Part shown: piece by piece, positions 1 to 64,000 of the stretch
Position numbering within the stretch: position 1 is the stretch's first letter
Layout: each line of letters starts with the position of its first letter
Assembly: GCF_014359565.1 (NCBI RefSeq)
Contig: NZ_JACIZD010000001.1
Location: 372,001 to 436,000, forward strand
Direction of reading: 5' to 3'
DNA from: Immundisolibacter sp.
GTDB taxonomy: Bacteria > Pseudomonadota > Gammaproteobacteria > Immundisolibacterales > Immundisolibacteraceae
Length of the DNA: 64,000 nt
Position numbers and translations under genes: made by a program
Notes under the pieces: generated by a model
Seen by the model: the letters and a program-made list of their open reading frames with translations, nothing else
The model's database searches: none
What the model was told of the DNA's origin: nothing

Positions 1-245
1 GCCTCGCCGAGCAGCTGCTGCAGGCGCATTTCGGCGGTGGCCATCTCGGCGCAGGAGCGGCACGACGGGTCGGCGCAGGGCTGATGCGTATACAGCCAGA
101 AATGCACGATCCCGGACAGCATGCCGGACGCGATTTCCCAGGCATCGGCCTCCGGGTTGGCGTCCAGGAACTCGTTGCCCAGAGCGACCACGCGGTCGGC
201 AACGTCGTCGAACAGGGAGTCGGAATCGGAGTCGGCGGGGTTCAT
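1..245 (-). CDS. Conserved hypothetical protein (3' end outside window)
   Basis: An open frame runs leftward from an ATG at 243-245 to the window edge, giving the first 81 residues. The start is very acidic (MNPADSDSDS), followed by a helical stretch (VVALGNEFLDANPEADAW) and a cysteine cluster C-A-D-P-S-C-R-S-C near residue 60. The cysteines could bind metal or be structural. There is no signal peptide or membrane segment in the visible part. It lies 78 bp downstream of the extradiol dioxygenase gene on the same strand and could share its transcript. I do not recognise the family; the codon pattern matches the neighbours, so the gene is probably real. Confidence 0.6.
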   Translation of the reverse strand, partial: MNPADSDSDSLFDDVADRVVALGNEFLDANPEADAWEIASGMLSGIVHFWLYTHQPCADPSCRSCAEMATAEMRLQQLLGE

Positions 246-323
246 GGTGATAGCCCTCGCAGGCATGGCGGCAACGGCGTGCATTCTAGCGCCGCCCGGC
301 CCGCACGGACCGATCGCCGGGCC

Positions 324-1193
324 TCACACCGGCGGGCGCAGCGGACCGAGGTGGCCCCAGAAGCTGATGTCGTCGTACTCGACCACCTGCCAGCTTTCCT
401 GATCGTCGATGGTGCGCCCGCCGCAACCGTATTCCAGTTCGAAGCCCGACGGGGTCATCGTGTAGAACGAAACCACCTCGTCGTTGGTGTGCTTGCCCAG
501 CGACATGGTCACCGTGCGGCCCTGGCGCAGGGCCAGTTCGTTGGCCATGCCGACGTCGTCGAGCGAGTTCGCCTCGATCATGATGTGGTGGAACACGTCC
601 TGCGGGCCACCCAGCAGCGCAAGGCTGTGGTGACGCGCGTTCAGATGCATGAAATAGGCCATGGACTGCACCGGCTTGATGAAGATGTAGTCGGACATCT
701 TGAGCCCGATGACGGCGTAGAAAGCCATCATGGCCTCGACCGAGCGGGTCATGAACACCACGTGCCCGAGACCCAGCTCGCCGGTCTTGAAGCCGCCGAA
801 CTGGCGCGCCGGCGTGAACGGGCAGCCGCTGAGCTGGCCATAGAACAGCTCCACCCGGTTGCCGCCCGGGTCGGTGAACACGCGCAGATCCACCACCCTG
901 CGGAACGCACGCTCCGCTTCGGTGCCTTCAGCCGCCGGATAGCCCAGCGCCGTCAGCTCGGCCGTCAGGCGCTCGAGTTCGGCGCGCGTGCCGACGTCCC
1001 AGCCGCTGTAGGCAAAGCCAGGCGTGGCCGACTTGTGGATGGCAAAGCGGTGGTGCTTGCCGTCCATGCGCAGGCGCAGCGCATCGGCGGTCTGATCGAC
1101 CGCCTGCATGCCCAGCACGCCGGTGGCGTACAGGCGCCAGTCGTCCAGATCGGTGGCGTTGAAGCCGACATAGCCGAGCGTGTGCAGACTCAT
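324..1193 (-). CDS. Extradiol ring-cleavage dioxygenase (BphC/catechol 2,3-dioxygenase type, VOC fold)
   Basis: This 289-residue protein has the two-domain VOC layout of type I extradiol dioxygenases, which open catecholic rings next to the hydroxyl groups using Fe(II). The probable iron ligands are His144 (GLGHVVF), His203 (FHHIMIE) and Glu254 (FELEYG), spaced as in BphC. His188, His235 (KHTND) and Tyr244 fit the active-site positions. The start has a GGAGAGGAA Shine-Dalgarno upstream. A C-C bond hydrolase gene ends 33 bp upstream on the same strand, so the two likely form an operon for consecutive meta-cleavage steps. The substrate cannot be read from sequence; biphenyl-2,3-diol-like or PAH-derived diols are reasonable guesses. 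Confidence 0.9.
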   Translation of the reverse strand: MSLHTLGYVGFNATDLDDWRLYATGVLGMQAVDQTADALRLRMDGKHHRFAIHKSATPGFAYSGWDVGTRAELERLTAELTALGYPAAEGTEAERAFRRVVDLRVFTDPGGNRVELFYGQLSGCPFTPARQFGGFKTGELGLGHVVFMTRSVEAMMAFYAVIGLKMSDYIFIKPVQSMAYFMHLNARHHSLALLGGPQDVFHHIMIEANSLDDVGMANELALRQGRTVTMSLGKHTNDEVVSFYTMTPSGFELEYGCGGRTIDDQESWQVVEYDDISFWGHLGPLRPPV

Positions 1194-1226
1194 GGGTTTC
1201 CTCTCCGGTGCAAATGCGTTGGGCGC

Positions 1227-2096
1227 TCAAGCCCGCAGAAAATCGAGATGCAGCTGGTTGAACAGCTCCGGCTCTTCCCACTGCGGCCAGTGGGCGCTGT
1301 GCTCCAGCACCACCAGGCGGGCGTCCGGAATGTGGCGCATGGCCTCCTGGGCCAGTTCCACCGGCTGGCCGGGATTGTGGCGCGTCCACAGCACCAGGGT
1401 TGGACATTGGATGTCCTTCATCAGCTCGGGTCGCATCCACTGCGCGGTCCAGGCGTCGTCCACCACCCGGCCCAGTGTGGACACGGCGATCTTGCCCATG
1501 TGCTGCTGCATGCCCGGCTGCGCATAGATGGCATAGCGGATGGCCACCACCTCGTCGGTGAGGGTCTTGTCCGGTTCGGCCATCAGCCAGGCCATGCGCG
1601 CGCGAACCGCATCCATGGTCAGGTTGCCAGCGGCTTTCTTGGACCGCTCCAGGGCGTCGATCAGTTCCTGTTTGCCCTTGGCGTTGGGCGGCGCCAGGAT
1701 GCCAGTGTTCAGCACCAGCTTCTTGACCCGCTGCGGCTGGCGGATGGCGGTCCAGGCCGACACCATGGCGCCCAGGGATTCGCCCGAAAGACACGCGCTG
1801 TCGGCACCGACGGCGTCCATGAAGGCCAGCAGGTGGTCGGACCACACCTGCATGGTGTAGTCGCCGTCGTAGTGGTCGGTATAGCCGTGGCCGAGCATGT
1901 CGATGGCGTAGACGTGGAAATGCTTGGCGTGCGCGGCCAGATTGCGCATGTAGGCCTCGGCATGGCCGCCGGTGCCGTGCAGGAAGATCAGCGGCGGGCC
2001 ATCGCCGCACTCGATGGCGCGCGTGCGGTAGCCGCCGGCCTGATAGAAAGTCTGCCGAAACGGCACGCCCAGCATGTCGACCCAGATGGTGCTCAT
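1227..2096 (-). CDS. Alpha/beta hydrolase, probable meta-cleavage-product C-C hydrolase
   Basis: This 289-residue alpha/beta hydrolase resembles BphD/CarC-type enzymes that cleave the C-C bond of ring-fission products. The oxyanion-hole motif is HGTGG (40-44), the nucleophile is Ser107 in SGESLGA and the base is His269 in EHSAHWPQWE. At the place where the family usually has the acid Asp (WGRDDxxxP), this protein has Trp-Thr-Arg-His-Asn-Pro, so the acid is Asn241 or lies elsewhere. The ATG at 2096 was chosen over longer frames because GGGGAGCAGGAC lies just upstream and the homologous part starts there. It precedes the extradiol dioxygenase in the same operon, which supports the meta-pathway role. 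It is divergent from the acyl-CoA synthetase at 2270. Confidence 0.85.
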   Translation of the reverse strand: MSTIWVDMLGVPFRQTFYQAGGYRTRAIECGDGPPLIFLHGTGGHAEAYMRNLAAHAKHFHVYAIDMLGHGYTDHYDGDYTMQVWSDHLLAFMDAVGADSACLSGESLGAMVSAWTAIRQPQRVKKLVLNTGILAPPNAKGKQELIDALERSKKAAGNLTMDAVRARMAWLMAEPDKTLTDEVVAIRYAIYAQPGMQQHMGKIAVSTLGRVVDDAWTAQWMRPELMKDIQCPTLVLWTRHNPGQPVELAQEAMRHIPDARLVVLEHSAHWPQWEEPELFNQLHLDFLRA

Positions 2097-2269
2097 GTCC
2101 TGCTCCCCGGCTGCGTTGTTTTGGCGTGGTCTTGGGGTGTAGAAGTGCGCCCACGAACGGGCGTTCACTTGCGGGGGGCGCAGTTTAGCAGCCCGCGCGG
2201 CGCCGGTTGCCGGCGCTTTGTGCCATCGCATTGACGAAAAACAGATCAGGAACAGGAAGGAGAACAGGC

Positions 2270-3901
2270 ATGGAACCCTTGCTCGTAAAACACATCGTCG
2301 AGCGCGCTGCGATTTGCTTCCCGCGCCGCGAGATCGTCGCCCGCACGGCCGGCGAAGGACGCTTTGCCTACACCTATGCCGATTTCCACCAGCGCCTGCA
2401 GCGCGCCGCACAGGTGCTGGACCGGCTGGGTGCCGGGCGCGGCGAAACCGTCGGCGTTCTGGGCTGGAACACCCACCGCCACCTCGAAATCGACTACGCG
2501 ACCATCTGCAAGGGCTCGATCTACCTGGCCCTGAACTTCCGTCTCGACGTGGAGGCCCTGGTCTACACCTGCAACCTGGCGCAGGTGCGCGTGCTGGCGG
2601 TCGATCCCGAGCTGCTGCCGCTGGCCGAGCAACTGGTGGCGGCCGGCGCCAATACCGTGCGCGCCTTCCTGCTGCTGGGCGACGGGCCGGCACCGGCCAC
2701 AAGGCTCGCGCCGCTGTTCGATTACGAAAGCGAACTGGCCACGGCGCCCGCCGACTACGCCTTCCCTGACGACGTGGACGAGAACGCCACCGTGTGCGTG
2801 AGCTTCACCGGCGGCACCACCGGCCGGCCCAAGGGCTGTCCATACTCGAACCGCTTCCTGGTGCTGCGGGCGCTGACACGGCAATCCGCGCAGTCGCTGG
2901 GCCCGTACCGCGGCGACGACGTGCTGCTGATCATCCCGCCGATGTTCCACGCCCACGCCTTCAACCTGCCGATGGACGGCATGATCGCCGGCGCCAAGCT
3001 GGTGCTGCCCGGCGTGCACCCGGACGGTCACGCGGTGGCGCGGCTGGTGGCCGATGAGCGCGTGACCCGGCTGATGGCCAACCCGGTGCTGGGCAAGCTG
3101 GTGCTGGCCGCCGCCGCCGAGCGCGATCACGACCTGTCCAGCCTGCGCTACGTAGGCTTCGGCGGCGACATCGTGCCGCGCGAAATGGCGCAGCGCTTCC
3201 TGGCCATGGGCGTGAAGCTGCGCTGCGGCGGGCACGGCATGGCCGAGTCGCTGGCCGACCACACGGCGGCGTTTTACGACGAGCTGGCCGGCGCCGACCC
3301 GGACGCCGCCTTCACGCGCATGCTGGAGGAGAACTGCGGCCTGCCGATCGTCGGCGCGCAGGTGCGCGTGGTGCGCGAGGACGGCGCGCCGGTGGCCGCC
3401 GACGGCGTCGAGACCGGCGAGATCCAGCTCAAGGGCTGGCACGTGATCGGCGAGTACTTCCGCGACGAATCCACTACCCGGGCGCTGTTCACCGCCGACG
3501 GCTGGCTGCGCACCGGCGACGTCGGCGTGCGCTTTGCCGATGCCAGCATCGCGTTCGTCGGGCGCACCAAGGACATGATCAAGTCCGGCGGCGAGTGGAT
3601 TCCGGCCCTGACCCTGGAGCACGCCCTCTCGGAGCACCCGTCGGTGGCCGAGGTGTGCGTGATCGGCGTGCCGCACCCGACCTTTGGCGAACGGCCACTG
3701 GCGCTGGTCACCGCCCGGCCGGGTCAGGTGATCGACCCGGCGGCGCTGCGCGAGCACCTGGCCGGCCACCTGCCGCGCTGGATGCTGCCGGACTGCCTGG
3801 CGGTGGACGACATCGCCAAGACCACCGTCGGCAAGTTCAACAAGGCACTTTTGCGCGGGCGCTATCGGGCCTTCTTCGAGCGGGCGACGGCCGCCGACTG
3901 A
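2270..3901 (+). CDS. AMP-dependent acyl-CoA synthetase (fatty/aryl acid-CoA ligase)
   Basis: This is a 543-residue ANL-superfamily ligase that would activate a carboxylic acid to its CoA thioester through an acyl-adenylate. The phosphate-binding loop is SFTGGTTGRPKG (about 178-189). Other core motifs are YVGFGGD, GHGMAES, TGDVGVRF and GRTKDMIKSGGEW, and the C-terminal TTVGKFNK carries the adenylation Lys. The ATG at 2270 follows GGAAGGAGAACAGGC. It is divergent from the extradiol dioxygenase/hydrolase pair, so an acid released by meta-cleavage is a plausible substrate. The closest feel is the medium-chain or 3-methylthiopropionyl-CoA ligase subgroup, but specificity is not visible. The last 40 bp overlap the end of the convergent peptidase-like gene. 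Confidence 0.88.
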   Translation: MEPLLVKHIVERAAICFPRREIVARTAGEGRFAYTYADFHQRLQRAAQVLDRLGAGRGETVGVLGWNTHRHLEIDYATICKGSIYLALNFRLDVEALVYTCNLAQVRVLAVDPELLPLAEQLVAAGANTVRAFLLLGDGPAPATRLAPLFDYESELATAPADYAFPDDVDENATVCVSFTGGTTGRPKGCPYSNRFLVLRALTRQSAQSLGPYRGDDVLLIIPPMFHAHAFNLPMDGMIAGAKLVLPGVHPDGHAVARLVADERVTRLMANPVLGKLVLAAAAERDHDLSSLRYVGFGGDIVPREMAQRFLAMGVKLRCGGHGMAESLADHTAAFYDELAGADPDAAFTRMLEENCGLPIVGAQVRVVREDGAPVAADGVETGEIQLKGWHVIGEYFRDESTTRALFTADGWLRTGDVGVRFADASIAFVGRTKDMIKSGGEWIPALTLEHALSEHPSVAEVCVIGVPHPTFGERPLALVTARPGQVIDPAALREHLAGHLPRWMLPDCLAVDDIAKTTVGKFNKALLRGRYRAFFERATAAD

Positions 3902-4839
3902 GAGCCGGCCAGCTCCAGGCGCGTCTGCTGCAGCACCGGGCGCAGGCTCTCAGGTTCCAGGCGCCTGGCCAGCGCCCGGTCCAGCAGGGTCCGCGCCTCA
4001 CCACGGCGCCCGCTGCGGGCCAGCAGTTCGGCCAGATTGTTGATGGCGCCGGCATGTCCCGGCTGCAGGACGATTGCCATGCGCCAGCTCGCCTCGGCGG
4101 TGGCCTGCATGCGCTGCGCGTACAGGCTGTTGCCGAGCGCGAAGTGGGCGGTGGCCAGCGCCGGCCAGACCGCCGTGGCTGCGCGGTAGGCCGCCACGCG
4201 CTGCCCGACCGGCAGCGATGCTTCGGCAGCGGCGACCGCCGCCAGGTAACGCTGGGCATCGGCCTGCGCCGGCAACCGACCCGGTTGCAGGGCCACGAAC
4301 GCCCAGTTGCCGCCCGGCTCCCAGCTGCGCAGGAACGGGTCCAGGCCGGTGACGAGACGGCGTTCGGTGCCGGAGCGCAGCACCAGCTCGCGCCGCGCGG
4401 AATCGAAGCCGATCACGACGGCGTAGTGCCAAGTCTGCAGTGGCCAGACGCCCAGGCGCTGCAGCACGACCACCGGCAAGCCGGCCTGCAGCTGCGGCAC
4501 CACATCGGCCAGGCCCTGGACCGGATAGGCGATTCGGCCGTGGCGCCGGGTGGCGGCCAGCATCTCCGCCTGCAGGCTGCCGCGGCGGCCCGGCAGGTAG
4601 ACCTCACGGCTCAAGTCGTCAGCCGCGACCGGCACTCCGGAGGCGCCCAGAACGGTCGCCAGTGCGGCAGGCCCGCATTCGAACTCGCGTTGCGGGAAAA
4701 ACGGCGTTTCAGTGAGCTCTGCGGCGGAGGACAGCGCCGGTTGGTGCGTTTGCAGATGGGTGCAGCCGACCAGCGCCAAGGTCATCAGCAGCGCCGGCCA
4801 GACGAGCGGTGGCCGGCCGGCGCTGCTGCGGCACGTCAT
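3862..4839 (-). CDS. PA2778-family C39-like cysteine peptidase lipoprotein with TPR tail
   Basis: The 325-residue product starts with a lipoprotein signal peptide ending in LALVGC (Cys26). A C39-like papain fold follows with Cys55 in REFECGPAAL and His138 in TWHYAVVIGFD, the expected Cys/His pair. Residues from about 200 onward form TPR-like helical repeats (ATAHFALGNSLY, HAGAINNLAELLARSG). It overlaps the upstream PA2779-family gene by ATGA. This pair recurs in proteobacteria, but the substrate is unknown to me. Its 3' end overlaps the convergent acyl-CoA synthetase by 40 bp. The protein is probably anchored in an envelope membrane facing the periplasm. Confidence 0.8.
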   Translation of the reverse strand: MTCRSSAGRPPLVWPALLMTLALVGCTHLQTHQPALSSAAELTETPFFPQREFECGPAALATVLGASGVPVAADDLSREVYLPGRRGSLQAEMLAATRRHGRIAYPVQGLADVVPQLQAGLPVVVLQRLGVWPLQTWHYAVVIGFDSARRELVLRSGTERRLVTGLDPFLRSWEPGGNWAFVALQPGRLPAQADAQRYLAAVAAAEASLPVGQRVAAYRAATAVWPALATAHFALGNSLYAQRMQATAEASWRMAIVLQPGHAGAINNLAELLARSGRRGEARTLLDRALARRLEPESLRPVLQQTRLELAGSQSAAVARSKKAR

Positions 4840-5228
4840 CTGCGGTTGAAGACGTGCAGAACGCCGGCCAGGTCGAGCACCAGCAACACGATGGCCACCA
4901 CGCCAACCACGGCCAGCGCACCACTGCCCGCCGGCTGCGCATCCATGTGTTGCTGCAGGTCCACCAGTTCGCTGTCGCTGAGCGCGGCCACGCGCTGGCG
5001 GGCATCGGCCGGATTCACGCCGCGCGCGATCAGTTGCTGCTGCACGTCGTCGCGCGCCAGCGCCTGCAGGACCTGGTCACGCAGCCCCTGGCCCTGAGCG
5101 GCCGACAGCTGCATCTGCGTGCTGACGGTGGCGGCCTGGGCGGTGCTGGCGATCAGGCCGAACGCAGCCATGTGCAGTGCGAGCAGCCCTGCGATGGCTT
5201 TCCTGAAAGCTCCGTTGCATTCGTTCAC
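4836..5228 (-). CDS. PA2779-family small membrane protein
   Basis: This 130-residue protein has an N-terminal signal sequence (GLLALHMAAFGLIASTAQA) and a single C-terminal membrane helix (GALAVVGVVAIVLLVLDLAG). The middle part is helical, with QVLQALARDDVQQQLIARG and DSELVDLQQHMD. The start is a GTG at 5226-5228 with CAGGAG seven bases upstream. The stop overlaps the start of the PA2778-type peptidase gene, which indicates translational coupling. The domain pattern fits the family usually annotated PA2779. The pair may form an envelope complex in which this protein is a substrate or partner of the peptidase; that is inference. Confidence 0.75.
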   Translation of the reverse strand: MNECNGAFRKAIAGLLALHMAAFGLIASTAQAATVSTQMQLSAAQGQGLRDQVLQALARDDVQQQLIARGVNPADARQRVAALSDSELVDLQQHMDAQPAGSGALAVVGVVAIVLLVLDLAGVLHVFNRR

Positions 5229-5389
5229 GGTACTACTCCTGAGTTGCCGCTTGGGTTGCCGGCGGACCGGGAAACACCCGGCCCGCGCCGGGCGGGGGCA
5301 TTAAAACGCCCGCATCACCGGCTCGCAAGCGTGGTCGCGATGGGGCGGCGGCAGTCGGCTGCCGGCGCGGCGAGTCGCCGAAGATTCGT

Positions 5390-5968
5390 TCAGCGACCGA
5401 CCAGCGCCGCCCACCGGGGACAGCTTTGCAGGTGATCGTTGACCACGCCGACCGCCTGCAGGTAGGCGTAGCAGATGGTGCTGCCGACGAAACGGAAGCC
5501 GCGCCGCTTCAGGTCTGCGGAGAGGGCATCCGACAGCACCGTGCGGGCCGGCACGGCGGACATTTCATGCCATACGTTGTGGATCGTCCGGCCGTCCACC
5601 TGCTGCCACAGGTAACGGTCGAAGCTGCCGAATTCGGCCTGCACGGCAAGAAACGCCCGCGCGTTGCCGATCGAGGCATCGATCTTGAGCCGGTTGCGCA
5701 CGATGCCGGCGTCCGCCAGCAGCCGCGCCCGGTCGGCGTCGTCGAAAGCCGCCACGCGTGCCACGTCGAAGTCGCAATACGCCGCCCGATAAGCCGGGCG
5801 CTTGTTCAGGATGGTCGACCAGGACAGGCCGGCCTGCGCACCCTCCAGGATCAGGAACTCGAACAGCCGGCGATCGTCATGCTGCGGCACGCCCCATTCG
5901 CTGTCGTGATAGGCGATGTCGAGCGCGCGGCGCGCCCAGGGACAGCGCCCGGCGGACGCTTCGCTCAT
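5390..5968 (-). CDS. tag: DNA-3-methyladenine glycosylase I
   Basis: This 192-residue enzyme removes 3-methyladenine from alkylated DNA. The zinc-snap ligands of the Tag family are all present: Cys9 (GRCPW), His21 (AYHDSEWG), and the His and Cys of NDHLQSC near the C-terminus. Catalytic-region residues include Glu42 in LEGAQAGLSW. I chose the ATG at 5968 (MSEASAGRCPW) because Tag proteins begin shortly before the first zinc Cys; an ATG six codons upstream is possible. It stands alone on the minus strand, separated by about 160 bp from the PA2779-family gene. Length and motifs are standard. Confidence 0.95.
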   Translation of the reverse strand: MSEASAGRCPWARRALDIAYHDSEWGVPQHDDRRLFEFLILEGAQAGLSWSTILNKRPAYRAAYCDFDVARVAAFDDADRARLLADAGIVRNRLKIDASIGNARAFLAVQAEFGSFDRYLWQQVDGRTIHNVWHEMSAVPARTVLSDALSADLKRRGFRFVGSTICYAYLQAVGVVNDHLQSCPRWAALVGR

Positions 5969-6236
5969 CGCCACCTCGGCCGGCACTTCAACGATGTCTT
6001 CAACATCTTTCCTCCAGCGGCTGGCCGCCCAGGTGGCGCAGGGTCAAGACCGCGCCGGTTCGCGGGCAGTGCTTCGTTGTTGCTGAAATCCCCGGCGACG
6101 ATTTCGCGCTTGCCGCGTCGAGCGCCCGCAGCGCCGCTGCCCGGTTGTCCTGCCAGCGTGGTTTTAACATGGCGGTTGTCTCGTAAAGACTCGCGCGCCG
6201 CCTGGGGGCAGGCGTAGTTACCATTTGCATCGAGCG

Positions 6237-6263
6237 TGTAACGTTGCCCCCGGCAACGCATCT
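6237..6263 (+). promoter_or_regulatory. Possible ECF-sigma promoter with internal inverted repeat upstream of the bufferin operon
   Basis: TGTAAC at 6237-6242 and CATCT at 6259-6263 are separated by 16 bp, a layout like ECF-sigma promoters of DUF2282/bufferin operons (GTAAC-type -35). Between them lies a perfect 7-bp inverted repeat, CGTTGCC-ccc-GGCAACG (6242-6258). It is 91 bp upstream of the bufA start. The rest of the 385-bp gap 5969-6353 shows no convincing gene. This is motif reading only; no ECF sigma gene is in the window. Confidence 0.35.
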
Positions 6264-6353
6264 GAGGCCCCGGACCGCGGTCATGCCCGCGGTTTCCTGG
6301 CCGCCTTTGCCGGGCGGTGTTTCCCCATTCATTCTTCCCAAGGAGTAACCGAC

Positions 6354-6614
6354 ATGGCTGGACGTAAATCCCAGGGTCTGCTGATCGCCGGCGCCGCGGC
6401 GGCACTGTTTGCCGCCGGTGGCCTGGCACCGGCGAGCGCCCAGGCCGAAGACGCCAAGGTGCAGTGCCTGGGTGTGAACGCCTGCAAGGGTCAGAGCGAC
6501 TGCGCCACCGCCAGCAATGCCTGCAAGGGCCAGAATGCCTGCAAGGGCAAGGGCGTGAAGGCGATGACCGAAGCGGAATGCAAGGCCGCCGGCGGCACCG
6601 TCGCGTCCGAGTGA
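6354..6614 (+). CDS. bufA2: BufA2-family bufferin precursor (DUF2282-like, copper-binding peptide)
   Basis: This 86-residue precursor has a signal peptide (hydrophobic 9-24, cleavage near ASAQA at 28-32) and a cysteine-rich core with Cys38, 44, 50, 57, 63 and 76, several in NACKG repeats. Bufferins are ribosomally made peptides whose cysteines are modified by the BufB/BufC pair and which protect cells by binding copper in the periplasm. The ATG at 6354 has AAGGAG eight bases upstream. bufB and bufC follow directly, so the three form one operon. Longer upstream frames were rejected because the signal peptide begins here. Confidence 0.88.
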
Positions 6615-6662
6615 GCGGTCGGGCCGGGGCGGCGCCGCGGTCCTGCGTTTAGGGCAGGATCC

Positions 6663-7493
6663 ATGTCCGCGTTACCGCCGCTGGGCTTCGGCCTCGGCCT
6701 GCGCAAGGAACACTTTGCCGACCTGCTGGCCGCGGCGCCGGCCGGCGTCGACTGGTTCGAGGCGATTTCCGAGAACTTCATGGTCGCCGGCGGCAAGCCG
6801 CTGGCGGTGCTGGAACGCGTGCGGCGCGACTTTCCGCTGGTGCTGCACGGCGTGTCGCTGTCGATCGGTGGCATCGATCCGCTGGCTGGCGATTATCTGG
6901 ACCGCCTGGCGGCGCTGATCGACCGCATCGAGCCGGCCTGGGTGTCGGATCACCTGTGCTGGACCGGCGTCGACGGCGTCAACCTGCACGACCTGCTGCC
7001 GCTGCCGTACACCGAGGAGAGCCTCGCCCACGTCGCCGGCCGCGTGCGGCAGGTGCAGGATCGGCTGCGGCGCCGGCTGGTTCTGGAGAACCCGTCGACG
7101 TATCTCGCCGCCGCCGGCAACAGCCTCACCGAGTGGGAGTTCCTGGCCGCCCTGGCCGAGCAAACCGACTGCCTGCTGCTGCTCGACGTGAACAACGTTT
7201 ATGTGTCCGCCTGCAACCACGGCTTCGATCCGCTGCGCTATCTGGCGGCCATCCCGCCCGCGCGGGTGGCGCAGCTGCACATCGCCGGTCACCGCGACGT
7301 GGACGGCTTCAAGATCGACACCCACGACGCGCCGGTCTGCGAGGCCGTCTGGGCCCTTTACGCGCAGGCGGCGCAGCGATTTGCGGCGGCGGCAACGCTG
7401 CTCGAACGCGACGACGCCATCCCGCCGCTGCCGGAGCTGATCGCCGAGCTGGACCGGGCGCGTGCCATCGCCGCCCGGCGCGAAGCGGCGTGA
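6663..7493 (+). CDS. bufB: DUF692/MNIO-family oxidase BufB
   Basis: This 276-residue TIM-barrel protein belongs to the multinuclear non-heme iron-dependent oxidases that modify cysteines of bufferin precursors. Candidate metal ligands are conserved: His62 ([10 protein letters not shown]), Asp96-His97 (SDHLCW), Glu142-Asn143 (LENPSTY), Asp175/Asn177 (LLDVNNVY), His206 and His210 (LHIAGH), Asp219/His221 (IDTHD) and Glu249. It lies 48 bp after bufA2, preceded by AGGGCAGG, and overlaps bufC by GTGA. Its length is normal for the family. It is expected to act in the cytoplasm on the precursor before export. Confidence 0.93.
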
Positions 7494-8278
7494 ACGCGCT
7501 GGCCGATTTTCAGCGCGCCCTCGCCGGCCACGTGCTGACCGGCGAGGCCTTGGCGCCCGGGCTGATCGTGGGCGGCGGTCCGTTTCCCGCCGCCCGGCGC
7601 CTGGCGGTCTACCACAGCGCCTACCGGCTGCGCCTGACCGAGGCCCTGGCCGCTGATTTCCCGCTGCTGTGCGGCTTGCTGGGCGAGGACGGCTTTGCGC
7701 GCCTGGCAGCGGATTACATCGCCGCTTGTCCGTCGCGCTCGTTCACGCTGCGCGATTTCGGCCATGCGCTGGCCGATTTCCTTGCGCATCACGAGCGGTA
7801 CCGCCGCCGGCCCTGGCTGCGCGCCACGGCGATCTTTGAATGGTCACTGCTGGCGGCCTTCGACGCCGCAGACGTGGCTCACCTGAGGATGGCGGACCTG
7901 GCCGGCGTGCCGCCGGCGCAATTCCCGCGGCTGCGGTTTCGCATTGCGCCCGGGGTGCAGGTGCTGCGCCTGCGCTGGAACGTGCCGCAGGCCTGGCGCG
8001 CCTTGCAGGAGGGTACGGCCCTGGAGCCGCCACAGCGCCTGCCGGCAGGCGTCGATTGCCTGATCTGGCGGCGCGAGGAGCGGGTGTATTTTCGTACCCT
8101 GCCGCTCGACGAGGCGGCGCTGCTGAAGGCACTGATGAAAGGCCGCAGTTTCGCGGCCGGTTGCGGAGCCCTGGCGCGCGTCGGGGTCGATGCGGATGCC
8201 GGTCGACGGGCGGCCGAATTGCTGACGACCTGGCTGGCGGACACGCTGCTTGCGATGCCCTGCGGAAACGCTGAATGA
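7490..8278 (+). CDS. bufC: DUF2063/BufC-HvfC-type partner of BufB
   Basis: This 262-residue protein begins with the DUF2063 helical domain ([35 protein letters not shown]) and continues with a C-terminal RRE-like region ([20 protein letters not shown]). Family members present the bufferin precursor to the BufB oxidase. The start is GTG at 7490, overlapping the bufB stop as GTGA, so the two are translationally coupled. tRNA-Met lies 39 bp downstream on the opposite strand. Confidence 0.9.
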
Positions 8279-8316
8279 TTCAGACGTTCCTGGACGCCGA
8301 TTGCGCGGCGCAGGAA

Positions 8317-8393
8317 TGGTGGCTATGGGTGGACTCGAACCACCGACCCCGGCATTATGAGTGCCGTGCTCTAACCGGCTGAGCTACATAGCC
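8317..8393 (-). tRNA. tRNA-Met (CAT), elongator-type
   Basis: The minus strand folds into a full cloverleaf. The acceptor 5' strand GGCTATG pairs with CATAGCC; the D arm is GCTCAGCCGGTTAGAGC; the anticodon loop CTCATAA carries CAT; and the T arm is GGTGG-TTCGAGT-CCACC. The discriminator is A, and the CCA end is encoded (8317-8319). CAT with a GGC.. acceptor and no initiator-type C1 mismatch fits elongator Met. A CAT anticodon can also be modified to read Ile, which cannot be excluded from sequence alone. Confidence 0.95.
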
Positions 8394-8506
8394 ATTGCCC
8401 GGAAGGGCGCGTAGTTTAGCAGCAAAGAGTTTGCCGGCCGAAGCCTTTCGGCAACATCTCGCCGGCTCCCGATCGTTCCGCCGCGTCCTGCCTGAAGGAG
8501 CCTCCC

Positions 8507-8671
8507 GTGTACCGCATGTTCCGTCGCCCCGGCCGGGCGTTTGCCGCCGTGGGTCTGCTGCTGCTGTTGTCCGGCTGTGGCCAGACCGGGCCGCTGTACA
8601 TGCCGCCGCCGGAGGCGCCCGCCGCGCCGCCGGCCGCCGAATCGAACCCGCCCGCCCAGCCGGCACCGTGA
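8507..8671 (+). CDS. lptM: LPS translocon maturation lipoprotein LptM
   Basis: This 54-residue lipoprotein has the hallmark SGCGQTGPLYMP, with lipidated Cys24 after a short signal peptide, followed by a Pro/Ala-rich tail. LptM (formerly YifL) helps LptD-LptE assemble in the outer membrane. The GTG at 8507 was chosen because GAAGGAG lies six bases upstream; an ATG three codons later is possible. As in many proteobacteria it directly precedes lysA, overlapping it by four bases. Confidence 0.88.
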   Translation: MYRMFRRPGRAFAAVGLLLLLSGCGQTGPLYMPPPEAPAAPPAAESNPPAQPAP

Positions 8672-9915
8672 GCCCCTTGCAGTACCGCGACGGCGCGCTG
8701 CACCTGGAGCGCGTCGCGCTGGAGGCCGTGGCGCAGCGTTTCGGCACGCCCTGTTACGTCTACTCGCGGGCCGCCATCGAGGCGGCCTACCGCGCCTACG
8801 ATGCCGCGTTCGGCGACCGGCCGCACCGGGTCTGCTATGCCGTCAAGGCCAATTCCAACCTCGCCGTATTGAACGTGCTGGCGCGTCTGGGCGCCGGCTT
8901 CGACGTGGTGTCGGGCGGCGAGCTGGCGCGCGTGCTGCGCGCCGGGGGCAAGGCCGATCGGGTGGTGTTCTCCGGTGTCGGCAAGAGCGCCGCGGAACTG
9001 CGCCAGGCGCTCGCGGCCGGCATTGGCTGCTTCAACGTGGAATCGGCAGCTGAGCTGGAACGCCTGAACCGGGTGGCGCTCGATCTGGGCATGCAGGCAC
9101 CGGTCGCGCTGCGCGTGAATCCGGACGTCGACGCCGGCACCCATCCGTACATCTCGACCGGACTCAAAGAAAACAAGTTCGGCATCCCGGCCGGCGATGC
9201 GCTGGCGCTGTACCGATGCGCCGCCAGCCTGCCCGGCCTGCGCGTGCATGGGATTGCCTGTCACATCGGCTCGCAGTTGACGGACCTGGCTCCGCTGCGC
9301 GAGGCCGCCGGGCGCATCGCGGCGCTGCGCGAGGCGCTGCTGGCCGAAGGCATTGCCATCGACCAGGTGGACCTGGGCGGGGGACTCGGCATCGCCTATC
9401 GCGACGAGACCGTGCCCAGCACAGCTGATTACGTCGCCGCCATCAGTGCGCCGTTTGCCGGCAGCGGGGTGGGGATCTCGATCGAACCGGGCCGCTCCAT
9501 CGTCGGCCCGGCCGGCGTGCTGCTGACACGGGTCGAATATCTGAAACCCGGCGCGCAGCGCAACTTCGCCATCGTCGATGCGGCCATGAACGACCTGCTG
9601 CGCCCGGCCTTGTACGACGCGCATCACGCGGTGTTGCCGCTGCGCGAGGCCGGCGGCGAGGCCAGGGTGTGGGAGCTGGTCGGGCCGGTGTGCGAGAGCG
9701 GCGATTTCCTGGCCCACGCACGCACGCTGGCGCTGGCCGAGGGCGATCTGCTGGCGCTGCGCGACGCCGGCGCCTACGGCTTTGCGATGAGCAGCAACTA
9801 CAACACCCGGCCGCGACCGGCCGAGGTGATGGTCGATGGCGACCGGATGCACCTGATCCGCGCCCGCGAGACGCTGGACGACCTGTGGCGCGGCGAGGCG
9901 CTGCTGACCGAGTGA
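8668..9915 (+). CDS. lysA: Diaminopimelate decarboxylase
   Basis: This 415-residue PLP enzyme makes L-lysine from meso-diaminopimelate. PLP Lys60 is in CYAVKANSN. Other fold-III decarboxylase motifs are HIGSQLT, GGGLGIAY, IEPGRSIVGPAG, and CESGDFL, which supplies the active-site Cys from the partner subunit. The start is GTG at 8668, overlapping the lptM stop. The C-terminal SSNYNTRPRPAEVMVDG is typical. It ends just before a strong hairpin that separates it from the convergent porin. Confidence 0.96.
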   Translation: MSPLQYRDGALHLERVALEAVAQRFGTPCYVYSRAAIEAAYRAYDAAFGDRPHRVCYAVKANSNLAVLNVLARLGAGFDVVSGGELARVLRAGGKADRVVFSGVGKSAAELRQALAAGIGCFNVESAAELERLNRVALDLGMQAPVALRVNPDVDAGTHPYISTGLKENKFGIPAGDALALYRCAASLPGLRVHGIACHIGSQLTDLAPLREAAGRIAALREALLAEGIAIDQVDLGGGLGIAYRDETVPSTADYVAAISAPFAGSGVGISIEPGRSIVGPAGVLLTRVEYLKPGAQRNFAIVDAAMNDLLRPALYDAHHAVLPLREAGGEARVWELVGPVCESGDFLAHARTLALAEGDLLALRDAGAYGFAMSSNYNTRPRPAEVMVDGDRMHLIRARETLDDLWRGEALLTE

Positions 9916-9920
9916 GCCGG

Positions 9921-9957
9921 CGGCGTGTGGTGCGGCTGCACGCTGCACCACACGCCG
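9921..9957. terminator. Hairpin between convergent lysA and porin genes
   Basis: A perfect 13-bp stem, CGGCGTGTGGTGC (9921-9933) and GCACCACACGCCG (9945-9957), with an 11-nt loop lies between the stop codons of lysA and the minus-strand porin. There is no long T-run on either side, so it may act as a bidirectional 3'-end stabiliser rather than a classic intrinsic terminator. Confidence 0.55.
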
Positions 9958-9963
9958 CAAGCC

Positions 9964-11190
9964 TCAGAACGAGAAACCGACGCCGGCGTTCACGCCGTGA
10001 TCGTCCAGGCTCGAGGTCGGACCGTTCTTGTCCATGTAATCGAGCTTGAGCACCACCTGCTCCGACAGCCAGTAGTTCACACCGACGTCGATTTGCTTGA
10101 ACGCACTGTCGGCACCGTCGCCGGCGGCAGTGTCCCAGCGGTTGTAACGCGCGAACACACCCCATTGGTCGTTCACGCGCCAGGACGGCTCCACATACCA
10201 GCCGTTCTGTTCGTCGCGGCCAAGCGCCTGCGCCTGATCGCCGCCGATGTCCCAGCCGGCGTACAGCGCCCGCAGTCCGAACGGTCCGCGCTGCAGCACG
10301 GCGTGCGTCTCCCACAGGAAGGCACGGGCGCGTGCGCCTTCGCCCTGCGTCAGGTCGTCCTGGTACTGCCCCGACAGCGCCAGCTCCAGACCGGGAATGC
10401 CCTGGTAGCGGATGCGGGCGGTCATGGCGGGGTCTTCCGCCACTGCATTGGCCACTTTCTGGCGGCCGCTGCGCAGGCGCAGCGCGTTGCTGCCGGTAAC
10501 CGGCGTTTTCAGCCCGGAATGCGCCGCGACGTTATAGCCCCAGCCGGGCGCCAGTTCGCCGTGCAGGCCGACTCCGCCCTCCCACCAGGAGGTGGGAATG
10601 ATTTCGGTCTCGACCGGGTTGCGTTCCACGCCGTAGAACGTGTCCGGCTCGTGGTGCTCGTTCAGGATGCCCAGCGGCAACAGAAACAGGCCGACCTGTG
10701 CATGCTGGCTGTCGGTCAGGTCGCGCTCGATATACGCCTGTTCGAGCTCGATCTCGCCTTTCTGGCCCTCGCCGGCGATCGAGTGTTCGAGCTCGACTTC
10801 GGCAAACAGTCGCGTGCGGGCGTCGAACTCGTGCCCCAGGAACAGCACGAAGCGGTGAAAGTCGATCTCGTCCTTGCTCTGCAGGCTGTTCCAGTGCATC
10901 TCGCCGTAGGCGCCCAGGCTGGTCTTCTCGGCCCAGGACGGGCCGCGCGCGGCGGCTTCCTGTTCGGCCTGTGCCACGGCCTCGCCGGTGGCGGCCACCT
11001 GCTGCTTGATCTGCTGGTTTTCGGCCTTCAGCGTGGCGATTTCCTGCTGCGCCGCAGCCAGCTGCGCCTGCAGTTGCGCCAGCGTCTGTTCGATGGCGTC
11101 GATCGACGTGGCGCCGTGCGCCGTGGATGTCACCGCGCCGCCCAGCAGTGCGGCAGCGAGCGCGCCACGCGCGCAATTTCGACCTTTCAT
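9964..11190 (-). CDS. Outer-membrane porin with N-terminal coiled coil
   Basis: This 408-residue precursor has a signal peptide (ARGALAAALLGGAVTSTAHGA), a coiled-coil segment at about 25-65 (AQLQAQLAAAQQEIATLKAE), and a long beta-barrel region ending in Phe (NAGVGFSF). It resembles the OprO/OprP-like or general porin group, but selectivity is not visible. The ATG at 11190 was chosen because GGAGGGACC lies immediately upstream and the signal peptide starts there; a frame 11 codons longer exists. A Fur-like site about 65 bp upstream suggests iron-linked control. It is convergent with lysA. Confidence 0.8.
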   Translation of the reverse strand: MKGRNCARGALAAALLGGAVTSTAHGATSIDAIEQTLAQLQAQLAAAQQEIATLKAENQQIKQQVAATGEAVAQAEQEAAARGPSWAEKTSLGAYGEMHWNSLQSKDEIDFHRFVLFLGHEFDARTRLFAEVELEHSIAGEGQKGEIELEQAYIERDLTDSQHAQVGLFLLPLGILNEHHEPDTFYGVERNPVETEIIPTSWWEGGVGLHGELAPGWGYNVAAHSGLKTPVTGSNALRLRSGRQKVANAVAEDPAMTARIRYQGIPGLELALSGQYQDDLTQGEGARARAFLWETHAVLQRGPFGLRALYAGWDIGGDQAQALGRDEQNGWYVEPSWRVNDQWGVFARYNRWDTAAGDGADSAFKQIDVGVNYWLSEQVVLKLDYMDKNGPTSSLDDHGVNAGVGFSF

Positions 11191-11253
11191 GGTCCCTCCC
11201 TCGTGTGTTGACGCCGTGGCCAAGGTGCCAGGGCGGGAGGGAGTCTATATCAC

Positions 11254-11272
11254 AACAAGAACGATTCGCATT
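11254..11272 (-). promoter_or_regulatory. Fur-box-like site upstream of the porin
   Basis: On the minus strand AATGCGAATCGTTCTTGTT matches the core of many Fur boxes (AATGATAATCGTT). It is followed on its upstream side by GATAATCGATATCTT, a further GATAAT-like hexamer with an AGATA/TATCT inverted repeat (11275-11289). The site lies 64-82 bp upstream of the porin start. The rest of the 341-bp gap 11191-11531 holds no gene I can support. Confidence 0.4.
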
Positions 11273-11531
11273 CAAGATATCGATTATCTGGGGCCCGTCA
11301 GGTCGGCGTGTGGGATAGCGCGCGACCGGATTGCCAGGGTTCCGACGTGGCCACCGTCCAGAACGCCATGACGAACCGCCCGTCCGGAGGCGAACGCGGT
11401 TTTTCGGGTGTGGTCTCGGCAGGCCGGGCGGACTCTCTCGCGTGTGAAACGCCCACGGCACGGTCGGAAAAGCCATCTACGGAATTGGCGGCGATAATAC
11501 GAAGACACGCCCTCACCACGCCCGAGTCGCT

Positions 11532-12008
11532 GTGCGCTGCCTGGTCATACGCCATGCCCCCGCCGAGTCCGGTCTGCCGGATGCCGACCGCCCGCTGAGC
11601 GCGGCCGGCGTCAGCCTGCTGCGTCAGGTGCGCGGCGCGCTGCAGGCGCTGGTGCCGGATCTCGACCTGATCGCACACAGCCCGCTGCGCCGGGCCCGCG
11701 AAACGGCCGCCTTGCTGGCGGAGGTGTTCGCAGTACCGACGCAGGAAACCGCTACCCTGGCCCCGGGCGGGCTCGACGATTTGGCGCCGTGGCTGGTCGG
11801 GCAGGCCGACGCGGTGGCACTGGTCGGCCACGAGGACGATCTGAGTTACTGGGTGTGTCACATGCTGACCGGCGAGGCAGGACGGTTTTTTAACTTCGAA
11901 CGGGCGGGCGCCTGCCTGCTCGAATTTCGTGGTCCGTTGCGCCCCGGAGCAGCCCAGCTGCGCTGGCTGCTGGGGCCCGAGCACCTGGCCCGCATGGCGC
12001 GCCGCTGA
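11532..12008 (+). CDS. sixA: Phosphohistidine phosphatase SixA
   Basis: This 158-residue protein of the RHG histidine-phosphatase family has its catalytic motif at the N-terminus (VIRHAPAE, His8). Further conserved pieces are HSPLRRARETA and the late His in ALVGHEDDL. SixA removes phosphate from histidine phosphotransfer domains; in E. coli it acts on ArcB and the nitrogen PTS. The start is GTG at 11532, with no strong Shine-Dalgarno. The ppx gene follows 15 bp later, so the two are probably cotranscribed. Confidence 0.88.
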   Translation: MRCLVIRHAPAESGLPDADRPLSAAGVSLLRQVRGALQALVPDLDLIAHSPLRRARETAALLAEVFAVPTQETATLAPGGLDDLAPWLVGQADAVALVGHEDDLSYWVCHMLTGEAGRFFNFERAGACLLEFRGPLRPGAAQLRWLLGPEHLARMARR

Positions 12009-12023
12009 GGCTACCGAGAACCG

Positions 12024-13571
12024 ATGAATACGCCTGCCATGGCCATTACGCCGCCCGCGCAAGCTCCGGCACTCGTCGCCGCGTTCGACACCATCGCCGC
12101 GGTCGATCTGGGCTCGAACAGCTTCCACCTGATGGTGGCGCGCGTCACGGGCAGCGAACTGCAGGTGATCGACCGCCTGCGCGAGCCGATACGCCTGGGC
12201 GCGGGCCTGGATGGGGACGGCAATCTGACGCCGGCGATCTGCGCCGATGCGCTGGCCTGCCTGCGCCGCTTCGGCGAGCGCCTGCGCCGGCTGCCGGCAG
12301 GCGCGGTGCGCGCGGTGGGCACCAATGCCCTGCGCCTGGCCGCCAACAGCGAGCGCTTTCTGGCCGAGGCGCAGCGGGCGCTGGGACATCCGATCGAGGT
12401 CGTCTCGGGCGTCGAGGAGGCGCGGCTGATTTACCTGGGCGTCGCCCACAGCATTCCGGACGACGGGCGTCAGCAGCTGGTGATCGACATCGGCGGCGGC
12501 AGCACCGAGATGATCATCGGCCGCCATTACCAGCCGTTGCGGCTGGAGAGTCTGTACCTGGGCTGCGTGTCGCACAGCCAGCGGTTCTTCGGTGACGGGC
12601 GCATTACCGCCGCCCGCCTGCGCGACGCCGAACTGGCGGCTCTGGTCGAGCTCGAACCGATCATTTCCGACTACCGTGCGCTGGGCTGGGAGCGGGCCAT
12701 CGGCGCCTCCGGCAGCATGGTGGCGGTGGCCGATGCGCTGCGCGTGGCCGGCCTGGCCAATGGTGGTATCACCGCGTCCGGGCTGCGGCAGCTGCGCAAG
12801 CGCGTGCTCAAACTCGGCCGCGTGGAGAAGCTGTCGCAGCTGCAGGTGCGGGCCGATCGGCTGCCGGTGTTCATGGGCGGGCTGGCCATCGTGACGGCGC
12901 TGTTCGAGGGGCTGGGCCTCGCGCAGCTTGAAATCTCCGACGGTGCGTTGCGCCAGGGTCTGCTCTACGACCAGCTCGGCCGCATCCACAATGCCGACAT
13001 CCGTGATCTCACCGTGGCGCAGCTGGCGCGCCGTTACCACGTGGACGGCGCGCACGCCCGGCGCGTGGCGCGCACCCTGCAGCGCTGCCTGGGCATGGTC
13101 GGCGCGGCCTGGGAGCTGACCGATCCGCACCACGCACGCCTGCTGACCTGGGCCGCGCAGCTGCACGAAATCGGCCTCGACGTGGCCCATGCCCAGTACC
13201 ACAAGCACGGCGCCTATATCCTGGAGCATGCCGACCTGGCCGGTTTCTCGCGCCAGGAACAGCACCAGCTGGCACTGCTGGTGCGCGTGCACCGGCGCAA
13301 GTTCGCGCTCACGGAATTCGCCACGCTGGCCGACGACACGCGCCGGTCCCTGACCCGCCAGGCGGTCCTGCTGCGGCTGGTGGTGGCGCTGCATCGCAGC
13401 CGCGCGGCGCTGCGCCTGCCCCGGTTCACGCTGCATGCGGCGGGCAACACGCTGACCATCGACTTCCCGCCCGGTTGGCTGGAGCGCCATCCGCTGACCG
13501 GCGCCGACCTGGCGCAGGAGGCGCAGTTCCTGGCCGCAGCCGGTTTCACGCTGCGGGTCGAAGGAGGCTGA
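12024..13571 (+). CDS. ppx: Exopolyphosphatase / guanosine pentaphosphate phosphatase
   Basis: This 515-residue Ppx/GppA protein has the ASKHA-fold phosphate motifs DLGSNSFHLMVAR, AVGTNALRLAAN and DIGGGSTEMIIG, an Exopolyphosphatase core to about residue 320, and a C-terminal HD-like helical domain (WAAQLHEIGLDVAHAQYHKHGAYIL). It degrades polyphosphate from chain ends and may also hydrolyse pppGpp. It follows sixA by 15 bp. The next gene begins four bases after its stop, with that gene's Shine-Dalgarno inside this gene's last codons. Confidence 0.93.
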   Translation: MNTPAMAITPPAQAPALVAAFDTIAAVDLGSNSFHLMVARVTGSELQVIDRLREPIRLGAGLDGDGNLTPAICADALACLRRFGERLRRLPAGAVRAVGTNALRLAANSERFLAEAQRALGHPIEVVSGVEEARLIYLGVAHSIPDDGRQQLVIDIGGGSTEMIIGRHYQPLRLESLYLGCVSHSQRFFGDGRITAARLRDAELAALVELEPIISDYRALGWERAIGASGSMVAVADALRVAGLANGGITASGLRQLRKRVLKLGRVEKLSQLQVRADRLPVFMGGLAIVTALFEGLGLAQLEISDGALRQGLLYDQLGRIHNADIRDLTVAQLARRYHVDGAHARRVARTLQRCLGMVGAAWELTDPHHARLLTWAAQLHEIGLDVAHAQYHKHGAYILEHADLAGFSRQEQHQLALLVRVHRRKFALTEFATLADDTRRSLTRQAVLLRLVVALHRSRAALRLPRFTLHAAGNTLTIDFPPGWLERHPLTGADLAQEAQFLAAAGFTLRVEGG

Positions 13572-13575
13572 GGGC

Positions 13576-13941
13576 GTGGCGGATGCCGGTGTGCCGCGCC
13601 TGCGTCTGCGGCTCGATCTGGCCGCTGGCATATCGTTCGGTCCGGGCAAGGCCGCGTTGCTGCAGGGCATCGCCGAGACCGGCTCGATCGCTGCCGCCGG
13701 GCGACGTATCGGCATGAGCTACAAACGCGCCTGGCAGTTGGTGGATGGCCTCAACCGCGATTTTGCCGCCGCACTGGTGAGCACGAGCCGCGGCGGCGCC
13801 CATGGCGGCGGTGCGGCACTGACGCCGCTGGGCGCGGAGGTGCTGGCCGCCTACAGGGCCCTGGAGGCGCAGGCCTCGGCCGGTTTGCACGATGGCCTGG
13901 TCCGCCTCGCGGACAGGCTCGCGCCCTGTGACTCTGGTTGA
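13576..13941 (+). CDS. ModE N-terminal-type winged-helix DNA-binding protein, no Mop domain
   Basis: This 121-residue protein consists almost only of the LysR/ModE-type winged helix (KAALLQGIAETGSIAAAGRR, MSYKRAWQLVDGLN). It has the Gly-rich wing STSRGGAHGGGAALTPLG that is characteristic of ModE-family domains. It ends near where the Mop effector domains of full ModE start, so it cannot bind molybdate in the usual way. The start is GTG with AAGGAGG eight bases upstream. It follows ppx by four bases. It may be a constitutive or differently sensed repressor; a full ModE is encoded at 18104. Confidence 0.8.
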   Translation: MADAGVPRLRLRLDLAAGISFGPGKAALLQGIAETGSIAAAGRRIGMSYKRAWQLVDGLNRDFAAALVSTSRGGAHGGGAALTPLGAEVLAAYRALEAQASAGLHDGLVRLADRLAPCDSG

Positions 13942-14168
13942 ACCGGATCACGATGACGCCAAAAGGCCGATGAGCTGCGCCTCCTGGGTCGCGGTTGACC
14001 GGAACGCAACGAAACACGGGTGCCGTCTGGGCTATCGCCGGCTTGCCACCGACCAGCGCCAGCAAAGCATTCGCCTGCATCCCTGGCTGCACAAGCCTGT
14101 AAGGCGCGGTGCAATGCCCCCCGGCTGACGGAGTCCAATGCCATGCAGCCGGGGTATCGGAGCTGGAC

Positions 14169-16136
14169 ATGGCGCGCACGCTACGCTGGACAGGGGGAGT
14201 GTTGTTGGCAATCGCCGCGGTTGTGGCGCTTGCCGTGGGTGCACTGCAGATACTCGGCTGGAACGTCTTGCGAGGGCCGATTGCCACGGTGGTCACGGCC
14301 CGCACCGGGCGGCCGTTCGCGATACATGGCGATCTGGACGTGGACCTGGGCCTTACGCTGCGCGTGACTGCCCGTGACCTGGAGCTGGGCAATCCGCCGT
14401 GGGTCGATCCGAAGCGTCCGATGTTGCGCATGCGGGAGCTCGACCTGAGCCTGCGGCTGCCGCAGCTTCTGCGCGGGCGCGTGGTGTTGCCTCGCCTGAT
14501 GCTCGACCAGCCGCAGGTGGCGCTGCTGCGCCGTGCTGATGGCAAGACCAGCTGGCAGCTTGGCAGTGAGGAGGGCGGCGACGGTAACAATCCGCCGCGC
14601 ATCCGCGAGCTGGTGATCCGCGACGGCCAGGTGGAGCTGGAAGATGCGATCCGCGGCCTGAACCTGCAGGCCGCCGTAAGCTCTTCCAACCGCCTCGACG
14701 CGCCGCTGGGGCAGCAACTTCGGGTAACTGCCGAAGGGCGATACAACGGCCAGCCGTTCCGCCTGACAGCGCGCGGTGGCTCGCTGTTTGCGCTGGCCGA
14801 ACGCGGCACACGCTACCCCGTGGCCCTGGATGTGCGCGCCGGCGATACCCGCATCACGCTCAAGGGCTCCGTCGGCACGGACGCCGCGCAAACCCTGGAT
14901 GCCCGCCTCACGGTGAGCGGTCCTGACACCGCGGAGTTATACGGATTGCTCGGTGTGGTCCTGCCCAATTCGCCGCCGTATTCGGTTAGCGGCCAACTGC
15001 GCCATGCGGGCAATGCAGTTCGCTTCGATGACCTCAGCGGGAAGATCGGCGACAGCGACCTGGCGGGCAGCATGCGTTTCGACACCGGCGGGCCGCGGGT
15101 GCGCATGACGGCGGACCTGCGCTCCCAGCGGCTCGATTTCGACGATCTCGGCTCCTTGCTGGGCGCGCCGCCCGCCACGGGCAATGGCGAGACCGCATCG
15201 CTCGAGCAGAAGGTCCAGGCGACGCAGCTTGCACAGGAAGGACGCTTGCTTCCCGATGCGCCGTTGCACGCCGATCGGCTGCGCGCGATGGACGCCGACG
15301 TGCGCTACCTCGCCGCGAGCGTCGATGCGCGCACCGTGCCGCTCAAGGACGTGCGCGTGGAGGTGCAGCTGAAGGATGGCGTGCTGCGCCTGTCGCCGGC
15401 GAGTTTCAGCTTTCCACAGGGTAACCTGGAGCTGTGGCTGACCCTGGACGGTACGCGGGATCCGGCCGCCACCGATCTTGACGTGCGGCTCAGCAAGGTG
15501 CTCATGGACCAGCTGACGCCCCAGATCGATGGTGTTCCCGCGCTCGCCGGCACACTCGACGGCCGGGCCAGTATGGCCGGACGCGGCAACTCGGTCCGCG
15601 ATTTCGCAGCCCATGCCAATGGACGCATGGGGCTCGCCATGAACGGGGGGCGCATGAGCCACCTGGCCGTGGAGCTGGTCGGCCTGGACGTGGCGGAGGC
15701 ACTGGGCGTGTTGATCGGGAAGGACAAGCCGGTCGACATTCGCTGCGCCGCCGGGGCACTGGCATTGCAGGACGGGCAGCTGCGCATCAAAAGCATGCTG
15801 ATCGATACGGAAGACTCGCTGGTCATCGCCGGGGGTGGGGTCGATCTGGCCACGGAACGCCTTGATCTGAAGCTGCAGACGCACTCGAAAGATGCAAGCC
15901 TGCTGTCCGGCCAGACGCCAGTGACGCTGAGCGGTCCGCTGCGGCGGCCGGCAGTGGGCATCGAGTCCAAAGGCCTCGCGGCGCGTGGTGCGGCGGCCTT
16001 GGCGCTGGGGGCGGTGCTGACACCGGTGGCTGCCATGCTGGCGTTCATCGACCCGGGGCTGGCACAGGACAGCGATTGCGCGGCCCGCTTGCGTGAGGCA
16101 GGCGCAGCTGCCGCAGACGCGCCCCCAGTGCGCTGA
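14169..16136 (+). CDS. AsmA-family envelope protein
   Basis: This 655-residue protein has one N-terminal membrane helix (GGVLLAIAAVVALAVGALQILG). The AsmA-type start of the periplasmic part follows (IATVVTARTGRPFAIHGDLDVDLGL..LRVTARDLELGNPPW), and the C-terminal half carries the AsmA_2-like pattern GTLDGRASMAGRGNSVRDF. AsmA-like proteins are long beta-groove proteins thought to affect phospholipid transport and outer-membrane homeostasis. The ATG at 14169 was chosen because the membrane anchor begins there; a start 20 codons upstream exists. The 227-bp gap before it shows nothing notable. Confidence 0.85.
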   Translation: MARTLRWTGGVLLAIAAVVALAVGALQILGWNVLRGPIATVVTARTGRPFAIHGDLDVDLGLTLRVTARDLELGNPPWVDPKRPMLRMRELDLSLRLPQLLRGRVVLPRLMLDQPQVALLRRADGKTSWQLGSEEGGDGNNPPRIRELVIRDGQVELEDAIRGLNLQAAVSSSNRLDAPLGQQLRVTAEGRYNGQPFRLTARGGSLFALAERGTRYPVALDVRAGDTRITLKGSVGTDAAQTLDARLTVSGPDTAELYGLLGVVLPNSPPYSVSGQLRHAGNAVRFDDLSGKIGDSDLAGSMRFDTGGPRVRMTADLRSQRLDFDDLGSLLGAPPATGNGETASLEQKVQATQLAQEGRLLPDAPLHADRLRAMDADVRYLAASVDARTVPLKDVRVEVQLKDGVLRLSPASFSFPQGNLELWLTLDGTRDPAATDLDVRLSKVLMDQLTPQIDGVPALAGTLDGRASMAGRGNSVRDFAAHANGRMGLAMNGGRMSHLAVELVGLDVAEALGVLIGKDKPVDIRCAAGALALQDGQLRIKSMLIDTEDSLVIAGGGVDLATERLDLKLQTHSKDASLLSGQTPVTLSGPLRRPAVGIESKGLAARGAAALALGAVLTPVAAMLAFIDPGLAQDSDCAARLREAGAAAADAPPVR

Positions 16137-16151
16137 CGGGTGCTGCGTTCG

Positions 16152-16195
16152 TTGTACCGCACGCGTCCGAACGTTATAGTTGGTAGGAAATAACG
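16152..16195 (+). promoter_or_regulatory. Sigma-70 promoter overlapped by a ModE-type box
   Basis: TTGTAC (16152-16157) and TATAGT (16175-16180) are 17 bp apart and form a good sigma-70 promoter. Covering the -10 is CGTTAT-N12-ATAACG (16172-16195), the same half-sites and spacing as the ModE operator of E. coli modA as I recall it. ModE-molybdate bound here would block the promoter. It lies 72 bp upstream of the aldehyde dehydrogenase start. Confidence 0.65.
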
Positions 16196-16267
16196 ATAAG
16201 TATTGCAGAGCTGCTCGCCGGCAACTCCCGTTGAAAACCATTCCTCAGTTCGAGTCAGGATGTCCAG

Positions 16268-17773
16268 ATGAACAAACCCTTGGAACAGTCGCACCCTACC
16301 GGGCTTTACCAGGCCCAGTACGGGCATTTCATCGGCGGCGAGTGGGTGGAGGGCGACAGCGGCAAGACCATCGACCTGCTCAATCCGGCCACCGGTCAGC
16401 GCCTGTCGCGCATTCAGGCCGGCAATGCCGTGGATGTCGAGCGGGCGGTGCAGGCCGCCGCCAGCGCATTCACCACCTGGGGCCACAGCACGCCGGGTCA
16501 GCGCCAGGAACTGCTGCTCGAGCTGGCCCGGCGCCTGAAGGCGCGGATGCAGGATTTCGCCCTGCTCGAGACGCTCAACAACGGCAAGCCGATTCGCGAG
16601 GCGCTGCATTTCGACCTGCCGACCACCATCAGTCAGTTCGAACTGTTCGCCGGCGCGGCCTTCCACCTGCATGGTCAGTCGCTGGATTACCCGGATGCGA
16701 TCGGCATCGTGCACCGCGAACCCTACGGCGTGGTCGCGCAGATCATCCCCTGGAACGTACCGCTGGTGATGATGGCGACCAAGATTGCCCCCGCGCTGGC
16801 GGCCGGCAACACGATCGTGCTCAAGCCGGCCGAGACGGTCTGCCTGTCGGTGCTGGAGTTCTTCCGCGAAGTGGCCGACGTGCTGCCACCGGGCGTGGTG
16901 AACGTGGTCACCGGCTACGGTGCCGACGTTGGCGAGGCGCTGGTTTCCCATCCGCTGGTGCGCAAGGTGGCCTTCACCGGTTCCATCGCCACCGCCCGCC
17001 GCATCATGGGCTATGCCGCCACCAACGTGATTCCGCAGACCCTGGAACTGGGCGGCAAGTCGGCGCACATCGTGTGTGACGACGCCGACATCGACGCCGC
17101 GGTGGAAGCGGCGGCCCTGTCGACCATCTTCAACAAGGGCGAGGTCTGCATCGCCGGCACGCGCCTGATGCTGCACGAGCGCATCCGCGACGAGTTCCTG
17201 GAAAAACTGGCCCGCACGCTGGACACCGTCAAGCAGGGCGACCCCACCGATCCGGCCACGCAGATCGGGGCTCAGGCCTCCGTGATGCAGCGCGACAAGG
17301 TGCTGTCCTACATCGACATCGGCATGCAGGAAGGTGCCAAGGTGTACCGTGGCGGCAAGCGCGCCAGCGGCCCGGGGCTGGATGAGGGCAACTTCATCGA
17401 GCCGACCATCCTGGTCGACGTCGACAACAGCATGCGCGTCGCCCAGGAGGAAATCTTCGGCCCGGTCACCTGCGCCATTACCTGGAAGGACGACGACGAG
17501 GTGTTGCGCCTGGCCAACGACAGCAGCTACGGGCTGGCCGGCGGTCTGTGGACGCGCAACCTGACCCGCGCGCATCGCATCTCGCGTGCCATGCAGACCG
17601 GCACCGTCTGGGTGAACCGCTACTTCAACCTCAAGCCCGGCATGCCGCTGGGCGGCTACAAGCAAAGCGGCTTCGGGCGGGAGTTCTGTTTCGACATCCT
17701 GAACCACTACACGCTGACCAAGAGCGTGGTGATCAACCTGGAGGAAGGGCCGCTGGGTCTGTTCCAGGGCTGA
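16268..17773 (+). CDS. NAD(P)+-dependent aldehyde dehydrogenase
   Basis: This 501-residue ALDH oxidises an aldehyde to its acid. The catalytic Cys294 is in NKGEVCIAG, the general base Glu260 in LELGGKSAH, Asn163 in IIPWNVPL and Lys186 in VLKPAET; the nucleotide turn is FTGSIATARR. It is full length for the betaine/phenylacetaldehyde-type group. The ATG at 16268 starts 13 bases after the stretch CAGTTCGAG, with only a weak ribosome site. It is monocistronic, bracketed by the ModE-box promoter and an intrinsic terminator. Control by molybdate is suggested only by the operator; its substrate is unknown. Confidence 0.92.
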   Translation: MNKPLEQSHPTGLYQAQYGHFIGGEWVEGDSGKTIDLLNPATGQRLSRIQAGNAVDVERAVQAAASAFTTWGHSTPGQRQELLLELARRLKARMQDFALLETLNNGKPIREALHFDLPTTISQFELFAGAAFHLHGQSLDYPDAIGIVHREPYGVVAQIIPWNVPLVMMATKIAPALAAGNTIVLKPAETVCLSVLEFFREVADVLPPGVVNVVTGYGADVGEALVSHPLVRKVAFTGSIATARRIMGYAATNVIPQTLELGGKSAHIVCDDADIDAAVEAAALSTIFNKGEVCIAGTRLMLHERIRDEFLEKLARTLDTVKQGDPTDPATQIGAQASVMQRDKVLSYIDIGMQEGAKVYRGGKRASGPGLDEGNFIEPTILVDVDNSMRVAQEEIFGPVTCAITWKDDDEVLRLANDSSYGLAGGLWTRNLTRAHRISRAMQTGTVWVNRYFNLKPGMPLGGYKQSGFGREFCFDILNHYTLTKSVVINLEEGPLGLFQG

Positions 17774-17783
17774 CGACGAATCT

Positions 17784-17815
17784 GGCCCGGCCGCGTTGCG
17801 GCCGGGCCTTTTTTT
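17784..17815 (+). terminator. Rho-independent terminator after the aldehyde dehydrogenase
   Basis: GGCCCGGCCGC, the loop GTT and GCGGCCGGGCC form a near-perfect GC stem followed directly by seven T residues. It starts 11 bp after the stop codon. Confidence 0.92.
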
Positions 17816-17822
17816 GGCCATT

Positions 17823-17846
17823 CGTTATAGTCGTTGGTACTCAACG
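17823..17846 (+). promoter_or_regulatory. Degenerate ModE-type box upstream of the molybdate cluster
   Basis: CGTTAT-N12-TCAACG keeps one perfect ModE half-site (identical to that at 16172, including the following AGT) and four of six bases in the other. It lies 258 bp upstream of modE. A TATAGT hexamer overlaps it (17826-17831), but I see no good -35. Confidence 0.35.
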
Positions 17847-17986
17847 CGACGCCCGGCGCAGATCCGGCAACGCCGGACATTTCGCCTCAAGACTTCGCCA
17901 CAAACGGAATGTCGCGTCTGCCACAAACCGTACAGCGGCAGGCATCAAGACGCCCGTTGAATCCAAGAATGATTAATACAACCAAC

Positions 17987-18014
17987 GGAAAAATATAGTT
18001 TTTATATATTTTCC
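17987..18014. promoter_or_regulatory. AT-rich palindrome upstream of modE
   Basis: GGAAAAATATA and TATATATTTTCC form an imperfect inverted repeat around a short T-rich centre, in otherwise GC-rich DNA. It contains a TATAGT hexamer (17994-17999). It lies 90 bp upstream of the modE start and is a likely operator or promoter of the molybdate operon. The remaining part of the 330-bp gap 17774-18103 has no gene. Confidence 0.45.
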
Positions 18015-18103
18015 CCTGAGTTGGCCCGGATTTTGATGAATGCACGTCGAGGTTGCTTCGCCACCCGTTATGCATACCGATGCAAAACGCATCCGGAGGA
18101 CAC

Positions 18104-18910
18104 ATGACCCCGCAAGCGCGCTGGGAAGTCAAAGGCTCGGTCGAACTCGGCCCCGACGGCCAAGGCCCGCTGGAGGATCGGCGCATCCGGCTGCTGGAGC
18201 GGATCGGCGCCACCGGCTCCATCAGTCAAGCGGCCAAGGCCATGGGCATGAGCTACCGCGCCGCCTGGAACGCCGTCGATGCGCTGCGCAACCTGGCCGG
18301 CGAAGCCCTGCTGGTGACGCAAAGCGGCGGCAGTGCCGGCGGCGGCACCCGATTGACCCCGGCCGGTGAACGGCTGGTGCGCACCCACCGGCTGGTTCAC
18401 GAACACCAGCGACGCTTCCTGATCGGGCTGCAGGCGCAGCTCGAACAGGCAGACACCTATCAACTCATCAGGAGATTGGCCGTGAAAACCAGCGCCCGCA
18501 ACCAGTTCTTCGGCACCGTGACCGGCATCCGCGTCGGTTCGGTAAACGCCGAGGTGACGATCACCCTGAACGAGCACGACCGTCTGGTCGCCATGATCAC
18601 CATGGAGAGCCTGTCGGAACTCCAGCTCGCGCCCGGCAGCGAGGTCTGGGCGCTGGTGAAGGCACCCTCGGTGCTGCTGACCACGCCGGATCCGCACATC
18701 AAGCTGTCGGCCCGCAACCGGCTGTGCGGCACGGTGTCGCGCATCACCCGCGGCAGCGTCAATGCCGACGTGGTGATCGACCTGCCGGGCGGCACTGCGG
18801 TCAGCGCCATCATCACCAACGACAGCCTGGACAGCCTGGGATTGCGCGAAGGCGATCCGGCCTGCGCGGTGTTCAAGGCCGGCAGCGTGATCCTGGGCGT
18901 CAATGCCTGA
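18104..18910 (+). CDS. modE: Molybdate-responsive regulator ModE with two Mop domains
   Basis: This 268-residue protein has the ModE winged helix (28-95: RLLERIGATGSISQAAKAMGM, wing QSGGSAGGGTRLTPAG) and two molybdate-binding Mop domains (about 130-192 and 202-266), each starting SARN.. and containing GSVNA(E/D)V. Full ModE represses molybdate uptake and modulates Mo-enzyme genes when molybdate is bound. The ATG at 18104 follows GGAGGA; a longer frame upstream lacks this site. It heads a cluster with a porin and modABC, which suits autoregulated molybdate homeostasis. Confidence 0.93.
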   Translation: MTPQARWEVKGSVELGPDGQGPLEDRRIRLLERIGATGSISQAAKAMGMSYRAAWNAVDALRNLAGEALLVTQSGGSAGGGTRLTPAGERLVRTHRLVHEHQRRFLIGLQAQLEQADTYQLIRRLAVKTSARNQFFGTVTGIRVGSVNAEVTITLNEHDRLVAMITMESLSELQLAPGSEVWALVKAPSVLLTTPDPHIKLSARNRLCGTVSRITRGSVNADVVIDLPGGTAVSAIITNDSLDSLGLREGDPACAVFKAGSVILGVNA

Positions 18911-18967
18911 GCGGCTGCCGCGGTGGTCCGCCACCTGATTTAAAGCACAACGCACAGGGAGAACTCC

Positions 18968-20308
18968 ATGCTTCGCAGAGCAATTACGGTCGCCATCTGT
19001 ACCGGTTTGGCCCTGGACACCGCATACGCCGCCGACACGCCGCCGGCCGACCTTGCGGCCATGCAACGGCGCCTGGACCAACTCGAAAGCCTGGTCGGGA
19101 AGCTCCAGTCCGAACTGGACGCGGAGCGCACCGCGCGCCAGCGCGTCGAGGCCGACACCTGGATACGGCCGGTCACCGACGGCAAGAGCCTCAAGCTGCA
19201 GTCGCCGAGTGGCGATTTTTCGTTCCAGGCCGGCGGTCGGCTGGACGTCGATTACGCCCACTACAACGCCGACAAACAGCCGCTGGGCGATGGCACGGAT
19301 TTTCGGCGGGCACGGATGTACGTCCGCGGCACGCTGGCGCGCGATTTCGATTACCTGTTCGAGTACGAGTTCGCCGACAACAACAGCAGCAACACCCGTA
19401 CCCGCGGCATTACCGATGCCTGGCTGCGCTACAAGGGCTTTGCGCCGGCGCTGCTGACGGTCGGCAATTTCAAGGAGCCGTTCGGCATGGAACAGCTCAC
19501 CAGCGACAACACCACGCTGTTTCTCGAACGCGGCGTCAACGACATCCTGACCCCGGGGCGTGCGGTCGGGGCCGAGCTGCGCACGGCCGGCACCCAATGG
19601 AGCCTGGCCGGCGGCGTGTTCGGCGAAAAGCCCGAAGGCGATGTGTCGAACGAAGGTGACGAGGGCTGGGAAGTCGCGGCGCGCGCCACCTTCGCGCCGC
19701 TGCTGACACCGAACGCTGTCATTCACCTGGGCGCAGCCGTGCGCCGCGACGATCCGAACGACTCCACCAACGCGCTGCGCTGGCGCACCAAGCCGGAGTC
19801 CAACATCACCAGCGTGCAGCTGGTCGATACCGGTGTCCTGGCCAACACCAACAGCTTTCTTGCCGGCGGCGCCGAGCTGGCGGGCATGTGGGGACCGGTC
19901 ACGCTGCAGTCCGAATACATGCGCATGTCGCTGGACCGCAAAGGAGCTGCGACCGATCCGGACTTCTCGGGCTGGTACGTGCAGACCGCCTGGTTGCTGA
20001 CCGGCGAGCGCCGGCCCTACAAGGTGGCCGAAGGTGTGTTCGACCGCGTGCAGCCCCTGGGCAGCGTCGGGCTGGGCGGCATCGGCGCCTGGGAACTGGC
20101 GGCGCGCCTGAGCGAAGTCGATCTGAGCGACAGGGGCGTGGTCGGTGGGCGCGAGCGCAACCTGACGCTGGCCATCAACTGGTACCTGACCTCCAACATC
20201 CGCCTGATGCTGAACCACATCGACGTGCTGACGCTGGACAGACCCGGCAACCCGGCCAACGGCGACGAGCCCTCCGTCTGGGGCGCACGCCTGCACGTGG
20301 ATTTCTGA
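18968..20308 (+). CDS. OprO/OprP-type porin, probable molybdate uptake porin
   Basis: This 446-residue precursor has a signal peptide (to about TAYA-AD), a coiled-coil trimerisation stretch (MQRRLDQLESLVGKLQSELD) and the phosphate-selective-porin barrel (GGRLDVDYAHYNADKQPLGDG; VGNFKEPFGMEQL; EGVFDRVQPLG), ending in Phe. The family passes oxyanions through the outer membrane. It sits 57 bp after modE and 36 bp before modA, so molybdate or tungstate is the likely cargo by context. It is clearly paralogous to the porin at 26679, which sits before the sulfate transporter, sharing blocks such as DVDYAHY/QVDYAHY and DPNDSTNALR. Confidence 0.88.
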   Translation: MLRRAITVAICTGLALDTAYAADTPPADLAAMQRRLDQLESLVGKLQSELDAERTARQRVEADTWIRPVTDGKSLKLQSPSGDFSFQAGGRLDVDYAHYNADKQPLGDGTDFRRARMYVRGTLARDFDYLFEYEFADNNSSNTRTRGITDAWLRYKGFAPALLTVGNFKEPFGMEQLTSDNTTLFLERGVNDILTPGRAVGAELRTAGTQWSLAGGVFGEKPEGDVSNEGDEGWEVAARATFAPLLTPNAVIHLGAAVRRDDPNDSTNALRWRTKPESNITSVQLVDTGVLANTNSFLAGGAELAGMWGPVTLQSEYMRMSLDRKGAATDPDFSGWYVQTAWLLTGERRPYKVAEGVFDRVQPLGSVGLGGIGAWELAARLSEVDLSDRGVVGGRERNLTLAINWYLTSNIRLMLNHIDVLTLDRPGNPANGDEPSVWGARLHVDF

Positions 20309-20344
20309 AGCCTGTTCAGTCGCCCTGCCGCAAGGAGAATCGTC

Positions 20345-21112
20345 ATGAAGAATCGTTTTGTTAACCGAGTCCTGGCGCTTGCAACCGCGTTGCTGCTGGT
20401 CGCGCCAGCGTCCCGCGCGCAGGAGGTGGTGGCCGCCGTCGCCGCCAACTTCGCCGCCGCCATGGCGCGCATCGAGCCGGCCTTCGAGCAGGCCAGCGGC
20501 CACCAGCTGACCGTGGTGCTGGGCTCGTCCGGCAAGCTGGTGACGCAGATTCAGCAGGGCGCGCCCTTCGACGTGCTGCTGTCCGCCGATGTCGAGCGCC
20601 CGGACGTGCTGGCGAAAAGCGGCCTGGGCGTGCCGGCCTCGCGCTTCACCTACGCCATCGGCCGGCTGGCGCTGTGGAGCCCGGACCCGCAGGCCATCGG
20701 TGCCGATGGCGTGGCCTACTTGCGCGCCGGCAGCTTTCGCCATCTGGCCATCGCCAATCCGGCCGTCGCGCCTTATGGCGCCGCGGCCCAGCAGGTGCTC
20801 GAAAAACTGGGTTTGTGGGCGGCTGTGCAGGACAAGGTCGTGCGCGGCGAGGACATCGGGCAGGTCTATTCGATGGTCGCCAGCGGCGCCGCCGAGGCCG
20901 GCTTCGTCGCCTTGTCCGCCGTCATTGCCGGCCCCAAGCCGGGCAGCCACTGGACGGTGCCGCAGGAGATGTACCCGCCGCTGAAGCAGGACGCCATCCT
21001 GGTCACGCGTGCCCGCGCCAATCCGGCGGCGCAGGCCTTCCTCGATTACCTGAAAACCCCGGCCAGCCGCGACGTGATTCAATCCCTGGGCTATGACCTG
21101 CCCGCCCCCTGA
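20345..21112 (+). CDS. modA: Molybdate ABC transporter substrate-binding protein
   Basis: This 255-residue periplasmic protein has a signal peptide (VLALATALLLVAPASRAQ). The ModA fold follows: VAAVAANFAAAMARIEPAF, LGSSGKLVTQIQQGAPFDVLLSAD, and a late CysP/ModA-type ending (ASRDVIQSLGYDLP). It binds molybdate or tungstate with hydroxyl and backbone groups. AAGGAG lies seven bases upstream of the ATG. modB starts three bases after its stop. Specificity for molybdate follows from modE and Mop domains nearby. Confidence 0.94.
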   Translation: MKNRFVNRVLALATALLLVAPASRAQEVVAAVAANFAAAMARIEPAFEQASGHQLTVVLGSSGKLVTQIQQGAPFDVLLSADVERPDVLAKSGLGVPASRFTYAIGRLALWSPDPQAIGADGVAYLRAGSFRHLAIANPAVAPYGAAAQQVLEKLGLWAAVQDKVVRGEDIGQVYSMVASGAAEAGFVALSAVIAGPKPGSHWTVPQEMYPPLKQDAILVTRARANPAAQAFLDYLKTPASRDVIQSLGYDLPAP

Positions 21113-21115
21113 AGC

Positions 21116-21790
21116 ATGACGGTCGATCTGGGCCCGGTCTGGCTCTCGCTGCGCCTGGCCGGCGTCACGGTGGCGCTGCTGCTGCTGGTCGGCACGCCGC
21201 TGGCCTGGTGGCTGGCGCATACGCGCACGCGCGCCAAACCGCTGATCGAGGCGCTTACCGCGCTGCCGCTGGTGCTGCCGCCGACGGTGATCGGCTTCTA
21301 CCTGCTGGTGCTGTTCGCGCCGGCCGGCGTGCTGGGCGAACCCTGGCTGCGCCTGACCGGGCAGACGCTGACCTTTTCCTTCAGCGGCCTGGTGCTGGCC
21401 TCGATGATCTACTCGCTGCCGTTCGTGGTGCAGCCATTGCAGGGCGCCTTCGAGGCGGTCGGACGCGGTCCGCTGGAAGCCGCGGCCACGCTGGGTGCCG
21501 GGCCGCTGGATGCGTTCTTCACCGTGGCCAGTCCGCTCGCGCTGCGCGGCTATGTAACCGCCACCGTGCTCGGCTTCGCGCACACGCTGGGCGAGTTCGG
21601 CGTGGTGCTGATGGTCGGCGGCAACATCCCCGGCCGCACGCGGGTGATCTCGATCGCCATCTACGAACAGGTGGAAACCCTGCAGTACGCGCAGGCGCAT
21701 GTCCTGGCCGGTGGACTGCTGGTGTTCTCGTTTGCAGTGCTGGTGCTGGTCTATGCGCTGAACCGCCGCTTTCCGGTGCATGCCGCGTGA
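21116..21790 (+). CDS. modB: Molybdate ABC transporter permease
   Basis: This 224-residue inner-membrane permease has about five hydrophobic helices and the ABC-contact EAA loop (EAAATLGAGPLDAFFTVASPLALRG). Its start lies four bases after the modA stop, and it overlaps modC by GTGA. Length and motif order are those of ModB. Confidence 0.94.
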   Translation: MTVDLGPVWLSLRLAGVTVALLLLVGTPLAWWLAHTRTRAKPLIEALTALPLVLPPTVIGFYLLVLFAPAGVLGEPWLRLTGQTLTFSFSGLVLASMIYSLPFVVQPLQGAFEAVGRGPLEAAATLGAGPLDAFFTVASPLALRGYVTATVLGFAHTLGEFGVVLMVGGNIPGRTRVISIAIYEQVETLQYAQAHVLAGGLLVFSFAVLVLVYALNRRFPVHAA

Positions 21791-22911
21791 GCGTGCTGGC
21801 CTTCGACCTGGCGGTGGACCACGGCGCGTTTGCGCTGCGCGCCTGCGAGACGCTGCCGCTGGCCGGCATCACCGCCGTGATGGGTGCCTCCGGCAGCGGC
21901 AAGAGCACCTTGCTGCGGGCGCTGGCAGGGCTGGATGCGGCGGCGCGCGGGCGCGTGCAGCTCGGCGGCACGGTGGTGCAGGACGACGCCGGCGGCGTGC
22001 GCCTGCCGCCGCACCGGCGCGGCATAGGCTACGTGTTCCAGGACGCGCGGCTGTTCGCGCACCTTCGCGTGGCCGGCAATCTGCGCTACGCGCTCCAGCG
22101 GGCGCGGCCGGGCGCCGATGCGCCGGGTTTCGATGAGGTCGTCGCCGCGCTCGATCTGGCGCCGCTGCTCGGTCGCCGCGTGGCCGGCCTGTCCGGCGGC
22201 GAGCGCCATCGTGTGGCCATCGCCCGGGCGCTACTGGCCAATCCGCGCCTGCTGCTGCTGGACGAACCCTTGGCCGCGCTGGATCTGAAGCGCAAGGCGG
22301 AGCTGCTGCCCTACATCCACCACTTGCCGGGGCGCTTCGGCATTCCGCTGATCTACGTCTCCCACGCGGTGGAGGAAGTCGCCCAGCTCGCCGATGAGGT
22401 ACTGATCCTGACCGCCGGCCGGGTGGTGGCCCGCGGCGAAGCGCATGCGGTGCTGGAACAGCCGCAGGCCGAGGCCGTGTCCGGCCATTTCGAGGCCGGC
22501 GTGCTGCTGCACGCGCACGTGCTCGGCCAGGCGCCGGACTACGCCCTGACCGAGGTGGAGGTGGGCGGCCAGCGGTTGTGGTTGCCGCACATCGACGACG
22601 CGCCCGGCGCGCCGGTGCGCCTGCGGGTGCGCGCCCGCGACGTGGCGATCGCCCTGCAGCGCGTCGAAGGCGTGAGCATCCGCAACCAGTTGCAGGCCAC
22701 CGTGCTGCGCATCGACGCCGAGCCGGTCAGCGCCTATGCCGAGCTGCTGCTGGCCCTGGATGGCGCCGATGACAGCGGCCCACACCTGCGCGCCCGCATC
22801 ACCCGCGAGGCGGTGGCGGCGCTGGGTCTGGTGGTGGGCCAGCCGGTGTGGGCGCTGATCAAGGGGGTTTCCTTCGATCGGCGGGAGCTGGTTGCCAGCC
22901 AGTCCGGCTGA
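21787..22911 (+). CDS. modC: Molybdate ABC transporter ATPase with C-terminal Mop/TOBE domain
   Basis: This 374-residue ATPase has Walker A GASGSGKST (33-41), Q-loop YVFQDARLF, signature LSGGERHR, Walker B LLLLDEPLAALD and switch His in YVSHAVEE. The C-terminal part (IRNQLQATVLRIDAEP..SAYAELLLAL) is the Mop domain by which ModC senses cytoplasmic molybdate. The start is GTG at 21787, inside the modB stop. It ends eight bases before the stop of the convergent sigma-54 activator. Confidence 0.95.
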   Translation: MSVLAFDLAVDHGAFALRACETLPLAGITAVMGASGSGKSTLLRALAGLDAAARGRVQLGGTVVQDDAGGVRLPPHRRGIGYVFQDARLFAHLRVAGNLRYALQRARPGADAPGFDEVVAALDLAPLLGRRVAGLSGGERHRVAIARALLANPRLLLLDEPLAALDLKRKAELLPYIHHLPGRFGIPLIYVSHAVEEVAQLADEVLILTAGRVVARGEAHAVLEQPQAEAVSGHFEAGVLLHAHVLGQAPDYALTEVEVGGQRLWLPHIDDAPGAPVRLRVRARDVAIALQRVEGVSIRNQLQATVLRIDAEPVSAYAELLLALDGADDSGPHLRARITREAVAALGLVVGQPVWALIKGVSFDRRELVASQSG

Positions 22912-22919
22912 GAGCCTGC

Positions 22920-24452
22920 TCAGTCGTCAGCTGGCCGATGCTGCGCGGGAACCACGCCGAGCTTGCGCATGCGCGCCCGCAGCGTGTGCGGGTTGATGGC
23001 CAGCAGCCGGGCGGCGCCGCGGCGGCCCTCTACCCGCCCCTGCGTGCGCGCCAGGGCGGCGCGAATGTGCGCCGCCATGGCTTCGTCGAGGGTCGGAAAC
23101 TCGCCGGCGCTGGAGCCGACTGCCGCCGCAGTACTGGGCAAGGCCGGCGCAGCCATGCCAAGCGCTGCGGCGCAATCGAGCCGATCGCCGCTGCCCAGCA
23201 GCGCGGCGCGCTCGATTACGGTGGCCAGCTCGCGCACGTTGCCCGGCCACGGGTAATCAGCCAGCCGTGCCAGTTCGCGCGCGTCCGGCAGTCGCGGCGG
23301 CAGGCCCAGTTTCAGGCATGCCCGCCGCGCAAAGTGATGCGCCAGTTCCGGGATGTCGTCGCGTCGTTCGCGCAGCGGCGGAATGCGGATCGGGAACACC
23401 GCCAGGCGGTACCACAGGTCTTCACGAAAGGCGCCCTGCGCCACCATGGCCGGCAGGTCGCGGTGGGTGGCGGCGACGATGCGCACGTCCACCTGCAGCG
23501 TCTGCTCGCCACCGACACGCTGCAAGCCGCCGTCCTGCAGCACCCGCAGCAGGCGCACCTGGGCCGACAGCGGCAGTTCGCCGACCTCGTCCAGAAACAG
23601 CGTGCCGCCGTCGGCACGCTCGAACCAGCCGCGGCGCTGGCCAATGGCGCCGGTGAAGCTGCCCTTCTCGTGGCCGAACAGCTCGGAGTCCACCAGTTCC
23701 GGCGCCAGCGCCCCGCAGTTGACGCGCACGAACGGCCCGCCGGCGCGGCGCGAGCGTTCGTGGATGGCGCGTGCGACCACTTCCTTGCCGGAGCCGGTCT
23801 CGCCCAGCAGCAGCACCGAGCTGTCCGAACGCGCCACCTGCGCCACGCGCTGCATCACCGTATGCAGACCCCGGTCGGCGCCGACGATGGTGTCGGCCAC
23901 CGCATCGCGACCGAGTCGGGTCAGCAGCAGCTGGCGTTCTTCTTCCGCTATCGCCCGCTGTTGATCCAGTTCGTGCAAGCGCACATCGCGCGCCAGTACG
24001 GCGGTCAGCGGTTCCAGCAGGGTGGCGAATTGCCGCCGGTGGCCCGCCTCGAAGCCGCCCGGGCGGGGCGTCAGCACGGCAAGCCCGAGCAACGGACCAC
24101 CGTCGTGCAGCAGTCCCACCAGCAAGGCTTTGCCAACAGGCGCCGACAGCGCAGCGAGCGCCTCCGGCCGGGCTGATTCGTCGGTCAGATGGAGCACCGG
24201 GCTGCGCTTCATTTCACCGCTCAGCGCCTTGAATGCCGTCGGCGTGACTTGCCAGTGGCGCCCGGCCAGCGAGGCCGTGTCGGCGGCGGTCTCGAACCGC
24301 CGGGCAGCGGCATCGCAGCGAATCAGTTCCAGGCGTGCGTGTGGCAGCGCCGTTGCAAGCCGCGCGGAAATGGCCTTTACCGTCGCGGCCAGATCGGCGC
24401 CGTGTCCGACCTCGTGCCAGAGCGCGAGCAGCAGGTCGGTGTCGGTCGTCAT
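22920..24452 (-). CDS. Sigma-54-dependent activator: GAF - AAA+ - Fis HTH
   Basis: This 510-residue bacterial enhancer-binding protein has an N-terminal GAF-like sensor (about 15-160) and a sigma-54 AAA+ domain: Walker A GETGSGKE (217-224), the sigma-contact loop as GSFTGA (264-269), Walker B GGTLFLDE and arginine-finger region. A Fis-type helix-turn-helix ends the protein (RRGAARLLAINPHTLRARMRK). The ATG at 24452 was chosen because GGAAT precedes it; an upstream ATG lacks a ribosome site. Overall it resembles NorR/FhlA-type activators. It is divergent from the molbindin gene, which has a -24/-12 promoter, making that gene the likeliest target. The signal it senses is unknown. Confidence 0.9.
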   Translation of the reverse strand: MTTDTDLLLALWHEVGHGADLAATVKAISARLATALPHARLELIRCDAAARRFETAADTASLAGRHWQVTPTAFKALSGEMKRSPVLHLTDESARPEALAALSAPVGKALLVGLLHDGGPLLGLAVLTPRPGGFEAGHRRQFATLLEPLTAVLARDVRLHELDQQRAIAEEERQLLLTRLGRDAVADTIVGADRGLHTVMQRVAQVARSDSSVLLLGETGSGKEVVARAIHERSRRAGGPFVRVNCGALAPELVDSELFGHEKGSFTGAIGQRRGWFERADGGTLFLDEVGELPLSAQVRLLRVLQDGGLQRVGGEQTLQVDVRIVAATHRDLPAMVAQGAFREDLWYRLAVFPIRIPPLRERRDDIPELAHHFARRACLKLGLPPRLPDARELARLADYPWPGNVRELATVIERAALLGSGDRLDCAAALGMAAPALPSTAAAVGSSAGEFPTLDEAMAAHIRAALARTQGRVEGRRGAARLLAINPHTLRARMRKLGVVPAQHRPADD

Positions 24453-24578
24453 GCGTGATTCCGTCATGTAACTGGCTGTAAGGAACTAAAAATCGATCTT
24501 TCGCGGCGGCTCGCGCGCCCGCCGCGCAGGCGGTGGCTGCGGGGCGGGCCTGCTGCCTGGGCGGCGCCGCGGGCTTGC

Positions 24579-24641
24579 GCACATATCGGCAACAGTTGAC
24601 GGCAGGCCGTGAAATGATACAGCTGTAATGGCCATATGTGC
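24579..24641. promoter_or_regulatory. Possible upstream activator sites (GCACATAT ... ATATGTGC)
   Basis: GCACATAT (24579-24586) and its exact reverse complement ATATGTGC (24634-24641) lie 75-137 bp upstream of the -24 element of the molbindin promoter, a usual distance for enhancer sites. A CATAT core also recurs twice (26200-26204 and 26218-26222) upstream of the second -24/-12 promoter. Binding by the neighbouring activator is inference. Confidence 0.35.
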
Positions 24642-24714
24642 TCGAAGGAGCCAGAAAAAGCCTGGGATGGATTTCAACCCTCTGTAGTGATTGAAAAAAG
24701 TCAAAACAAAAAGA

Positions 24715-24730
24715 TGGCGCGGTAATTGCT
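24715..24730 (+). promoter_or_regulatory. Sigma-54 (-24/-12) promoter of the molbindin gene
   Basis: TGGCGC-GGTAA-TTGCT matches the consensus TGGCAC-N5-TTGCW with one change, and the invariant GG and GC are exactly ten bases apart. The predicted start leaves a GC-rich leader of about 220 nt (24742-24961) in which I see no gene and no molybdenum-cofactor riboswitch signature. The divergent sigma-54 activator gene supports the call. Confidence 0.75.
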
Positions 24731-24961
24731 AATTCGCCTTGATGGGCGTTGCCGAGCTTGTGCGCCCGCTGGCGCCGGTCAAGCTTGGCCGTCCGCTGCG
24801 CCCGCCTTCGTCGGCTGCGTCGAGGGGGCGACCGTCAGGCGCGCTTCATCGGCCGGCCGCACTCGAGGGCCGGTTCGGGCGGGGCTTTTGGCGGCGCGTA
24901 CTTTTCAATCGTGCCGGCGGCGGGGCGTGTTCCCGCTGCCGGGCTAGAAGGAGATTTGGCA

Positions 24962-25180
24962 ATGGGTGTGCAGGCAATCAACGCGCGCAATCAGTTCCGG
25001 GGCAAGGTCAAGGAGATCATCCGCGGTGATGTGGTGAGCGAAGTCGACGTCGAGACGCCGGCGGGTATCGTGACTTCGGTGATCACGACGCGCTCGGTGG
25101 ACGAGCTGGGTCTGAAGCCCGGCTCGACGGTCATCGCGCTGGTCAAATCGACCGAAGTGATGATCGCCACGCTGGTGTGA
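24962..25180 (+). CDS. mop: Molbindin (single Mop-domain molybdate-binding protein)
   Basis: This 72-residue protein is a single Mop/TOBE domain (INARNQFRGKVKEI, DVVSEVDVETPAGIVTSVITTRSVDELGL, VIALVKSTEVMIATLV). Such molbindins form hexamers that store or buffer molybdate or tungstate in the cytoplasm. The ATG at 24962 follows GAAGGAG at good spacing. It stands behind the -24/-12 promoter at 24715 and 90 bp ahead of a glutamine-amidotransferase-like gene. A longer in-frame upstream reading has no ribosome site and a shadow-like Arg/Ala composition. Confidence 0.92.
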   Translation: MGVQAINARNQFRGKVKEIIRGDVVSEVDVETPAGIVTSVITTRSVDELGLKPGSTVIALVKSTEVMIATLV

Positions 25181-25270
25181 TGCCCTCACGGCGCCACGCC
25201 GGCAATCGCGCGCAAGTTCGGTCGCAAGGCTCTGCACCCTCAGGTTTCGCGGTCCGCGCAGGAGTGGCCA

Positions 25271-26074
25271 ATGTGCCAGTTGCTTGGAATGAACAGCTAC
25301 AAGCCGGCGTCGCTGCAATTCGCACTGCAGGGCTTCATGCGGCGCGGCGGTGACACCGACCACCATGCCGACGGCTGGGGCATTGCCCACTTCGAGGGCG
25401 GGCAATGCCAGCTCACGGTGGACGTGGCGCCGGCGGCGTTCTCCCCGCTGGCGCAAGCCGTGGCGCGCCGAAACATCAAGGTGCGCAACGTGATCGTTCA
25501 CGTGCGGCGCGCGACGCAGGGCAGCGTGGCATACGAGAACTGCCACCCGTTCGTGCGCGAGCTGTGGGGCCAGACCTGGGCTTTCGCTCATAACGGCGAC
25601 CTGCGCGATCTGCCGCAAACATCGGCCATGCACTATCGGCCGCAAGGCCAGACCGACAGCGAACGCGCCTTGTGCCTGCTGCTGGACGGCCTGCGCGAGC
25701 GCTTTGGCGAGCAGCCGCCCTCGCTGGCGCGCCTGCAGGCCGAGGTGCAGCGACTTTCCGCCCGGATCGGCGCGCATGGCGCCTTCAACTACCTGCTGTC
25801 CAACGGCGAGCTGCTGTTCGCGCATGGCTCGACGGATCTGTTCCAGCTGTGCCGGGAAGCGCCGTTCGGGGCGGCCCGGCTCGTCGATTGCGATCTGAGT
25901 GTGGACTTTGCGCGCCTGAATCACTTGGATGACCGCATCGCGATCGTCGCCACCCAACCGCTCACGGTGGACGAGGACTGGCGGGCCATTCCGCCGGGCG
26001 AGCTGCGCCTGTTCATCGGCGGGCGCGAGGTGAGCGATGCGGCGCCCGAGCGCGAGTTCGCTTTCGCTTGCTGA
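25271..26074 (+). CDS. Class II glutamine amidotransferase-like protein (YafJ/GATase_6 type)
   Basis: This 267-residue Ntn-hydrolase-fold protein starts MCQLLGMN, so Cys2 would become the N-terminal nucleophile after Met removal. Conserved blocks are HADGWGIAHF, VIVHVRRATQG, NCHPF and WAFAHNGDL, the YafJ signature for glutamine binding. It lacks a synthase domain, so its acceptor is unknown. It follows mop by 90 bp on the same strand and may share the sigma-54 transcript. Its 3' side opens into the regulatory region of the sulfate operon. Confidence 0.85.
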   Translation: MCQLLGMNSYKPASLQFALQGFMRRGGDTDHHADGWGIAHFEGGQCQLTVDVAPAAFSPLAQAVARRNIKVRNVIVHVRRATQGSVAYENCHPFVRELWGQTWAFAHNGDLRDLPQTSAMHYRPQGQTDSERALCLLLDGLRERFGEQPPSLARLQAEVQRLSARIGAHGAFNYLLSNGELLFAHGSTDLFQLCREAPFGAARLVDCDLSVDFARLNHLDDRIAIVATQPLTVDEDWRAIPPGELRLFIGGREVSDAAPEREFAFAC

Positions 26075-26269
26075 AGTCTTGAGCCTTGCACGCGTCGTGG
26101 CCGGTAGGGCCTGGCCGGCTGGCGACGCGGGGCAACCCATGAAGGGATGCACCGTGCCTGGCACTGTTAATTTCCGTGATATTTGACGGAATGCCACTGC
26201 ATATCACCAGTTAACAGCATATAAGCTGGAAAAAGAATGGCCGATACCAGCGGCCTAATATCGTCAACT

Positions 26270-26294
26270 AATTGTTATTGAATAAATAACAATT
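26270..26294. promoter_or_regulatory. Perfect 10-bp inverted repeat beside the sulfate-operon promoter
   Basis: AATTGTTATT (26270-26279) and AATAACAATT (26285-26294) form a perfect palindrome with a 5-bp centre, 13 bp upstream of the -24/-12 element. It is AT-rich within GC-rich DNA and looks like an operator. Another inverted repeat, TTCCGT-N8-ACGGAA, lies at 26172-26191. Apart from these sites, the 293-bp gap 26075-26367 has no gene. Confidence 0.55.
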
Positions 26295-26307
26295 TAATCA
26301 GTGTCGA

Positions 26308-26323
26308 TGGCATGGGCGTTGCT
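26308..26323 (+). promoter_or_regulatory. Sigma-54 (-24/-12) promoter of the DUF2292-porin-sulfate transport operon
   Basis: TGGCAT-GGGCG-TTGCT matches TGGCAC-N5-TTGCW with one change and has the required ten bases between GG and GC. It lies 45 bp upstream of the DUF2292 start, leaving a leader of about 34 nt. It closely resembles the molbindin promoter at 24715. Confidence 0.7.
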
Positions 26324-26367
26324 ATTGGCTACAGCCAAATGTCGCATCGCCGATCCTGGATTTAGCC

Positions 26368-26541
26368 ATGACCCAGCCCTTGTCGCCTGACGCGCTGCCG
26401 AATGAAACCCTGCGCCGGGTAATTGAAGCGCTGCGCGGGCTGCGCTATGGCGCGGTGGAAATCACCGTCCACGACGGCCGCGTGGTGCAGATCGAGCGCA
26501 CCGAGAAACTGCGCCTGTCCTCATCCGGCGAGCAGTGTTGA
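26368..26541 (+). CDS. DUF2292 (YezD-family) small protein
   Basis: This 57-residue protein (ALRGLRYGAVEITVHDGRVVQIERTEKLRL) matches the DUF2292/YezD pattern, a short beta-rich domain often encoded at the head of sulfate or sulfur assimilation operons. Its function is unknown. The ATG at 26368 is the first in frame downstream of the -24/-12 promoter. A porin and cys transporter genes follow on the same strand, which fits a sulfur role. A hairpin (GAACGGGT-ctg-ACCCGTTC, 26559-26577) lies between it and the porin. Confidence 0.85.
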   Translation: MTQPLSPDALPNETLRRVIEALRGLRYGAVEITVHDGRVVQIERTEKLRLSSSGEQC

Positions 26542-26678
26542 CCGTGACTCGCCATCCCGAACGGGTCTGACCCGTTCCGGCCAGCGCACGCGCGCAGCCG
26601 GTCTTCTCGCAAAAGCAATCACGCACGACCGACCGGGCTACCGGAGGCTTCAAGTGAAAAAATCCGGAGCACTTTTCC

Positions 26679-28028
26679 ATGAAAGCCTTTATGCACGCCC
26701 TGCCGATGCTGGGCGGCTTGGCCGTCCTGTGGGCGGCGCCGGTCGCCACGCAGGCGGCCGCTGACGTGAATACCAGCCTTGAACAGCGCGTCGAGCAGCT
26801 CGACCAGGAGCTGCGCGTGCTGCGCCGGCAACTCGAGATCGACCATGAAGCGCGTGACGCGCAGGCGCTGGCCGACCAGCAGAAGGGCATCAAGGTCACG
26901 CACAACGGGCGCAGCGTGAAGCTGGCGTCTTACGACAATGCCTTCGTGTTCCAGCCGATCGGCCGGGTCCAGGTGGATTACGCGCATTACGACGCGGACA
27001 AGCAGCAACTGGGCGACGGCACCGCCATCCGCCGGGCGCGCCTGGGCGCGCAGGGCACGGTGTTTCGTGTCTGGGATTACAAGGTCGAGTACGAGTTCTC
27101 GGACAGCAAGGCCAACCCGGCCGCCAGCGGCATTCGCGACGCCTACATCAGCTACACCGGATTCAAGCCGGTGTTGCTCACGGTCGGCAACTTCAAGGAG
27201 CCGTTCAGCTTCGAGCAGGTCAGCAGCGACAGCGCGCTGACCTTCCTGGAGCGCTCGCTGATCGACGTGTTTGCGCCGTCGCGGCACATTGGCGCCGCGG
27301 TGCAGACCTCCGGCGCCAACTGGAGCGTGGCCGGCGGTCTGTTCGGCGAGCGGCCCCAGGACGATGCCGCAAGCGAAGGCGACGAGGGCACCGACATCAC
27401 CGGTCGCGCCACCTGGGCGCCGTTCTGGGACAACGGGCAGGTGCTGCATGTGGGCGCCGCGCTGCGTCGCCACGACCCGAACGATTCGACCAATGCCCTG
27501 CGCTTTGCCAGCCGACCGGAGACCAACATCACCGATGCGCAACTGGTCGACACCGGCGTGCTGACCGGTACCGATCACATCGACAGCTATGGCCTGGAAG
27601 CCGCCGGCGAATGGGGGCCGTGGTCGCTGCAAAGCGAGTACATCGGCACCAAGGTGAATCGCAAATCGGCCAGTGACGTCGATCTGAACGGCTGGTACGT
27701 GCTGACCAGCTGGTTCATCACCGGCGAGAGCCGTCCCTACAAGGTGAGCGAGGGCGTGTTCGACCGCGTCACGCCTCTGGGCGTGGTTGGCCAGGGCGGC
27801 ATCGGCGCCTGGGAGCTGGCACTGCGCCTGTCGCAGCTGGACCTGAACGACGGCGCGCTGGTCGGCGGCAAGGAACGCAACCTCACCGTGGGCCTCAACT
27901 GGCACCTGACGCCCAGCATCAAGCTGCAGGCCAATTACATCAAGGTGCTGGAAGTTGACCGCCCTGGCAGACCCACCGACGGTGACGAGCCGAGCGCCTA
28001 CACCGTGCGCGCCCAGGTCGATTTCTGA
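26679..28028 (+). CDS. OprO/OprP-type porin, probable sulfate uptake porin
   Basis: This 449-residue precursor has a signal peptide (LPMLGGLAVLWAAPVATQA), a coiled coil (LEQRVEQLDQELRVLRRQLE) and the phosphate-selective-porin barrel (GRVQVDYAHYDADKQQLGDG; VGNFKEPFSFEQV; EGVFDRVTPLG), ending in Phe. It is a close paralogue of the porin in the molybdate cluster. Its position before the sulfate-binding protein gene suggests sulfate or thiosulfate as cargo. The start at 26679 places CCGGAG upstream; an internal ATG four codons later is possible. Confidence 0.88.
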   Translation: MKAFMHALPMLGGLAVLWAAPVATQAAADVNTSLEQRVEQLDQELRVLRRQLEIDHEARDAQALADQQKGIKVTHNGRSVKLASYDNAFVFQPIGRVQVDYAHYDADKQQLGDGTAIRRARLGAQGTVFRVWDYKVEYEFSDSKANPAASGIRDAYISYTGFKPVLLTVGNFKEPFSFEQVSSDSALTFLERSLIDVFAPSRHIGAAVQTSGANWSVAGGLFGERPQDDAASEGDEGTDITGRATWAPFWDNGQVLHVGAALRRHDPNDSTNALRFASRPETNITDAQLVDTGVLTGTDHIDSYGLEAAGEWGPWSLQSEYIGTKVNRKSASDVDLNGWYVLTSWFITGESRPYKVSEGVFDRVTPLGVVGQGGIGAWELALRLSQLDLNDGALVGGKERNLTVGLNWHLTPSIKLQANYIKVLEVDRPGRPTDGDEPSAYTVRAQVDF

Positions 28029-28067
28029 CCCGCGCCGTCTCACTCAGCCTCACTCAGGAGTTCAGTC

Positions 28068-29165
28068 ATGACCTTTGAAACCTATTTCTGGGAACTGGAG
28101 CAAAGCCGGCCCGATTTCGAGCCGGAACCGCCCCCACAGCGCAAGCCGGCCGGCGGCAGCGCCATCCTGGTCGCCCTCGTGCTCGGCCTGCTGGTGCTGC
28201 TGGGGGGCGTTGGCGCCGCGCTGGCCGCCGACCGCACGCTGCTGAACGTCTCCTACGACCCGACGCGCGAGCTGTACGTCGACTTCAACGCCGCCTTCGC
28301 CAAGCACTGGAAGGACCAGACCGGCGAGACGGTCACCATCAACCAGTCGCACGGCGGTTCCGGCAAGCAGGCGCGGGCGGTGATCGACGGCCTGGCCGCG
28401 GACGTGGTGACCTTTGCTCTGGCCTACGACGTGGATGCGCTGCGCGTCAACGGCGGGCTGATTCCCGCCGGCTGGATCAACCGCCTGCCCAACAACAGCG
28501 CGCCGTATACGTCCACCATCGTGCTGCTGGTGCGCAAGGGCAATCCCAAGGGCATTCACGACTGGGACGACGTGGTGCGCGACGGCGTGTCGGTGATCAC
28601 GCCAAACCCCAAGACCTCCGGCGGCGCCCGCTGGAACTACCTGGCGGCGTGGGAGTTCGCCAAGCGCAAGTACGGCAGCGACGACAAGGCGCGCGAGTTC
28701 GTGACCAAGCTGTATCGCAACGTGCCGGTGCTGGATTCGGGCGCCCGCGGCTCGACCACCACCTTCGTGCAGCGCGGCATCGGCGACGTGTTCCTGTCCT
28801 GGGAAAACGAGGCCTACCTGGCGCAGAAGGAACTCGGGCCGGACCAGTTCGAGATCGTCTACCCGTCGCTGTCGGTGCTGGCCGAAGCGTCGGTAGCGGT
28901 GGTGGACCGGGTGGTGGACCGGCGCAAGACGCGCGATCTGGCCGAGGCGTACCTGCAGTACCTCTACAGCCCCGAGGGCCAGGACATCGCCGGCCGGCAC
29001 TTCTACCGGCCGCGTGATCCGGCGGCGCTGGCCAAGTACGCGAGCACCTTCAAGCCGATCCCGCTGTTCACGGTGGACGAGGCCTTCGGCGGCTGGGACA
29101 AGGCGCAGGCCACGCATTTCGCCGACGGCGGCATCTTCGACCAGATCTACGCCGCCGGGCGCTGA
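28068..29165 (+). CDS. Sulfate/thiosulfate ABC transporter substrate-binding protein with extended N-terminus
   Basis: This 365-residue protein has the Sbp/CysP fold: [52 protein letters not shown] and [16 protein letters not shown]. Unusually, about 30 hydrophilic residues ([20 protein letters not shown]..) precede the hydrophobic segment [16 protein letters not shown] at about 32-47. It therefore looks like a type II membrane anchor or a much extended signal peptide; cleavage near ALAA is possible. AGGAG lies upstream of the ATG. The permease genes follow after a very strong hairpin. Confidence 0.9.
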
Positions 29166-29188
29166 TCCCCTCCGGCACGGAACCTGGC

Positions 29189-29248
29189 GGGGCCCGGCCC
29201 CGGCGCGTGGGAGTTCCTCCACTCCATTCCGCGCCGGGGCCGGGCCCC
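29189..29248 (+). promoter_or_regulatory. Very strong intercistronic stem-loop between sbp and cysT
   Basis: A perfect 19-bp GC-rich inverted repeat, 29189-29207 against 29230-29248, encloses a 22-nt loop whose ends (TGGGAGT, ACTCCA) can pair further. No T-run follows. It lies between the stop of the binding protein and the permease start. It is well placed to protect the upstream mRNA or to reduce read-through, giving more binding protein than permease, as with REP elements of other transporter operons. Confidence 0.75.
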
Positions 29249-29279
29249 CACCGGGCCGACCGAAACAGGAACCACTCGA

Positions 29280-30116
29280 ATGCTTTCCCAGATTCGCTCG
29301 CGCAGCGTGCTACCCGGCTTCGGGCTCACGCTCGGTTTCACCGTTCTTTACCTCAGCCTGATCGTGCTGATTCCGCTCTCGGCCACCTTTCTGAAGGCCG
29401 CGCAGCTCGGCTGGGAGGGCATCTGGCAGGCGGTCAGCAGCCCGCGCGTGCTGGCCTCGTATCGCCTGACCTTCGGTGCGTCCCTGTTCGCGGCCACCAT
29501 CAATCTGGTGTTCGGCCTGCTGGTGGCATGGGTGCTGGTGCGCTACCGCTTTCCCGGCCGGCGGCTGGTGGATGCGCTGGTGGACCTGCCGTTTGCCTTG
29601 CCCACGGCGGTGGCCGGCATCGCGCTGACGGCGCTGTACGCGCCCAATGGTTGGCTGGGCGCGCTGCTGGTGCCGCTGGGCGTGAAGGTGGCCTTCACGC
29701 CGCTGGGCATCGTGGTGGCGCTGATATTCATCGGCCTGCCGTTCGTGGTGCGCACGGTGCAGCCGGTGCTTGAGGATGCCGAGGCGGAGCTTGAAGAAGC
29801 CGCGGCGAGTCTTGGCGCCGGCCGGCTGACCACGTTCCGGCGCGTGATCCTGCCGACCATCTGGCCGGCGCTGCTGACCGGCTTCACGCTGGCCTTCGCC
29901 CGGGCGCTGGGCGAGTACGGGTCGGTGATCTTCATCGCCGGCAATCTGCCGTTCGTGTCCGAGATCACGCCGCTGCTGATCATCACCAAGCTTGAGCAAT
30001 ACGACTACGCCGGCGCCACGGCCATTGCCGCCTCGATGCTGACGCTGTCGTTCCTGCTGCTGCTGCCGATCAACCTGCTGCAGGCCTGGAGCCGGCGGCG
30101 CACCGGTGGAGTCTGA
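29280..30116 (+). CDS. cysT: Sulfate ABC transporter permease CysT
   Basis: This 278-residue inner-membrane permease has six hydrophobic helices. The EAA-type loop is [25 protein letters not shown], and blocks typical of CysT/CysU include [16 protein letters not shown] and [16 protein letters not shown]. It pairs with CysW in the membrane. It starts 31 bp after the intercistronic hairpin and ends three bases before cysW. Confidence 0.94.
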
Positions 30117-30119
30117 CGC

Positions 30120-30998
30120 ATGGCCCGGCACAACCCCGCTTTGCTGGAACCGCTGTGGCTGCGCGTGGGCCTCACGCTGCTCGCGTTGGCGTTCCTGGTG
30201 GCGTTCCTGCTGCTGCCACTGGCGGCAGTGCTCACCGAGGCGCTGCGCCAGGGGCCAGCGGCCTACTTCGCCGCGCTCAGCGAACCGGACGCACGTTCCG
30301 CCATGCGCCTGACGCTGATCGCGGCTGCCATCGCCGTGCCGCTGAACCTGGTGTTCGGCCTGGCGGCGTCGTGGGCCATCGCCAAGTTCGAGTTCCCCGG
30401 CAAGAGCCTGCTGATCACCTTGATCGACCTGCCGTTCGCCGTCTCGCCGGTGATCGCCGGCCTGATCTACGTGCTGCTGTTCGGCGCCCACGGCTGGCTC
30501 GGACCGTGGCTGATTGAGCACGACGTGCAGATCGTGTTTGCCGTGCCGGGCATCGTGCTGGCGACGATTTTCGTCACCTTCCCGTTCGTCGCCCGCGAGC
30601 TGATCCCGCTCATGCAGGCGCAGGGCTCGGACCAGGAAGAGGCGGCGCTCACGCTGGGCGCCGGCGGCTGGCGGGTGTTCTGCAAGGTGACGCTGCCGAA
30701 CGTGAAGTGGGGCCTGCTGTACGGCGTGATCCTGTGCAACGCCCGGGCGATGGGCGAGTTCGGTGCGGTCTCGGTGGTGTCCGGTCACGTCCGTGGCCAG
30801 ACCAACACGCTGCCGCTGCATGTCGAGATCCTCTACAACGAATACAACTTCGTTGCTGCTTTTGCCTGCGCCTCGCTGCTGGCCCTGCTGGCACTGGTCA
30901 CGCTGGGCATCAAGACCCTGGTGGAGTGGCGTACCAGTGAAGCCCAGGACGCGCCGATTCCAGACAGTGCCCCCCTCCCGCACGGACAAACCGCATGA
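30120..30998 (+). CDS. cysW: Sulfate ABC transporter permease CysW
   Basis: This 292-residue permease has six membrane helices and the EAA loop [22 protein letters not shown]. The CysW block [22 protein letters not shown] is present, followed by [12 protein letters not shown]. It follows cysT by three bases and overlaps cysA by ATGA. It is the second half of the sulfate channel. Confidence 0.94.
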
Positions 30999-32107
30999 GC
31001 ATCGTGATCGATCAGGTCAGCAAGCGCTTTGGCACCTTCCAGGCGCTCGACGACCTCAGCCTGCACATCCCCACCGGCGAGCTGGTGGCGCTGCTGGGCC
31101 CGTCCGGCTGCGGCAAGACCACGCTGCTGCGCATCATCGCCGGCCTCGAACAGGCCGACGCCGGGCGCATCGAGTTCCACGGCGAGGACGCCACCGGCCG
31201 CCACGTGCGCGAGCGCGGGGTCGGCTTCGTGTTCCAGCACTACGCGCTGTTCCGGCACATGACGGTGTTCGAGAACGTCGCCTTTGGCCTGAAGGCCCGG
31301 CCGCGCAAGCTGCGCCCGCCGGCGGCCGAGATCGCCCAGCGCGTGCAGCGGCTGCTGGAACTGGTGCAGCTCGGCTACGCCGCGGCGCGCTATCCGCACC
31401 AGCTTTCAGGCGGCCAGCGCCAGCGGGTAGCGCTGGCGCGGGCGCTGGCCATCGAGCCGCGGGTGCTGCTGCTGGACGAACCGTTTGGCGCGCTCGACGC
31501 CAACGTGCGCAAGGAACTGCGCCGCTGGCTGCGCCGCCTGCACGAGGAACTGCACGTGACCAGCGTGTTCGTGACCCACGATCAGGAGGAAGCCATGGAA
31601 GTGGCCAGCCGCATCGTGGTCATGAACCGCGGCCGCATCGAGCAGGTCGGCACGCCGGACGAGGTCTACGAACAGCCGGCCACGCCCTTCGTGTCGAGCT
31701 TCCTGGGCAGCGTCAACCTGTTCCATGGCCGCCTGCACGACGGCTGGGCGCACATCGGCAACTGGCGCGCGCCGGCGCCGGAACACGCCACCGCCAGCGG
31801 AACTGCGGCCGCCTACCTGCGCCCGCACGAGATCGAGCTGTCCACCGACGAGGCCGGCGCGCTGGACGCAGCGGTGGTCTGCGGCGTGCGGGCCATGGGC
31901 GCGCTGGTGCGGATTGAACTGGAGCGCGGCGCCGATGCCGGCCTGGTGGAGGTGGAGCTGCCGCGCGAACGCTACGCGCAAAACCCCTACGCGATCGGCG
32001 AGCGGCTGTTCCTGCGCGCCCGCCGCGTGCGCCTGTTTGCCCAGGACCCGCACGGCGCCGCGGCCGGCACGGCAGTCGCCGCCGATCGCAGCCTGCCGCC
32101 GCCCTGA
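30995..32107 (+). CDS. cysA: Sulfate/thiosulfate ABC transporter ATPase CysA
   Basis: This 370-residue ATPase has Walker [10 protein letters not shown] (35-43), Q-loop FVFQHYALF, signature LSGGQRQR, Walker [13 protein letters not shown] and switch His in [11 protein letters not shown]-terminal TOBE region includes the CysA-typical [11 protein letters not shown]. It starts inside the cysW stop (ATGA). It ends 31 bp before the convergent radical SAM gene. Confidence 0.95.
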
Positions 32108-32138
32108 CGGCAGCGCGCCGGCCACCCGAGCGTCAGAC

Positions 32139-33194
32139 TCAAAACCCCAGGCCGAGCTGCCCGCCGGCGGGCGGGCGAAAGTGCTGCGTGGAAAGCGCCG
32201 GCGCCTGACCCAGGCCAAGGCGCCGGCTGGCCAGAGTGAAGCGCTGGGCGATCAGCTGTGCCTGCGGGCCGTGCCCGCGCTGGCGTTCGCCAAACTCGCT
32301 GCTGGCCAGTTCGCCGCGCCAGCTGGCGCGGATGGCGTTCATCACGTGGCCGGCGCGCAGCGGCTGGTGGTGCGTGAGCCAGTCCTCGAACAAAGCCGCC
32401 ACCTCGCCCGGCAGGCGCACCAGGGCGAAGCCGGCAAAGCGCGCCCCGGCGCCGTGGGCGGCCTCCAGGATGCGTTCGAGTTCGTGGTCGGTCAGCGCCG
32501 GCACGATGGGCGACACCAGCACACCCACCGGCACGCCGGCCTGCGCCAGTCGAGCAATGGCATCCAGGCGCGCCTGCGGTGCCGCGGCGCGTGGCTCCAG
32601 CGTGCGGGCCATGTCGGCGTCCAGCGTGGTGACGGACAGGAACACGGTCGCCAGTTCCTGCCGTGCCAGCTCGGCCAGCAGGTCGATGTCCCGGCACACG
32701 CGCGCCGACTTGGTGACGATCGCCACCGGGTGGCGGCAGTCCAGCAGCAGTTCCAGCACGCTGCGGGTGATGCGCCAGTTGCGCTCGGCCGGCTGGTAGG
32801 GATCGGTGTTGGTGCCCATGGCCAGCACCTGGCAGCGGTAGCCGGGCTTGCGCAGGGCGTCGGCCAGCAGCTGCGCGGCACGCGGCTTGGCCAGGATGCG
32901 GGTCTCGAAATCGAGCCCCGGCGACAGGTCCAGATACGCGTGGCTGGGCCGGGCGAAGCAGTAGATGCAGCCGTGCTCGCAGCCGCGGTAGGGATTGAGC
33001 GACTGGTTGAACGGCAGGTCCGGCGAGTCGTTGCGGGTGATGACCGAGCGCGTGGCGTCCACGCTGACCACGGTGCGCGGGCCGGTTGCCGGTTCGTCGG
33101 CGGGATCGCTTACCCGCGCCTGGCGGGCGTAGCGCGGGGTGGGGTTCTGGCCGGTGCCGCGGCCCTTGGGCGGTGGCGAGGCGGGGTCGTTCAC
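32139..33194 (-). CDS. PA0069-family radical SAM protein
   Basis: This 351-residue radical SAM protein of the SPL-like PA0069 family has its cluster motif CEHGCIYC at Cys72, Cys76 and Cys79. NQSLNPYRG before it and [15 protein letters not shown] after it are typical. The function is not established. The GTG at 33194 was chosen because it overlaps the stop of cca (GTGA), and the upstream open frame is only a shadow of cca. It forms a minus-strand operon with cca and the cyclotransferase gene. Confidence 0.9.
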
Positions 33195-34432
33195 GCCGCC
33201 GCTTCCGCCACGGCCTTCTTGATCGCCTGCGTGCGGGCGGCGCGCAGCGCCTCGCGCATGGCCTCGCCGGTCAGGCCGCGCTGCACCAGGGCCGCCACGT
33301 CCACGCCGCGCGCGGCCTCGAAGGCCAGTTGCAGCCGCTGTGCCTGCGGGTAGGGCCGCTGCTCGAAGCCGCTGCGGCCGCGGTGATCCGCCTCGCAGGC
33401 CAGCAGGAACTGCGCGAAACGCTGCGGCCGGCGCAGGGCGTCGGTGCGTTCCAGCACCTCCAGCAGCGTGCCGGGGCGCAGCTCCAGCGCGCGGTGGGCG
33501 TTGCCGTGGTCGCGGGCCACGGCGATCGCCAGTTCCCGATAGGCCACCGGCACTTTCAGGCGCTCGCAGAGCGCTTTCACCAGCGCCACGCTGCGCCCCT
33601 CGTGGCCGTGATGAGTCGGCCACTGCTCCGGTGGCGTCGTGCCCTTGCCCAGATCGTGCATCAGGGCGGCGAAGCGCACCTGCGGGTCCGGGCCGAGGCG
33701 CGCGGCCTGTTCCAGCACCATCAGCACATGCACGCCGGTGTCGATTTCCGGGTGCGGCTCGGCCGGCTGCGGCACGCCAAATAGGCGGTCGAGCTCCGGC
33801 AGCACCCGTGCCAGCGCCCCGCAGTCGCGCAGCACGTCGATGAAGCGCTGCGGATCGGGCTCGCGCAGCGCCCGCTCGAACTCCTGCCACACCCGCTCCG
33901 GCACCAGGGCATCGACCTCGCCGGCCTCGACCATGCGCCGCATCAGGTCCGCCGTTTCGTCCGCCACCACGAAGCCCAGACGGTGAAAGCGCGCCGCAAA
34001 GCGCGCCACGCGCAGGATGCGCACCGGATCCTCGGCGAATGCCGGCGACACGTGCCGCAGCCGGCGGGCGGCCAGATCGGCCTGGCCGCCGAAAGGATCG
34101 ATGATGTGCCCGTCCGCATCCTCGGCCATCGCGTTGATGGTCAAGTCGCGCCGCTGCAGGTCCTCCTCCAGCGTCACGTCCGGCGAGAAACTCACTGCAA
34201 AGCCGTGATAGCCGCGCCCGGTCTTGCGCTCGGTGCGCGCCAGGGCGTACTCCTCGCCGGTCTGCGGGTGCAGGAACACCGGAAAGTCGGCCCCCACCTG
34301 CTTGAAGCCGGCATCGATCAGATCCTGCGGCGTGGCGCCCACCACCACGTAGTCGCGGTCCTGCACCGGCAGGCCGAGCAGGCGGTCGCGCACCGCGCCG
34401 CCGACCAGGCAGGTTTGAAACGCCAGCTTCAT
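33191..34432 (-). CDS. cca: Multifunctional CCA-adding tRNA nucleotidyltransferase with HD domain
   Basis: This 413-residue class II nucleotidyltransferase builds or repairs the 3' CCA of tRNA. It starts [16 protein letters not shown]. The catalytic Asp pair is in QDRDYVVVG, the template region follows ([10 protein letters not shown]), and a C-terminal HD phosphohydrolase domain is present ([13 protein letters not shown]). The ATG at 34432 matches the family start, although its ribosome site is weak; it overlaps the upstream cyclotransferase stop as ATGA, so coupling may compensate. Confidence 0.94.
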
Positions 34433-34821
34433 CGACCCGGCCCGCGCCACATGCCCGTGCGGATGCGCCGCGCGCCGCGCAGCGGGCCGTTATGCCAGTA
34501 CACCCAGGCGCTGAGCCGGCGACCGGCCAGGCGCACGGCCGCCGGCTCGCGCCGGTACTCGCCGCCGTGCGGTGCCTGTGGATCGCAATCCTCGTAACGG
34601 TCGAGCGCGGCCAGTACGCCCGGCCGCGTCAGGCGGTACAGCTCGCCTTGGATACGCTCGCCCGGTCGCCGACTCGGCAGGGCCGCCGGATAGCACCCGC
34701 AATCGTGCAGGCGCCCGGTGACCGAGGCCCGCCCCAGGCACACGGCCGCCGGGCGCAGGCGCGGGTGGGCGCGCTGGCCCCGGCGCAGGCTGCCGTATAC
34801 GAACACAAGCGGCTTGAGCAT
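34429..34821 (-). CDS. Gamma-glutamylcyclotransferase-like protein (AIG2/GGACT fold)
   Basis: This 130-residue protein has the family start [10 protein letters not shown] for substrate binding and the conserved acid in [11 protein letters not shown], with a late YxW strand (AWVYWHNGP). Such enzymes release 5-oxoproline from gamma-glutamyl compounds; the precise substrate is unknown. Its stop overlaps cca. The sequence upstream (34822-35039) holds no supported gene. Confidence 0.85.
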
Positions 34822-35039
34822 GATCGCGCGGAAGTTTCGGTGGGTGGTGGTTATTATCAGCGCAGGTTACGCCCGGCCGGATTTGGCGCCGCGACATGCC
34901 GGGCGGCCCGTCCAGGCCTTCGCCGCCTTGCCGGCGACCTCAGCCCACCCGCAAAACAGGAACGGCCGACCGCGTTGCCGTCTACCGCGGTCCATCGCGC
35001 CCGCTGGTACGCCCGCTGTAAACCGATCAACGACAGGGA

Positions 35040-35222
35040 GTGCACGCGACTTTGGACCAGGCCACCCACAACAAGATCGTCTCCTTCATCTACCTGCTCT
35101 ACGACTGCGCCTGCGGCACCGACAGCATGCTCACCACCGACGCGGGCAAGCGCGCGAGCAATCGCCCCTTGCGGGGCCGGGTTTCCCATCCCGAACTTCA
35201 CACCGTCCACCGCTGGAACTGA
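35040..35222 (+). pseudogene. Remnant of a type I restriction-modification methylase (HsdM N-terminus joined to motif I)
   Basis: A GTG start with CAGGGAG upstream opens a 60-residue frame. Residues LDQATHNKIVSFI match the HsdM N-terminus, and LYDCACGTDSMLTT matches the SAM-binding motif I (normally DxxCGTGGML), which lies over 100 residues later in an intact protein. The two are fused by an internal deletion, and the Gly-Gly of the motif is changed to Asp-Ser. The frame stops soon afterwards. It cannot be functional. Confidence 0.65.
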
Positions 35223-35239
35223 CTCATGGCCCGCACAGC

Positions 35240-35345
35240 AACTCCACGTCCGCCAGCAGCGCCAACCTCGGCTTCGAGGCCAAGCTGTGGGCCGCCGCCG
35301 ACGCGCTGCGCAACAACATGGACGCGGCCGAGTACAAGCACGTCG
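35240..35345 (+). pseudogene. Second HsdM N-terminal remnant
   Basis: The frame contains SANLGFEAKLWAAADALR followed by NNMDAAEYKHV, which is the start of another HsdM family (usually continuing VLGLIFLKYISD). It breaks off immediately after KHV into unrelated sequence. It has no ribosome site close by. Between here and 35585 I see no further gene, though the frame IETREVRPPKLRA near 35375-35413 could be more debris. Confidence 0.6.
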
Positions 35346-35585
35346 CAAGGCCAAGCGATGGCGTTCTCGTGGATCGAGACGAGGGAAGTCCGCCCACCAA
35401 AGTTGCGTGCCTAGGCCGTACTCAACGCTTCCCAGCATCCAATATCCGAAAGCGTTCTGGACGCCTTACCGAACTACGATGTAATACCCGTTCTGGGGGT
35501 CGGCTCGCGAGCAGGTCCGCCAAGAGTTGGCCGCTTGACGTGAGCCGAGTGGGTATCCTGAATGGGCGAACAAGGAGACTCGACC

Positions 35586-36281
35586 ATGCCTGTAGTCAAG
35601 CGCGTCGTGTGCCTTGCTAACTCGCGCAAGCTCAACGGCCGCTGCGTCGCCGGCATCGAGCTTTCCGCAGACAAACGCGTCGGCTGGATCCGGCCGGTCA
35701 GTGCGCGGGAGCACGAGGAGGTGTCGGAGTACGAGCGCCAGTACGCGGACGGCAGCGACCCGCGGCTGCTCGATCTCATGGACGTGCCCCTGATCACGCC
35801 GAAGCCCAAGGACTACCAACAGGAAAACTGGCTCCTGGATCCCGATCACTACTGGCAGCGCGTCGCGCGACTGAAGTGGAGTGACCTCGCCGCACTGGCA
35901 GACCCGGTTGGTCGGCTGTGGGTGGACGGGGACAGCACCTATAACGGGCTGAACGATCGCATCGACCTTGCTCAGGCCAGCGGTATCCGGAGTTCGTTGA
36001 TCCTGATTCGCGTCGATCGCATGACCCTGTCTGTGTTCAAGCCGGGCGAGGCCTTTGGCAACCCCAAGCGGCGCGTGCAGGGTCGTTTCAAGCACGTCGG
36101 TGCGGACTATCACCTGTGGGTCACCGACCCGATCTACGAACGGGCATACCTCGCGAAACCGGATGGTGATTACCAGATCGGCGAGAGCTTCCTCACGGTG
36201 AGCCTGGGCGAGCCGCACAACGGCTGCTGCTACAAGCTCATCGCCGCCATCATGGAGCAAGCGGGAGGGCCGAAGCCATGA
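35586..36281 (+). CDS. Probable dual OB-fold protein linked to DUF488 genes
   Basis: This 231-residue protein begins VVKRVVCLANSRKLNGRCVAG and contains GWIRPVS and a C-terminal half rich in beta strands. The pattern fits proteins recently annotated as dual OB domain, but I cannot confirm this without a search. The ATG at 35586 has AAGGAG eleven bases upstream. It overlaps the next gene by ATGA, so all three genes to 37338 form one coupled operon. Its function is unknown; the repeated pairing with DUF488 proteins suggests a shared pathway, perhaps nucleic-acid related. Confidence 0.75.
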   Translation: MPVVKRVVCLANSRKLNGRCVAGIELSADKRVGWIRPVSAREHEEVSEYERQYADGSDPRLLDLMDVPLITPKPKDYQQENWLLDPDHYWQRVARLKWSDLAALADPVGRLWVDGDSTYNGLNDRIDLAQASGIRSSLILIRVDRMTLSVFKPGEAFGNPKRRVQGRFKHVGADYHLWVTDPIYERAYLAKPDGDYQIGESFLTVSLGEPHNGCCYKLIAAIMEQAGGPKP

Positions 36282-36904
36282 CCATCCAGCAACCGATCGT
36301 CGTCTTCACCATCGGCCACTCGACGCACCCGCTGGACGCGTTGGTGTCCTTGCTCAACCAGCACGCCGTCACGGCGCTCGCCGACGTGCGCTCGGCGCCC
36401 TTCAGCCGTTTCAACCCGCAGTTCAACAAGGACGCACTGGCCCGCAATCTCAAGGCGCGCGGTATCAAGTACGTGTTTCTGGGGCGGGAGCTCGGGGCAC
36501 GTTCTGACGACCCTTCCTGCTACGAGAGCGGGCGCGTTCAGTACGGACTGCTCGCCCGCACGGAGCTGTTCAAGCAAGGCGTCGGACGGGTGATAAATGG
36601 CGCCGGGGAGCACCGCATCGCCCTGATGTGTGCGGAGAAGGAGCCTTTGGAGTGCCATCGCACGCTGTTGGTGGCACGCGCTCTGGACGAACAGGGTGTC
36701 GAAGTCGCCCACATCCTCGGCGATGGGCGGCTGGAATCCCATCGTGCTGCGATGGAGCGACTGCTGGATGTCACGGGGTTGCCGCATGAGGACCTCTTTC
36801 GCTCGCGGTCGGACCTGATCGCGGAGGCGCTGGCACGGCAGGAGGAGAAGGTGGCGTACGTAGACGAGAGGCTGCTGGCCGAGACGGAGGGAGGAGCGGA
36901 ATGA
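36278..36904 (+). CDS. DUF488-family protein (first of two)
   Basis: This 208-residue protein has the DUF488 marks: VVFTIGHSTHPLDALVSLL at the start, ADVRSAPFSRFNPQF, and CAEKEPLECHR with Cys118 and Cys126 followed by His-Arg. The biochemical role of the family is not known; the Cys/His/Arg set could bind metal or act in catalysis. It overlaps both neighbours by ATGA. The C-terminal 40 residues are helical and acidic. Confidence 0.88.
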   Translation: MTIQQPIVVFTIGHSTHPLDALVSLLNQHAVTALADVRSAPFSRFNPQFNKDALARNLKARGIKYVFLGRELGARSDDPSCYESGRVQYGLLARTELFKQGVGRVINGAGEHRIALMCAEKEPLECHRTLLVARALDEQGVEVAHILGDGRLESHRAAMERLLDVTGLPHEDLFRSRSDLIAEALARQEEKVAYVDERLLAETEGGAE

Positions 36905-37338
36905 AGCTGTTCACCATTGGATTCACGAAGAAGTCCGCGCGCCGGTTCTTCGAGCTGCTTCGGTCTTCGGGCGCGAAGTGCGTCGTGGATGTGCGCCTCA
37001 ACAACGTCTCCCAGTTGGCGGGCTTCGCCAAAAAGGACGACCTGGCCTACTTCGCCAAGGAAGTCTGTGGAATAGGCTACCTGCACCTGCCCGTACTAGC
37101 GCCTACGCAGGAGATGCTGGACCGCTACAAGAAGCAAGGCGGCAACTGGCAGGACTACGAGCGGCAGTTCCTCGATCTGATGCGGCAGCGCCGGATCGAG
37201 GAGACCATCTCGAAGGAAGCGGTCGCGGACGGGTGCCTGCTTTGCAGCGAAGACAAGCCCCATCACTGCCACCGCAGACTCGTGGCGGAGTACCTCAAGG
37301 ATCGTTGGGGCGACGTGGACATCGTCCATCTAACGTAG
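36901..37338 (+). CDS. DUF488-family protein (second of two)
   Basis: This 145-residue paralogue has the shorter DUF488 form: LFTIGFTKKSARRFFELL, VVDVRLNN, and CSEDKPHHCHRR with Cys115 and Cys123. A pair of unequal DUF488 proteins in one operon suggests that they form a heteromer. It is coupled to the previous gene by ATGA. Its 3' end is followed within a few bases by the HsdR remnants. Confidence 0.88.
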   Translation: MKLFTIGFTKKSARRFFELLRSSGAKCVVDVRLNNVSQLAGFAKKDDLAYFAKEVCGIGYLHLPVLAPTQEMLDRYKKQGGNWQDYERQFLDLMRQRRIEETISKEAVADGCLLCSEDKPHHCHRRLVAEYLKDRWGDVDIVHLT

Positions 37339-37342
37339 GCGG

Positions 37343-37451
37343 CCTAAGCATTGAGCGCCTTCACCGATCCATCGTCGACGACGCTGCCCTCGCCTGGCTC
37401 GAAGCGCCGGGCTATCTGAAGCATCGCGGGCAGGCGCTACCGCGTCGATGA
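37343..37451 (+). pseudogene. HsdR N-terminal remnant
   Basis: The frame IVDDAALAWLEAPGYLKHRG resembles the N-terminus of type I restriction subunit R (AALAWLEALGY..HGP). It ends at a stop at 37449-37451. No nuclease or helicase motif remains. It overlaps the next frame, which looks like the other end of the same kind of protein, so most of the gene has been deleted. Confidence 0.55.
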
Positions 37452-37687
37452 AGAAGGCGGCCAAACGCATCCGCGAAGACATCGCGCCGAAGGTCGCCGC
37501 CGACGCGGCCTACCAGAATGCGAAGCAGAACACCCCGCACACCGCGCGCATGGCGCACGACCAGGCGCTGCATAAGGCGATGCAGATCCTGCTCAAGGAC
37601 GACACACAGGTTTACAAGCAGTACGTCGAGAACGAAGCGTTCCGGCGCCAGGTCAGCGACACGGTTTACGCGCTCACCAGCCGCTGA
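37448..37687 (+). pseudogene. HsdR C-terminal remnant
   Basis: The 79-residue frame (DAAYQNAKQNTPHTARMAHD, LLKDDTQVYKQYVENEAFRR, DTVYAL) matches the helical C-terminus of a type I restriction R subunit, where QNA..HDKAL..LLKDDTELFKQF is typical. It begins with an ATG overlapping the previous stop and could be translated as a small protein, but no ribosome site is evident. I treat it as the tail of a deleted hsdR. The 73 bp to the Mg ATPase gene hold nothing else. Confidence 0.55.
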
Positions 37688-37760
37688 GCACGCGACAGCG
37701 GCAGCCGTCTCGGCTGTCCACTGCGGGATGTAGCCAATCGCATGTGCTTAGGCGGATGGT

Positions 37761-40298
37761 TCAGGCGAGGCCCCGGAACAGCCGCCGCTTGGCCAGTTCG
37801 GTGGCGATCAGGTACAGCGCCGTGATGCCCAGCACCGCCGCCAGTACGTTCAGCGGTAGCGGCGTGAAGTCGAACAGCGCGTGGTTGAACGGCAGATAGG
37901 GCAGCGCCAGCGTCAGTCCGGTCAGCAGCAGCGTCAAGCGCCACAGCAGGCGGCCGGGAGGGCTGCGATAGGCGGGCCGGGCGGTGCGTACCACCAGCAG
38001 CACCCACAGCTCGGTCAACAGCGATTCCACGAACCAGCCGGTGCGAAAGTGCGCCGGCGCACCGTCGGTCAGCCACAGCAGCAGCGCGAAGGTCAGGCCG
38101 TCGAAGACCGAGCTGATCAAGCCGAAAGTGAGCATGAAGCGGCGGATGGCGGCCACGTCCCAGCGGTGCGGCTTGGCCACCGCCTCCGCATCGACGCGGT
38201 CGGTGGCGATGCCCATCGCCGGCAGGTCGGACAGGAAGTTGTTGAGCAGGATCTGCTTGGGCAGCAGCGGCAGGAAGGGCAGAAACAGGCTCGCCAGGGC
38301 CATGCTGACCATGTTGCCGAAGTTGGCGCTGGTGGTGGTGTAGATGTACTTGAGGGTGTTGGCGAAGGTGCTGCGGCCGAACTCGATGCCGCTGCGCAGC
38401 ACGTCCAGATCGTGGCGCAGCAGCACGAAATCGGCCGCCTCCTTGGCCACGTCCACCGCCGTCTCGACCGAGATGCCGGCGTCGGCGGCGTGCAGGGCCG
38501 GGGCGTCGTTGATGCCGTCGCCCAGATAGCCGACCACATGGCCGCTGCGCTTCAGGGCCAGGATGATGCGTTCCTTCTGGTTCGGGTCCACCTCCGCGAA
38601 CAGGTCGGTGCCGGTGGCCCGCTGCCACAGCGCCTCGTCGCGCATGTCGTCGAGTTCGGCGCCGGTGATGACGGTCGGCGCGGTCATGCCCACCTGCTGC
38701 GCCACATGCGTGGCCACCAGTCGGTTGTCGCCGGTGATGATCTTGACCGCCACGCCCAGGCGGCGCAGGTCGGCCAGCGTGCGCTCGATGTCCGGCTTGG
38801 GCGGATCGAAGAACAGCAAAAAGCCTTCGAAGCACAGGTCGGTTTCGTCGGCCGCGTGGTAGGACGGTTGCGCCGGCAGGGTCCGGCTGGCCACCCCCAG
38901 CACGCGAAAGCCCTGTGCGCTCCAGGCGGCGAAGCGTTGCTGCAGCTGCGCGCCTTGGCCCTCGTCCAGGGCCAGCGCGGCATCGCCCAGGCGCAGGCGG
39001 TCGCACACCGCAAGCACGTTGGCGAAGGCGCCCTTGGTCAGCAGTTGCGGGGTGCCGTCCGAACCTGCGGCGACGATGCTCAGCCGTTTGCGCAAAAAGT
39101 CGTACGGCACCTCGTCCAGCTTGCGCCAGGCGGCGACATCCAGACCCGCCGGCGCGCCGCTGCCGACGATGGCCTCGTCGAGCGGGTTGCCGATGCCGGT
39201 CTCGAAGTGGGCATTCAGGTAGGCGATCTGCGCCACCCGCGCCGAGGGTTCGCCGTCGCTGCCCAGCGCGCCGTCGAGGCGGATCACGCCGGCGGTCAGG
39301 GTGCCGGTCTTGTCCGAGCACAGCACGTCCATGCTGCCGAGGTTCTCGATCGCCGCCAGGCGGCGCACGATCACGCCGTTCTTGGCCATCGCCCGCGCGC
39401 CATGCGACAGCGTGATGGTCATGATGGCCGGCAGCAGCTCGGGCGACAGGCCGACTGCCAGCGCCACCGAGAACAGCAGCGCCTCGATCACCGGGCGGTG
39501 GAAGTAGACGTTGATGGCAAACACCAGCAGCGTCAGGCCCACCATCACCTGCGTCAGCAGGTAGCCGAAGCGGTGGATGCCGCGCTCGAACTCGGTCGGC
39601 GGCGAACGGCGCCGCAGCCGGTGGGCGATGGCGCCAAAGGCGGTCGTGGCACCGGTGTCTACCAGCAATGCTCGCGCCGTGCCGCTGCGCACCGAGGTGC
39701 CCATGAACACGCAGTTGTGGCGTTGCGCCAGGCCAGCCTTGGCCGGCGCCGTGCCGGGGCTTTTTTCGACCGGGAAGGTTTCGCCGGTCAGCACGGATTC
39801 GGAGACGAAAAAGTCCTTGGCCTCCAGCAGCACGCCGTCGGCCGGCACCAGGCTGCCGGCCGACAGCAGCACCACGTCGCCAGGCACCACGGCTTCGCTG
39901 GGCAGGCTGACGGGCTGGCCGTCGCGCAGCACCGTGACTTTGCTCGCCACCCGCTGGCGCAGGGCCGCCACCGCCACCGAGGCGCGGTACTCCTGGATGA
40001 AACCCAGCCCGCCGCTGCCGAGCACGATGGTCAGCACGATGGCCGCGTCCAGCCATTCGTGCAGAAAAGCCGACAGTGCGCCCGCGAACAGCAGGATCAG
40101 CACCAGCGGATCGGTGAACTGCTTCAGCAGCAGGGCGGCTGGCGCCATTCGTTCGCCGTCGGGTAGCCGGTTGGGGCCGTGCTCGGCCAGCCGCTGGGCG
40201 GCCTGGGCGCCGGTCAGGCCATCGGGCCGGCTGTCCAGTGCGTCGAACAGCGGCTGTGGCGGCAGGGACCAATAGGCTTCGAGCTTGGCGTCGGCCAT
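37761..40298 (-). CDS. mgtA: Magnesium-translocating P-type ATPase (type IIIB, MgtA/MgtB)
   Basis: This 845-residue P-type ATPase has the phosphorylation motif DKTGT (Asp329), the TGE actuator motif (SVLTGETFPVEKS) and a hinge TGDN in the nucleotide domain. The membrane helix 4 motif is GLSPELLPAIM, the MgtA-type replacement for the calcium-pump sequence. The ATG at 40298 (MADAKLEAYW) fits the family start; the open frame extends upstream but lies in the promoter region. It imports Mg2+ across the inner membrane. It is divergent from the UPF0104 gene. No MgtL-like leader was recognised. Confidence 0.9.
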   Translation of the reverse strand: MADAKLEAYWSLPPQPLFDALDSRPDGLTGAQAAQRLAEHGPNRLPDGERMAPAALLLKQFTDPLVLILLFAGALSAFLHEWLDAAIVLTIVLGSGGLGFIQEYRASVAVAALRQRVASKVTVLRDGQPVSLPSEAVVPGDVVLLSAGSLVPADGVLLEAKDFFVSESVLTGETFPVEKSPGTAPAKAGLAQRHNCVFMGTSVRSGTARALLVDTGATTAFGAIAHRLRRRSPPTEFERGIHRFGYLLTQVMVGLTLLVFAINVYFHRPVIEALLFSVALAVGLSPELLPAIMTITLSHGARAMAKNGVIVRRLAAIENLGSMDVLCSDKTGTLTAGVIRLDGALGSDGEPSARVAQIAYLNAHFETGIGNPLDEAIVGSGAPAGLDVAAWRKLDEVPYDFLRKRLSIVAAGSDGTPQLLTKGAFANVLAVCDRLRLGDAALALDEGQGAQLQQRFAAWSAQGFRVLGVASRTLPAQPSYHAADETDLCFEGFLLFFDPPKPDIERTLADLRRLGVAVKIITGDNRLVATHVAQQVGMTAPTVITGAELDDMRDEALWQRATGTDLFAEVDPNQKERIILALKRSGHVVGYLGDGINDAPALHAADAGISVETAVDVAKEAADFVLLRHDLDVLRSGIEFGRSTFANTLKYIYTTTSANFGNMVSMALASLFLPFLPLLPKQILLNNFLSDLPAMGIATDRVDAEAVAKPHRWDVAAIRRFMLTFGLISSVFDGLTFALLLWLTDGAPAHFRTGWFVESLLTELWVLLVVRTARPAYRSPPGRLLWRLTLLLTGLTLALPYLPFNHALFDFTPLPLNVLAAVLGITALYLIATELAKRRLFRGLA

Positions 40299-40353
40299 GG
40301 CGGGACTCGTGGGTAAAGGTCGTCCAGTGCCGGCGAAGTATAGTGACGCCGCC

Positions 40354-41406
40354 GTGTCGGCCTGCTTCCTGCCGGTTCCACTCGTGGCTGCATCGCCCGT
40401 GCCTGCCGTTACCCGATCAATCACCGCTGGCGCCGGTCGCCTTGCCATCGCCAGCTGGCTGCTGGGCTTGCTGCTGTTGGTGGCGGTGGTCGTGGTGGGT
40501 CTGCACCTGGGCGAGATCAACCAGGTTGTCGCCCTGCTCGGCGGGCTGCGCCTGCCCTGGCTGCTGGCGGCGCTGGCGCTGCAGGCGGCGACCTACGCCT
40601 GCGCCGCGGCGGTATGGCAGCGCGTGCTGACCCGCGCCGGCCAGCGCCAGACGGTTGCCGGCCTGATGCCGCTGAGCCTGGCCAAGCTGTTCACCGATCA
40701 GGCCATTCCCAGCGGCGGGCTGAGCGGCAACATCCTGTTCGTGCATGCCATGCGTCGACGTGGCGTGCCTGCGGCACCGGCGATGGCGGCGCTGGCCGTG
40801 AGCATGATCAGCCACTGCCTGGCCAACCTGCCGCTGGCGTTGCTGGTGGGCATCGCGCTGGCGCGCCGCGGGCTGCTGAATCCGGCGCTGGCGGCGCTGC
40901 TTGGCGCATACGCAGTGTTCGCCATGCTCATCGCCAGCGCCGTGTGGGCGGTCGTCACCGGCCATGGACTGCCGCGCTGGCTGCCGGCGCGGCGCTTTCC
41001 ACGGGCGGCTCATCTGCTCGATGCGCTGGCCCGTACCACGCCCGGCATGTTGCGCTGGCGGGTGATGCTGCCGGCGGCGGCGCTGCAGGCAGCGATCGTG
41101 CTGTGCGATGCCGCCACGCTGTGGGTGATGCTGTGGGCGCTTGGCCAGGCGGTGGCGCCGACGCTGGTGCTGGCGGCCTTTCTGAGCGCAAGCATGGTGA
41201 TGGAGATGGGGCCGATCCCGCTTGGCCTGGGCAGCTTCGAGGCGGCGTGTGTTGGCGTGCTGGGCCTGGCCGGCGTGCCGCTGGCGGCGGCCTTGCCGGC
41301 CACCTTGCTGCTGCGCGGCTTCACCCTGTGGCTGCCGATGTTGCCGGGACTGTGGCTGACACGTCGCGAGCTGCGGGGCGTCAGCCGCGAGCCCAAAGCA
41401 GCCTAA
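40354..41406 (+). CDS. UPF0104/YbhN-type integral membrane protein (LPG-synthase-like flippase domain)
   Basis: The product of about 350 residues has roughly eight hydrophobic helices. Family marks are DQAIPSGGLSGNILFVHAM, a long helix pair with VSMISHCLANLP, and MEMGPIPLGLGSFEA. The family includes the membrane domain of lysylphosphatidylglycerol synthases and lipid transporters; no synthase domain is attached. The start is uncertain: GTG codons at 40354, 40384 and 40399 are possible, and TATAGT at 40339-40344 may be its -10. It is divergent from mgtA. Confidence 0.75.
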   Translation: MSACFLPVPLVAASPVPAVTRSITAGAGRLAIASWLLGLLLLVAVVVVGLHLGEINQVVALLGGLRLPWLLAALALQAATYACAAAVWQRVLTRAGQRQTVAGLMPLSLAKLFTDQAIPSGGLSGNILFVHAMRRRGVPAAPAMAALAVSMISHCLANLPLALLVGIALARRGLLNPALAALLGAYAVFAMLIASAVWAVVTGHGLPRWLPARRFPRAAHLLDALARTTPGMLRWRVMLPAAALQAAIVLCDAATLWVMLWALGQAVAPTLVLAAFLSASMVMEMGPIPLGLGSFEAACVGVLGLAGVPLAAALPATLLLRGFTLWLPMLPGLWLTRRELRGVSREPKAA

Positions 41407-41445
41407 CGCTCGCCGTCCCGCCGATCCGGCCGGGCAGGGCAGGAC

Positions 41446-41503
41446 TTCGGTTTGGATCAGCGTTTCCGGCAGCCGCCGCGCAGTTGACGGCGATGAACGG
41501 CTC
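41446..41503 (-). pseudogene. Fragment of a sigma-54 activator gene
   Basis: These 58 bp closely match 44163-44219 inside the XylR/DmpR-type activator, encoding on the minus strand the stretch around [17 protein letters not shown]. One extra C breaks the frame, and the flanks do not match. It lies in the 357-bp gap 41407-41763, which otherwise holds the Pho-box promoter and no supported gene. It looks like a leftover of a duplicated or deleted regulator. Confidence 0.6.
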
Positions 41504-41651
41504 CAAACGGCGGGTGCTGGGGTGAGGGCTGGAGGCGCTGGATGTGTGGCAGCAGGGCCCGGTCGATCACGAACAGTCGTTGGTCGATGAAAGGAAAAAG
41601 ATGGCCGCGCAGCAGCGCGCAGGCGAGGTCCTGGCCGCGGACCGGGCCCGT

Positions 41652-41669
41652 CTGTCACGCTGCTGTAAC
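41652..41669 (+). promoter_or_regulatory. Pho box (PhoB site) upstream of the PhoX-like gene
   Basis: CTGTCAC-N4-CTGTAAC gives two direct 7-bp repeats of the PhoB consensus (CTGTCAT) at the right 11-bp period, 95 bp upstream of the start codon. Phosphate-starvation control of the next gene is therefore likely. Confidence 0.8.
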
Positions 41670-41763
41670 CGCTTCTTAAAGCTCCTGACTCGGCAGCGGC
41701 CTAGGGTGAATGCCCCGCCAGTTCATTCCGGCGGCGGTTCAATTCACCTGATCAGGAGGCTTC

Positions 41764-43254
41764 ATGAAGCTGTCGAAACTCTCCCTGGCGCTGCTCGCGG
41801 CTGGGCTTGGCGGCGTGGCCGTCGCCGACGACGCGGATACCCGTGACTTCGGTCTTTTCGTCCAGAACACCCTGCGCGCAACGGCGCGCGCCACCCTGGG
41901 TCTGCCCCGGCCGCTGACCGAGTCGGCCCCGGAAACCGCAGGCGCCTACCGTACGGCGGAACAAGCGGCCCGGGAGCAGGTGCTCATTCCGGCCGGTCTG
42001 CGTGCTGCCTACCTGACGCGGGAGGCGGCGAATTCCACCGACATGCTGGCGTTCTATCCGGCGGCGGCGCCCACGCACCTGATCAGCTGCATCGAGGGCG
42101 GCCGTGAGGAACTGGCCGGTGACGGCCTGCCGGGCTATGCCGCGGGCGACAAGTTCAATCCGTCGGTGCAGCGCATCAACCTGGCCACCGGCGCGGTGGA
42201 AACCATCCTGCGCGGCATGAGCGGTTGCGACGGTATCCGCACCACGCCCTGGGGCACCGTTTTGGCCACCGAGGAAGAGGACGACGGCGGCGCGTATGAA
42301 ATCCTGAACCCGCTCGCCACCACCAATTACGCCGTCCAGGACCGCGCCAGCGGCCAGATCGTGGACGCATCCGGCGTTACCGACACGGACGAGATCGCCA
42401 AGCGTACGGCGCTGCCGACCATCGCCTGGGAAGGGCTGGAAGTCCTGCCCAGCGGCGTGGTCATCGGTGGCGACGAGCTGCGGCCGGGAACCGCGGACGA
42501 TGACGTCGACGGCGGCGCCATCTTCAAGTTCGTGCCGACGACGCCGCACGGCGGTGGCGCCATTGCCAGTCTGGCCGCCTCACCGCTGGTGGCGGGCAGC
42601 GTCCACGCCATGCAGGTGTCCTGCGTCGGCAACAAGCAGCAGTTCGGCCAGGGCTGCGAAATCGGCAACGCCGGCTGGATTCCGGTGGGTGCTGCCACCG
42701 CCCGCAGCGATGCTGACGTTGGCGGCGCGACCGGCTACTACCGGCCCGAAGACCTGCACCTGGACCCGGTGTTCCACGACGAAGCCAACCCGGATGCGGT
42801 GCGCTTCTGCTGGACCAACACCGGCAACGAGGGCGCAGGCAACTATGCCGAGGTGATGTGCGGCATCGACAGCGCGCCGCTGACCGCCAGCGCCAGCCAG
42901 CGCACGGTGGTGGTGAACCGCTTCGTCGAGGGCGACACCGACTTCAACTCCTTCGACAACCTGGCCTTCCAGCCGCACACCGGCGCCCTGTACGTGATCG
43001 AGGACCACAACAATGGCGATGTGTTCGCGTGTCTGCGCGACGGTGCCGATCGCGACATCAAGACCGATGGTTGCGTGAAGATGCTGTCCGTGAAGGACAG
43101 CTCGGCCGAACCGACCGGCTTCATCTTCGACGCCAGCGGCACCCGCGCCTACGTGTCGATCCAGCACTCGAACGACGGCAACATGCCGCTGGTCGACGGC
43201 TACCAGACCGACGACGTGCTGATGATCACCGGCTTCAAGCTGCCGAAACGCTGA
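41764..43254 (+). CDS. PhoX/DUF839-family secreted phosphatase-like protein
   Basis: This 496-residue precursor has a signal peptide (LSLALLAAGLGGVAVA) and the PhoX-type beta-propeller pattern: YRPEDLHLDP, FNSFDNLAFQPHTGALYVIEDH and SAEPTGFIFDASGTRAYVSIQHS. PhoX enzymes are periplasmic Ca/Fe-dependent alkaline phosphatases. This protein is shorter than classical PhoX and lacks an evident Tat twin-arginine signal, so activity is not assured. The Pho box upstream supports a role in phosphate scavenging. AGGAGG precedes the ATG, and a strong terminator follows. Confidence 0.82.
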   Translation: MKLSKLSLALLAAGLGGVAVADDADTRDFGLFVQNTLRATARATLGLPRPLTESAPETAGAYRTAEQAAREQVLIPAGLRAAYLTREAANSTDMLAFYPAAAPTHLISCIEGGREELAGDGLPGYAAGDKFNPSVQRINLATGAVETILRGMSGCDGIRTTPWGTVLATEEEDDGGAYEILNPLATTNYAVQDRASGQIVDASGVTDTDEIAKRTALPTIAWEGLEVLPSGVVIGGDELRPGTADDDVDGGAIFKFVPTTPHGGGAIASLAASPLVAGSVHAMQVSCVGNKQQFGQGCEIGNAGWIPVGAATARSDADVGGATGYYRPEDLHLDPVFHDEANPDAVRFCWTNTGNEGAGNYAEVMCGIDSAPLTASASQRTVVVNRFVEGDTDFNSFDNLAFQPHTGALYVIEDHNNGDVFACLRDGADRDIKTDGCVKMLSVKDSSAEPTGFIFDASGTRAYVSIQHSNDGNMPLVDGYQTDDVLMITGFKLPKR

Positions 43255-43273
43255 TTTTCCCCGCCTGAGTCTT

Positions 43274-43298
43274 GGGGGGCTTCGGCCCCCCTTTTTTT
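43274..43298 (+). terminator. Rho-independent terminator after the PhoX-like gene
   Basis: GGGGGGC-TTCG-GCCCCCC forms a seven-pair stem with a stable tetraloop, followed by seven T residues, 19 bp after the stop codon. It separates this gene from the convergent activator. Confidence 0.95.
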
Positions 43299-43373
43299 CG
43301 CCTCGGCAGGCCGACGGTCGCGCCGTCGCACTGCCCCGTCAGTTCGCTCGCAGGCGCTGGCGCGGCAGGACCT

Positions 43374-45056
43374 TCAGCCAGCCCGACGGTGCTTCTGCAG
43401 CCGCAGCTGTACCTGCCGGCGAGTCAGGCCCAGCTGGCGCGCGGCGGCGGCGAGGTTGCCGTTGGCATCGGTCACTGCCTGTTCCAGTAGCGCGTGTTCG
43501 ATGGCATCGAAGCGGCGCCGGCCGGTGTCCGCGGCGAGCAGTGCGGCCGCCTGTGCGCGCAGGGCATCGGCGTTGTCACTCAGGCGGCCGGCGGTGTCGA
43601 GTGCAAAGGCGGCCGGGCGGGTTGAACCGCCGCGCAGCGCCAGCTGCGGCAGATCGATGGCCTCGCCGTCGCCCACCAGCAGGACGGCCCGCTCGATGAG
43701 GTTTTCAAGCTCGCGGATGTTGCCGGGAAACTCATAGGCGAACAGCGCCTCGACCGCGCGGGCGGTGAAGCCAGGCACCGACTTGCCATGTGCGGCGCAG
43801 AAGCGGCGCAGCAGGTAGGCCATCAGCAGCGGGATGTCGTCGCGCCGCTCGCGCAGCGGCGGGATCGGCACCGGGAAGGTGGTGAGCCGGAAGTACAGGT
43901 CCTCGCGAAAGCGCTTGGCCTCGACTGCGAGGTGCAGATCCTCGTTGCAGGCGGCCATGACGCGTACGTCGACGCGGCGGGTCTTGCTGTCACCCACGCG
44001 TTCGATTTCGCGCTCCTGCAATGCGCGCAGCAGCTTGCCCTGGGCGGCCAGGCTCAGGCTGGTCACCTCGTCCAGGAACAGTGTGCCGCCGTCGGCGCGC
44101 TCGAAGCGTCCGGCGCGCGAGCTGCTGGCGCCGGTGTAGGCGCCCTTGGCCACGCCGAACAGCTCGGTCTCGATCAGCGTCTCGGGCAGCGCCGCGCAGT
44201 TGACGGCGATGAACGGCTCGTCGCGGCGGCGGCTCATGCGATGCGCCAGGCGCGCGAACACCTCCTTGCCGACGCCGGTTTCGCCCACGAACAGCAGCGT
44301 GGCGCGGCTGTCGGCGGCCTTGCGCAGCAGATGCATGGCAGCGCCGAAGCCGGCCGAGATGCCGACCACGCCATCGGTTTCGCCGGCCTCCAGGTCGGTA
44401 AAGCGGTTCACGGATGATTCGGGCTGGTAATAGCGGGTGTCCGGCGCCTCGGTCAGCCACTCGTCGAGTGGTTTGCCGATCAGTCGGCAGGCCTCGTGGC
44501 CCATGCCGCGGCATTCCACCTCGCGCATCAGGATCGGCCGGCCGGCAAAGGCGCTGGCAAAGCCGCTGGCGTAGCCGGATTGCATCCAGCACACCGGCTC
44601 CGGGCTGGTGCCGTAGGCGTCGACGTGAACGCTGGCCTCCAGCGAGTCGTGCACCAGGAACTCGCCCGCGAAGGCGCCGCTTTCCGGCTCCGCGTGCAGG
44701 CGCACCACCTGCGACCAGCCGAAGCCGGCCAGCGCGTGCACCTGCGGTCCGACCGCGAAGGCGTCGAAGTAGCTCACGTCCGGGCGCAGGCGCCGCGCTG
44801 CCTCGGCATCGCGGCCGCCCTCGGCATAACCGATGCGCGACAGCAGCTCGCGCGCCACCGCCGGTCCCAGGCGGTCGATCAGCTCGCGCCGCAGAGCGCC
44901 GTAGACGCTGGCTGTCAGCAGCACGCCGCGCTGGTCGCGCACCCAGATGCGGCCGGTGTCGGGCGTGAAGCGAACCTGCTCGGCCAGGTCACGAATGTCG
45001 GGCAGGCTGGGGGCGGGTACGGCGTTGAGCATGATGTACGTCGGGGTAACTTGCAT
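43374..45056 (-). CDS. XylR/DmpR-type sigma-54 activator of aromatic degradation
   Basis: This 560-residue activator has a XylR_N sensor and V4R domain (to about 210). The family cysteines are Cys156, Cys182 and Cys190 ([12 protein letters not shown]). A B-linker and AAA+ domain follow, with Walker A GETGVGKE (258-265), GAYTGA as the sigma contact (305-310) and GGTLFLDE; a Fis HTH closes the protein. In XylR/DmpR an aromatic ligand in the sensor releases ATPase activity. The ATG at 45056 was chosen; a GTG at 45092 is possible but would cover the palindromic site. It is divergent from the dioxygenase operon, which has a -24/-12 promoter. Confidence 0.92.
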
Positions 45057-45072
45057 TGCGCGAAGTATGACG

Positions 45073-45095
45073 AAAGATGACGTCAGCGTCACTTT
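45073..45095. promoter_or_regulatory. Palindromic candidate activator site for the dioxygenase operon
   Basis: TGACG (45078-45082) and CGTCA (45087-45091) are flanked by AAAG and CTTT in a wider imperfect inverted repeat. It lies about 75-95 bp upstream of the -24 element, a normal position for a XylR/DmpR-type enhancer. Confidence 0.45.
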
Positions 45096-45167
45096 CTATT
45101 TCATGCGCGAAGCCCATTCTGGTAACAAACGGCCGTAAACCCGCGTCGCCACGCCAATCGGCGGATT

Positions 45168-45183
45168 TGGCACGCCGTCTGCA
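45168..45183 (+). promoter_or_regulatory. Sigma-54 (-24/-12) promoter of the dioxygenase-hydroxylase operon
   Basis: TGGCAC-GCCGT-CTGCA matches TGGCAC-N5-TTGCW with one change and exact GG-N10-GC spacing, 77 bp upstream of the first dioxygenase gene. The divergent sigma-54 activator makes the assignment strong. Confidence 0.82.
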
Positions 45184-45260
45184 ATGTGACGGTCACACAC
45201 GCCGCTTGCCGTAGCCGCTACGCGGCGGCGGCGATTTCGAGCTTCGAGGAGGAGTCACGG

Positions 45261-46616
45261 ATGACCGACTACGCTGGTCTGGTATCGGCGGCGGGCGCCA
45301 TGCAGCGCCGCCAGATGTACGCCGACCCTGCCGTCTACGAACAGGAGCTGGAGCGCATCTTCGGCCGCTGCTGGCTGTTTCTGGTCCACGAGTCGCAGAT
45401 CCCGCAGCCGGGCGACTTCTTTCGCACCTTCATGGGCGAGGACGACGTGCTGGTGGTGCGCCAAAAGGACCGCTCGATCAAGGCCTTCCTGAACACCTGC
45501 ACGCACCGCGGTAACCGCCTGTGCCGGGCCGACCGCGGCAACGCCAAGGCCTTTGCCTGCAACTACCACGGCTGGGCCTTCGGCGCCGACGGCGCGCTGG
45601 TCAACGTGCCGCTGGAGAAGGACGCCTACTTCAGCGAAATTGACAAATCCCGCTTCGGCCTGGTCGAGGTCGAGCAGGTGGCTTCCTACAAGGGCCTGGT
45701 GTTTGGCTGTTTCGATCGCGGCGCGCCCAGCCTGGCCGATTACCTCGGCGACATGAAGTGGTACCTGGACGTGTGGCTGGATGCCCTGCCGGGTGGCAGC
45801 GTGCTGCTCGGCGAGGCGCAGAAGGTGGAAATCCCCACCAACTGGAAGCTGCCGGTCGAGAACGTCTGCGGCGACGGCTACCACCTCGGCTGGGCCCATG
45901 CCGGCGCCATGAAGGCCGTGCAGAGCATGGATTTTTCGGGCTTCACGGTGGGCAACGCCAGCGTGGATCTCGAAGGCGGGCTGTCCATTGCCGGCCTGAA
46001 CGGCCACTCGCTGCTGGCCACGCTCGATGGCGTGTCCGGCTACAGCTTCTATCCGGACAATGGCGACATCATGCGCTGGCTGGAGGCCAACCGGCCGACG
46101 GTGATCGAGCGCCTCGGGCGCGTGCGCGGCGAGAAGTTCTGGGGCTCGCAGCTGAACTTCACCATCTTCCCGAACCTGCAGTTCCTGCCGGGCCTGAACT
46201 GGTTCCGCGTCTACCACCCCAAGGGCCCGGGCCGCATCGAGCAGTGGACCTGGGCCATGGCCGAGCAGGCCATGCCGGAAGCCATCAAGCAGCGCATCCT
46301 GGACAACCAGCTGCTCACCTTCGGCCCGGCCGGACTGTTCGACAACGACGACGGCGACAACCTGGCCGCCTGCACCGAGCAGTCGCGCGGCTGGCGCACC
46401 CGGCAGATGGACGTCTACACCAACATGGCCCAGGGCCACAGCGGCCGCCGCCCCGGCCTGCCGGGCGACATCGCCGTCGGCGTGGTCAGCGAGCACAACC
46501 AGCGCTACTTCTACCGCCGCTGGCAGGAACACATGGCCGCCGCCGACTGGCGCGCGGTGCCCCAGTACAACCTCAATTCCCTGCACGCTGCGGAGGGCCT
46601 GGCCCATGCCGGCTGA
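45261..46616 (+). CDS. Rieske aromatic-ring-hydroxylating dioxygenase, alpha subunit (first)
   Basis: This 451-residue large subunit has Rieske [2Fe-2S] ligands Cys80-His82 and Cys100-His103 (CTHRGN, CNYHGW). The mononuclear Fe(II) ligands are His208 and His213, with the electron-bridging Asp205 (CGDGYHLGWAH). It would add O2 to an aromatic ring as a cis-diol, or hydroxylate a side chain. The ATG at 45261 follows GAGGAGGAG. It overlaps its beta subunit gene by 11 bp. No ferredoxin or reductase is in this cluster, so electrons must come from elsewhere. Confidence 0.94.
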   Translation: MTDYAGLVSAAGAMQRRQMYADPAVYEQELERIFGRCWLFLVHESQIPQPGDFFRTFMGEDDVLVVRQKDRSIKAFLNTCTHRGNRLCRADRGNAKAFACNYHGWAFGADGALVNVPLEKDAYFSEIDKSRFGLVEVEQVASYKGLVFGCFDRGAPSLADYLGDMKWYLDVWLDALPGGSVLLGEAQKVEIPTNWKLPVENVCGDGYHLGWAHAGAMKAVQSMDFSGFTVGNASVDLEGGLSIAGLNGHSLLATLDGVSGYSFYPDNGDIMRWLEANRPTVIERLGRVRGEKFWGSQLNFTIFPNLQFLPGLNWFRVYHPKGPGRIEQWTWAMAEQAMPEAIKQRILDNQLLTFGPAGLFDNDDGDNLAACTEQSRGWRTRQMDVYTNMAQGHSGRRPGLPGDIAVGVVSEHNQRYFYRRWQEHMAAADWRAVPQYNLNSLHAAEGLAHAG

Positions 46617-47133
46617 AACGCACGCCCTGCTGTCCATCGACCAGCATCTGGCGCTGACGCAGACGCTGTACCGCGAAGCCCGCCTGCTCGACGAGGAACG
46701 CTACGCCGACTGGCTGGAGCTGCTGGCCGATGACGTGCATTACCGGATGCCGCTGACGGCACGCCGCTTTCGGGCCGACCGCAGCGCCGCGCTGGCCGAG
46801 GGGCCGGGCTACGTGTTCGATGACGACAAGGGCCGCCTCGGTCTGCGCGTGCAGCGCCTGGAATCGGGCCTGGTGTGGGCCGAGGACCCGCGCAACCGGG
46901 TACGGCGCATCGTCAGCAACGTCGAGATTTATCGGGCCGAAACTGACGGCGAGGCCACGGTCCATTCCGTGATCGAGGTGCACCGCAGCCGCATCGACGC
47001 CCAGCAGCGGCGCCTGACCGCTGGTCGTACCGACCTGTGGCGCCTGGAAGGAGGCAGCTGGCGTCTGGTGCAGCGGCTGATCCAGTTCGACCACCCAGTG
47101 GTGATCGACAGCAATCTGAACGTGTTTTTCTAA
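46606..47133 (+). CDS. Ring-hydroxylating dioxygenase, beta subunit (first)
   Basis: This 175-residue small subunit has the cystatin-like fold pattern (YREARLLDEERYADWLELLA, DDVHYRMP, ending VIDSNLNVFF). It stabilises the alpha3beta3 hexamer. It overlaps the first alpha gene by 11 bp and is followed 19 bp later by the second alpha gene, with GAGGAGG between. Confidence 0.92.
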   Translation: MPAETHALLSIDQHLALTQTLYREARLLDEERYADWLELLADDVHYRMPLTARRFRADRSAALAEGPGYVFDDDKGRLGLRVQRLESGLVWAEDPRNRVRRIVSNVEIYRAETDGEATVHSVIEVHRSRIDAQQRRLTAGRTDLWRLEGGSWRLVQRLIQFDHPVVIDSNLNVFF

Positions 47134-47152
47134 AGACGAGGAGGAGGCGCCC

Positions 47153-48493
47153 ATGAGACCCCACGAGCAGGCACAGCCACCGCAGGACTATTTCCGTTAT
47201 GTGAACGTCGACGCCGGCTGGGTCGACCGGCGCATTTTCTGGGACGAGGCCATCTACGAGCGCGAGCTGGAGGCCATCTTCGCCCGCTGCTGGCAGTTCG
47301 TGGCGCACGACTCGCAAATCCCGAACGCCGGGGATTTCGTCACCACCTACCTCGGCGAGGACGGCGTGATCGTGTCCCGCCATACCGACGGCAAGGTGTA
47401 TGTGTACCTGAACGCCTGCCCGCACCGCGGCAACAAGATCTGCTTTGCCGACGAGGGCAACGCGCGCCGCTTCACCTGCAACTACCACGGCTGGGCCTTC
47501 AGCACGGCCGGCGAGCTGACCGGCCTGCCCAGCGAGCGCGAAGCCTATGACGCCGGCGACATCGACAAGGCCGCCTGGGGGCCGCGCCGGGCGCGGGTCG
47601 AAACCTACAAGGGCATGATCTTCGCCACCTTCGATCCGGACGCGCCCGGCCTGGAGGAATACCTCGGCGACTACCGCTGGTACCTGGACGCGTTCCTGGA
47701 CAACGACGAGGGCGGCATCGAGTTCCTGCCCGGCACCATCAAGTCCTACGCCAACGCCAACTGGAAGTTCGGTGTCGAGAACTTCATCGGCGACGCCTAC
47801 CACGCCTGGTGGACGCACGACTCGGGCGGCCGCGCCATGATGGGCGGGCCGTTCCCGGCCTACGACCCGAAGGACACCTATCACGCCAGCGTCAACGGTC
47901 ACGGCTGGGAGTTCGCGCTGGAAGGATTTGGCGACATCGCCATCCTGGGTTCGCAGGAAGTCATCGACTACTACGCGGCGCTCAAGCCGAAGATCGCCGC
48001 CCGGCTGGGCGAACTGCGCGCGCGCCTGTTCGGCTCGCTGGCCTCGGCCGCCATGTTCCCGAACATGACCTTCCTGCCCGGCATCCACACCTTTCGCATG
48101 TGGCTGCCGCGCGGCCCGCGCAAGCTCGAACTGCGGGTCTGGACGGTGGTGCCGAAAAACGCCCCGCAGTCGGTCAAGCAGGCCATCAACATCGGCTGCA
48201 ACATGACCTTCAACCCCGCCGGCACGCTGGAGATGGACGACGGCGAGAACTGGGAGGGCAACACTCGCACCAACCGCGGCTGGGTCAGCCGGCACGAGAA
48301 GCTGCACTACGGCTGCGGCAAGAGCCGCCAGATCGAGCACCCGGAACTGCCGGGCATCGTCCACGAGGGCCAGTTCAACGACGCCAACCAGCGCCTGTTC
48401 TACCAGCGCTGGGCGGACCTGATGAACGCCAAATCCTGGTCCGACGTGCCGCAGCGTTACGCGCCGCGCTACGCCGGCCGGCCCACCCGCTGA
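47153..48493 (+). CDS. Rieske aromatic-ring-hydroxylating dioxygenase, alpha subunit (second)
   Basis: This 446-residue large subunit is homologous to the first. Rieske ligands are Cys89-His91 and Cys109-His112, and catalytic iron ligands His217 and His222, with Asp214 (IGDAYHAWWTH). The substrate-pocket region differs from the first alpha subunit, which suggests a different substrate or position of attack. It is followed 13 bp later by its own beta subunit gene. Confidence 0.94.
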   Translation: MRPHEQAQPPQDYFRYVNVDAGWVDRRIFWDEAIYERELEAIFARCWQFVAHDSQIPNAGDFVTTYLGEDGVIVSRHTDGKVYVYLNACPHRGNKICFADEGNARRFTCNYHGWAFSTAGELTGLPSEREAYDAGDIDKAAWGPRRARVETYKGMIFATFDPDAPGLEEYLGDYRWYLDAFLDNDEGGIEFLPGTIKSYANANWKFGVENFIGDAYHAWWTHDSGGRAMMGGPFPAYDPKDTYHASVNGHGWEFALEGFGDIAILGSQEVIDYYAALKPKIAARLGELRARLFGSLASAAMFPNMTFLPGIHTFRMWLPRGPRKLELRVWTVVPKNAPQSVKQAINIGCNMTFNPAGTLEMDDGENWEGNTRTNRGWVSRHEKLHYGCGKSRQIEHPELPGIVHEGQFNDANQRLFYQRWADLMNAKSWSDVPQRYAPRYAGRPTR

Positions 48494-48506
48494 CCGGAGA
48501 GCGCCC

Positions 48507-49049
48507 ATGAACGCCATCGCCAGGGACGTGCAGGCAGCCGCGCAGCCGCCATCACCGGAGCTGATAAGCGAAGTCCAGCAGTTCTACTACCGCGAAGCGC
48601 GCCTGAAGGACCGCCAGGACTACCGCGCCTGGCTGGCGCTGCTGACGCCCGACGTCCACTACTGGATGCCGGCCCGCGTGCAGCGCTACCGGCGCGACGA
48701 GCGCGCGCCATCCGTGCTGCACAGCGCCTACTACAACGACCATCTCGAGCACCTGGAAAAGCGCATTGCGCGCCTGGAAACCGGCACCTGCTGGACCGAA
48801 GACCCGGCCACGCGCACCGCGCACTTGGTGCACAACGTGGAGGTCGAGCACACGGATGATCCCGACCAATACCGCGTGCATTCCATCTCGGTCGTGTACC
48901 GCAACATCAACGAGGACGAGGAGCACACCCTGCACTGCCTGCGCGAGGACCTGCTGCGGCGCGTGGACGGGCAGCTGCGCATCGCCCGGCGCCTGCTGAC
49001 CGCGCAGCAGAATATCTTCATGAACAAAAGCCTGAACGTATTCCCCTGA
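48507..49049 (+). CDS. Ring-hydroxylating dioxygenase, beta subunit (second)
   Basis: This 180-residue small subunit (YYREARLKDRQDYRAWLALL, TPDVHYWMPARVQRY, ending FMNKSLNVFP) is paralogous to the first beta. GGAGAG lies upstream of the ATG. The membrane hydroxylase gene starts nine bases after its stop, so the five genes 45261-50195 read as one operon. Confidence 0.92.
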   Translation: MNAIARDVQAAAQPPSPELISEVQQFYYREARLKDRQDYRAWLALLTPDVHYWMPARVQRYRRDERAPSVLHSAYYNDHLEHLEKRIARLETGTCWTEDPATRTAHLVHNVEVEHTDDPDQYRVHSISVVYRNINEDEEHTLHCLREDLLRRVDGQLRIARRLLTAQQNIFMNKSLNVFP

Positions 49050-49058
49050 GGAAGCCCT

Positions 49059-50195
49059 GTGACCGATTACCTGCGTTATTACCTGTGCTCGCTGGTGGTG
49101 CTGGCCGGCATCGTCGGCTTCATGCTCGGCGGCTGGTGGATGTGGGCCGGCGTGGGCACGTTCTTCGTGCTGGCCGGGCTGGACGCCGTATCGCGGCCGG
49201 ATCATTCCGTGCGTCGCTTCCGGTACCCGCGCCTGGCCGATGTGCCGCTGTACCTGCACTGCGTGCTGATGGTGGCGCTGTACGCCGCCTTTGCGTGGCG
49301 CATGCAGGCCGGGCTTGGGGTGCAGGGCGCCGTGGCGACGGTGCTGGTGCTGGCCGGCGCGGTCGCCTCGCTGGTGTGGCTGAACGCGGTTCCGAACGTG
49401 CCGGTGGCGCACGAGCTCATGCACCGCAAGGACTGGCTCTCGCGCGGCTTGGCCAAGTTCATCAGCGCCATGTTTGCCGACGCGCACCGCGACATTCCGC
49501 ACCTGTACACGCACCACATCCATTTCGATACCGAAGCGGACGCCGACTACGCGCCGCGCGGCAGCAGCGTGTATCCGTTCATGTGGCGCTGTACCAAGCG
49601 CAATTTCGAGGAACTGCTGATCGCCGCCCGCAAGCGGCAGGCGGTTACCGGCGCCGCACTGTGGTCGCCGCGCAACTTCCTGTTCTGGGAATTCGCGTTG
49701 CTGCTGTCGATCCCGCTGGCGGTGGGCCTGTACGGCGGCCCGCTGGCCGGCGCGTTGACCCTGCTGGCGCAGATCAGCAGCAAGTTCTTCCTGGAGGCGC
49801 TCAATTACATCCAGCACTACGGCCTGGTGCGCGTGCCCGGTTCACCGACCCGGCTGCACCACACCTGGAACCACCTGACCTGGATCGACCGCACCATCGG
49901 CTACGAGATCACCACCCACGTCGATCACCACATCGATCCGGACCTGCGCTTCGACCAGCTGGTGCCGCACCCGGATGCGCCGCAGATGCCGAACCTGTTC
50001 GTGTGCGCCGTCAGCGCCTTCATCCCGCCGCTGTGGTTCGCGCGCATTGCCAAGCCGCTGCTCAAGGACTGGGATTTGCGCTTCGCCAGTCCGCAGGAGC
50101 GGCAGATCGCCCGCGAAGCCAACCGCCGGGCCGGCTGGCCGGATTGGTTGGCCGAGCAGAGCGAAGCTCCGTTCGCTCAAGGCGCCCCCGCCTGA
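49059..50195 (+). CDS. AlkB/XylM-type membrane di-iron hydroxylase
   Basis: This 378-residue membrane protein has the histidine boxes of the AlkB/XylM/p-cymene monooxygenase family: HELMH (118-122), HLYTHH (148-153) and THVDHH (286-291), plus NYIQHYG (249-255). Several hydrophobic helices surround them. The family uses two irons to hydroxylate alkanes or methyl groups on aromatic rings, with electrons from a rubredoxin or reductase not encoded here. GTG start at 49059 after GAGGAAGCC. Association with two ring dioxygenases suggests an alkyl-aromatic pathway. Fragments of a second copy lie downstream. Confidence 0.9.
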   Translation: MTDYLRYYLCSLVVLAGIVGFMLGGWWMWAGVGTFFVLAGLDAVSRPDHSVRRFRYPRLADVPLYLHCVLMVALYAAFAWRMQAGLGVQGAVATVLVLAGAVASLVWLNAVPNVPVAHELMHRKDWLSRGLAKFISAMFADAHRDIPHLYTHHIHFDTEADADYAPRGSSVYPFMWRCTKRNFEELLIAARKRQAVTGAALWSPRNFLFWEFALLLSIPLAVGLYGGPLAGALTLLAQISSKFFLEALNYIQHYGLVRVPGSPTRLHHTWNHLTWIDRTIGYEITTHVDHHIDPDLRFDQLVPHPDAPQMPNLFVCAVSAFIPPLWFARIAKPLLKDWDLRFASPQERQIAREANRRAGWPDWLAEQSEAPFAQGAPA

Positions 50196-50238
50196 TTGCC
50201 GGGCGACGGCGCCTCACGCGTGCCGCCGTTCCTGCAGA

Positions 50239-50270
50239 TGGTGGGCCTGTGGGACTCGAACCCACAAGCG
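50239..50270 (-). other. tRNA 3'-end-like fragment
   Basis: On the minus strand GTGGG-TTCGAGT-CCCAC forms a perfect T arm, followed by AGGCCCA and CCA, as at the 3' end of a tRNA (tRNA-His-like). The D and anticodon arms are absent, so it is not a gene. Such pieces are left at attachment sites of elements that integrate into tRNA genes. Confidence 0.4.
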
Positions 50271-50315
50271 ATAGGGTATTGGCGGCACCGTTGTGTGGCC
50301 TGCAGCCGCGCGCCA

Positions 50316-50487
50316 TCAAACTTTGATAGGGCCGCACATTCCTGTGAAGGTCAGCGCATTCCAGGTCTTCTTGATTGCTCGTCCGGTCTCTTGGCTCACA
50401 AACAGCGACGACCGGCTGCCGTGGGGCCTGCCAAGGAAATAGGGGCGCATCGTTTCCCATGTCTCGGCTATCTCTGCCAGTGCCAGC
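50316..50487 (-). other. Unrecognised coding-like remnant, possibly recombinase debris
   Basis: A minus-strand frame (LAEIAETWETMRPYFLGRP, SLFVSQETGRAIKKTWNAL) does not resemble the shadow proteins around it. SLFVSQETGR..W..L faintly recalls the C-terminal region of tyrosine integrases, which would suit the tRNA-like piece beside it. No catalytic residues are identifiable, so the call is tentative. Confidence 0.2.
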
Positions 50488-50630
50488 CGCCTTTGCCTGG
50501 CGGATGCAGGCCGGGCTCGGGGTTCAGGGTGCCGTGGCCGACCGTGCTGGTGCTGGCCGGCGCGGTCGCCTCGCTGGTGTGGCTGAACGCGGTTCCGAAC
50601 GTGCCGGTGGCGCACGAGCTCATGCACCGC
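50485..50630 (+). pseudogene. N-terminal-to-middle fragment of a second AlkB-type hydroxylase gene
   Basis: These 146 bp are nearly identical to 49284-49427 in the intact hydroxylase, coding for AFAWRMQAGLGVQGAVA and then VLVLAGAVASLVWLNAV up to HELMHR. A short indel near 50540 shifts the frame. The match ends abruptly after the first histidine box. Together with 51763-51957 it is what remains of a second gene copy. Confidence 0.85.
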
Positions 50631-50763
50631 TCCTGTTCGACTTTTAACTGGACACTACTTGAGGCTGACCGTGAACTGAGGCGCGCGCTCCGTGTCGGTT
50701 GCCGCCCCCGACACCGAAGTCGGGCACCGGCATGGCCCGTGGCAGGCCTCTGCGATTCGGGGG

Positions 50764-50792
50764 TTGACGCCGCATTGCACGGAAAATAGGAT
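50764..50792 (+). promoter_or_regulatory. Sigma-70-like promoter upstream of the PEP-CTERM gene
   Basis: TTGACG and TAGGAT are separated by 17 bp and lie 103 bp upstream of the start codon. The remaining sequence 50631-50894 holds no supported gene. Confidence 0.45.
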
Positions 50793-50894
50793 GCTGGTAC
50801 GGTCGGACCCGAACCACTCCCTTGGCCCCTGGCCCGGCAGATCTTTCGTCGACATTCACCTCTTGTCAGTAACACGAAGTTCTACGGAGTTCTA

Positions 50895-51500
50895 ATGATG
50901 ATGAACAAACTCGGCTTTGCGGTCACGCTGGCGGGCGCCTTGGCGTTTGCCCCAGTCGCATCGCAGGCAGTGCCTGCAACCTATACCTTCAGCGGCGTCG
51001 GTTCCGGAACCTGGGGCGACGGCTCGACCTTCACCAATACCGACTTCTCCTTCGTGTTCAGCGCCGACACCTCGGACATCGTCGACGATGGTGTCGGCTT
51101 CTTCCGGCTGTACAACGTCGGCGGCAGCTTCAGCGAAGGCGGCTCGACCTTCGCCCTGGCACCGACCAGCACGATCGTGGTTTCCAGCGATCCTTCGCTG
51201 GCGCTCGCGAACTTCTTCAATGCGACTGTCGAGAACGGCCTCGGCGGCATGAATGCAGACCTGATTGGCTATGACCTGTCGGAGTCGCTGGGGCCGCTTG
51301 CACTCTCGCCGCTGACGCCGACCTTCAACGGCGGCAGCTTCGCGTTCGCCGACGGCAACGGGTCGGTGCAGATGACCGGCAACAGCGTGCTGTCATTCCA
51401 GGCGGCGGTCGTGCCGGAACCCAGCACCGTGGCCCTGATGGGACTCGGCTTGGCCGCAATCGGCCTCACGCGTCGCCGCACTGCCGGCGCCGGCCGGTAA
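50895..51500 (+). CDS. PEP-CTERM sorting-domain protein
   Basis: This 201-residue secreted protein has a signal peptide (GFAVTLAGALAFAPVASQA), a Ser/Thr/Gly-rich beta-type body (FSGVGSGTWGDGSTFTNTDF) and the PEP-CTERM tail VPEPSTVALMGLGLAAIGLT then RRR. Such proteins are processed by exosortases and go to the cell surface or matrix. No exosortase is in this window. The ATGATGATG start follows ACGGAG. It sits between the two fragments of the broken hydroxylase copy, so it arrived with the insertion or rearrangement. Confidence 0.9.
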   Translation: MMMNKLGFAVTLAGALAFAPVASQAVPATYTFSGVGSGTWGDGSTFTNTDFSFVFSADTSDIVDDGVGFFRLYNVGGSFSEGGSTFALAPTSTIVVSSDPSLALANFFNATVENGLGGMNADLIGYDLSESLGPLALSPLTPTFNGGSFAFADGNGSVQMTGNSVLSFQAAVVPEPSTVALMGLGLAAIGLTRRRTAGAGR

Positions 51501-51762
51501 CCGCCTCCGCGTGCGCGAGGGCGAGGGCGAGGTTCAGTAGACGACCACCGAGCGGACTGACTCCGCCGCGATTCTTCAACTCGACGCCGTGGGTGATGAG
51601 CGTACGTGTGATCAGCGGGTGGGCGCCGAGTCCCCGTCCATGTACCAGTCGACGATCCCGGGCATGTCGGTTCTCCCGCCCGCGCCACCGAAGGCTGAGC
51701 CTGTCTAGACCCGGCCGCTGACGAGTTGGAACGGTCGCGCACGATCTCCTGTCCAGCGCAGC

Positions 51763-51957
51763 ATGGCATGCATCCTGTGCCCCATCCCTCCGTGGTTCGG
51801 GCGCATCGCCAAGCCGCTGCTCAAGGACCGGGATTTGTGCTTCGCCAGTCTCCAGCAGCGGCAGATCGCCCGCGAGGCCAACCGCAAGGCCGGCTGGCCG
51901 GATTGGCTGGATGAGATGGGAGCTGCGCCTGTCGCCGCAGCAATTGCCGGCGCCTGA
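51763..51957 (+). pseudogene. C-terminal fragment of a second AlkB-type hydroxylase gene
   Basis: The frame PPWFGRIAKPLLKDRDLCFA..QRQIAREANRKAGWPDWLDE closely matches the last 60 residues of the hydroxylase at 49059. It lacks all histidine boxes. No gene is visible in 51501-51762 before it or in the 150 bp after it. It is the downstream half of the broken copy. Confidence 0.85.
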
Positions 51958-52107
51958 GAGGCCCCGCGCGCACCGGAAGTCTCACCGGTCGCGCTGCAAA
52001 TCCCGCCTTGGCGTGCGCGGAACAGGAACATTCGGCGCCCGGGCCTTTTCGCCCTGAGCGCTGGACGCGGCCAGCATCCGGCCGCCCTGTGTTGCCGCGC
52101 CGCAGGC

Positions 52108-52707
52108 TCAGTGAGCCTGGCGGTTTTTCGCATTCAGCGCGCTGGACGAGCCCATCACCCAGTCGGTCCATGCGATACCCAGCGCGGACAGAATGAAAAC
52201 CACGTGGATGATGGTCTGCCACATGACCGCGCCTTCCGTGAGCGCAGTGCATCGCACGCCGGCGGCAGCCGTCGCGCACAGCGGCAGGGCGCCCAGCGTG
52301 CCGGCTTCGATGAACGTCTTGAGCAGATGAATCGACGAAATGCCGATGATCGCCAGCGCCAGCTTCACCTTCAGCACCGTGGCGTTGACGTGCGAGAGCC
52401 ATTCCGGTTGATCCTGGTGGCCCTCGATGCCCAGTCGCGACACAAAGGTCTCGTAGCCGCCCACGATCACCATGATCAGCAGGTTGGAAATCATCACCAC
52501 GTCGATCAGCCCGAGCACGATCAGCATGATTTCCTGCTCGCTCAGCGACACGGCGCCGTGGATCAGATGCCACAACTCCTTCAAAAACAGCACCACGTAC
52601 ACGCCCTGTGCGGCGATCAGGCCCAGATACAGCGGCAACTGCAGCCAGCGTGAGGAAAAAATCAGCGCCGGCAACGGCTTGATCTTGCGCGGTGGGGTGG
52701 ACGTCAT
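52108..52707 (-). CDS. UPF0114/YqhA-family membrane protein
   Basis: This 199-residue inner-membrane protein has four hydrophobic segments (LQLPLYLGLIAAQGVYVVLF, IMLIVLGLIDVVMISNLLIM, KLALAIIGISSIHLL, IIHVVFILSALGIAWTD). The family marks SRWLQLPLYLGL and VGGYETFVSRL are present. Its function is unknown; YqhA-like proteins are small conserved membrane proteins. It is monocistronic on the minus strand. The 247 bp before the next gene show nothing clear. Confidence 0.88.
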   Translation of the reverse strand: MTSTPPRKIKPLPALIFSSRWLQLPLYLGLIAAQGVYVVLFLKELWHLIHGAVSLSEQEIMLIVLGLIDVVMISNLLIMVIVGGYETFVSRLGIEGHQDQPEWLSHVNATVLKVKLALAIIGISSIHLLKTFIEAGTLGALPLCATAAAGVRCTALTEGAVMWQTIIHVVFILSALGIAWTDWVMGSSSALNAKNRQAH

Positions 52708-52954
52708 GAATTAACTGCCTGAACGGTGGGGTGGGGCTTGCGCGTGCAGCGGGCGCGGATGGTAGCCGGACGGCGTGGCTGCGGCAAAGACGCTGGGCGC
52801 TCAGACCGGCACTTCGTGCCACGGGTGCGCACCTGGCAGGAGGCGCTGGAAATGATGGTGGCCGATCAGCCGGCCGGCCCGGAGTCGGGGCATGATGCCG
52901 GCGTGCCGGTATCCTGAACAAAGCGATCCACTCCCCAATCTGGCAAATATCCGA

Positions 52955-54511
52955 ATGACTGACGACACCCACGCCGCCTCGACCGGCGCCGACATCAAGC
53001 TGCGCCTGCGCAATCTCGTGGCGGACGACTACCCGGCCATCAAGAAGATCATGGACCGGGTCTACCCGGGCATGGGCGGCGCCTGGCCGCGCAAGAAGTA
53101 CCTGGCCATGCTCAAGACCTTTCCGGAGGGCCAGATCTGCATCGAGGACAACGGCGTGGCGGTGGCGGCGGCGTTCTCGGTGATCGTCGACTACGACAAG
53201 TTCGGCGACGAACACACCTACGACGAGATCACCGGCAACGCCTACCTGACCACGCACGACCCAAACGGCGACGTGCTGTACGGCGTGGACGTGTTCGTCG
53301 ATCCGGACTACCGCAACCTGCGTCTGGGCCGGCGCCTGTACGAGGCGCGCAAGGAGCTGTGCAAGAACCTGAACCTGCGCGCCATCATCGCCGGCGGGCG
53401 CATTCCCAACTACCGCGACTACGCCGAGCGCATGACGCCGCAGGAGTACATCGAGGCGGTGCGCCGGCGCGAGGTCTATGACCCGATCCTGAGCTTCCAG
53501 CTGGCCAACGATTTCGAGGTCAAGCGCGTGCTCAAGGGCTACCTGCCGGAGGACAAGGAATCGCAGGGCTACGCCACGCTGCTGGAGTGGTTCAACATCT
53601 ACTACGAGCCGAAGGACTCGAAGCTGTTCGGCGCGCGCAAGACGGTGGCGCGCATCGGCTGCGTGCAGTGGCAGATGCGCCAGATGCACAGCGTCGAGGA
53701 ACTGGTCAAGCAGGTCGAGTATTTCGTCGACGCGCTATCGGACTACCGCTGCGACATTGCGCTGTTTCCAGAGTTCTTCAACGCGCCGCTGATGGGCCTG
53801 GCCGAGCACCGCAATACGGCCGAGGCGATCCGCTTCCTGGCCCAGTTCACGCCACGCATCCGCGACGACATCCAGCGCCTGGCGGTCAGCTACAACATCA
53901 ACATCATCGCCGGCTCGATGCCGCTGCTCGAGGATGGCGAGCTGTACAACGTGGCCTACCTGTGCCGCCGCGATGGCTCCGTCGACACCCAGTACAAGCT
54001 GCACCCGACGCCGCACGAGAAGCGTGACTGGGCCATGGAAGGCGGCAACCGGCTGACCGCGTTCGACACCGACTTCGGGCGCATCGGCGTGCTGATCTGC
54101 TACGACGTGGAGTTCCCGGAACTGGCGCGCCTGCTCGGCGACCAGGAGATGCAGATCCTGTTCGTGCCGTTCTGGACCGACACCAAGAACGGTTACCTGC
54201 GCGTGCGCCGCTGCGCCCAGGCACGGGCCATCGAGAACGAGTGCTACGTCGCCATCGGCGGCAGCATCGGCAACCTGCCCCAGGTGGACAGCGTGGACAT
54301 CCAGTACAGCCAGACGGCGGTGTTCTCGCCGTCGGACTTCTCCTTCCCGCACGACGCCATCATGGCCGAGACCACGCCCAATACCGAGATGACGCTGATC
54401 GTCGACGTCGACCTGGACAAGCTGCAGATGCTGCAGAACGAGGGCTCGGTGCGCAATTACCTGGATCGCCGCCGCGACCTGTACCGGGTGCAGTGGCTGG
54501 GGGAGGGCTAG
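52955..54511 (+). CDS. GNAT acetyltransferase fused to a carbon-nitrogen hydrolase (nitrilase superfamily)
   Basis: This 518-residue fusion has an N-terminal GNAT domain (about 14-200; LRNLVADDYPAIKKIM, VDVFVDPDYRNLRLGRRLY) and a C-terminal nitrilase-superfamily amidohydrolase. The latter's triad is Glu273 (FPEFFNAP), Lys348 (YKLHPTPHE) and Cys382 (ICYDVEFPE). This arrangement occurs in several bacteria, and the substrate is unknown; deacylation of an acylated amine or amide is plausible. The ATG at 52955 was chosen as the first Met near the domain, with no strong ribosome site. Its stop overlaps the IS630 remnant on the other strand by four bases. Confidence 0.9.
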   Translation: MTDDTHAASTGADIKLRLRNLVADDYPAIKKIMDRVYPGMGGAWPRKKYLAMLKTFPEGQICIEDNGVAVAAAFSVIVDYDKFGDEHTYDEITGNAYLTTHDPNGDVLYGVDVFVDPDYRNLRLGRRLYEARKELCKNLNLRAIIAGGRIPNYRDYAERMTPQEYIEAVRRREVYDPILSFQLANDFEVKRVLKGYLPEDKESQGYATLLEWFNIYYEPKDSKLFGARKTVARIGCVQWQMRQMHSVEELVKQVEYFVDALSDYRCDIALFPEFFNAPLMGLAEHRNTAEAIRFLAQFTPRIRDDIQRLAVSYNINIIAGSMPLLEDGELYNVAYLCRRDGSVDTQYKLHPTPHEKRDWAMEGGNRLTAFDTDFGRIGVLICYDVEFPELARLLGDQEMQILFVPFWTDTKNGYLRVRRCAQARAIENECYVAIGGSIGNLPQVDSVDIQYSQTAVFSPSDFSFPHDAIMAETTPNTEMTLIVDVDLDKLQMLQNEGSVRNYLDRRRDLYRVQWLGEG

Positions 54512-54765
54512 AGTCCAGTCCCGTCAATACGTGAGCAAGGTTGACGCAGCTTTTCGAGGATGGAATCAGCAGTGCCGGTCCAGCGAAACGGCCGGCAGTT
54601 CGTGTTGCAGGCCGTGACGAAGTGGTCGATGCGCTGCACGAGTCGTTTGAGGCCGGTGAAGGATCCGCGCCGAATGGCTTTGTCGGTGATCAGCGCGAAG
54701 AAGCGCTCAGCCTGATGGGGCCATGAACTGCAGGAGAAATTGGCTGTGTAGCTGACAGGAATAAA
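54508..54765 (-). mobile_element. IS630-family transposase C-terminal remnant
   Basis: The minus-strand frame SSWPHQAERFFALITDKAIR, RPFRWTGTADSILEKL and RIDGTGL matches the end of IS630-type DDE transposases (SWLNQVERFF..PFVWTKTADEIL..ISGTGH). The N-terminal half and the DDE core are missing, and no terminal inverted repeat was found. It shows that an insertion sequence once lay between the nitrilase fusion and the Mrr gene. Confidence 0.8.
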
Positions 54766-54813
54766 TCGGCAATCCGGGCGGTGCCTGCGGGTCAAGCGCC
54801 GGGACTGGCAGCA

Positions 54814-55746
54814 TCAGGATGCTTCGTCCTCAAAATAATCGCTGTCGATCTTCGGAATCCTGACCGTGCGTGAGCTGATGCCGACCTCGTGGTCGATCAT
54901 CAGGCCGGCCAGGCGCGCGCCGTCGATCAGCACGATGCCCTCCACGGATCTTGCAAAGTCCACGGCCTGCGACGAGTACGTTGATGTGGTGATGAACACG
55001 CCCTTTTTCGCCTTCTGCCCGGCGAGCGCTCCGTAGAAAGCCTGCAGATCAGGGCGGCCCACGCAGGCCTGCCAGCGCTTGGCCTGGACGTACACCTTCT
55101 CCAACCCGAGGCGGTCAAGCGAGATGATCCCGTCAATTCCCGCGTCGCCGGAGCCGCCCACGCGCTGCAGGTCCGCTCGGTTCGCGCCGTAGCCCATGCG
55201 GTGCAGCAGATCAAGAACGATGGTTTCGAAGAAGGCCGGCGACACGTTGGCCAGCAGCTCAAGCAGCTCCGATTCGGCCGATTGGCGCAGTTCCAGCAAT
55301 GCCTGACCGAGCCGGTCGTCGGGGCTTGCTACCGACTCGCAGTGCAGTGGCGCACAGGTCGGTAACGGCGGCTGGACCAGCGCAGGGCCATTCGATTGCC
55401 GCAGCTTGACGTCGGGGTATCCCGTCGCCAGCTGCTGGGCCAGTTCCGCCGTGAACGGACCGGGATGCTCCGCAGCGAACCTGAGCCCTTCGGGCGTGGC
55501 CTTCCAGATACCTCGCCGTGGGCTGCCCGATAGCCCGGCCCGTTTCAGCCTGTCGTGCGCCCATCCAGCGCGGTTTTTGTACATGAGCTGCGCGCCGCTT
55601 GGCAGCGGTTGCTGCCGATCTTCCTCGGTGAGTCGAAGTGCGTCTGCGGCGGCCTCATGCGCTTGCCGGGCAGGTACGCCATCGGGGTGCTGCACCAGGT
55701 AGCGCAGTACCGGCTCGATGAACTGGTCGTATGTCGGGACAGCCAT
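54814..55746 (-). CDS. Mrr-type restriction endonuclease
   Basis: This 310-residue protein has an N-terminal winged-helix Mrr_N domain (AVPTYDQFIEPVLRYLVQHP, GWAHDRLKRAGLSGSPRRGIW) and a C-terminal PD-(D/E)XK Mrr nuclease (FFETIVLDLLHRMGYG, GGSGDAGIDGII, VYVQAKRW). The Asp of GDAGIDG and the Gln-x-Lys of QAK are the catalytic set. Mrr enzymes cut modified DNA. The ATG at 55746 starts the family N-terminus; a TTG three codons upstream is possible. It lies near the phosphorothioation cluster but in a separate transcription unit. Confidence 0.92.
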   Translation of the reverse strand: MAVPTYDQFIEPVLRYLVQHPDGVPARQAHEAAADALRLTEEDRQQPLPSGAQLMYKNRAGWAHDRLKRAGLSGSPRRGIWKATPEGLRFAAEHPGPFTAELAQQLATGYPDVKLRQSNGPALVQPPLPTCAPLHCESVASPDDRLGQALLELRQSAESELLELLANVSPAFFETIVLDLLHRMGYGANRADLQRVGGSGDAGIDGIISLDRLGLEKVYVQAKRWQACVGRPDLQAFYGALAGQKAKKGVFITTSTYSSQAVDFARSVEGIVLIDGARLAGLMIDHEVGISSRTVRIPKIDSDYFEDEAS

Positions 55747-55832
55747 ATGCAACAACGTACAAAACGGACCGACCCCGAATTTAACCCACTATTTGCCGGA
55801 CACCTTGCCGCGCCTGCGGCGGCCAAAATCCC

Positions 55833-56537
55833 TCACTCCGCCGGCGGCAGCCCGTACCCCAGCATGCGCCGCCGCTTGATGTCCTCGTAGAAGCTTTCGA
55901 TGCCTTCCTCGCGCAGGCAGTGGCCGAGCGTGGAGCGCGGGATGCCGCCCAGCACGTGGCGGCCGTCGGCCACCAGCGCCGGTATGCGCAGGATGCCGTA
56001 GCGGGCGGCGCGCTCGATGTCCGCCGCCAGCAGGCTGCGGGCGTGTTCGCCGAACACGTCGTGCTGCCAGCGCTCGCCGTCCAGGCCGATGTCCTCGGCG
56101 CAGCTGCGCAGCACATCGTAGTCGGCGATGTTCCGGCACTCGGTCAGGTGCGCACGCTGCACGCGATCGAAAAAGTCCCAGTGCGCGCGCTGGCCGCCCT
56201 GCATTTCGGCCGCCTTGGCGCCCAGCTGGTTCGGCAGCGAGTAGGGGTAGTCGAAATCGCGCGTCATCATCAGCTCGCAGTCGATGCGCGGGTCCGGCTC
56301 GAAGGCGCGCGCGTCGGCCCAGTGCACCATCACCACGTCGCGCTTGGCCTCGCGCTTGTCGGCGTAGAGCTGGCGGTTGAACAGCATCGGCGACACCGCC
56401 AGCGGGTAGCAGCGCTGCACCATCTGCACGTCCGGATGCGCGGCGGCGAACGCGCGCAGGCGCTCGGAGGCCTTGTAGCACCAGGCCGAAAGGCAGTCGT
56501 GAAAGAACTCGATGACGATCGGGTGGCTGTCGGTCAT
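55833..56537 (-). CDS. DsbA-family (FrnE-like) thioredoxin-fold protein
   Basis: This 234-residue cytoplasmic protein has a thioredoxin fold with inserted helical domain: VIEFFHDCLSAWCYKASERL, a middle helical region, and RYGILRIPALVADGRHVLGG. The usual CPWC is replaced by Cys15-x4-Cys20, so redox activity, if any, would be unusual; 2-hydroxychromene-2-carboxylate isomerase-like proteins share this fold. The ATG at 56537 follows GAGGAG. The 176 bp between it and the dnd cluster hold no gene. Confidence 0.8.
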   Translation of the reverse strand: MTDSHPIVIEFFHDCLSAWCYKASERLRAFAAAHPDVQMVQRCYPLAVSPMLFNRQLYADKREAKRDVVMVHWADARAFEPDPRIDCELMMTRDFDYPYSLPNQLGAKAAEMQGGQRAHWDFFDRVQRAHLTECRNIADYDVLRSCAEDIGLDGERWQHDVFGEHARSLLAADIERAARYGILRIPALVADGRHVLGGIPRSTLGHCLREEGIESFYEDIKRRRMLGYGLPPAE

Positions 56538-56713
56538 GGCGGCTCTCCTCGTTGTGGTGGTGGCTTGCAGTGTCGCGCCGGTGGGTGCGGCGCTCAAGCG
56601 CACCGCAGCGCGCAACCCTAAGACGAATCTAGGTCAACCCACCGCGCAGACGACGGTTTCCAGGCCCCGACTCCGGACTAGGTGCAGCAGCTTTTGAGTT
56701 TCCTTATGGAGAC

Positions 56714-58252
56714 TTAGCCCCAACCAGCTACCCGCCGAGGGGATGGATCGGCACTGAGTTTGACCCAGGCCTGTCCCTTCTCCAGCACCGCGAGGTTCGC
56801 CGTCGGCCCAATAATGCGCCGAACCGCCTGAGCGTTTGCATTAGTACGAAATGCCGCCACCAAGCCCATCTCGTCGAGAAACTCGTCATCCTCACCGGAA
56901 AAGTCGTCCGGGCCTTGCGAGATCAGCATCAACGCTCCGCCCTTCGAGCGACTGAGCCGCACGAGTCCTGAAAGCCCGGGCAACTTCGCTCCGAGGATGC
57001 GGTGCGCCTCGTCAATTACGCACAGCACTCGCAGGGCACGATTACCCTCAGAATCTGTCGGTGCGTCGGCAAGACTATTAAGATACCGGTCTAAGGCATC
57101 GGTAATCAAAGTGACCACAGACACCTTCACCAAATCGGGCAGGTCAGCCGTCAGGCGGATGATCCATGAACGCCGGAAGAACTCGGCTGGTGGCAGGTCA
57201 GGCGTGAAGAGTTCAAAGCGACAGAGATCAGCCAATGTCGTGGTGGCGCCATCATCCTGCTTGCCTTGCGCTGCATAGATCGCTTTCAGCGCGTCGCGCA
57301 CATCGCTCAACCGGCATGGCGTTTTAGTTCGTAATGCCTGCTCCGCGGCATCTCCAACCAATCCCTTTTGCAAGGGACCAAAGCCACTTCCCTTGAGAGT
57401 AGCGAGGCTGTCACGCAAGCGCTGCGCGGCCAGTGCAACGTCGGTTTGCGTGCGCTCAGCAAGTGCAAGCACATCCAATGGAATGGGTTGGTGAGGTGGC
57501 GCTAGCACAGTCGCCCCAAACGCCTGATCCAGCGCGTTGTGGCTGTCATTCATGTCGCCTTTGAAGTCGAAGGCAATCAAGGACACAGGCGTCTGCTTGC
57601 GGATCGCGCGCAGCATATATGCGGCAGTGCGCGTCTTGCCGCTGCCTACCGCGCCCATGACCGCAGCGTGGGGGCTGTTACCTGGTGCATTAAGCGGCCA
57701 TACAACGCGCTCACCGGTCATAACGTCTGCGGCGATCTCGCCGAACGGCACGGCGATAGCTGTAGGCGAAAGTCCTTCAGACTGTCCATCTTCGCCACCG
57801 ACGTGCTCAGCTGCCGGTCCCTCTGGCAGCGCTGCCTGCGCCACGGCGCGCCAAAACTCGCCTTGATCGCCCGATGCTTCGTTCATAGTCGCGGCAAGCA
57901 CGCCAAGGCCACGCGCCCAATGAGCTGCCACCCATCCCTGAAATTGGCGTAAGTTCTGTGGCGGCTCCCCGGCGTACTCAATGATCAGCGACACCCAAGC
58001 AGCCAAATCCACACCCGTACCAAACAGTGTGTCGCCCTTAATTCCACGACCAACATCGCCCTGTGTTTCTTCTGGGGGCTCCGAAATCGCAAGCGATCTG
58101 GCGATAGCCAAACGTGCCGGCACGTTGAACGCACCAAAACCAAGAGCATCTTTCAGACGCTTCGCCTGATCGTCGGCAATTGCGGTTGTACGAAACGACG
58201 CGGTGGCAATCTCATCGAGCCCGATTGCAGGAGAATTGGACTCACCGTTCAT
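56714..58252 (-). CDS. DndE domain fused to a HerA/FtsK-like ATPase
   Basis: This 512-residue fusion begins with a DndE-like helical domain (about 18-120: FRTTAIADDQAKRLKDALGF, ARSLAISEPP, GRGIKGDTLFG). It continues with a HerA/FtsK-type ATPase: Walker A GAVGSGKTR (200-208), Walker B VLCVIDEAH and a late ISQGPDDFSGEDDEF sensor region. DndE binds nicked DNA in phosphorothioation; a motor attached to it is not part of the classical four-gene set. It follows dndD by two bases on the same strand. The reading is clear for both domains; the function of the fusion is inferred. Confidence 0.85.
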   Translation of the reverse strand: MNGESNSPAIGLDEIATASFRTTAIADDQAKRLKDALGFGAFNVPARLAIARSLAISEPPEETQGDVGRGIKGDTLFGTGVDLAAWVSLIIEYAGEPPQNLRQFQGWVAAHWARGLGVLAATMNEASGDQGEFWRAVAQAALPEGPAAEHVGGEDGQSEGLSPTAIAVPFGEIAADVMTGERVVWPLNAPGNSPHAAVMGAVGSGKTRTAAYMLRAIRKQTPVSLIAFDFKGDMNDSHNALDQAFGATVLAPPHQPIPLDVLALAERTQTDVALAAQRLRDSLATLKGSGFGPLQKGLVGDAAEQALRTKTPCRLSDVRDALKAIYAAQGKQDDGATTTLADLCRFELFTPDLPPAEFFRRSWIIRLTADLPDLVKVSVVTLITDALDRYLNSLADAPTDSEGNRALRVLCVIDEAHRILGAKLPGLSGLVRLSRSKGGALMLISQGPDDFSGEDDEFLDEMGLVAAFRTNANAQAVRRIIGPTANLAVLEKGQAWVKLSADPSPRRVAGWG

Positions 58253-58254
58253 TT

Positions 58255-60336
58255 TTAAATCCCCTGTCCCGGAAAATAGCCCTCAACCGGCCAGCTCAAA
58301 CCAATATCGCCATTTGTGCTGTTTTCGATCCGACACGCTTTAAGCACACGCGACCGTATGGCATCCAGATATGGACCCACGACCTCTGTGTTGGTCGAAA
58401 TCAATATCACCTGACCATCCCGTCGTACCAGATGACGAAGCACGTTCAGGCGATGTTCTTGGTCCAGCCTGCCTAAGGGGGTATCAATCACTAGAGGAAA
58501 TACGCGGCCCGAAACATGGGCAATGGACCAAAACAACGCCTGAGTAAAAATCTGCTTCTCGCCAGCGGAAAGGTCGAATTCTCGCAGATTTCGTCCATTA
58601 GGCGCGAGCAGCATAACTTGCCCGTCATTGGTGATTTCGACACGGCTGAGATAATCATCGCGGTGTGCCATCGCCGTTACTGCACGCGTCATTGCTGATG
58701 CAATGGCCTGCGCCTGGATCGGCCAAGCATCGGAAGCCAGATCGTCCAACATCAAAGCAACCTCCTCAGCGCGCTTGGCGAGCCGCGCCGGCCGCGCTGA
58801 CTGATCAAGCTGCCCAGTTAACCGCCCCAGCTCCTTACGCTTCTGTTCAAGATCGGCGTTGCGCGACGCGATTAAGCTGCTTTTCTCGCCACGCTCCTCG
58901 CTCAGCGCACGGATAACTTTATTGAGTTCGGCGATACGCACACGTTTCTCTTCTAGCTGCGGCGCTGTTACCTCCGACGCTTGGATGGTCGCGTTAATGT
59001 TGCGTAGTGCTGCCGCGGCTCGTGCCATCGATCCAAGCAACGATGACACCGTGCCAACTGTGACCTTTGCGGCCTGATCAAGCCGCGCCAGTACACGTTC
59101 GCCCATTGCTCCTTGCGCGTGCATGTGCCTGAATGACTCCGCAGCATCATCCGGCGCTGGATGCCAGAGTCGGTCGAGTGCACGGCGCACCGCCTCTCTC
59201 ACCCATTCACCCTGCTCAGGCACCAGCGGCGGCACGATAGTAGTAAGCTCGTGCTCTATTCCCGCAATGACGTGCTCGATCCGCCCCTGCCCTTCCTTGG
59301 CCGAGGCCAGCCATTGCGCGAGCCGCTGCTCGCGCGTCAATCGTTCAGCGAGCTGAGTCCGTAGCCCGCCACCGGACAAGGCGAGTGGCAAGTCGCCGCT
59401 GGCGATCTGGAAAAGTTTTTCCTTGGCGATGTCGTAGGCCTTTTCCTGATCGGCGCGTTCCTTGATCAACTCTTCAAGTTGAGCACGAGTTCCGGTTCCA
59501 TAACCAGCCAGTTCACGTGTGAGCGCATCTCGTTCTGCTTCGGCATTCGCAAGGCCTGGGGAAATCTGGTCGAGACGTTGTATAGCATTCTCAACTTCTA
59601 CCGCCAGCCCCGCGATTGTAGATTCCAGCGCGGTCACCGCATCGGTATTCACACCGCGCGGTACGTCGCTGCGCCGCCGGGTTGCGTAGTCGCGCAGGCT
59701 CTTGCTCAAGGTACGGAGCCAAATGAGACCAAGCAGGCCTTCAATCCCATCGCGTACCTGAACAGCCATGTCGCGTTCGGCATATACGGAGGCCGCTTCG
59801 CCATCGAAAAGAAAGAAGCCGGCCAAAGACGCTGGCATGAAGGTGCGAGCGATCCAATCGCGATACCACCCTTGCGGGTCGGCCTCGGCTGGCCCGGGAC
59901 CGATCACTTCGCGGGCCAATCCCTTCATGATTCGGACGGTTTCGGCACCTTCACCGGGGCGCAGACGACCAGCATCTGTGAAATGCCATATACGCTCAAT
60001 GACGATCGGCTCGCCGGTTTGGTCCTGAAAGGTGAGCACGATCTGGCATGAACGCCTGCCGGCGCGAATTGCGTGCCCATTCAGCGCACGTTCGATGAAA
60101 GCGCGAAATGATTGCCCTCTGTTTTGTTCATCGGCGGCCGCCGCGGCGCGCGAGATGAGGGGCAAACCGTAGGCGCCGTAAAGCCCCAGGGCGATTGCTT
60201 CGAAAAGTGTCGTTTTTCCAAAGCCGTTCTGGCCGCCGATCAGGATGACATTACGGTCGCCGTCCGGCTCCGGGAAATCGAAGCGGGCTGCCTCATAAGC
60301 CTTCCAGTCACGTAGAGAAACAGAGCGAAGGTGCAT
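58255..60336 (-). CDS. dndD: DNA phosphorothioation ATPase DndD (SMC/RecF-like)
   Basis: This 693-residue SMC-like ATPase has Walker A GGQNGFGKTT (34-43) in a RecF-type start (MHLRSVSLRDWKAYEAARF) and long coiled coils (about 230-320 and 430-520). The C-terminal signature LSAGEKQIFTQAL and Walker B LVIDTPLGRLDQEHR follow. DndD powers DNA structural changes during sulfur insertion by DndC. It overlaps the upstream small gene by one base and is coupled with the DndE-HerA gene. Confidence 0.93.
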   Translation of the reverse strand: MHLRSVSLRDWKAYEAARFDFPEPDGDRNVILIGGQNGFGKTTLFEAIALGLYGAYGLPLISRAAAAADEQNRGQSFRAFIERALNGHAIRAGRRSCQIVLTFQDQTGEPIVIERIWHFTDAGRLRPGEGAETVRIMKGLAREVIGPGPAEADPQGWYRDWIARTFMPASLAGFFLFDGEAASVYAERDMAVQVRDGIEGLLGLIWLRTLSKSLRDYATRRRSDVPRGVNTDAVTALESTIAGLAVEVENAIQRLDQISPGLANAEAERDALTRELAGYGTGTRAQLEELIKERADQEKAYDIAKEKLFQIASGDLPLALSGGGLRTQLAERLTREQRLAQWLASAKEGQGRIEHVIAGIEHELTTIVPPLVPEQGEWVREAVRRALDRLWHPAPDDAAESFRHMHAQGAMGERVLARLDQAAKVTVGTVSSLLGSMARAAAALRNINATIQASEVTAPQLEEKRVRIAELNKVIRALSEERGEKSSLIASRNADLEQKRKELGRLTGQLDQSARPARLAKRAEEVALMLDDLASDAWPIQAQAIASAMTRAVTAMAHRDDYLSRVEITNDGQVMLLAPNGRNLREFDLSAGEKQIFTQALFWSIAHVSGRVFPLVIDTPLGRLDQEHRLNVLRHLVRRDGQVILISTNTEVVGPYLDAIRSRVLKACRIENSTNGDIGLSWPVEGYFPGQGI

Positions 60337-60539
60337 TAGTCGTGCGCCCCAACGTCGGCGTCCAGCACCTCGTCAAAGGCCTGCCACAATCCATGGCGCC
60401 GTTGCATGGTGCTTTTATCGATAACCTCTTCGATAAGGCGCTGCAAGTCGCCAACTGGCAGTCCGATTTTGCGGCAATGATTTTCGATCAACCGCCTGCC
60501 GTCTTCCTGATCAAATAGCACAACTATGTCGCGTGGCAT
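60336..60539 (-). CDS. DNA-modification-system-associated small protein
   Basis: This 67-residue acidic protein (VVLFDQEDGRRLIENHCRKI, GDLQRLIEEVIDKS) sits between dndC and dndD with GGGAGGGG upstream of the ATG. Small proteins of this kind recur in phosphorothioation and related modification loci. Its role is unknown; it may be an adaptor for DndD. Its stop overlaps the dndD start (TAATG). Confidence 0.8.
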   Translation of the reverse strand: MPRDIVVLFDQEDGRRLIENHCRKIGLPVGDLQRLIEEVIDKSTMQRRHGLWQAFDEVLDADVGAHD

Positions 60540-60564
60540 TTGCTACCCCTCCCTGAAGCGTGAA

Positions 60565-61710
60565 TTACAGTGCGCACGCTTCCGCGGCCCACAGTGCGCC
60601 CTGTGCGGCATCGTCTGCCCAGATTGTTTTGATCCGGGCAATCTCGTCTGGGCTGATCAGTTGCCGACCTACCGCAGCCTGCAGGTCGAGTAAACGGTCA
60701 AATATCTCTTCCCGCGCCTGCAGGGTGAACGGCCCCGGTACGAACACGCCTTCCGCGGTTACCGTGATCCGTCCGTCACGCCGTCGCGCCATGCGCCGGT
60801 GTGGATCATTGCGGATTGAGACGAGCCAATCGCGAAAGGCAATGAGCGGTCCGAACTCAGCAAACCCAGCTTCGACAAAACCTTCGAGACTGCGATCCTT
60901 CTCAACCACGGTGCAGGTCCAACAACCGAAGCGGGACGACGAAGTGCCGCAGGAGGGAGCATCCGATTTTTGCGTGACAACAGGACATTCGCCACCACCA
61001 GCATCGCGATAAAGCTTGATCAGTGCCGTGTGGCTTCCACCCCAGGGCGGCATCGTTGCGCCCAGGAACTCCCAAATGTCGTCGGTAGAAAGATCCACGA
61101 TGGGTCGGTAGACCATGCAACCCGGCAAGTCGTTGTGGCGGTTGAGTCTTTGGCCATTGTCGTAGCGCGCGACGCTGCCGGCGCGGGTGGCAGATTCGTC
61201 CCGCCGAACCCCCAGCAGAAGAATGACTTCGCCCGACACGGTGACTTGATCGCGGATGTATCGACTAGTGGGCTGAATCTTCATGCGATCCGTACACCAG
61301 CGAAACGTCCGATTCGGCGATGGATAGCCCCGACCGATCAGGTTTACCCAGAATGTGGCGTCCGGATCCGGGCGGGAGGTCACGACATGCACGGGCAGGC
61401 GCCATGCATCTGCTGCCCGACGTAACTCATCCTGCACGGTGTCGATGTGCCCCATTACCAGCGGGCTTTCCACCAGCGTGTCGTTCGAAATGACATGCAC
61501 TTCACGCCGCCGGTCCTCCGGCGCGAGTGACAGCAGTAGTTCAAATACCAGATGGAGTACGACCGTGCTGTCCTTGCCACCCGAGTAGCCGACGATCCAT
61601 GGATCCTGGTGGGGGGCCAAGTACTCGTCACGCAGGTCAGCACGGATGGAAGCAAGCGCCTTGTCCAGTACAGGATCGAGCGGTTGAGGTGGTGAGAAAG
61701 GGTCAGTCAT
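60565..61710 (-). CDS. dndC: DNA phosphorothioation sulfurtransferase DndC
   Basis: This 381-residue PAPS-reductase-like protein has the PP-loop YSGGKDSTV (42-50) for ATP and a 4Fe-4S cysteine set in RWCTDRMK and SCGTSSSRFGCWTC. DndC activates the DNA backbone and inserts sulfur supplied by a cysteine desulfurase. The ATG at 61710 was chosen because the homologous part starts at MTDPFSPP; longer frames upstream are non-coding in style. It is the first gene of the minus-strand cluster; the 229 bp to the divergent amidohydrolase hold its promoter but no dndB or dndA. Confidence 0.93.
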   Translation of the reverse strand: MTDPFSPPQPLDPVLDKALASIRADLRDEYLAPHQDPWIVGYSGGKDSTVVLHLVFELLLSLAPEDRRREVHVISNDTLVESPLVMGHIDTVQDELRRAADAWRLPVHVVTSRPDPDATFWVNLIGRGYPSPNRTFRWCTDRMKIQPTSRYIRDQVTVSGEVILLLGVRRDESATRAGSVARYDNGQRLNRHNDLPGCMVYRPIVDLSTDDIWEFLGATMPPWGGSHTALIKLYRDAGGGECPVVTQKSDAPSCGTSSSRFGCWTCTVVEKDRSLEGFVEAGFAEFGPLIAFRDWLVSIRNDPHRRMARRRDGRITVTAEGVFVPGPFTLQAREEIFDRLLDLQAAVGRQLISPDEIARIKTIWADDAAQGALWAAEACAL

Positions 61711-61939
61711 GGTGCGGCGATCATCGCGGAGGCTGAAGGTGGGCGCAAGCACATACTCGCTACTTGAACGGTGATTCGCTGCGGAGCCTATCAGAGCATG
61801 TGTGCACGACGCTCCAAATTCAAGCGCCTTGACCGCCCGGTCGGCGGGCGGAATGATGGCCGCTGGCCCGCCGCTACACGGATGCGCCGGCTCGCCCCAC
61901 CGTACCGACATACCAACATACCGGCGAGGAGAAACCCCC

Positions 61940-63616
61940 ATGAACCACGACCTTCTGATCCGCGGCGGCAGCGTCGTCGACGGCACCGGCGCCCCGGCCC
62001 GGGCCGCCGATGTGGCCATCCAGGGCGATCGCATCGTCGCCGTTGGCAGCGAACTAGGCGGCGCGCGCGAGACGCTCGACGCCTGCGGCCTGGTGGTGTC
62101 GCCGGGCTTCATCGACCCGCACACGCATTACGACGCGCAGTGGTGCTGGGATCCGCTGCTGACCAGCAGCGCCTGGCACGGCGTGACCTCGGTGGTGATG
62201 GGCAACTGTGGGGTCGGCATCGCGCCGTGCCGGCCGGCGGCGCGCGAGATGGCGATGATGGACCTGGTCAACGTGGAGGCCATGCCGGCCGAGGTGCTGC
62301 GCAGTGGCATCCGCTGGCAGTGGGAAACCTTTCCGCAGTTCATGGACGCCGTAACCGGCGGCGGCATCGGCCTGAACGCCGGCTTTCTGCTGCCGCTGGC
62401 GGCGCTGCGCCATTACGTAATGGGCGAGCAGTCCGGCGAGCGCGGCGCCAATCCGGCCGAGATCGCGCAGATGGCCGATCACCTGCGCGCCGCCATGGAT
62501 GCCGGGGCGCTGGGCTTCAGCACCACCGTGCTGGCGCAGCACATCGGCCACGGCGGCAAGCCGCTGGCCGCCCGCCTGGCCAGCCGCGATGAGTTGAAAG
62601 CCCTTTGCAACGTGCTGCGCGATCTTCGCCGCGGCACCATCCAGATCGCCATGGGCGGCGTCGGCGGCGCGTTGAGCGCCGAGCAGCAGGACCTGCTGCA
62701 CTTCTTGCTGGACGAAAGCCGGCGCCCGCTGACCTGGACCTTCCTGTTGGTGCCGGTCGGCAATCCCGAGCGCGCCCTGCAGACACTGGAGGAAACCGAC
62801 TGGCTGACGCGCATGGGCGCCGTGCCGCAGGTGTCATGCCGGCCGTTCCTGACGCAGCTGGAAATGACCAATCCGTTCATCTTTGCCGACCGCAAGACCT
62901 TCGCGCCGCTGTTCAACACCGACAACGCCCGGCTGGCCGCGGCCTACCGCGACCGCCATTTCCGCGACACGCTGCGCGCCGAACTGGCGCAGCCGGGAGC
63001 GTTTTCCAGCGACTGGACGCGGCTCGAACTGCAACAGGTCAACGATCCGGCGCTCGGCGGCCTGGTCGGCCGCACGGTGGCCGACATCGCCGCCGAGCGC
63101 GGCGCCGACGGCCTCGACACGTTCCTGGACATCGCGCTCGAGGACGGTCTGGGCGCGCGCTTTCTGTACACGATCTCGAACATCGATCTGGACGTGGTGG
63201 CCAGAATCATCAATGACCCGCGCACGCTGATCGGCGCTTCCGACGGCGGCGCGCATGTGGACCAGATTTGCGACGTCGGCTACGCCACCTGGCTGCTGGG
63301 CACCTGGGTGCGCGAGCGCAAGGCCATGAGCCTGGAGTACGCCGTGCAGCGCCTGACCGGCGACCCGGCACGGGTGTTCGGCATCGCCGACCGGGGGCGT
63401 ATCGCGGCCGGCCTGAAGGCGGACATCGCCGTGTTCGACCCGGCCACGGTCGGCTCGGATCGTCTGGCGCGGGCGGTGTTCGACCTGCCCGGCGGGCGGC
63501 GGCGGCTGGTGTCGGACGCGCGCGGCATCGCCGCCACGGTCATCAACGGCCAGCTGCTGATGCGCGCCGGCGATGTCAGCGCCAGCCGCGCCGGCGCGCA
63601 CATGCAGGCGGCCTGA
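61940..63616 (+). CDS. N-acyl-D-amino-acid deacylase-like amidohydrolase
   Basis: This 558-residue metal-dependent amidohydrolase has the metal motif HTHYD (His61, His63) after the strand VVSPGFIDP. The block GVTSVVMGNCGVG carries the Cys typical of D-aminoacylases. The late Asp is in GASDGGAHVDQ, which supplies the catalytic acid of the superfamily. GAGGAGA precedes the ATG. It could remove N-acyl groups from D-amino acids or act on a related amide. The sodium:glutamate symporter gene starts four bases after its stop, so uptake and hydrolysis may be linked. Confidence 0.9.
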   Translation: MNHDLLIRGGSVVDGTGAPARAADVAIQGDRIVAVGSELGGARETLDACGLVVSPGFIDPHTHYDAQWCWDPLLTSSAWHGVTSVVMGNCGVGIAPCRPAAREMAMMDLVNVEAMPAEVLRSGIRWQWETFPQFMDAVTGGGIGLNAGFLLPLAALRHYVMGEQSGERGANPAEIAQMADHLRAAMDAGALGFSTTVLAQHIGHGGKPLAARLASRDELKALCNVLRDLRRGTIQIAMGGVGGALSAEQQDLLHFLLDESRRPLTWTFLLVPVGNPERALQTLEETDWLTRMGAVPQVSCRPFLTQLEMTNPFIFADRKTFAPLFNTDNARLAAAYRDRHFRDTLRAELAQPGAFSSDWTRLELQQVNDPALGGLVGRTVADIAAERGADGLDTFLDIALEDGLGARFLYTISNIDLDVVARIINDPRTLIGASDGGAHVDQICDVGYATWLLGTWVRERKAMSLEYAVQRLTGDPARVFGIADRGRIAAGLKADIAVFDPATVGSDRLARAVFDLPGGRRRLVSDARGIAATVINGQLLMRAGDVSASRAGAHMQAA

Positions 63617-63619
63617 GGC

Positions 63620-64000
63620 TTGTTTGCCCTTGGCATGATCGAGACGCTGGCGCTGGCGGCGCTGGCAGTGGCGGTCGGCCAGGGGCTGCGGCGCTGGGTG
63701 CCGGTGCTGGCGCGCTACGACCTGCCGGCGCCGGTGCTGGGCGGGCTACTGGTGGCGGTCATGGTCAGCCTGCTGCGCCGGGACGGGCAGGATCTGGTGC
63801 GCTTCGACACCACGCTGCAGGCTCCGCTGATGATCGCCTTTTTCACCACCATCGGCTTTGGCGCCAGCCTGCGCCTGTTGCGAGTGGGCGGCGTGCAGGT
63901 GGCGTGGTTCCTGGCCATCGCCACCGTCGCCGCGCTGCTGCAGAACCTGCTCGGGGCGAGCCTGGCGCTGGCGATGGGCCTGCCGCCGCTGCTGGGCGTG
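63620..64000 (+). CDS. gltS: GltS-type sodium:glutamate symporter (3' end outside window)
   Basis: The visible 127 residues match the start of GltS: FALGMIETLALAALAVAVG, PAPVLGGLLVA, and APLMIAFFTTIGFGASLRLL, with hydrophobic helices between. The TTG at 63620 aligns with the family N-terminus; the ATG at 63635 is the alternative. It follows the amidohydrolase by three bases and is probably cotranscribed, which suggests import of the amidohydrolase substrate or product. Confidence 0.85.
   Translation, partial: MFALGMIETLALAALAVAVGQGLRRWVPVLARYDLPAPVLGGLLVAVMVSLLRRDGQDLVRFDTTLQAPLMIAFFTTIGFGASLRLLRVGGVQVAWFLAIATVAALLQNLLGASLALAMGLPPLLGV

Follow-up and report, generated by a model that had tools for sequence, protein, structure and literature searches.

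A tight minus-strand operon at 56714-61710 of the window, the 64,000-nucleotide stretch of the Immundisolibacter sp. genome analyzed here, encodes in order DndC, a 67-residue protein, DndD, and a DndE-HerA fusion. We consider it probable that this is a self-contained, imported phosphorothioation (PT) cassette with a built-in translocase, the motor most likely serving exclusion as well as target finding. The DndC, DndD, and DndE families are all recognized (TIGR03183, TIGR03185, and PF08870), which supports placing the locus among candidate variants of Dnd-type systems, and both this placement and the gene order with its coordinates (Table 1) agree with the first-pass annotation of this DNA. 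The gaps between successive genes are 25, −1, and 2 nt (dndC/small gene, small gene/dndD, and dndD/dndE-herA), and all catalytic motifs checked in dndC, dndD, and the motor are intact. A single protein would combine the modification system’s DNA reader with a motor of the kind used by its restriction partner, within a unit of four genes that is small enough to reconstitute.

Table 1. Coordinates of the cassette genes and of the stretch missing from a same-genus genome.
Feature	Position	Strand	Length and basis
dndC, short form	60565..61710	-	381 aa; TIGR03183 370 bits; sulfurtransferase core with PP-loop and Cys cluster
small protein, putative detached DndC C-terminal domain	60336..60539	-	67 aa; reciprocal HMMs, hhalign
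dndD	58255..60336	-	693 aa; ABC ATPase with coiled coil; TIGR03185, PADLOC PDLC02736
dndE-herA fusion	56714..58252	-	512 aa; PF08870, AlphaFold2, Foldseek, PDB profile search, 27-sequence alignment
stretch absent from same-genus genome G002	56598..61819 (approximate)	.	flank comparison

The fusion begins with a DndE domain at about residues 18-125, matched by PF08870 at residues 20-125 (31.9 bits against a cut-off of 25), continues through a flexible linker at about 126-165, and ends in a dsDNA translocase domain of the HerA/DndH type at about 168-500, its HerA/TrwB-type P-loop domain starting at about residue 168. Walker A of the motor lies at 200-207 (GAVGSGKT) and Walker B at 409-416, and R432 and Q446 are invariant in an alignment of 27 relatives. 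An AlphaFold2 model built with 27 sequences (mean pLDDT 87) has 2 ribbon-helix-helix units, then a linker that is disordered at 143-160, and a motor modeled with confidence, the 2 units corresponding to the DndE fold as described in the text of PMC10853773. In Foldseek the top PDB match of this model is the C-terminal domain of DndH (7es4, E = 1.5e-17), with HerA and VirB4 ranking below, and a profile of the 27 relatives matched both the DptH motor (7es4, E = 8e-13, positions 171-461) and DndE (7x4e, E = 5e-4, positions 24-121). By sequence profile and predicted fold, the fused motor is closest to the motor at the C-terminus of DndH/DptH, a restriction protein, and the matches to 7es4 and 7x4e together point to a reader subunit of the modification complex fused to a motor of the restriction-complex type. 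The motor is predicted to form a ring. That DndE and a HerA-like motor share one polypeptide adjoining DndD had been proposed in the first-pass annotation, and the Pfam match, alignment, model, and profile bear this out. Novelty of the fusion is not supported, since DndE-HerA/FtsK fusions beside DndD, with a “clade-3” HerA/FtsK, were reported in 2024 in the text of Rakesh, Aravind, and Krishnan (PMC10853773), so that the fusion itself was already known, and the four-gene order is found in about 25 other loci.

DndC carries the PP-loop motif SGGKDST and the Cys motifs ECP, SCG, and RFGCWTCT, and its match to TIGR03183 lies well above the cut-off of 290.4 bits (matched to 12-364 of 447). In an alignment with 8 canonical DndCs, it stops where these run about 100 residues further. 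The simplest reading of the small protein encoded next to it is that it represents this C-terminal domain in detached form, making this a split DndC, and since 25 nt separate the dndC stop from the start of the small gene, two proteins would be made. Against DndC profiles the small protein matches weakly, at their C-terminal end. When all ORFs of the collected loci were searched with an HMM built from 27 small proteins, the matches at E < 0.01 were only small proteins, canonical DndCs, and one 35-residue ORF (in L057), which is the copy of the small-protein gene from the window’s own genome, clipped at the locus edge. In a separate run, the matches of this HMM on canonical DndCs lay in a segment some 50 residues long close to the C-terminus, with shuffled and reversed controls reaching at most 3.6 bits; 1 of the 8, the Streptomyces DndC, gave no score above these controls. 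The reverse HMM, built from the 8 canonical C-termini and run against 8464 ORFs, returned those 8 and then small proteins only, to E < 1, and hhalign relates the small protein to the DndC C-terminus with a probability of 97%. The AlphaFold2 model of the small protein is helical, at modest confidence (pLDDT 69), and NCBI names its relatives “DNA modification system-associated small protein.” This relationship to DndC had been overlooked in the first-pass annotation. In 2 of the collected loci, L012 and L013, the small protein and DndE-HerA are kept where no dndC was seen, as would be expected if both belong to a DndD-DndE-motor unit. A split DndC appears to have no earlier description in the open-licence article texts searched, and it would offer a direct handle on the unexplained C-terminal domain of the sulfurtransferase and on its route to DndD-DndE.

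A survey of the neighborhoods of DndE-HerA fusions, which the first-pass annotation had suggested, showed the four-gene order to be recurrent. Scanning about 85,000 species genomes yielded 29 loci, a biased sample in that the scan patterns were drawn from the HerA-type motor, and locus counts are based on rough ORF calls. Where the contig permits, the order is constant, with dndC (about 380 aa), the small gene, dndD (about 690 aa), and dndE-herA (about 510 aa) in about 25 loci from Alpha- and Betaproteobacteria, Desulfobacterota, and Ignavibacteriota. The relatives are mostly Rhodobacterales and Acetobacterales, together with Sulfuritalea, Desulfobulbus, and one Ignavibacteriae MAG. Methylorubrum extorquens AM1 carries the four-gene cassette on a megaplasmid, and a 43-kb contig of a viral collection holds the full cassette and TusA followed by 2 ParB-like ORFs (L086, 2400-7774). 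A same-class survey found the fusion in 4 of 369 genomes, the window’s own among them. A TusA gene adjoins the cassette in several relatives, and in 5 loci (L024, L025, L027, L029, and L040) a DndB-like DGQHR gene lies downstream of it, after a short protein in which a membrane segment is likely; a methyltransferase-domain protein often joins this pair, which is an optional accessory seen repeatedly in Rhodobacterales.

The gene after dndC, the small gene, and dndD in Rhizobium phaseoli, Aureimonas, and Burkholderia glumae encodes DndE joined to a bona fide FtsK motor (FtsK_SpoIIIE and FtsK_alpha), the DndE part in B. glumae being assigned from position and length, not from Pfam. In a midpoint-rooted DndD tree, in which L006 and L011 form long branches of uncertain placement, the motor-fused systems form a group separate from canonical DndDs (support 100/98), and the 3 FtsK-fused loci cluster with the HerA-fused Desulfobulbus locus (support 100/100). 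A sister lineage thus has a bona fide FtsK motor in place of HerA, an exchange which likewise appears to have no earlier description in the open-licence article texts searched. From this exchange, selection would seem to keep the DNA pump as such, which makes protection by PT systems without DndFGH testable. In the Mesorhizobium locus L006 (3524-12204), a tandem arrangement of desulfurase, dndC, ABC ATPase, standalone DndE, small protein, second ABC ATPase, and DndE-FtsK places 2 DndD-DndE pairs, one standalone and one FtsK-fused, in a single operon, where the small protein precedes the fused pair, apart from dndC. Locus L013 (383-9968) combines DndD-DndE-HerA and the small protein with an Mrr_N-domain protein, downstream of an N6-methylase with an HsdR_N-like domain and a TaqI_C-like specificity protein. 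A methylase link for the dndC-less loci was considered and dropped: it is seen only in L013, the gene upstream in L012 being unrelated and housekeeping-like, with the contig ending just past the cassette.

Horizontal acquisition of the cassette, which the first-pass annotation had suggested from its composition, is supported by its low GC3 and by a same-genus genome that lacks it at this site. Its GC content is 58.8%, against 68.0% ± 1.7 for same-length stretches of the window, and GC3 is 60-65% in its genes, against 91-94% in native neighbors, the CN-hydrolase/GNAT, DSBA, and amidohydrolase-like genes. The same-genus genome (G002) has flanks that are 95-96% identical and no cassette at the corresponding position (L065, 7499-8238), where 739 bp with ParE/ParD-like ORFs, assigned by eye, are found instead; the presence of toxin-antitoxin ORFs of this kind at the same intergenic site could mark it as a hotspot of gene import. 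No integrase was observed beside the cassette. An 8-base repeat, TCAAGCGC, is present at both edges, but since random pairs of stretches have on average 2.6 8-mers of this kind in common, it is not evidence of a target duplication. Elsewhere in the window, a GNAT acetyltransferase is fused to a carbon-nitrogen hydrolase (52892-54511, plus strand, 539 aa).

If the four genes work together, then sulfur would be supplied by the housekeeping IscS, short DndC with its detached C-terminal domain would put it into the DNA backbone, and DndD and the DndE domain would position the insertion. The flexible linker would hold the DndE domain on a ring-forming dsDNA translocase of the type that drives the DndFGH restriction complex, and the motor would move the DndD-DndE reader along DNA, most likely excluding unmarked incoming DNA and finding targets without a dedicated nuclease. 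No desulfurase gene adjoins the cassette, but IscS is encoded on contig 16 (TIGR02006, 685 bits) and SufS on contig 14, and there are 3 TusA-family loci. DndB is absent from the whole genome, and the only match to DndH in it is the fused motor; the first-pass claims that dndA, dndB, and dndFGH are missing stand to this extent, the genome-wide searches behind them having been those for DndB and DndH. The suggestion of a partial system is, by contrast, unlikely, because the set is conserved as a unit, the checked motifs are intact, and housekeeping IscS may substitute for the desulfurase. We infer from the intact DndC, DndD, and DndE and the available IscS that the cassette makes PT, and the proposed sulfur chemistry is well supported by the anatomy of the genes. 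The motor may exclude unmarked DNA or drive modification, and we put the chances of an exclusion role at about even.

In favor of a PT cassette as a whole are the intact families and motifs, the presence of IscS, SufS, and TusA in the genome, and the recurrence of the unit in about 25 loci, several with TusA beside it. Against it, DndD scores 241 bits with TIGR03185, just short of the cut-off of 245.85, and several relatives carry a DndB-like DGQHR gene that is absent here. DndD has Walker A, signature, and Walker B motifs and pairs with a neighboring DndE domain that passes the PF08870 cut-off and shows both ribbon-helix-helix units in the model. An exclusion role in particular is suggested by a motor of the DndH type, given that DndFGH translocation is repressed by PT on self-DNA (PMC11662687), as well as by retention of a pump through a change of motor family and by the dndC-less loci L012 and L013, in which DndD-DndE-HerA and the small protein persist. 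The motor could instead be a processive scanner for DndE, with DndC and DndD modifying during translocation and no exclusion, in which case the mark might serve to regulate genes, to confer stress tolerance, or to protect the DNA against another restriction system. This is a serious but somewhat unlikely alternative. No second DndD was found in the genome, and its sole DndD-DndE pair must serve modification if PT is made; TusA neighbors point to sulfur flow; and among the commonest families listed for 24 loci no nuclease partner is conserved. Classical DndCDE, however, makes PT with a standalone DndE and needs no motor, and a scanner role fits poorly with a motor of restriction-complex type and with DndD-DndE-HerA found without dndC. 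The classical systems also weigh against our preferred reading of the cassette, as the motor here might serve modification.

There is no nuclease domain within the cassette and no conserved nuclease neighbor among the 25 commonest families listed (flank clustering of 24 loci and scans of 65 flanking ORFs, which could miss nuclease genes that occur singly), so exclusion would have to work either without nucleolysis or through a partner in trans. The repeated neighbors are the DGQHR/DndB-like protein, a short probable membrane protein, a methyltransferase-domain protein, and TusA, with integrases and defence genes scattered. A nuclease in trans, for which DndE-HerA would find unmodified DNA or to which it would feed it, is, in our estimate, quite unlikely. 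One candidate, a 612-residue DUF262-HNH protein with a DGQQR motif on contig 7 of the same genome (L081, 370-2208, minus strand), adjoins a transposase-like ORF and, among PDB sequences, matches the PT-sensing nuclease DndI best (9jfl, 45.9 bits); the match is confined to residues 8-94, the family is widespread, and the gene is unlinked. The other, an Mrr-type restriction endonuclease two genes downstream of the cassette, had been overlooked in the first-pass annotation (54814-55755, minus strand; Mrr_N and Mrr_cat; PADLOC mREase_IV, E = 3e-115; GC3 77%). It is found in no relative’s locus, and just its 3′ end survives in G002, which has no cassette; it looks unrelated to the cassette. Far more improbable still is a PbeABCD-type system whose helicase PbeA has been replaced by the fused motor, a reading already contradicted on its defining features. 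It would account for the 993 bits of the ATPase with PADLOC PDLC02736 (“PbeC”) and for a small protein, ATPase, and DndE collinear with pbeB-pbeC-pbeD. Yet a scan of DndD for a zinc hook found neither CxC nor CxxC, and we rejected it as PbeC on the missing CxC, a motif present in 2 Pbe-type ATPases (L077 and L078). The small protein, likewise rejected as PbeB, matches PbeB weakly in PADLOC (E = 5e-3), and it matches DndC and not the PbeB-position proteins of 3 Pbe-like loci, which miss both the small-protein and DndC C-terminal HMMs. No PbeA (HKD nuclease-helicase) gene adjoins the cassette, whose neighbors encode DSBA-family and amidohydrolase-like proteins.

The cassette with its built-in translocase can be joined to the split DndC in a more speculative proposal, which we hold to be rather unlikely as a whole: DndC would be modular by nature, its helical C-terminal adaptor docking the sulfurtransferase, or something else where dndC is missing, onto DndD-DndE-motor, and the motor-fused cassette would be complete in itself, marking DNA and excluding what is unmarked, by pumping or blocking it, with no need of a nuclease.

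Among known systems, TdpAB, whose structure (8wfd) is named in a Foldseek match, is comparable in having a HerA-like ring motor tied to a PT system, and it is a three-gene system of thermophiles with a gene set unlike this one. Canonical DndABCDE shares the DndC chemistry motifs, DndD, the DndE fold, and a desulfurase supply, here IscS; it differs in that DndC is here split and DndE motor-fused, with DndA and DndB missing from the operon and DndB from the genome. DndFGH/DptFGH resembles the cassette in its motor, which is closest in sequence and fold to the DndH C-terminal domain (7es4), whereas the DndH nuclease and other DndH domains are lacking here and the motor sits on a modification subunit. 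PbeABCD (PMC6459918) has the same order of small protein, ABC ATPase, and DndE-type protein, and archaeal PT systems likewise lack dndB, but in the present locus there is no PbeA helicase and no CxC, and the small protein is not homologous to the 3 PbeB-position proteins tested. Also close are the fusions of 2024 (PMC10853773), in which, for a subset of PT systems, DndE and a HerA/FtsK motor with kinship to DndH stand beside an ABC ATPase related to DndD. The text of that article describes the small protein of CxC systems as fast-evolving and mainly disordered; a small protein that is the C-terminal domain of DndC, and a fusion lineage in which HerA and FtsK motors have replaced one another, are what the present analysis would add to it.
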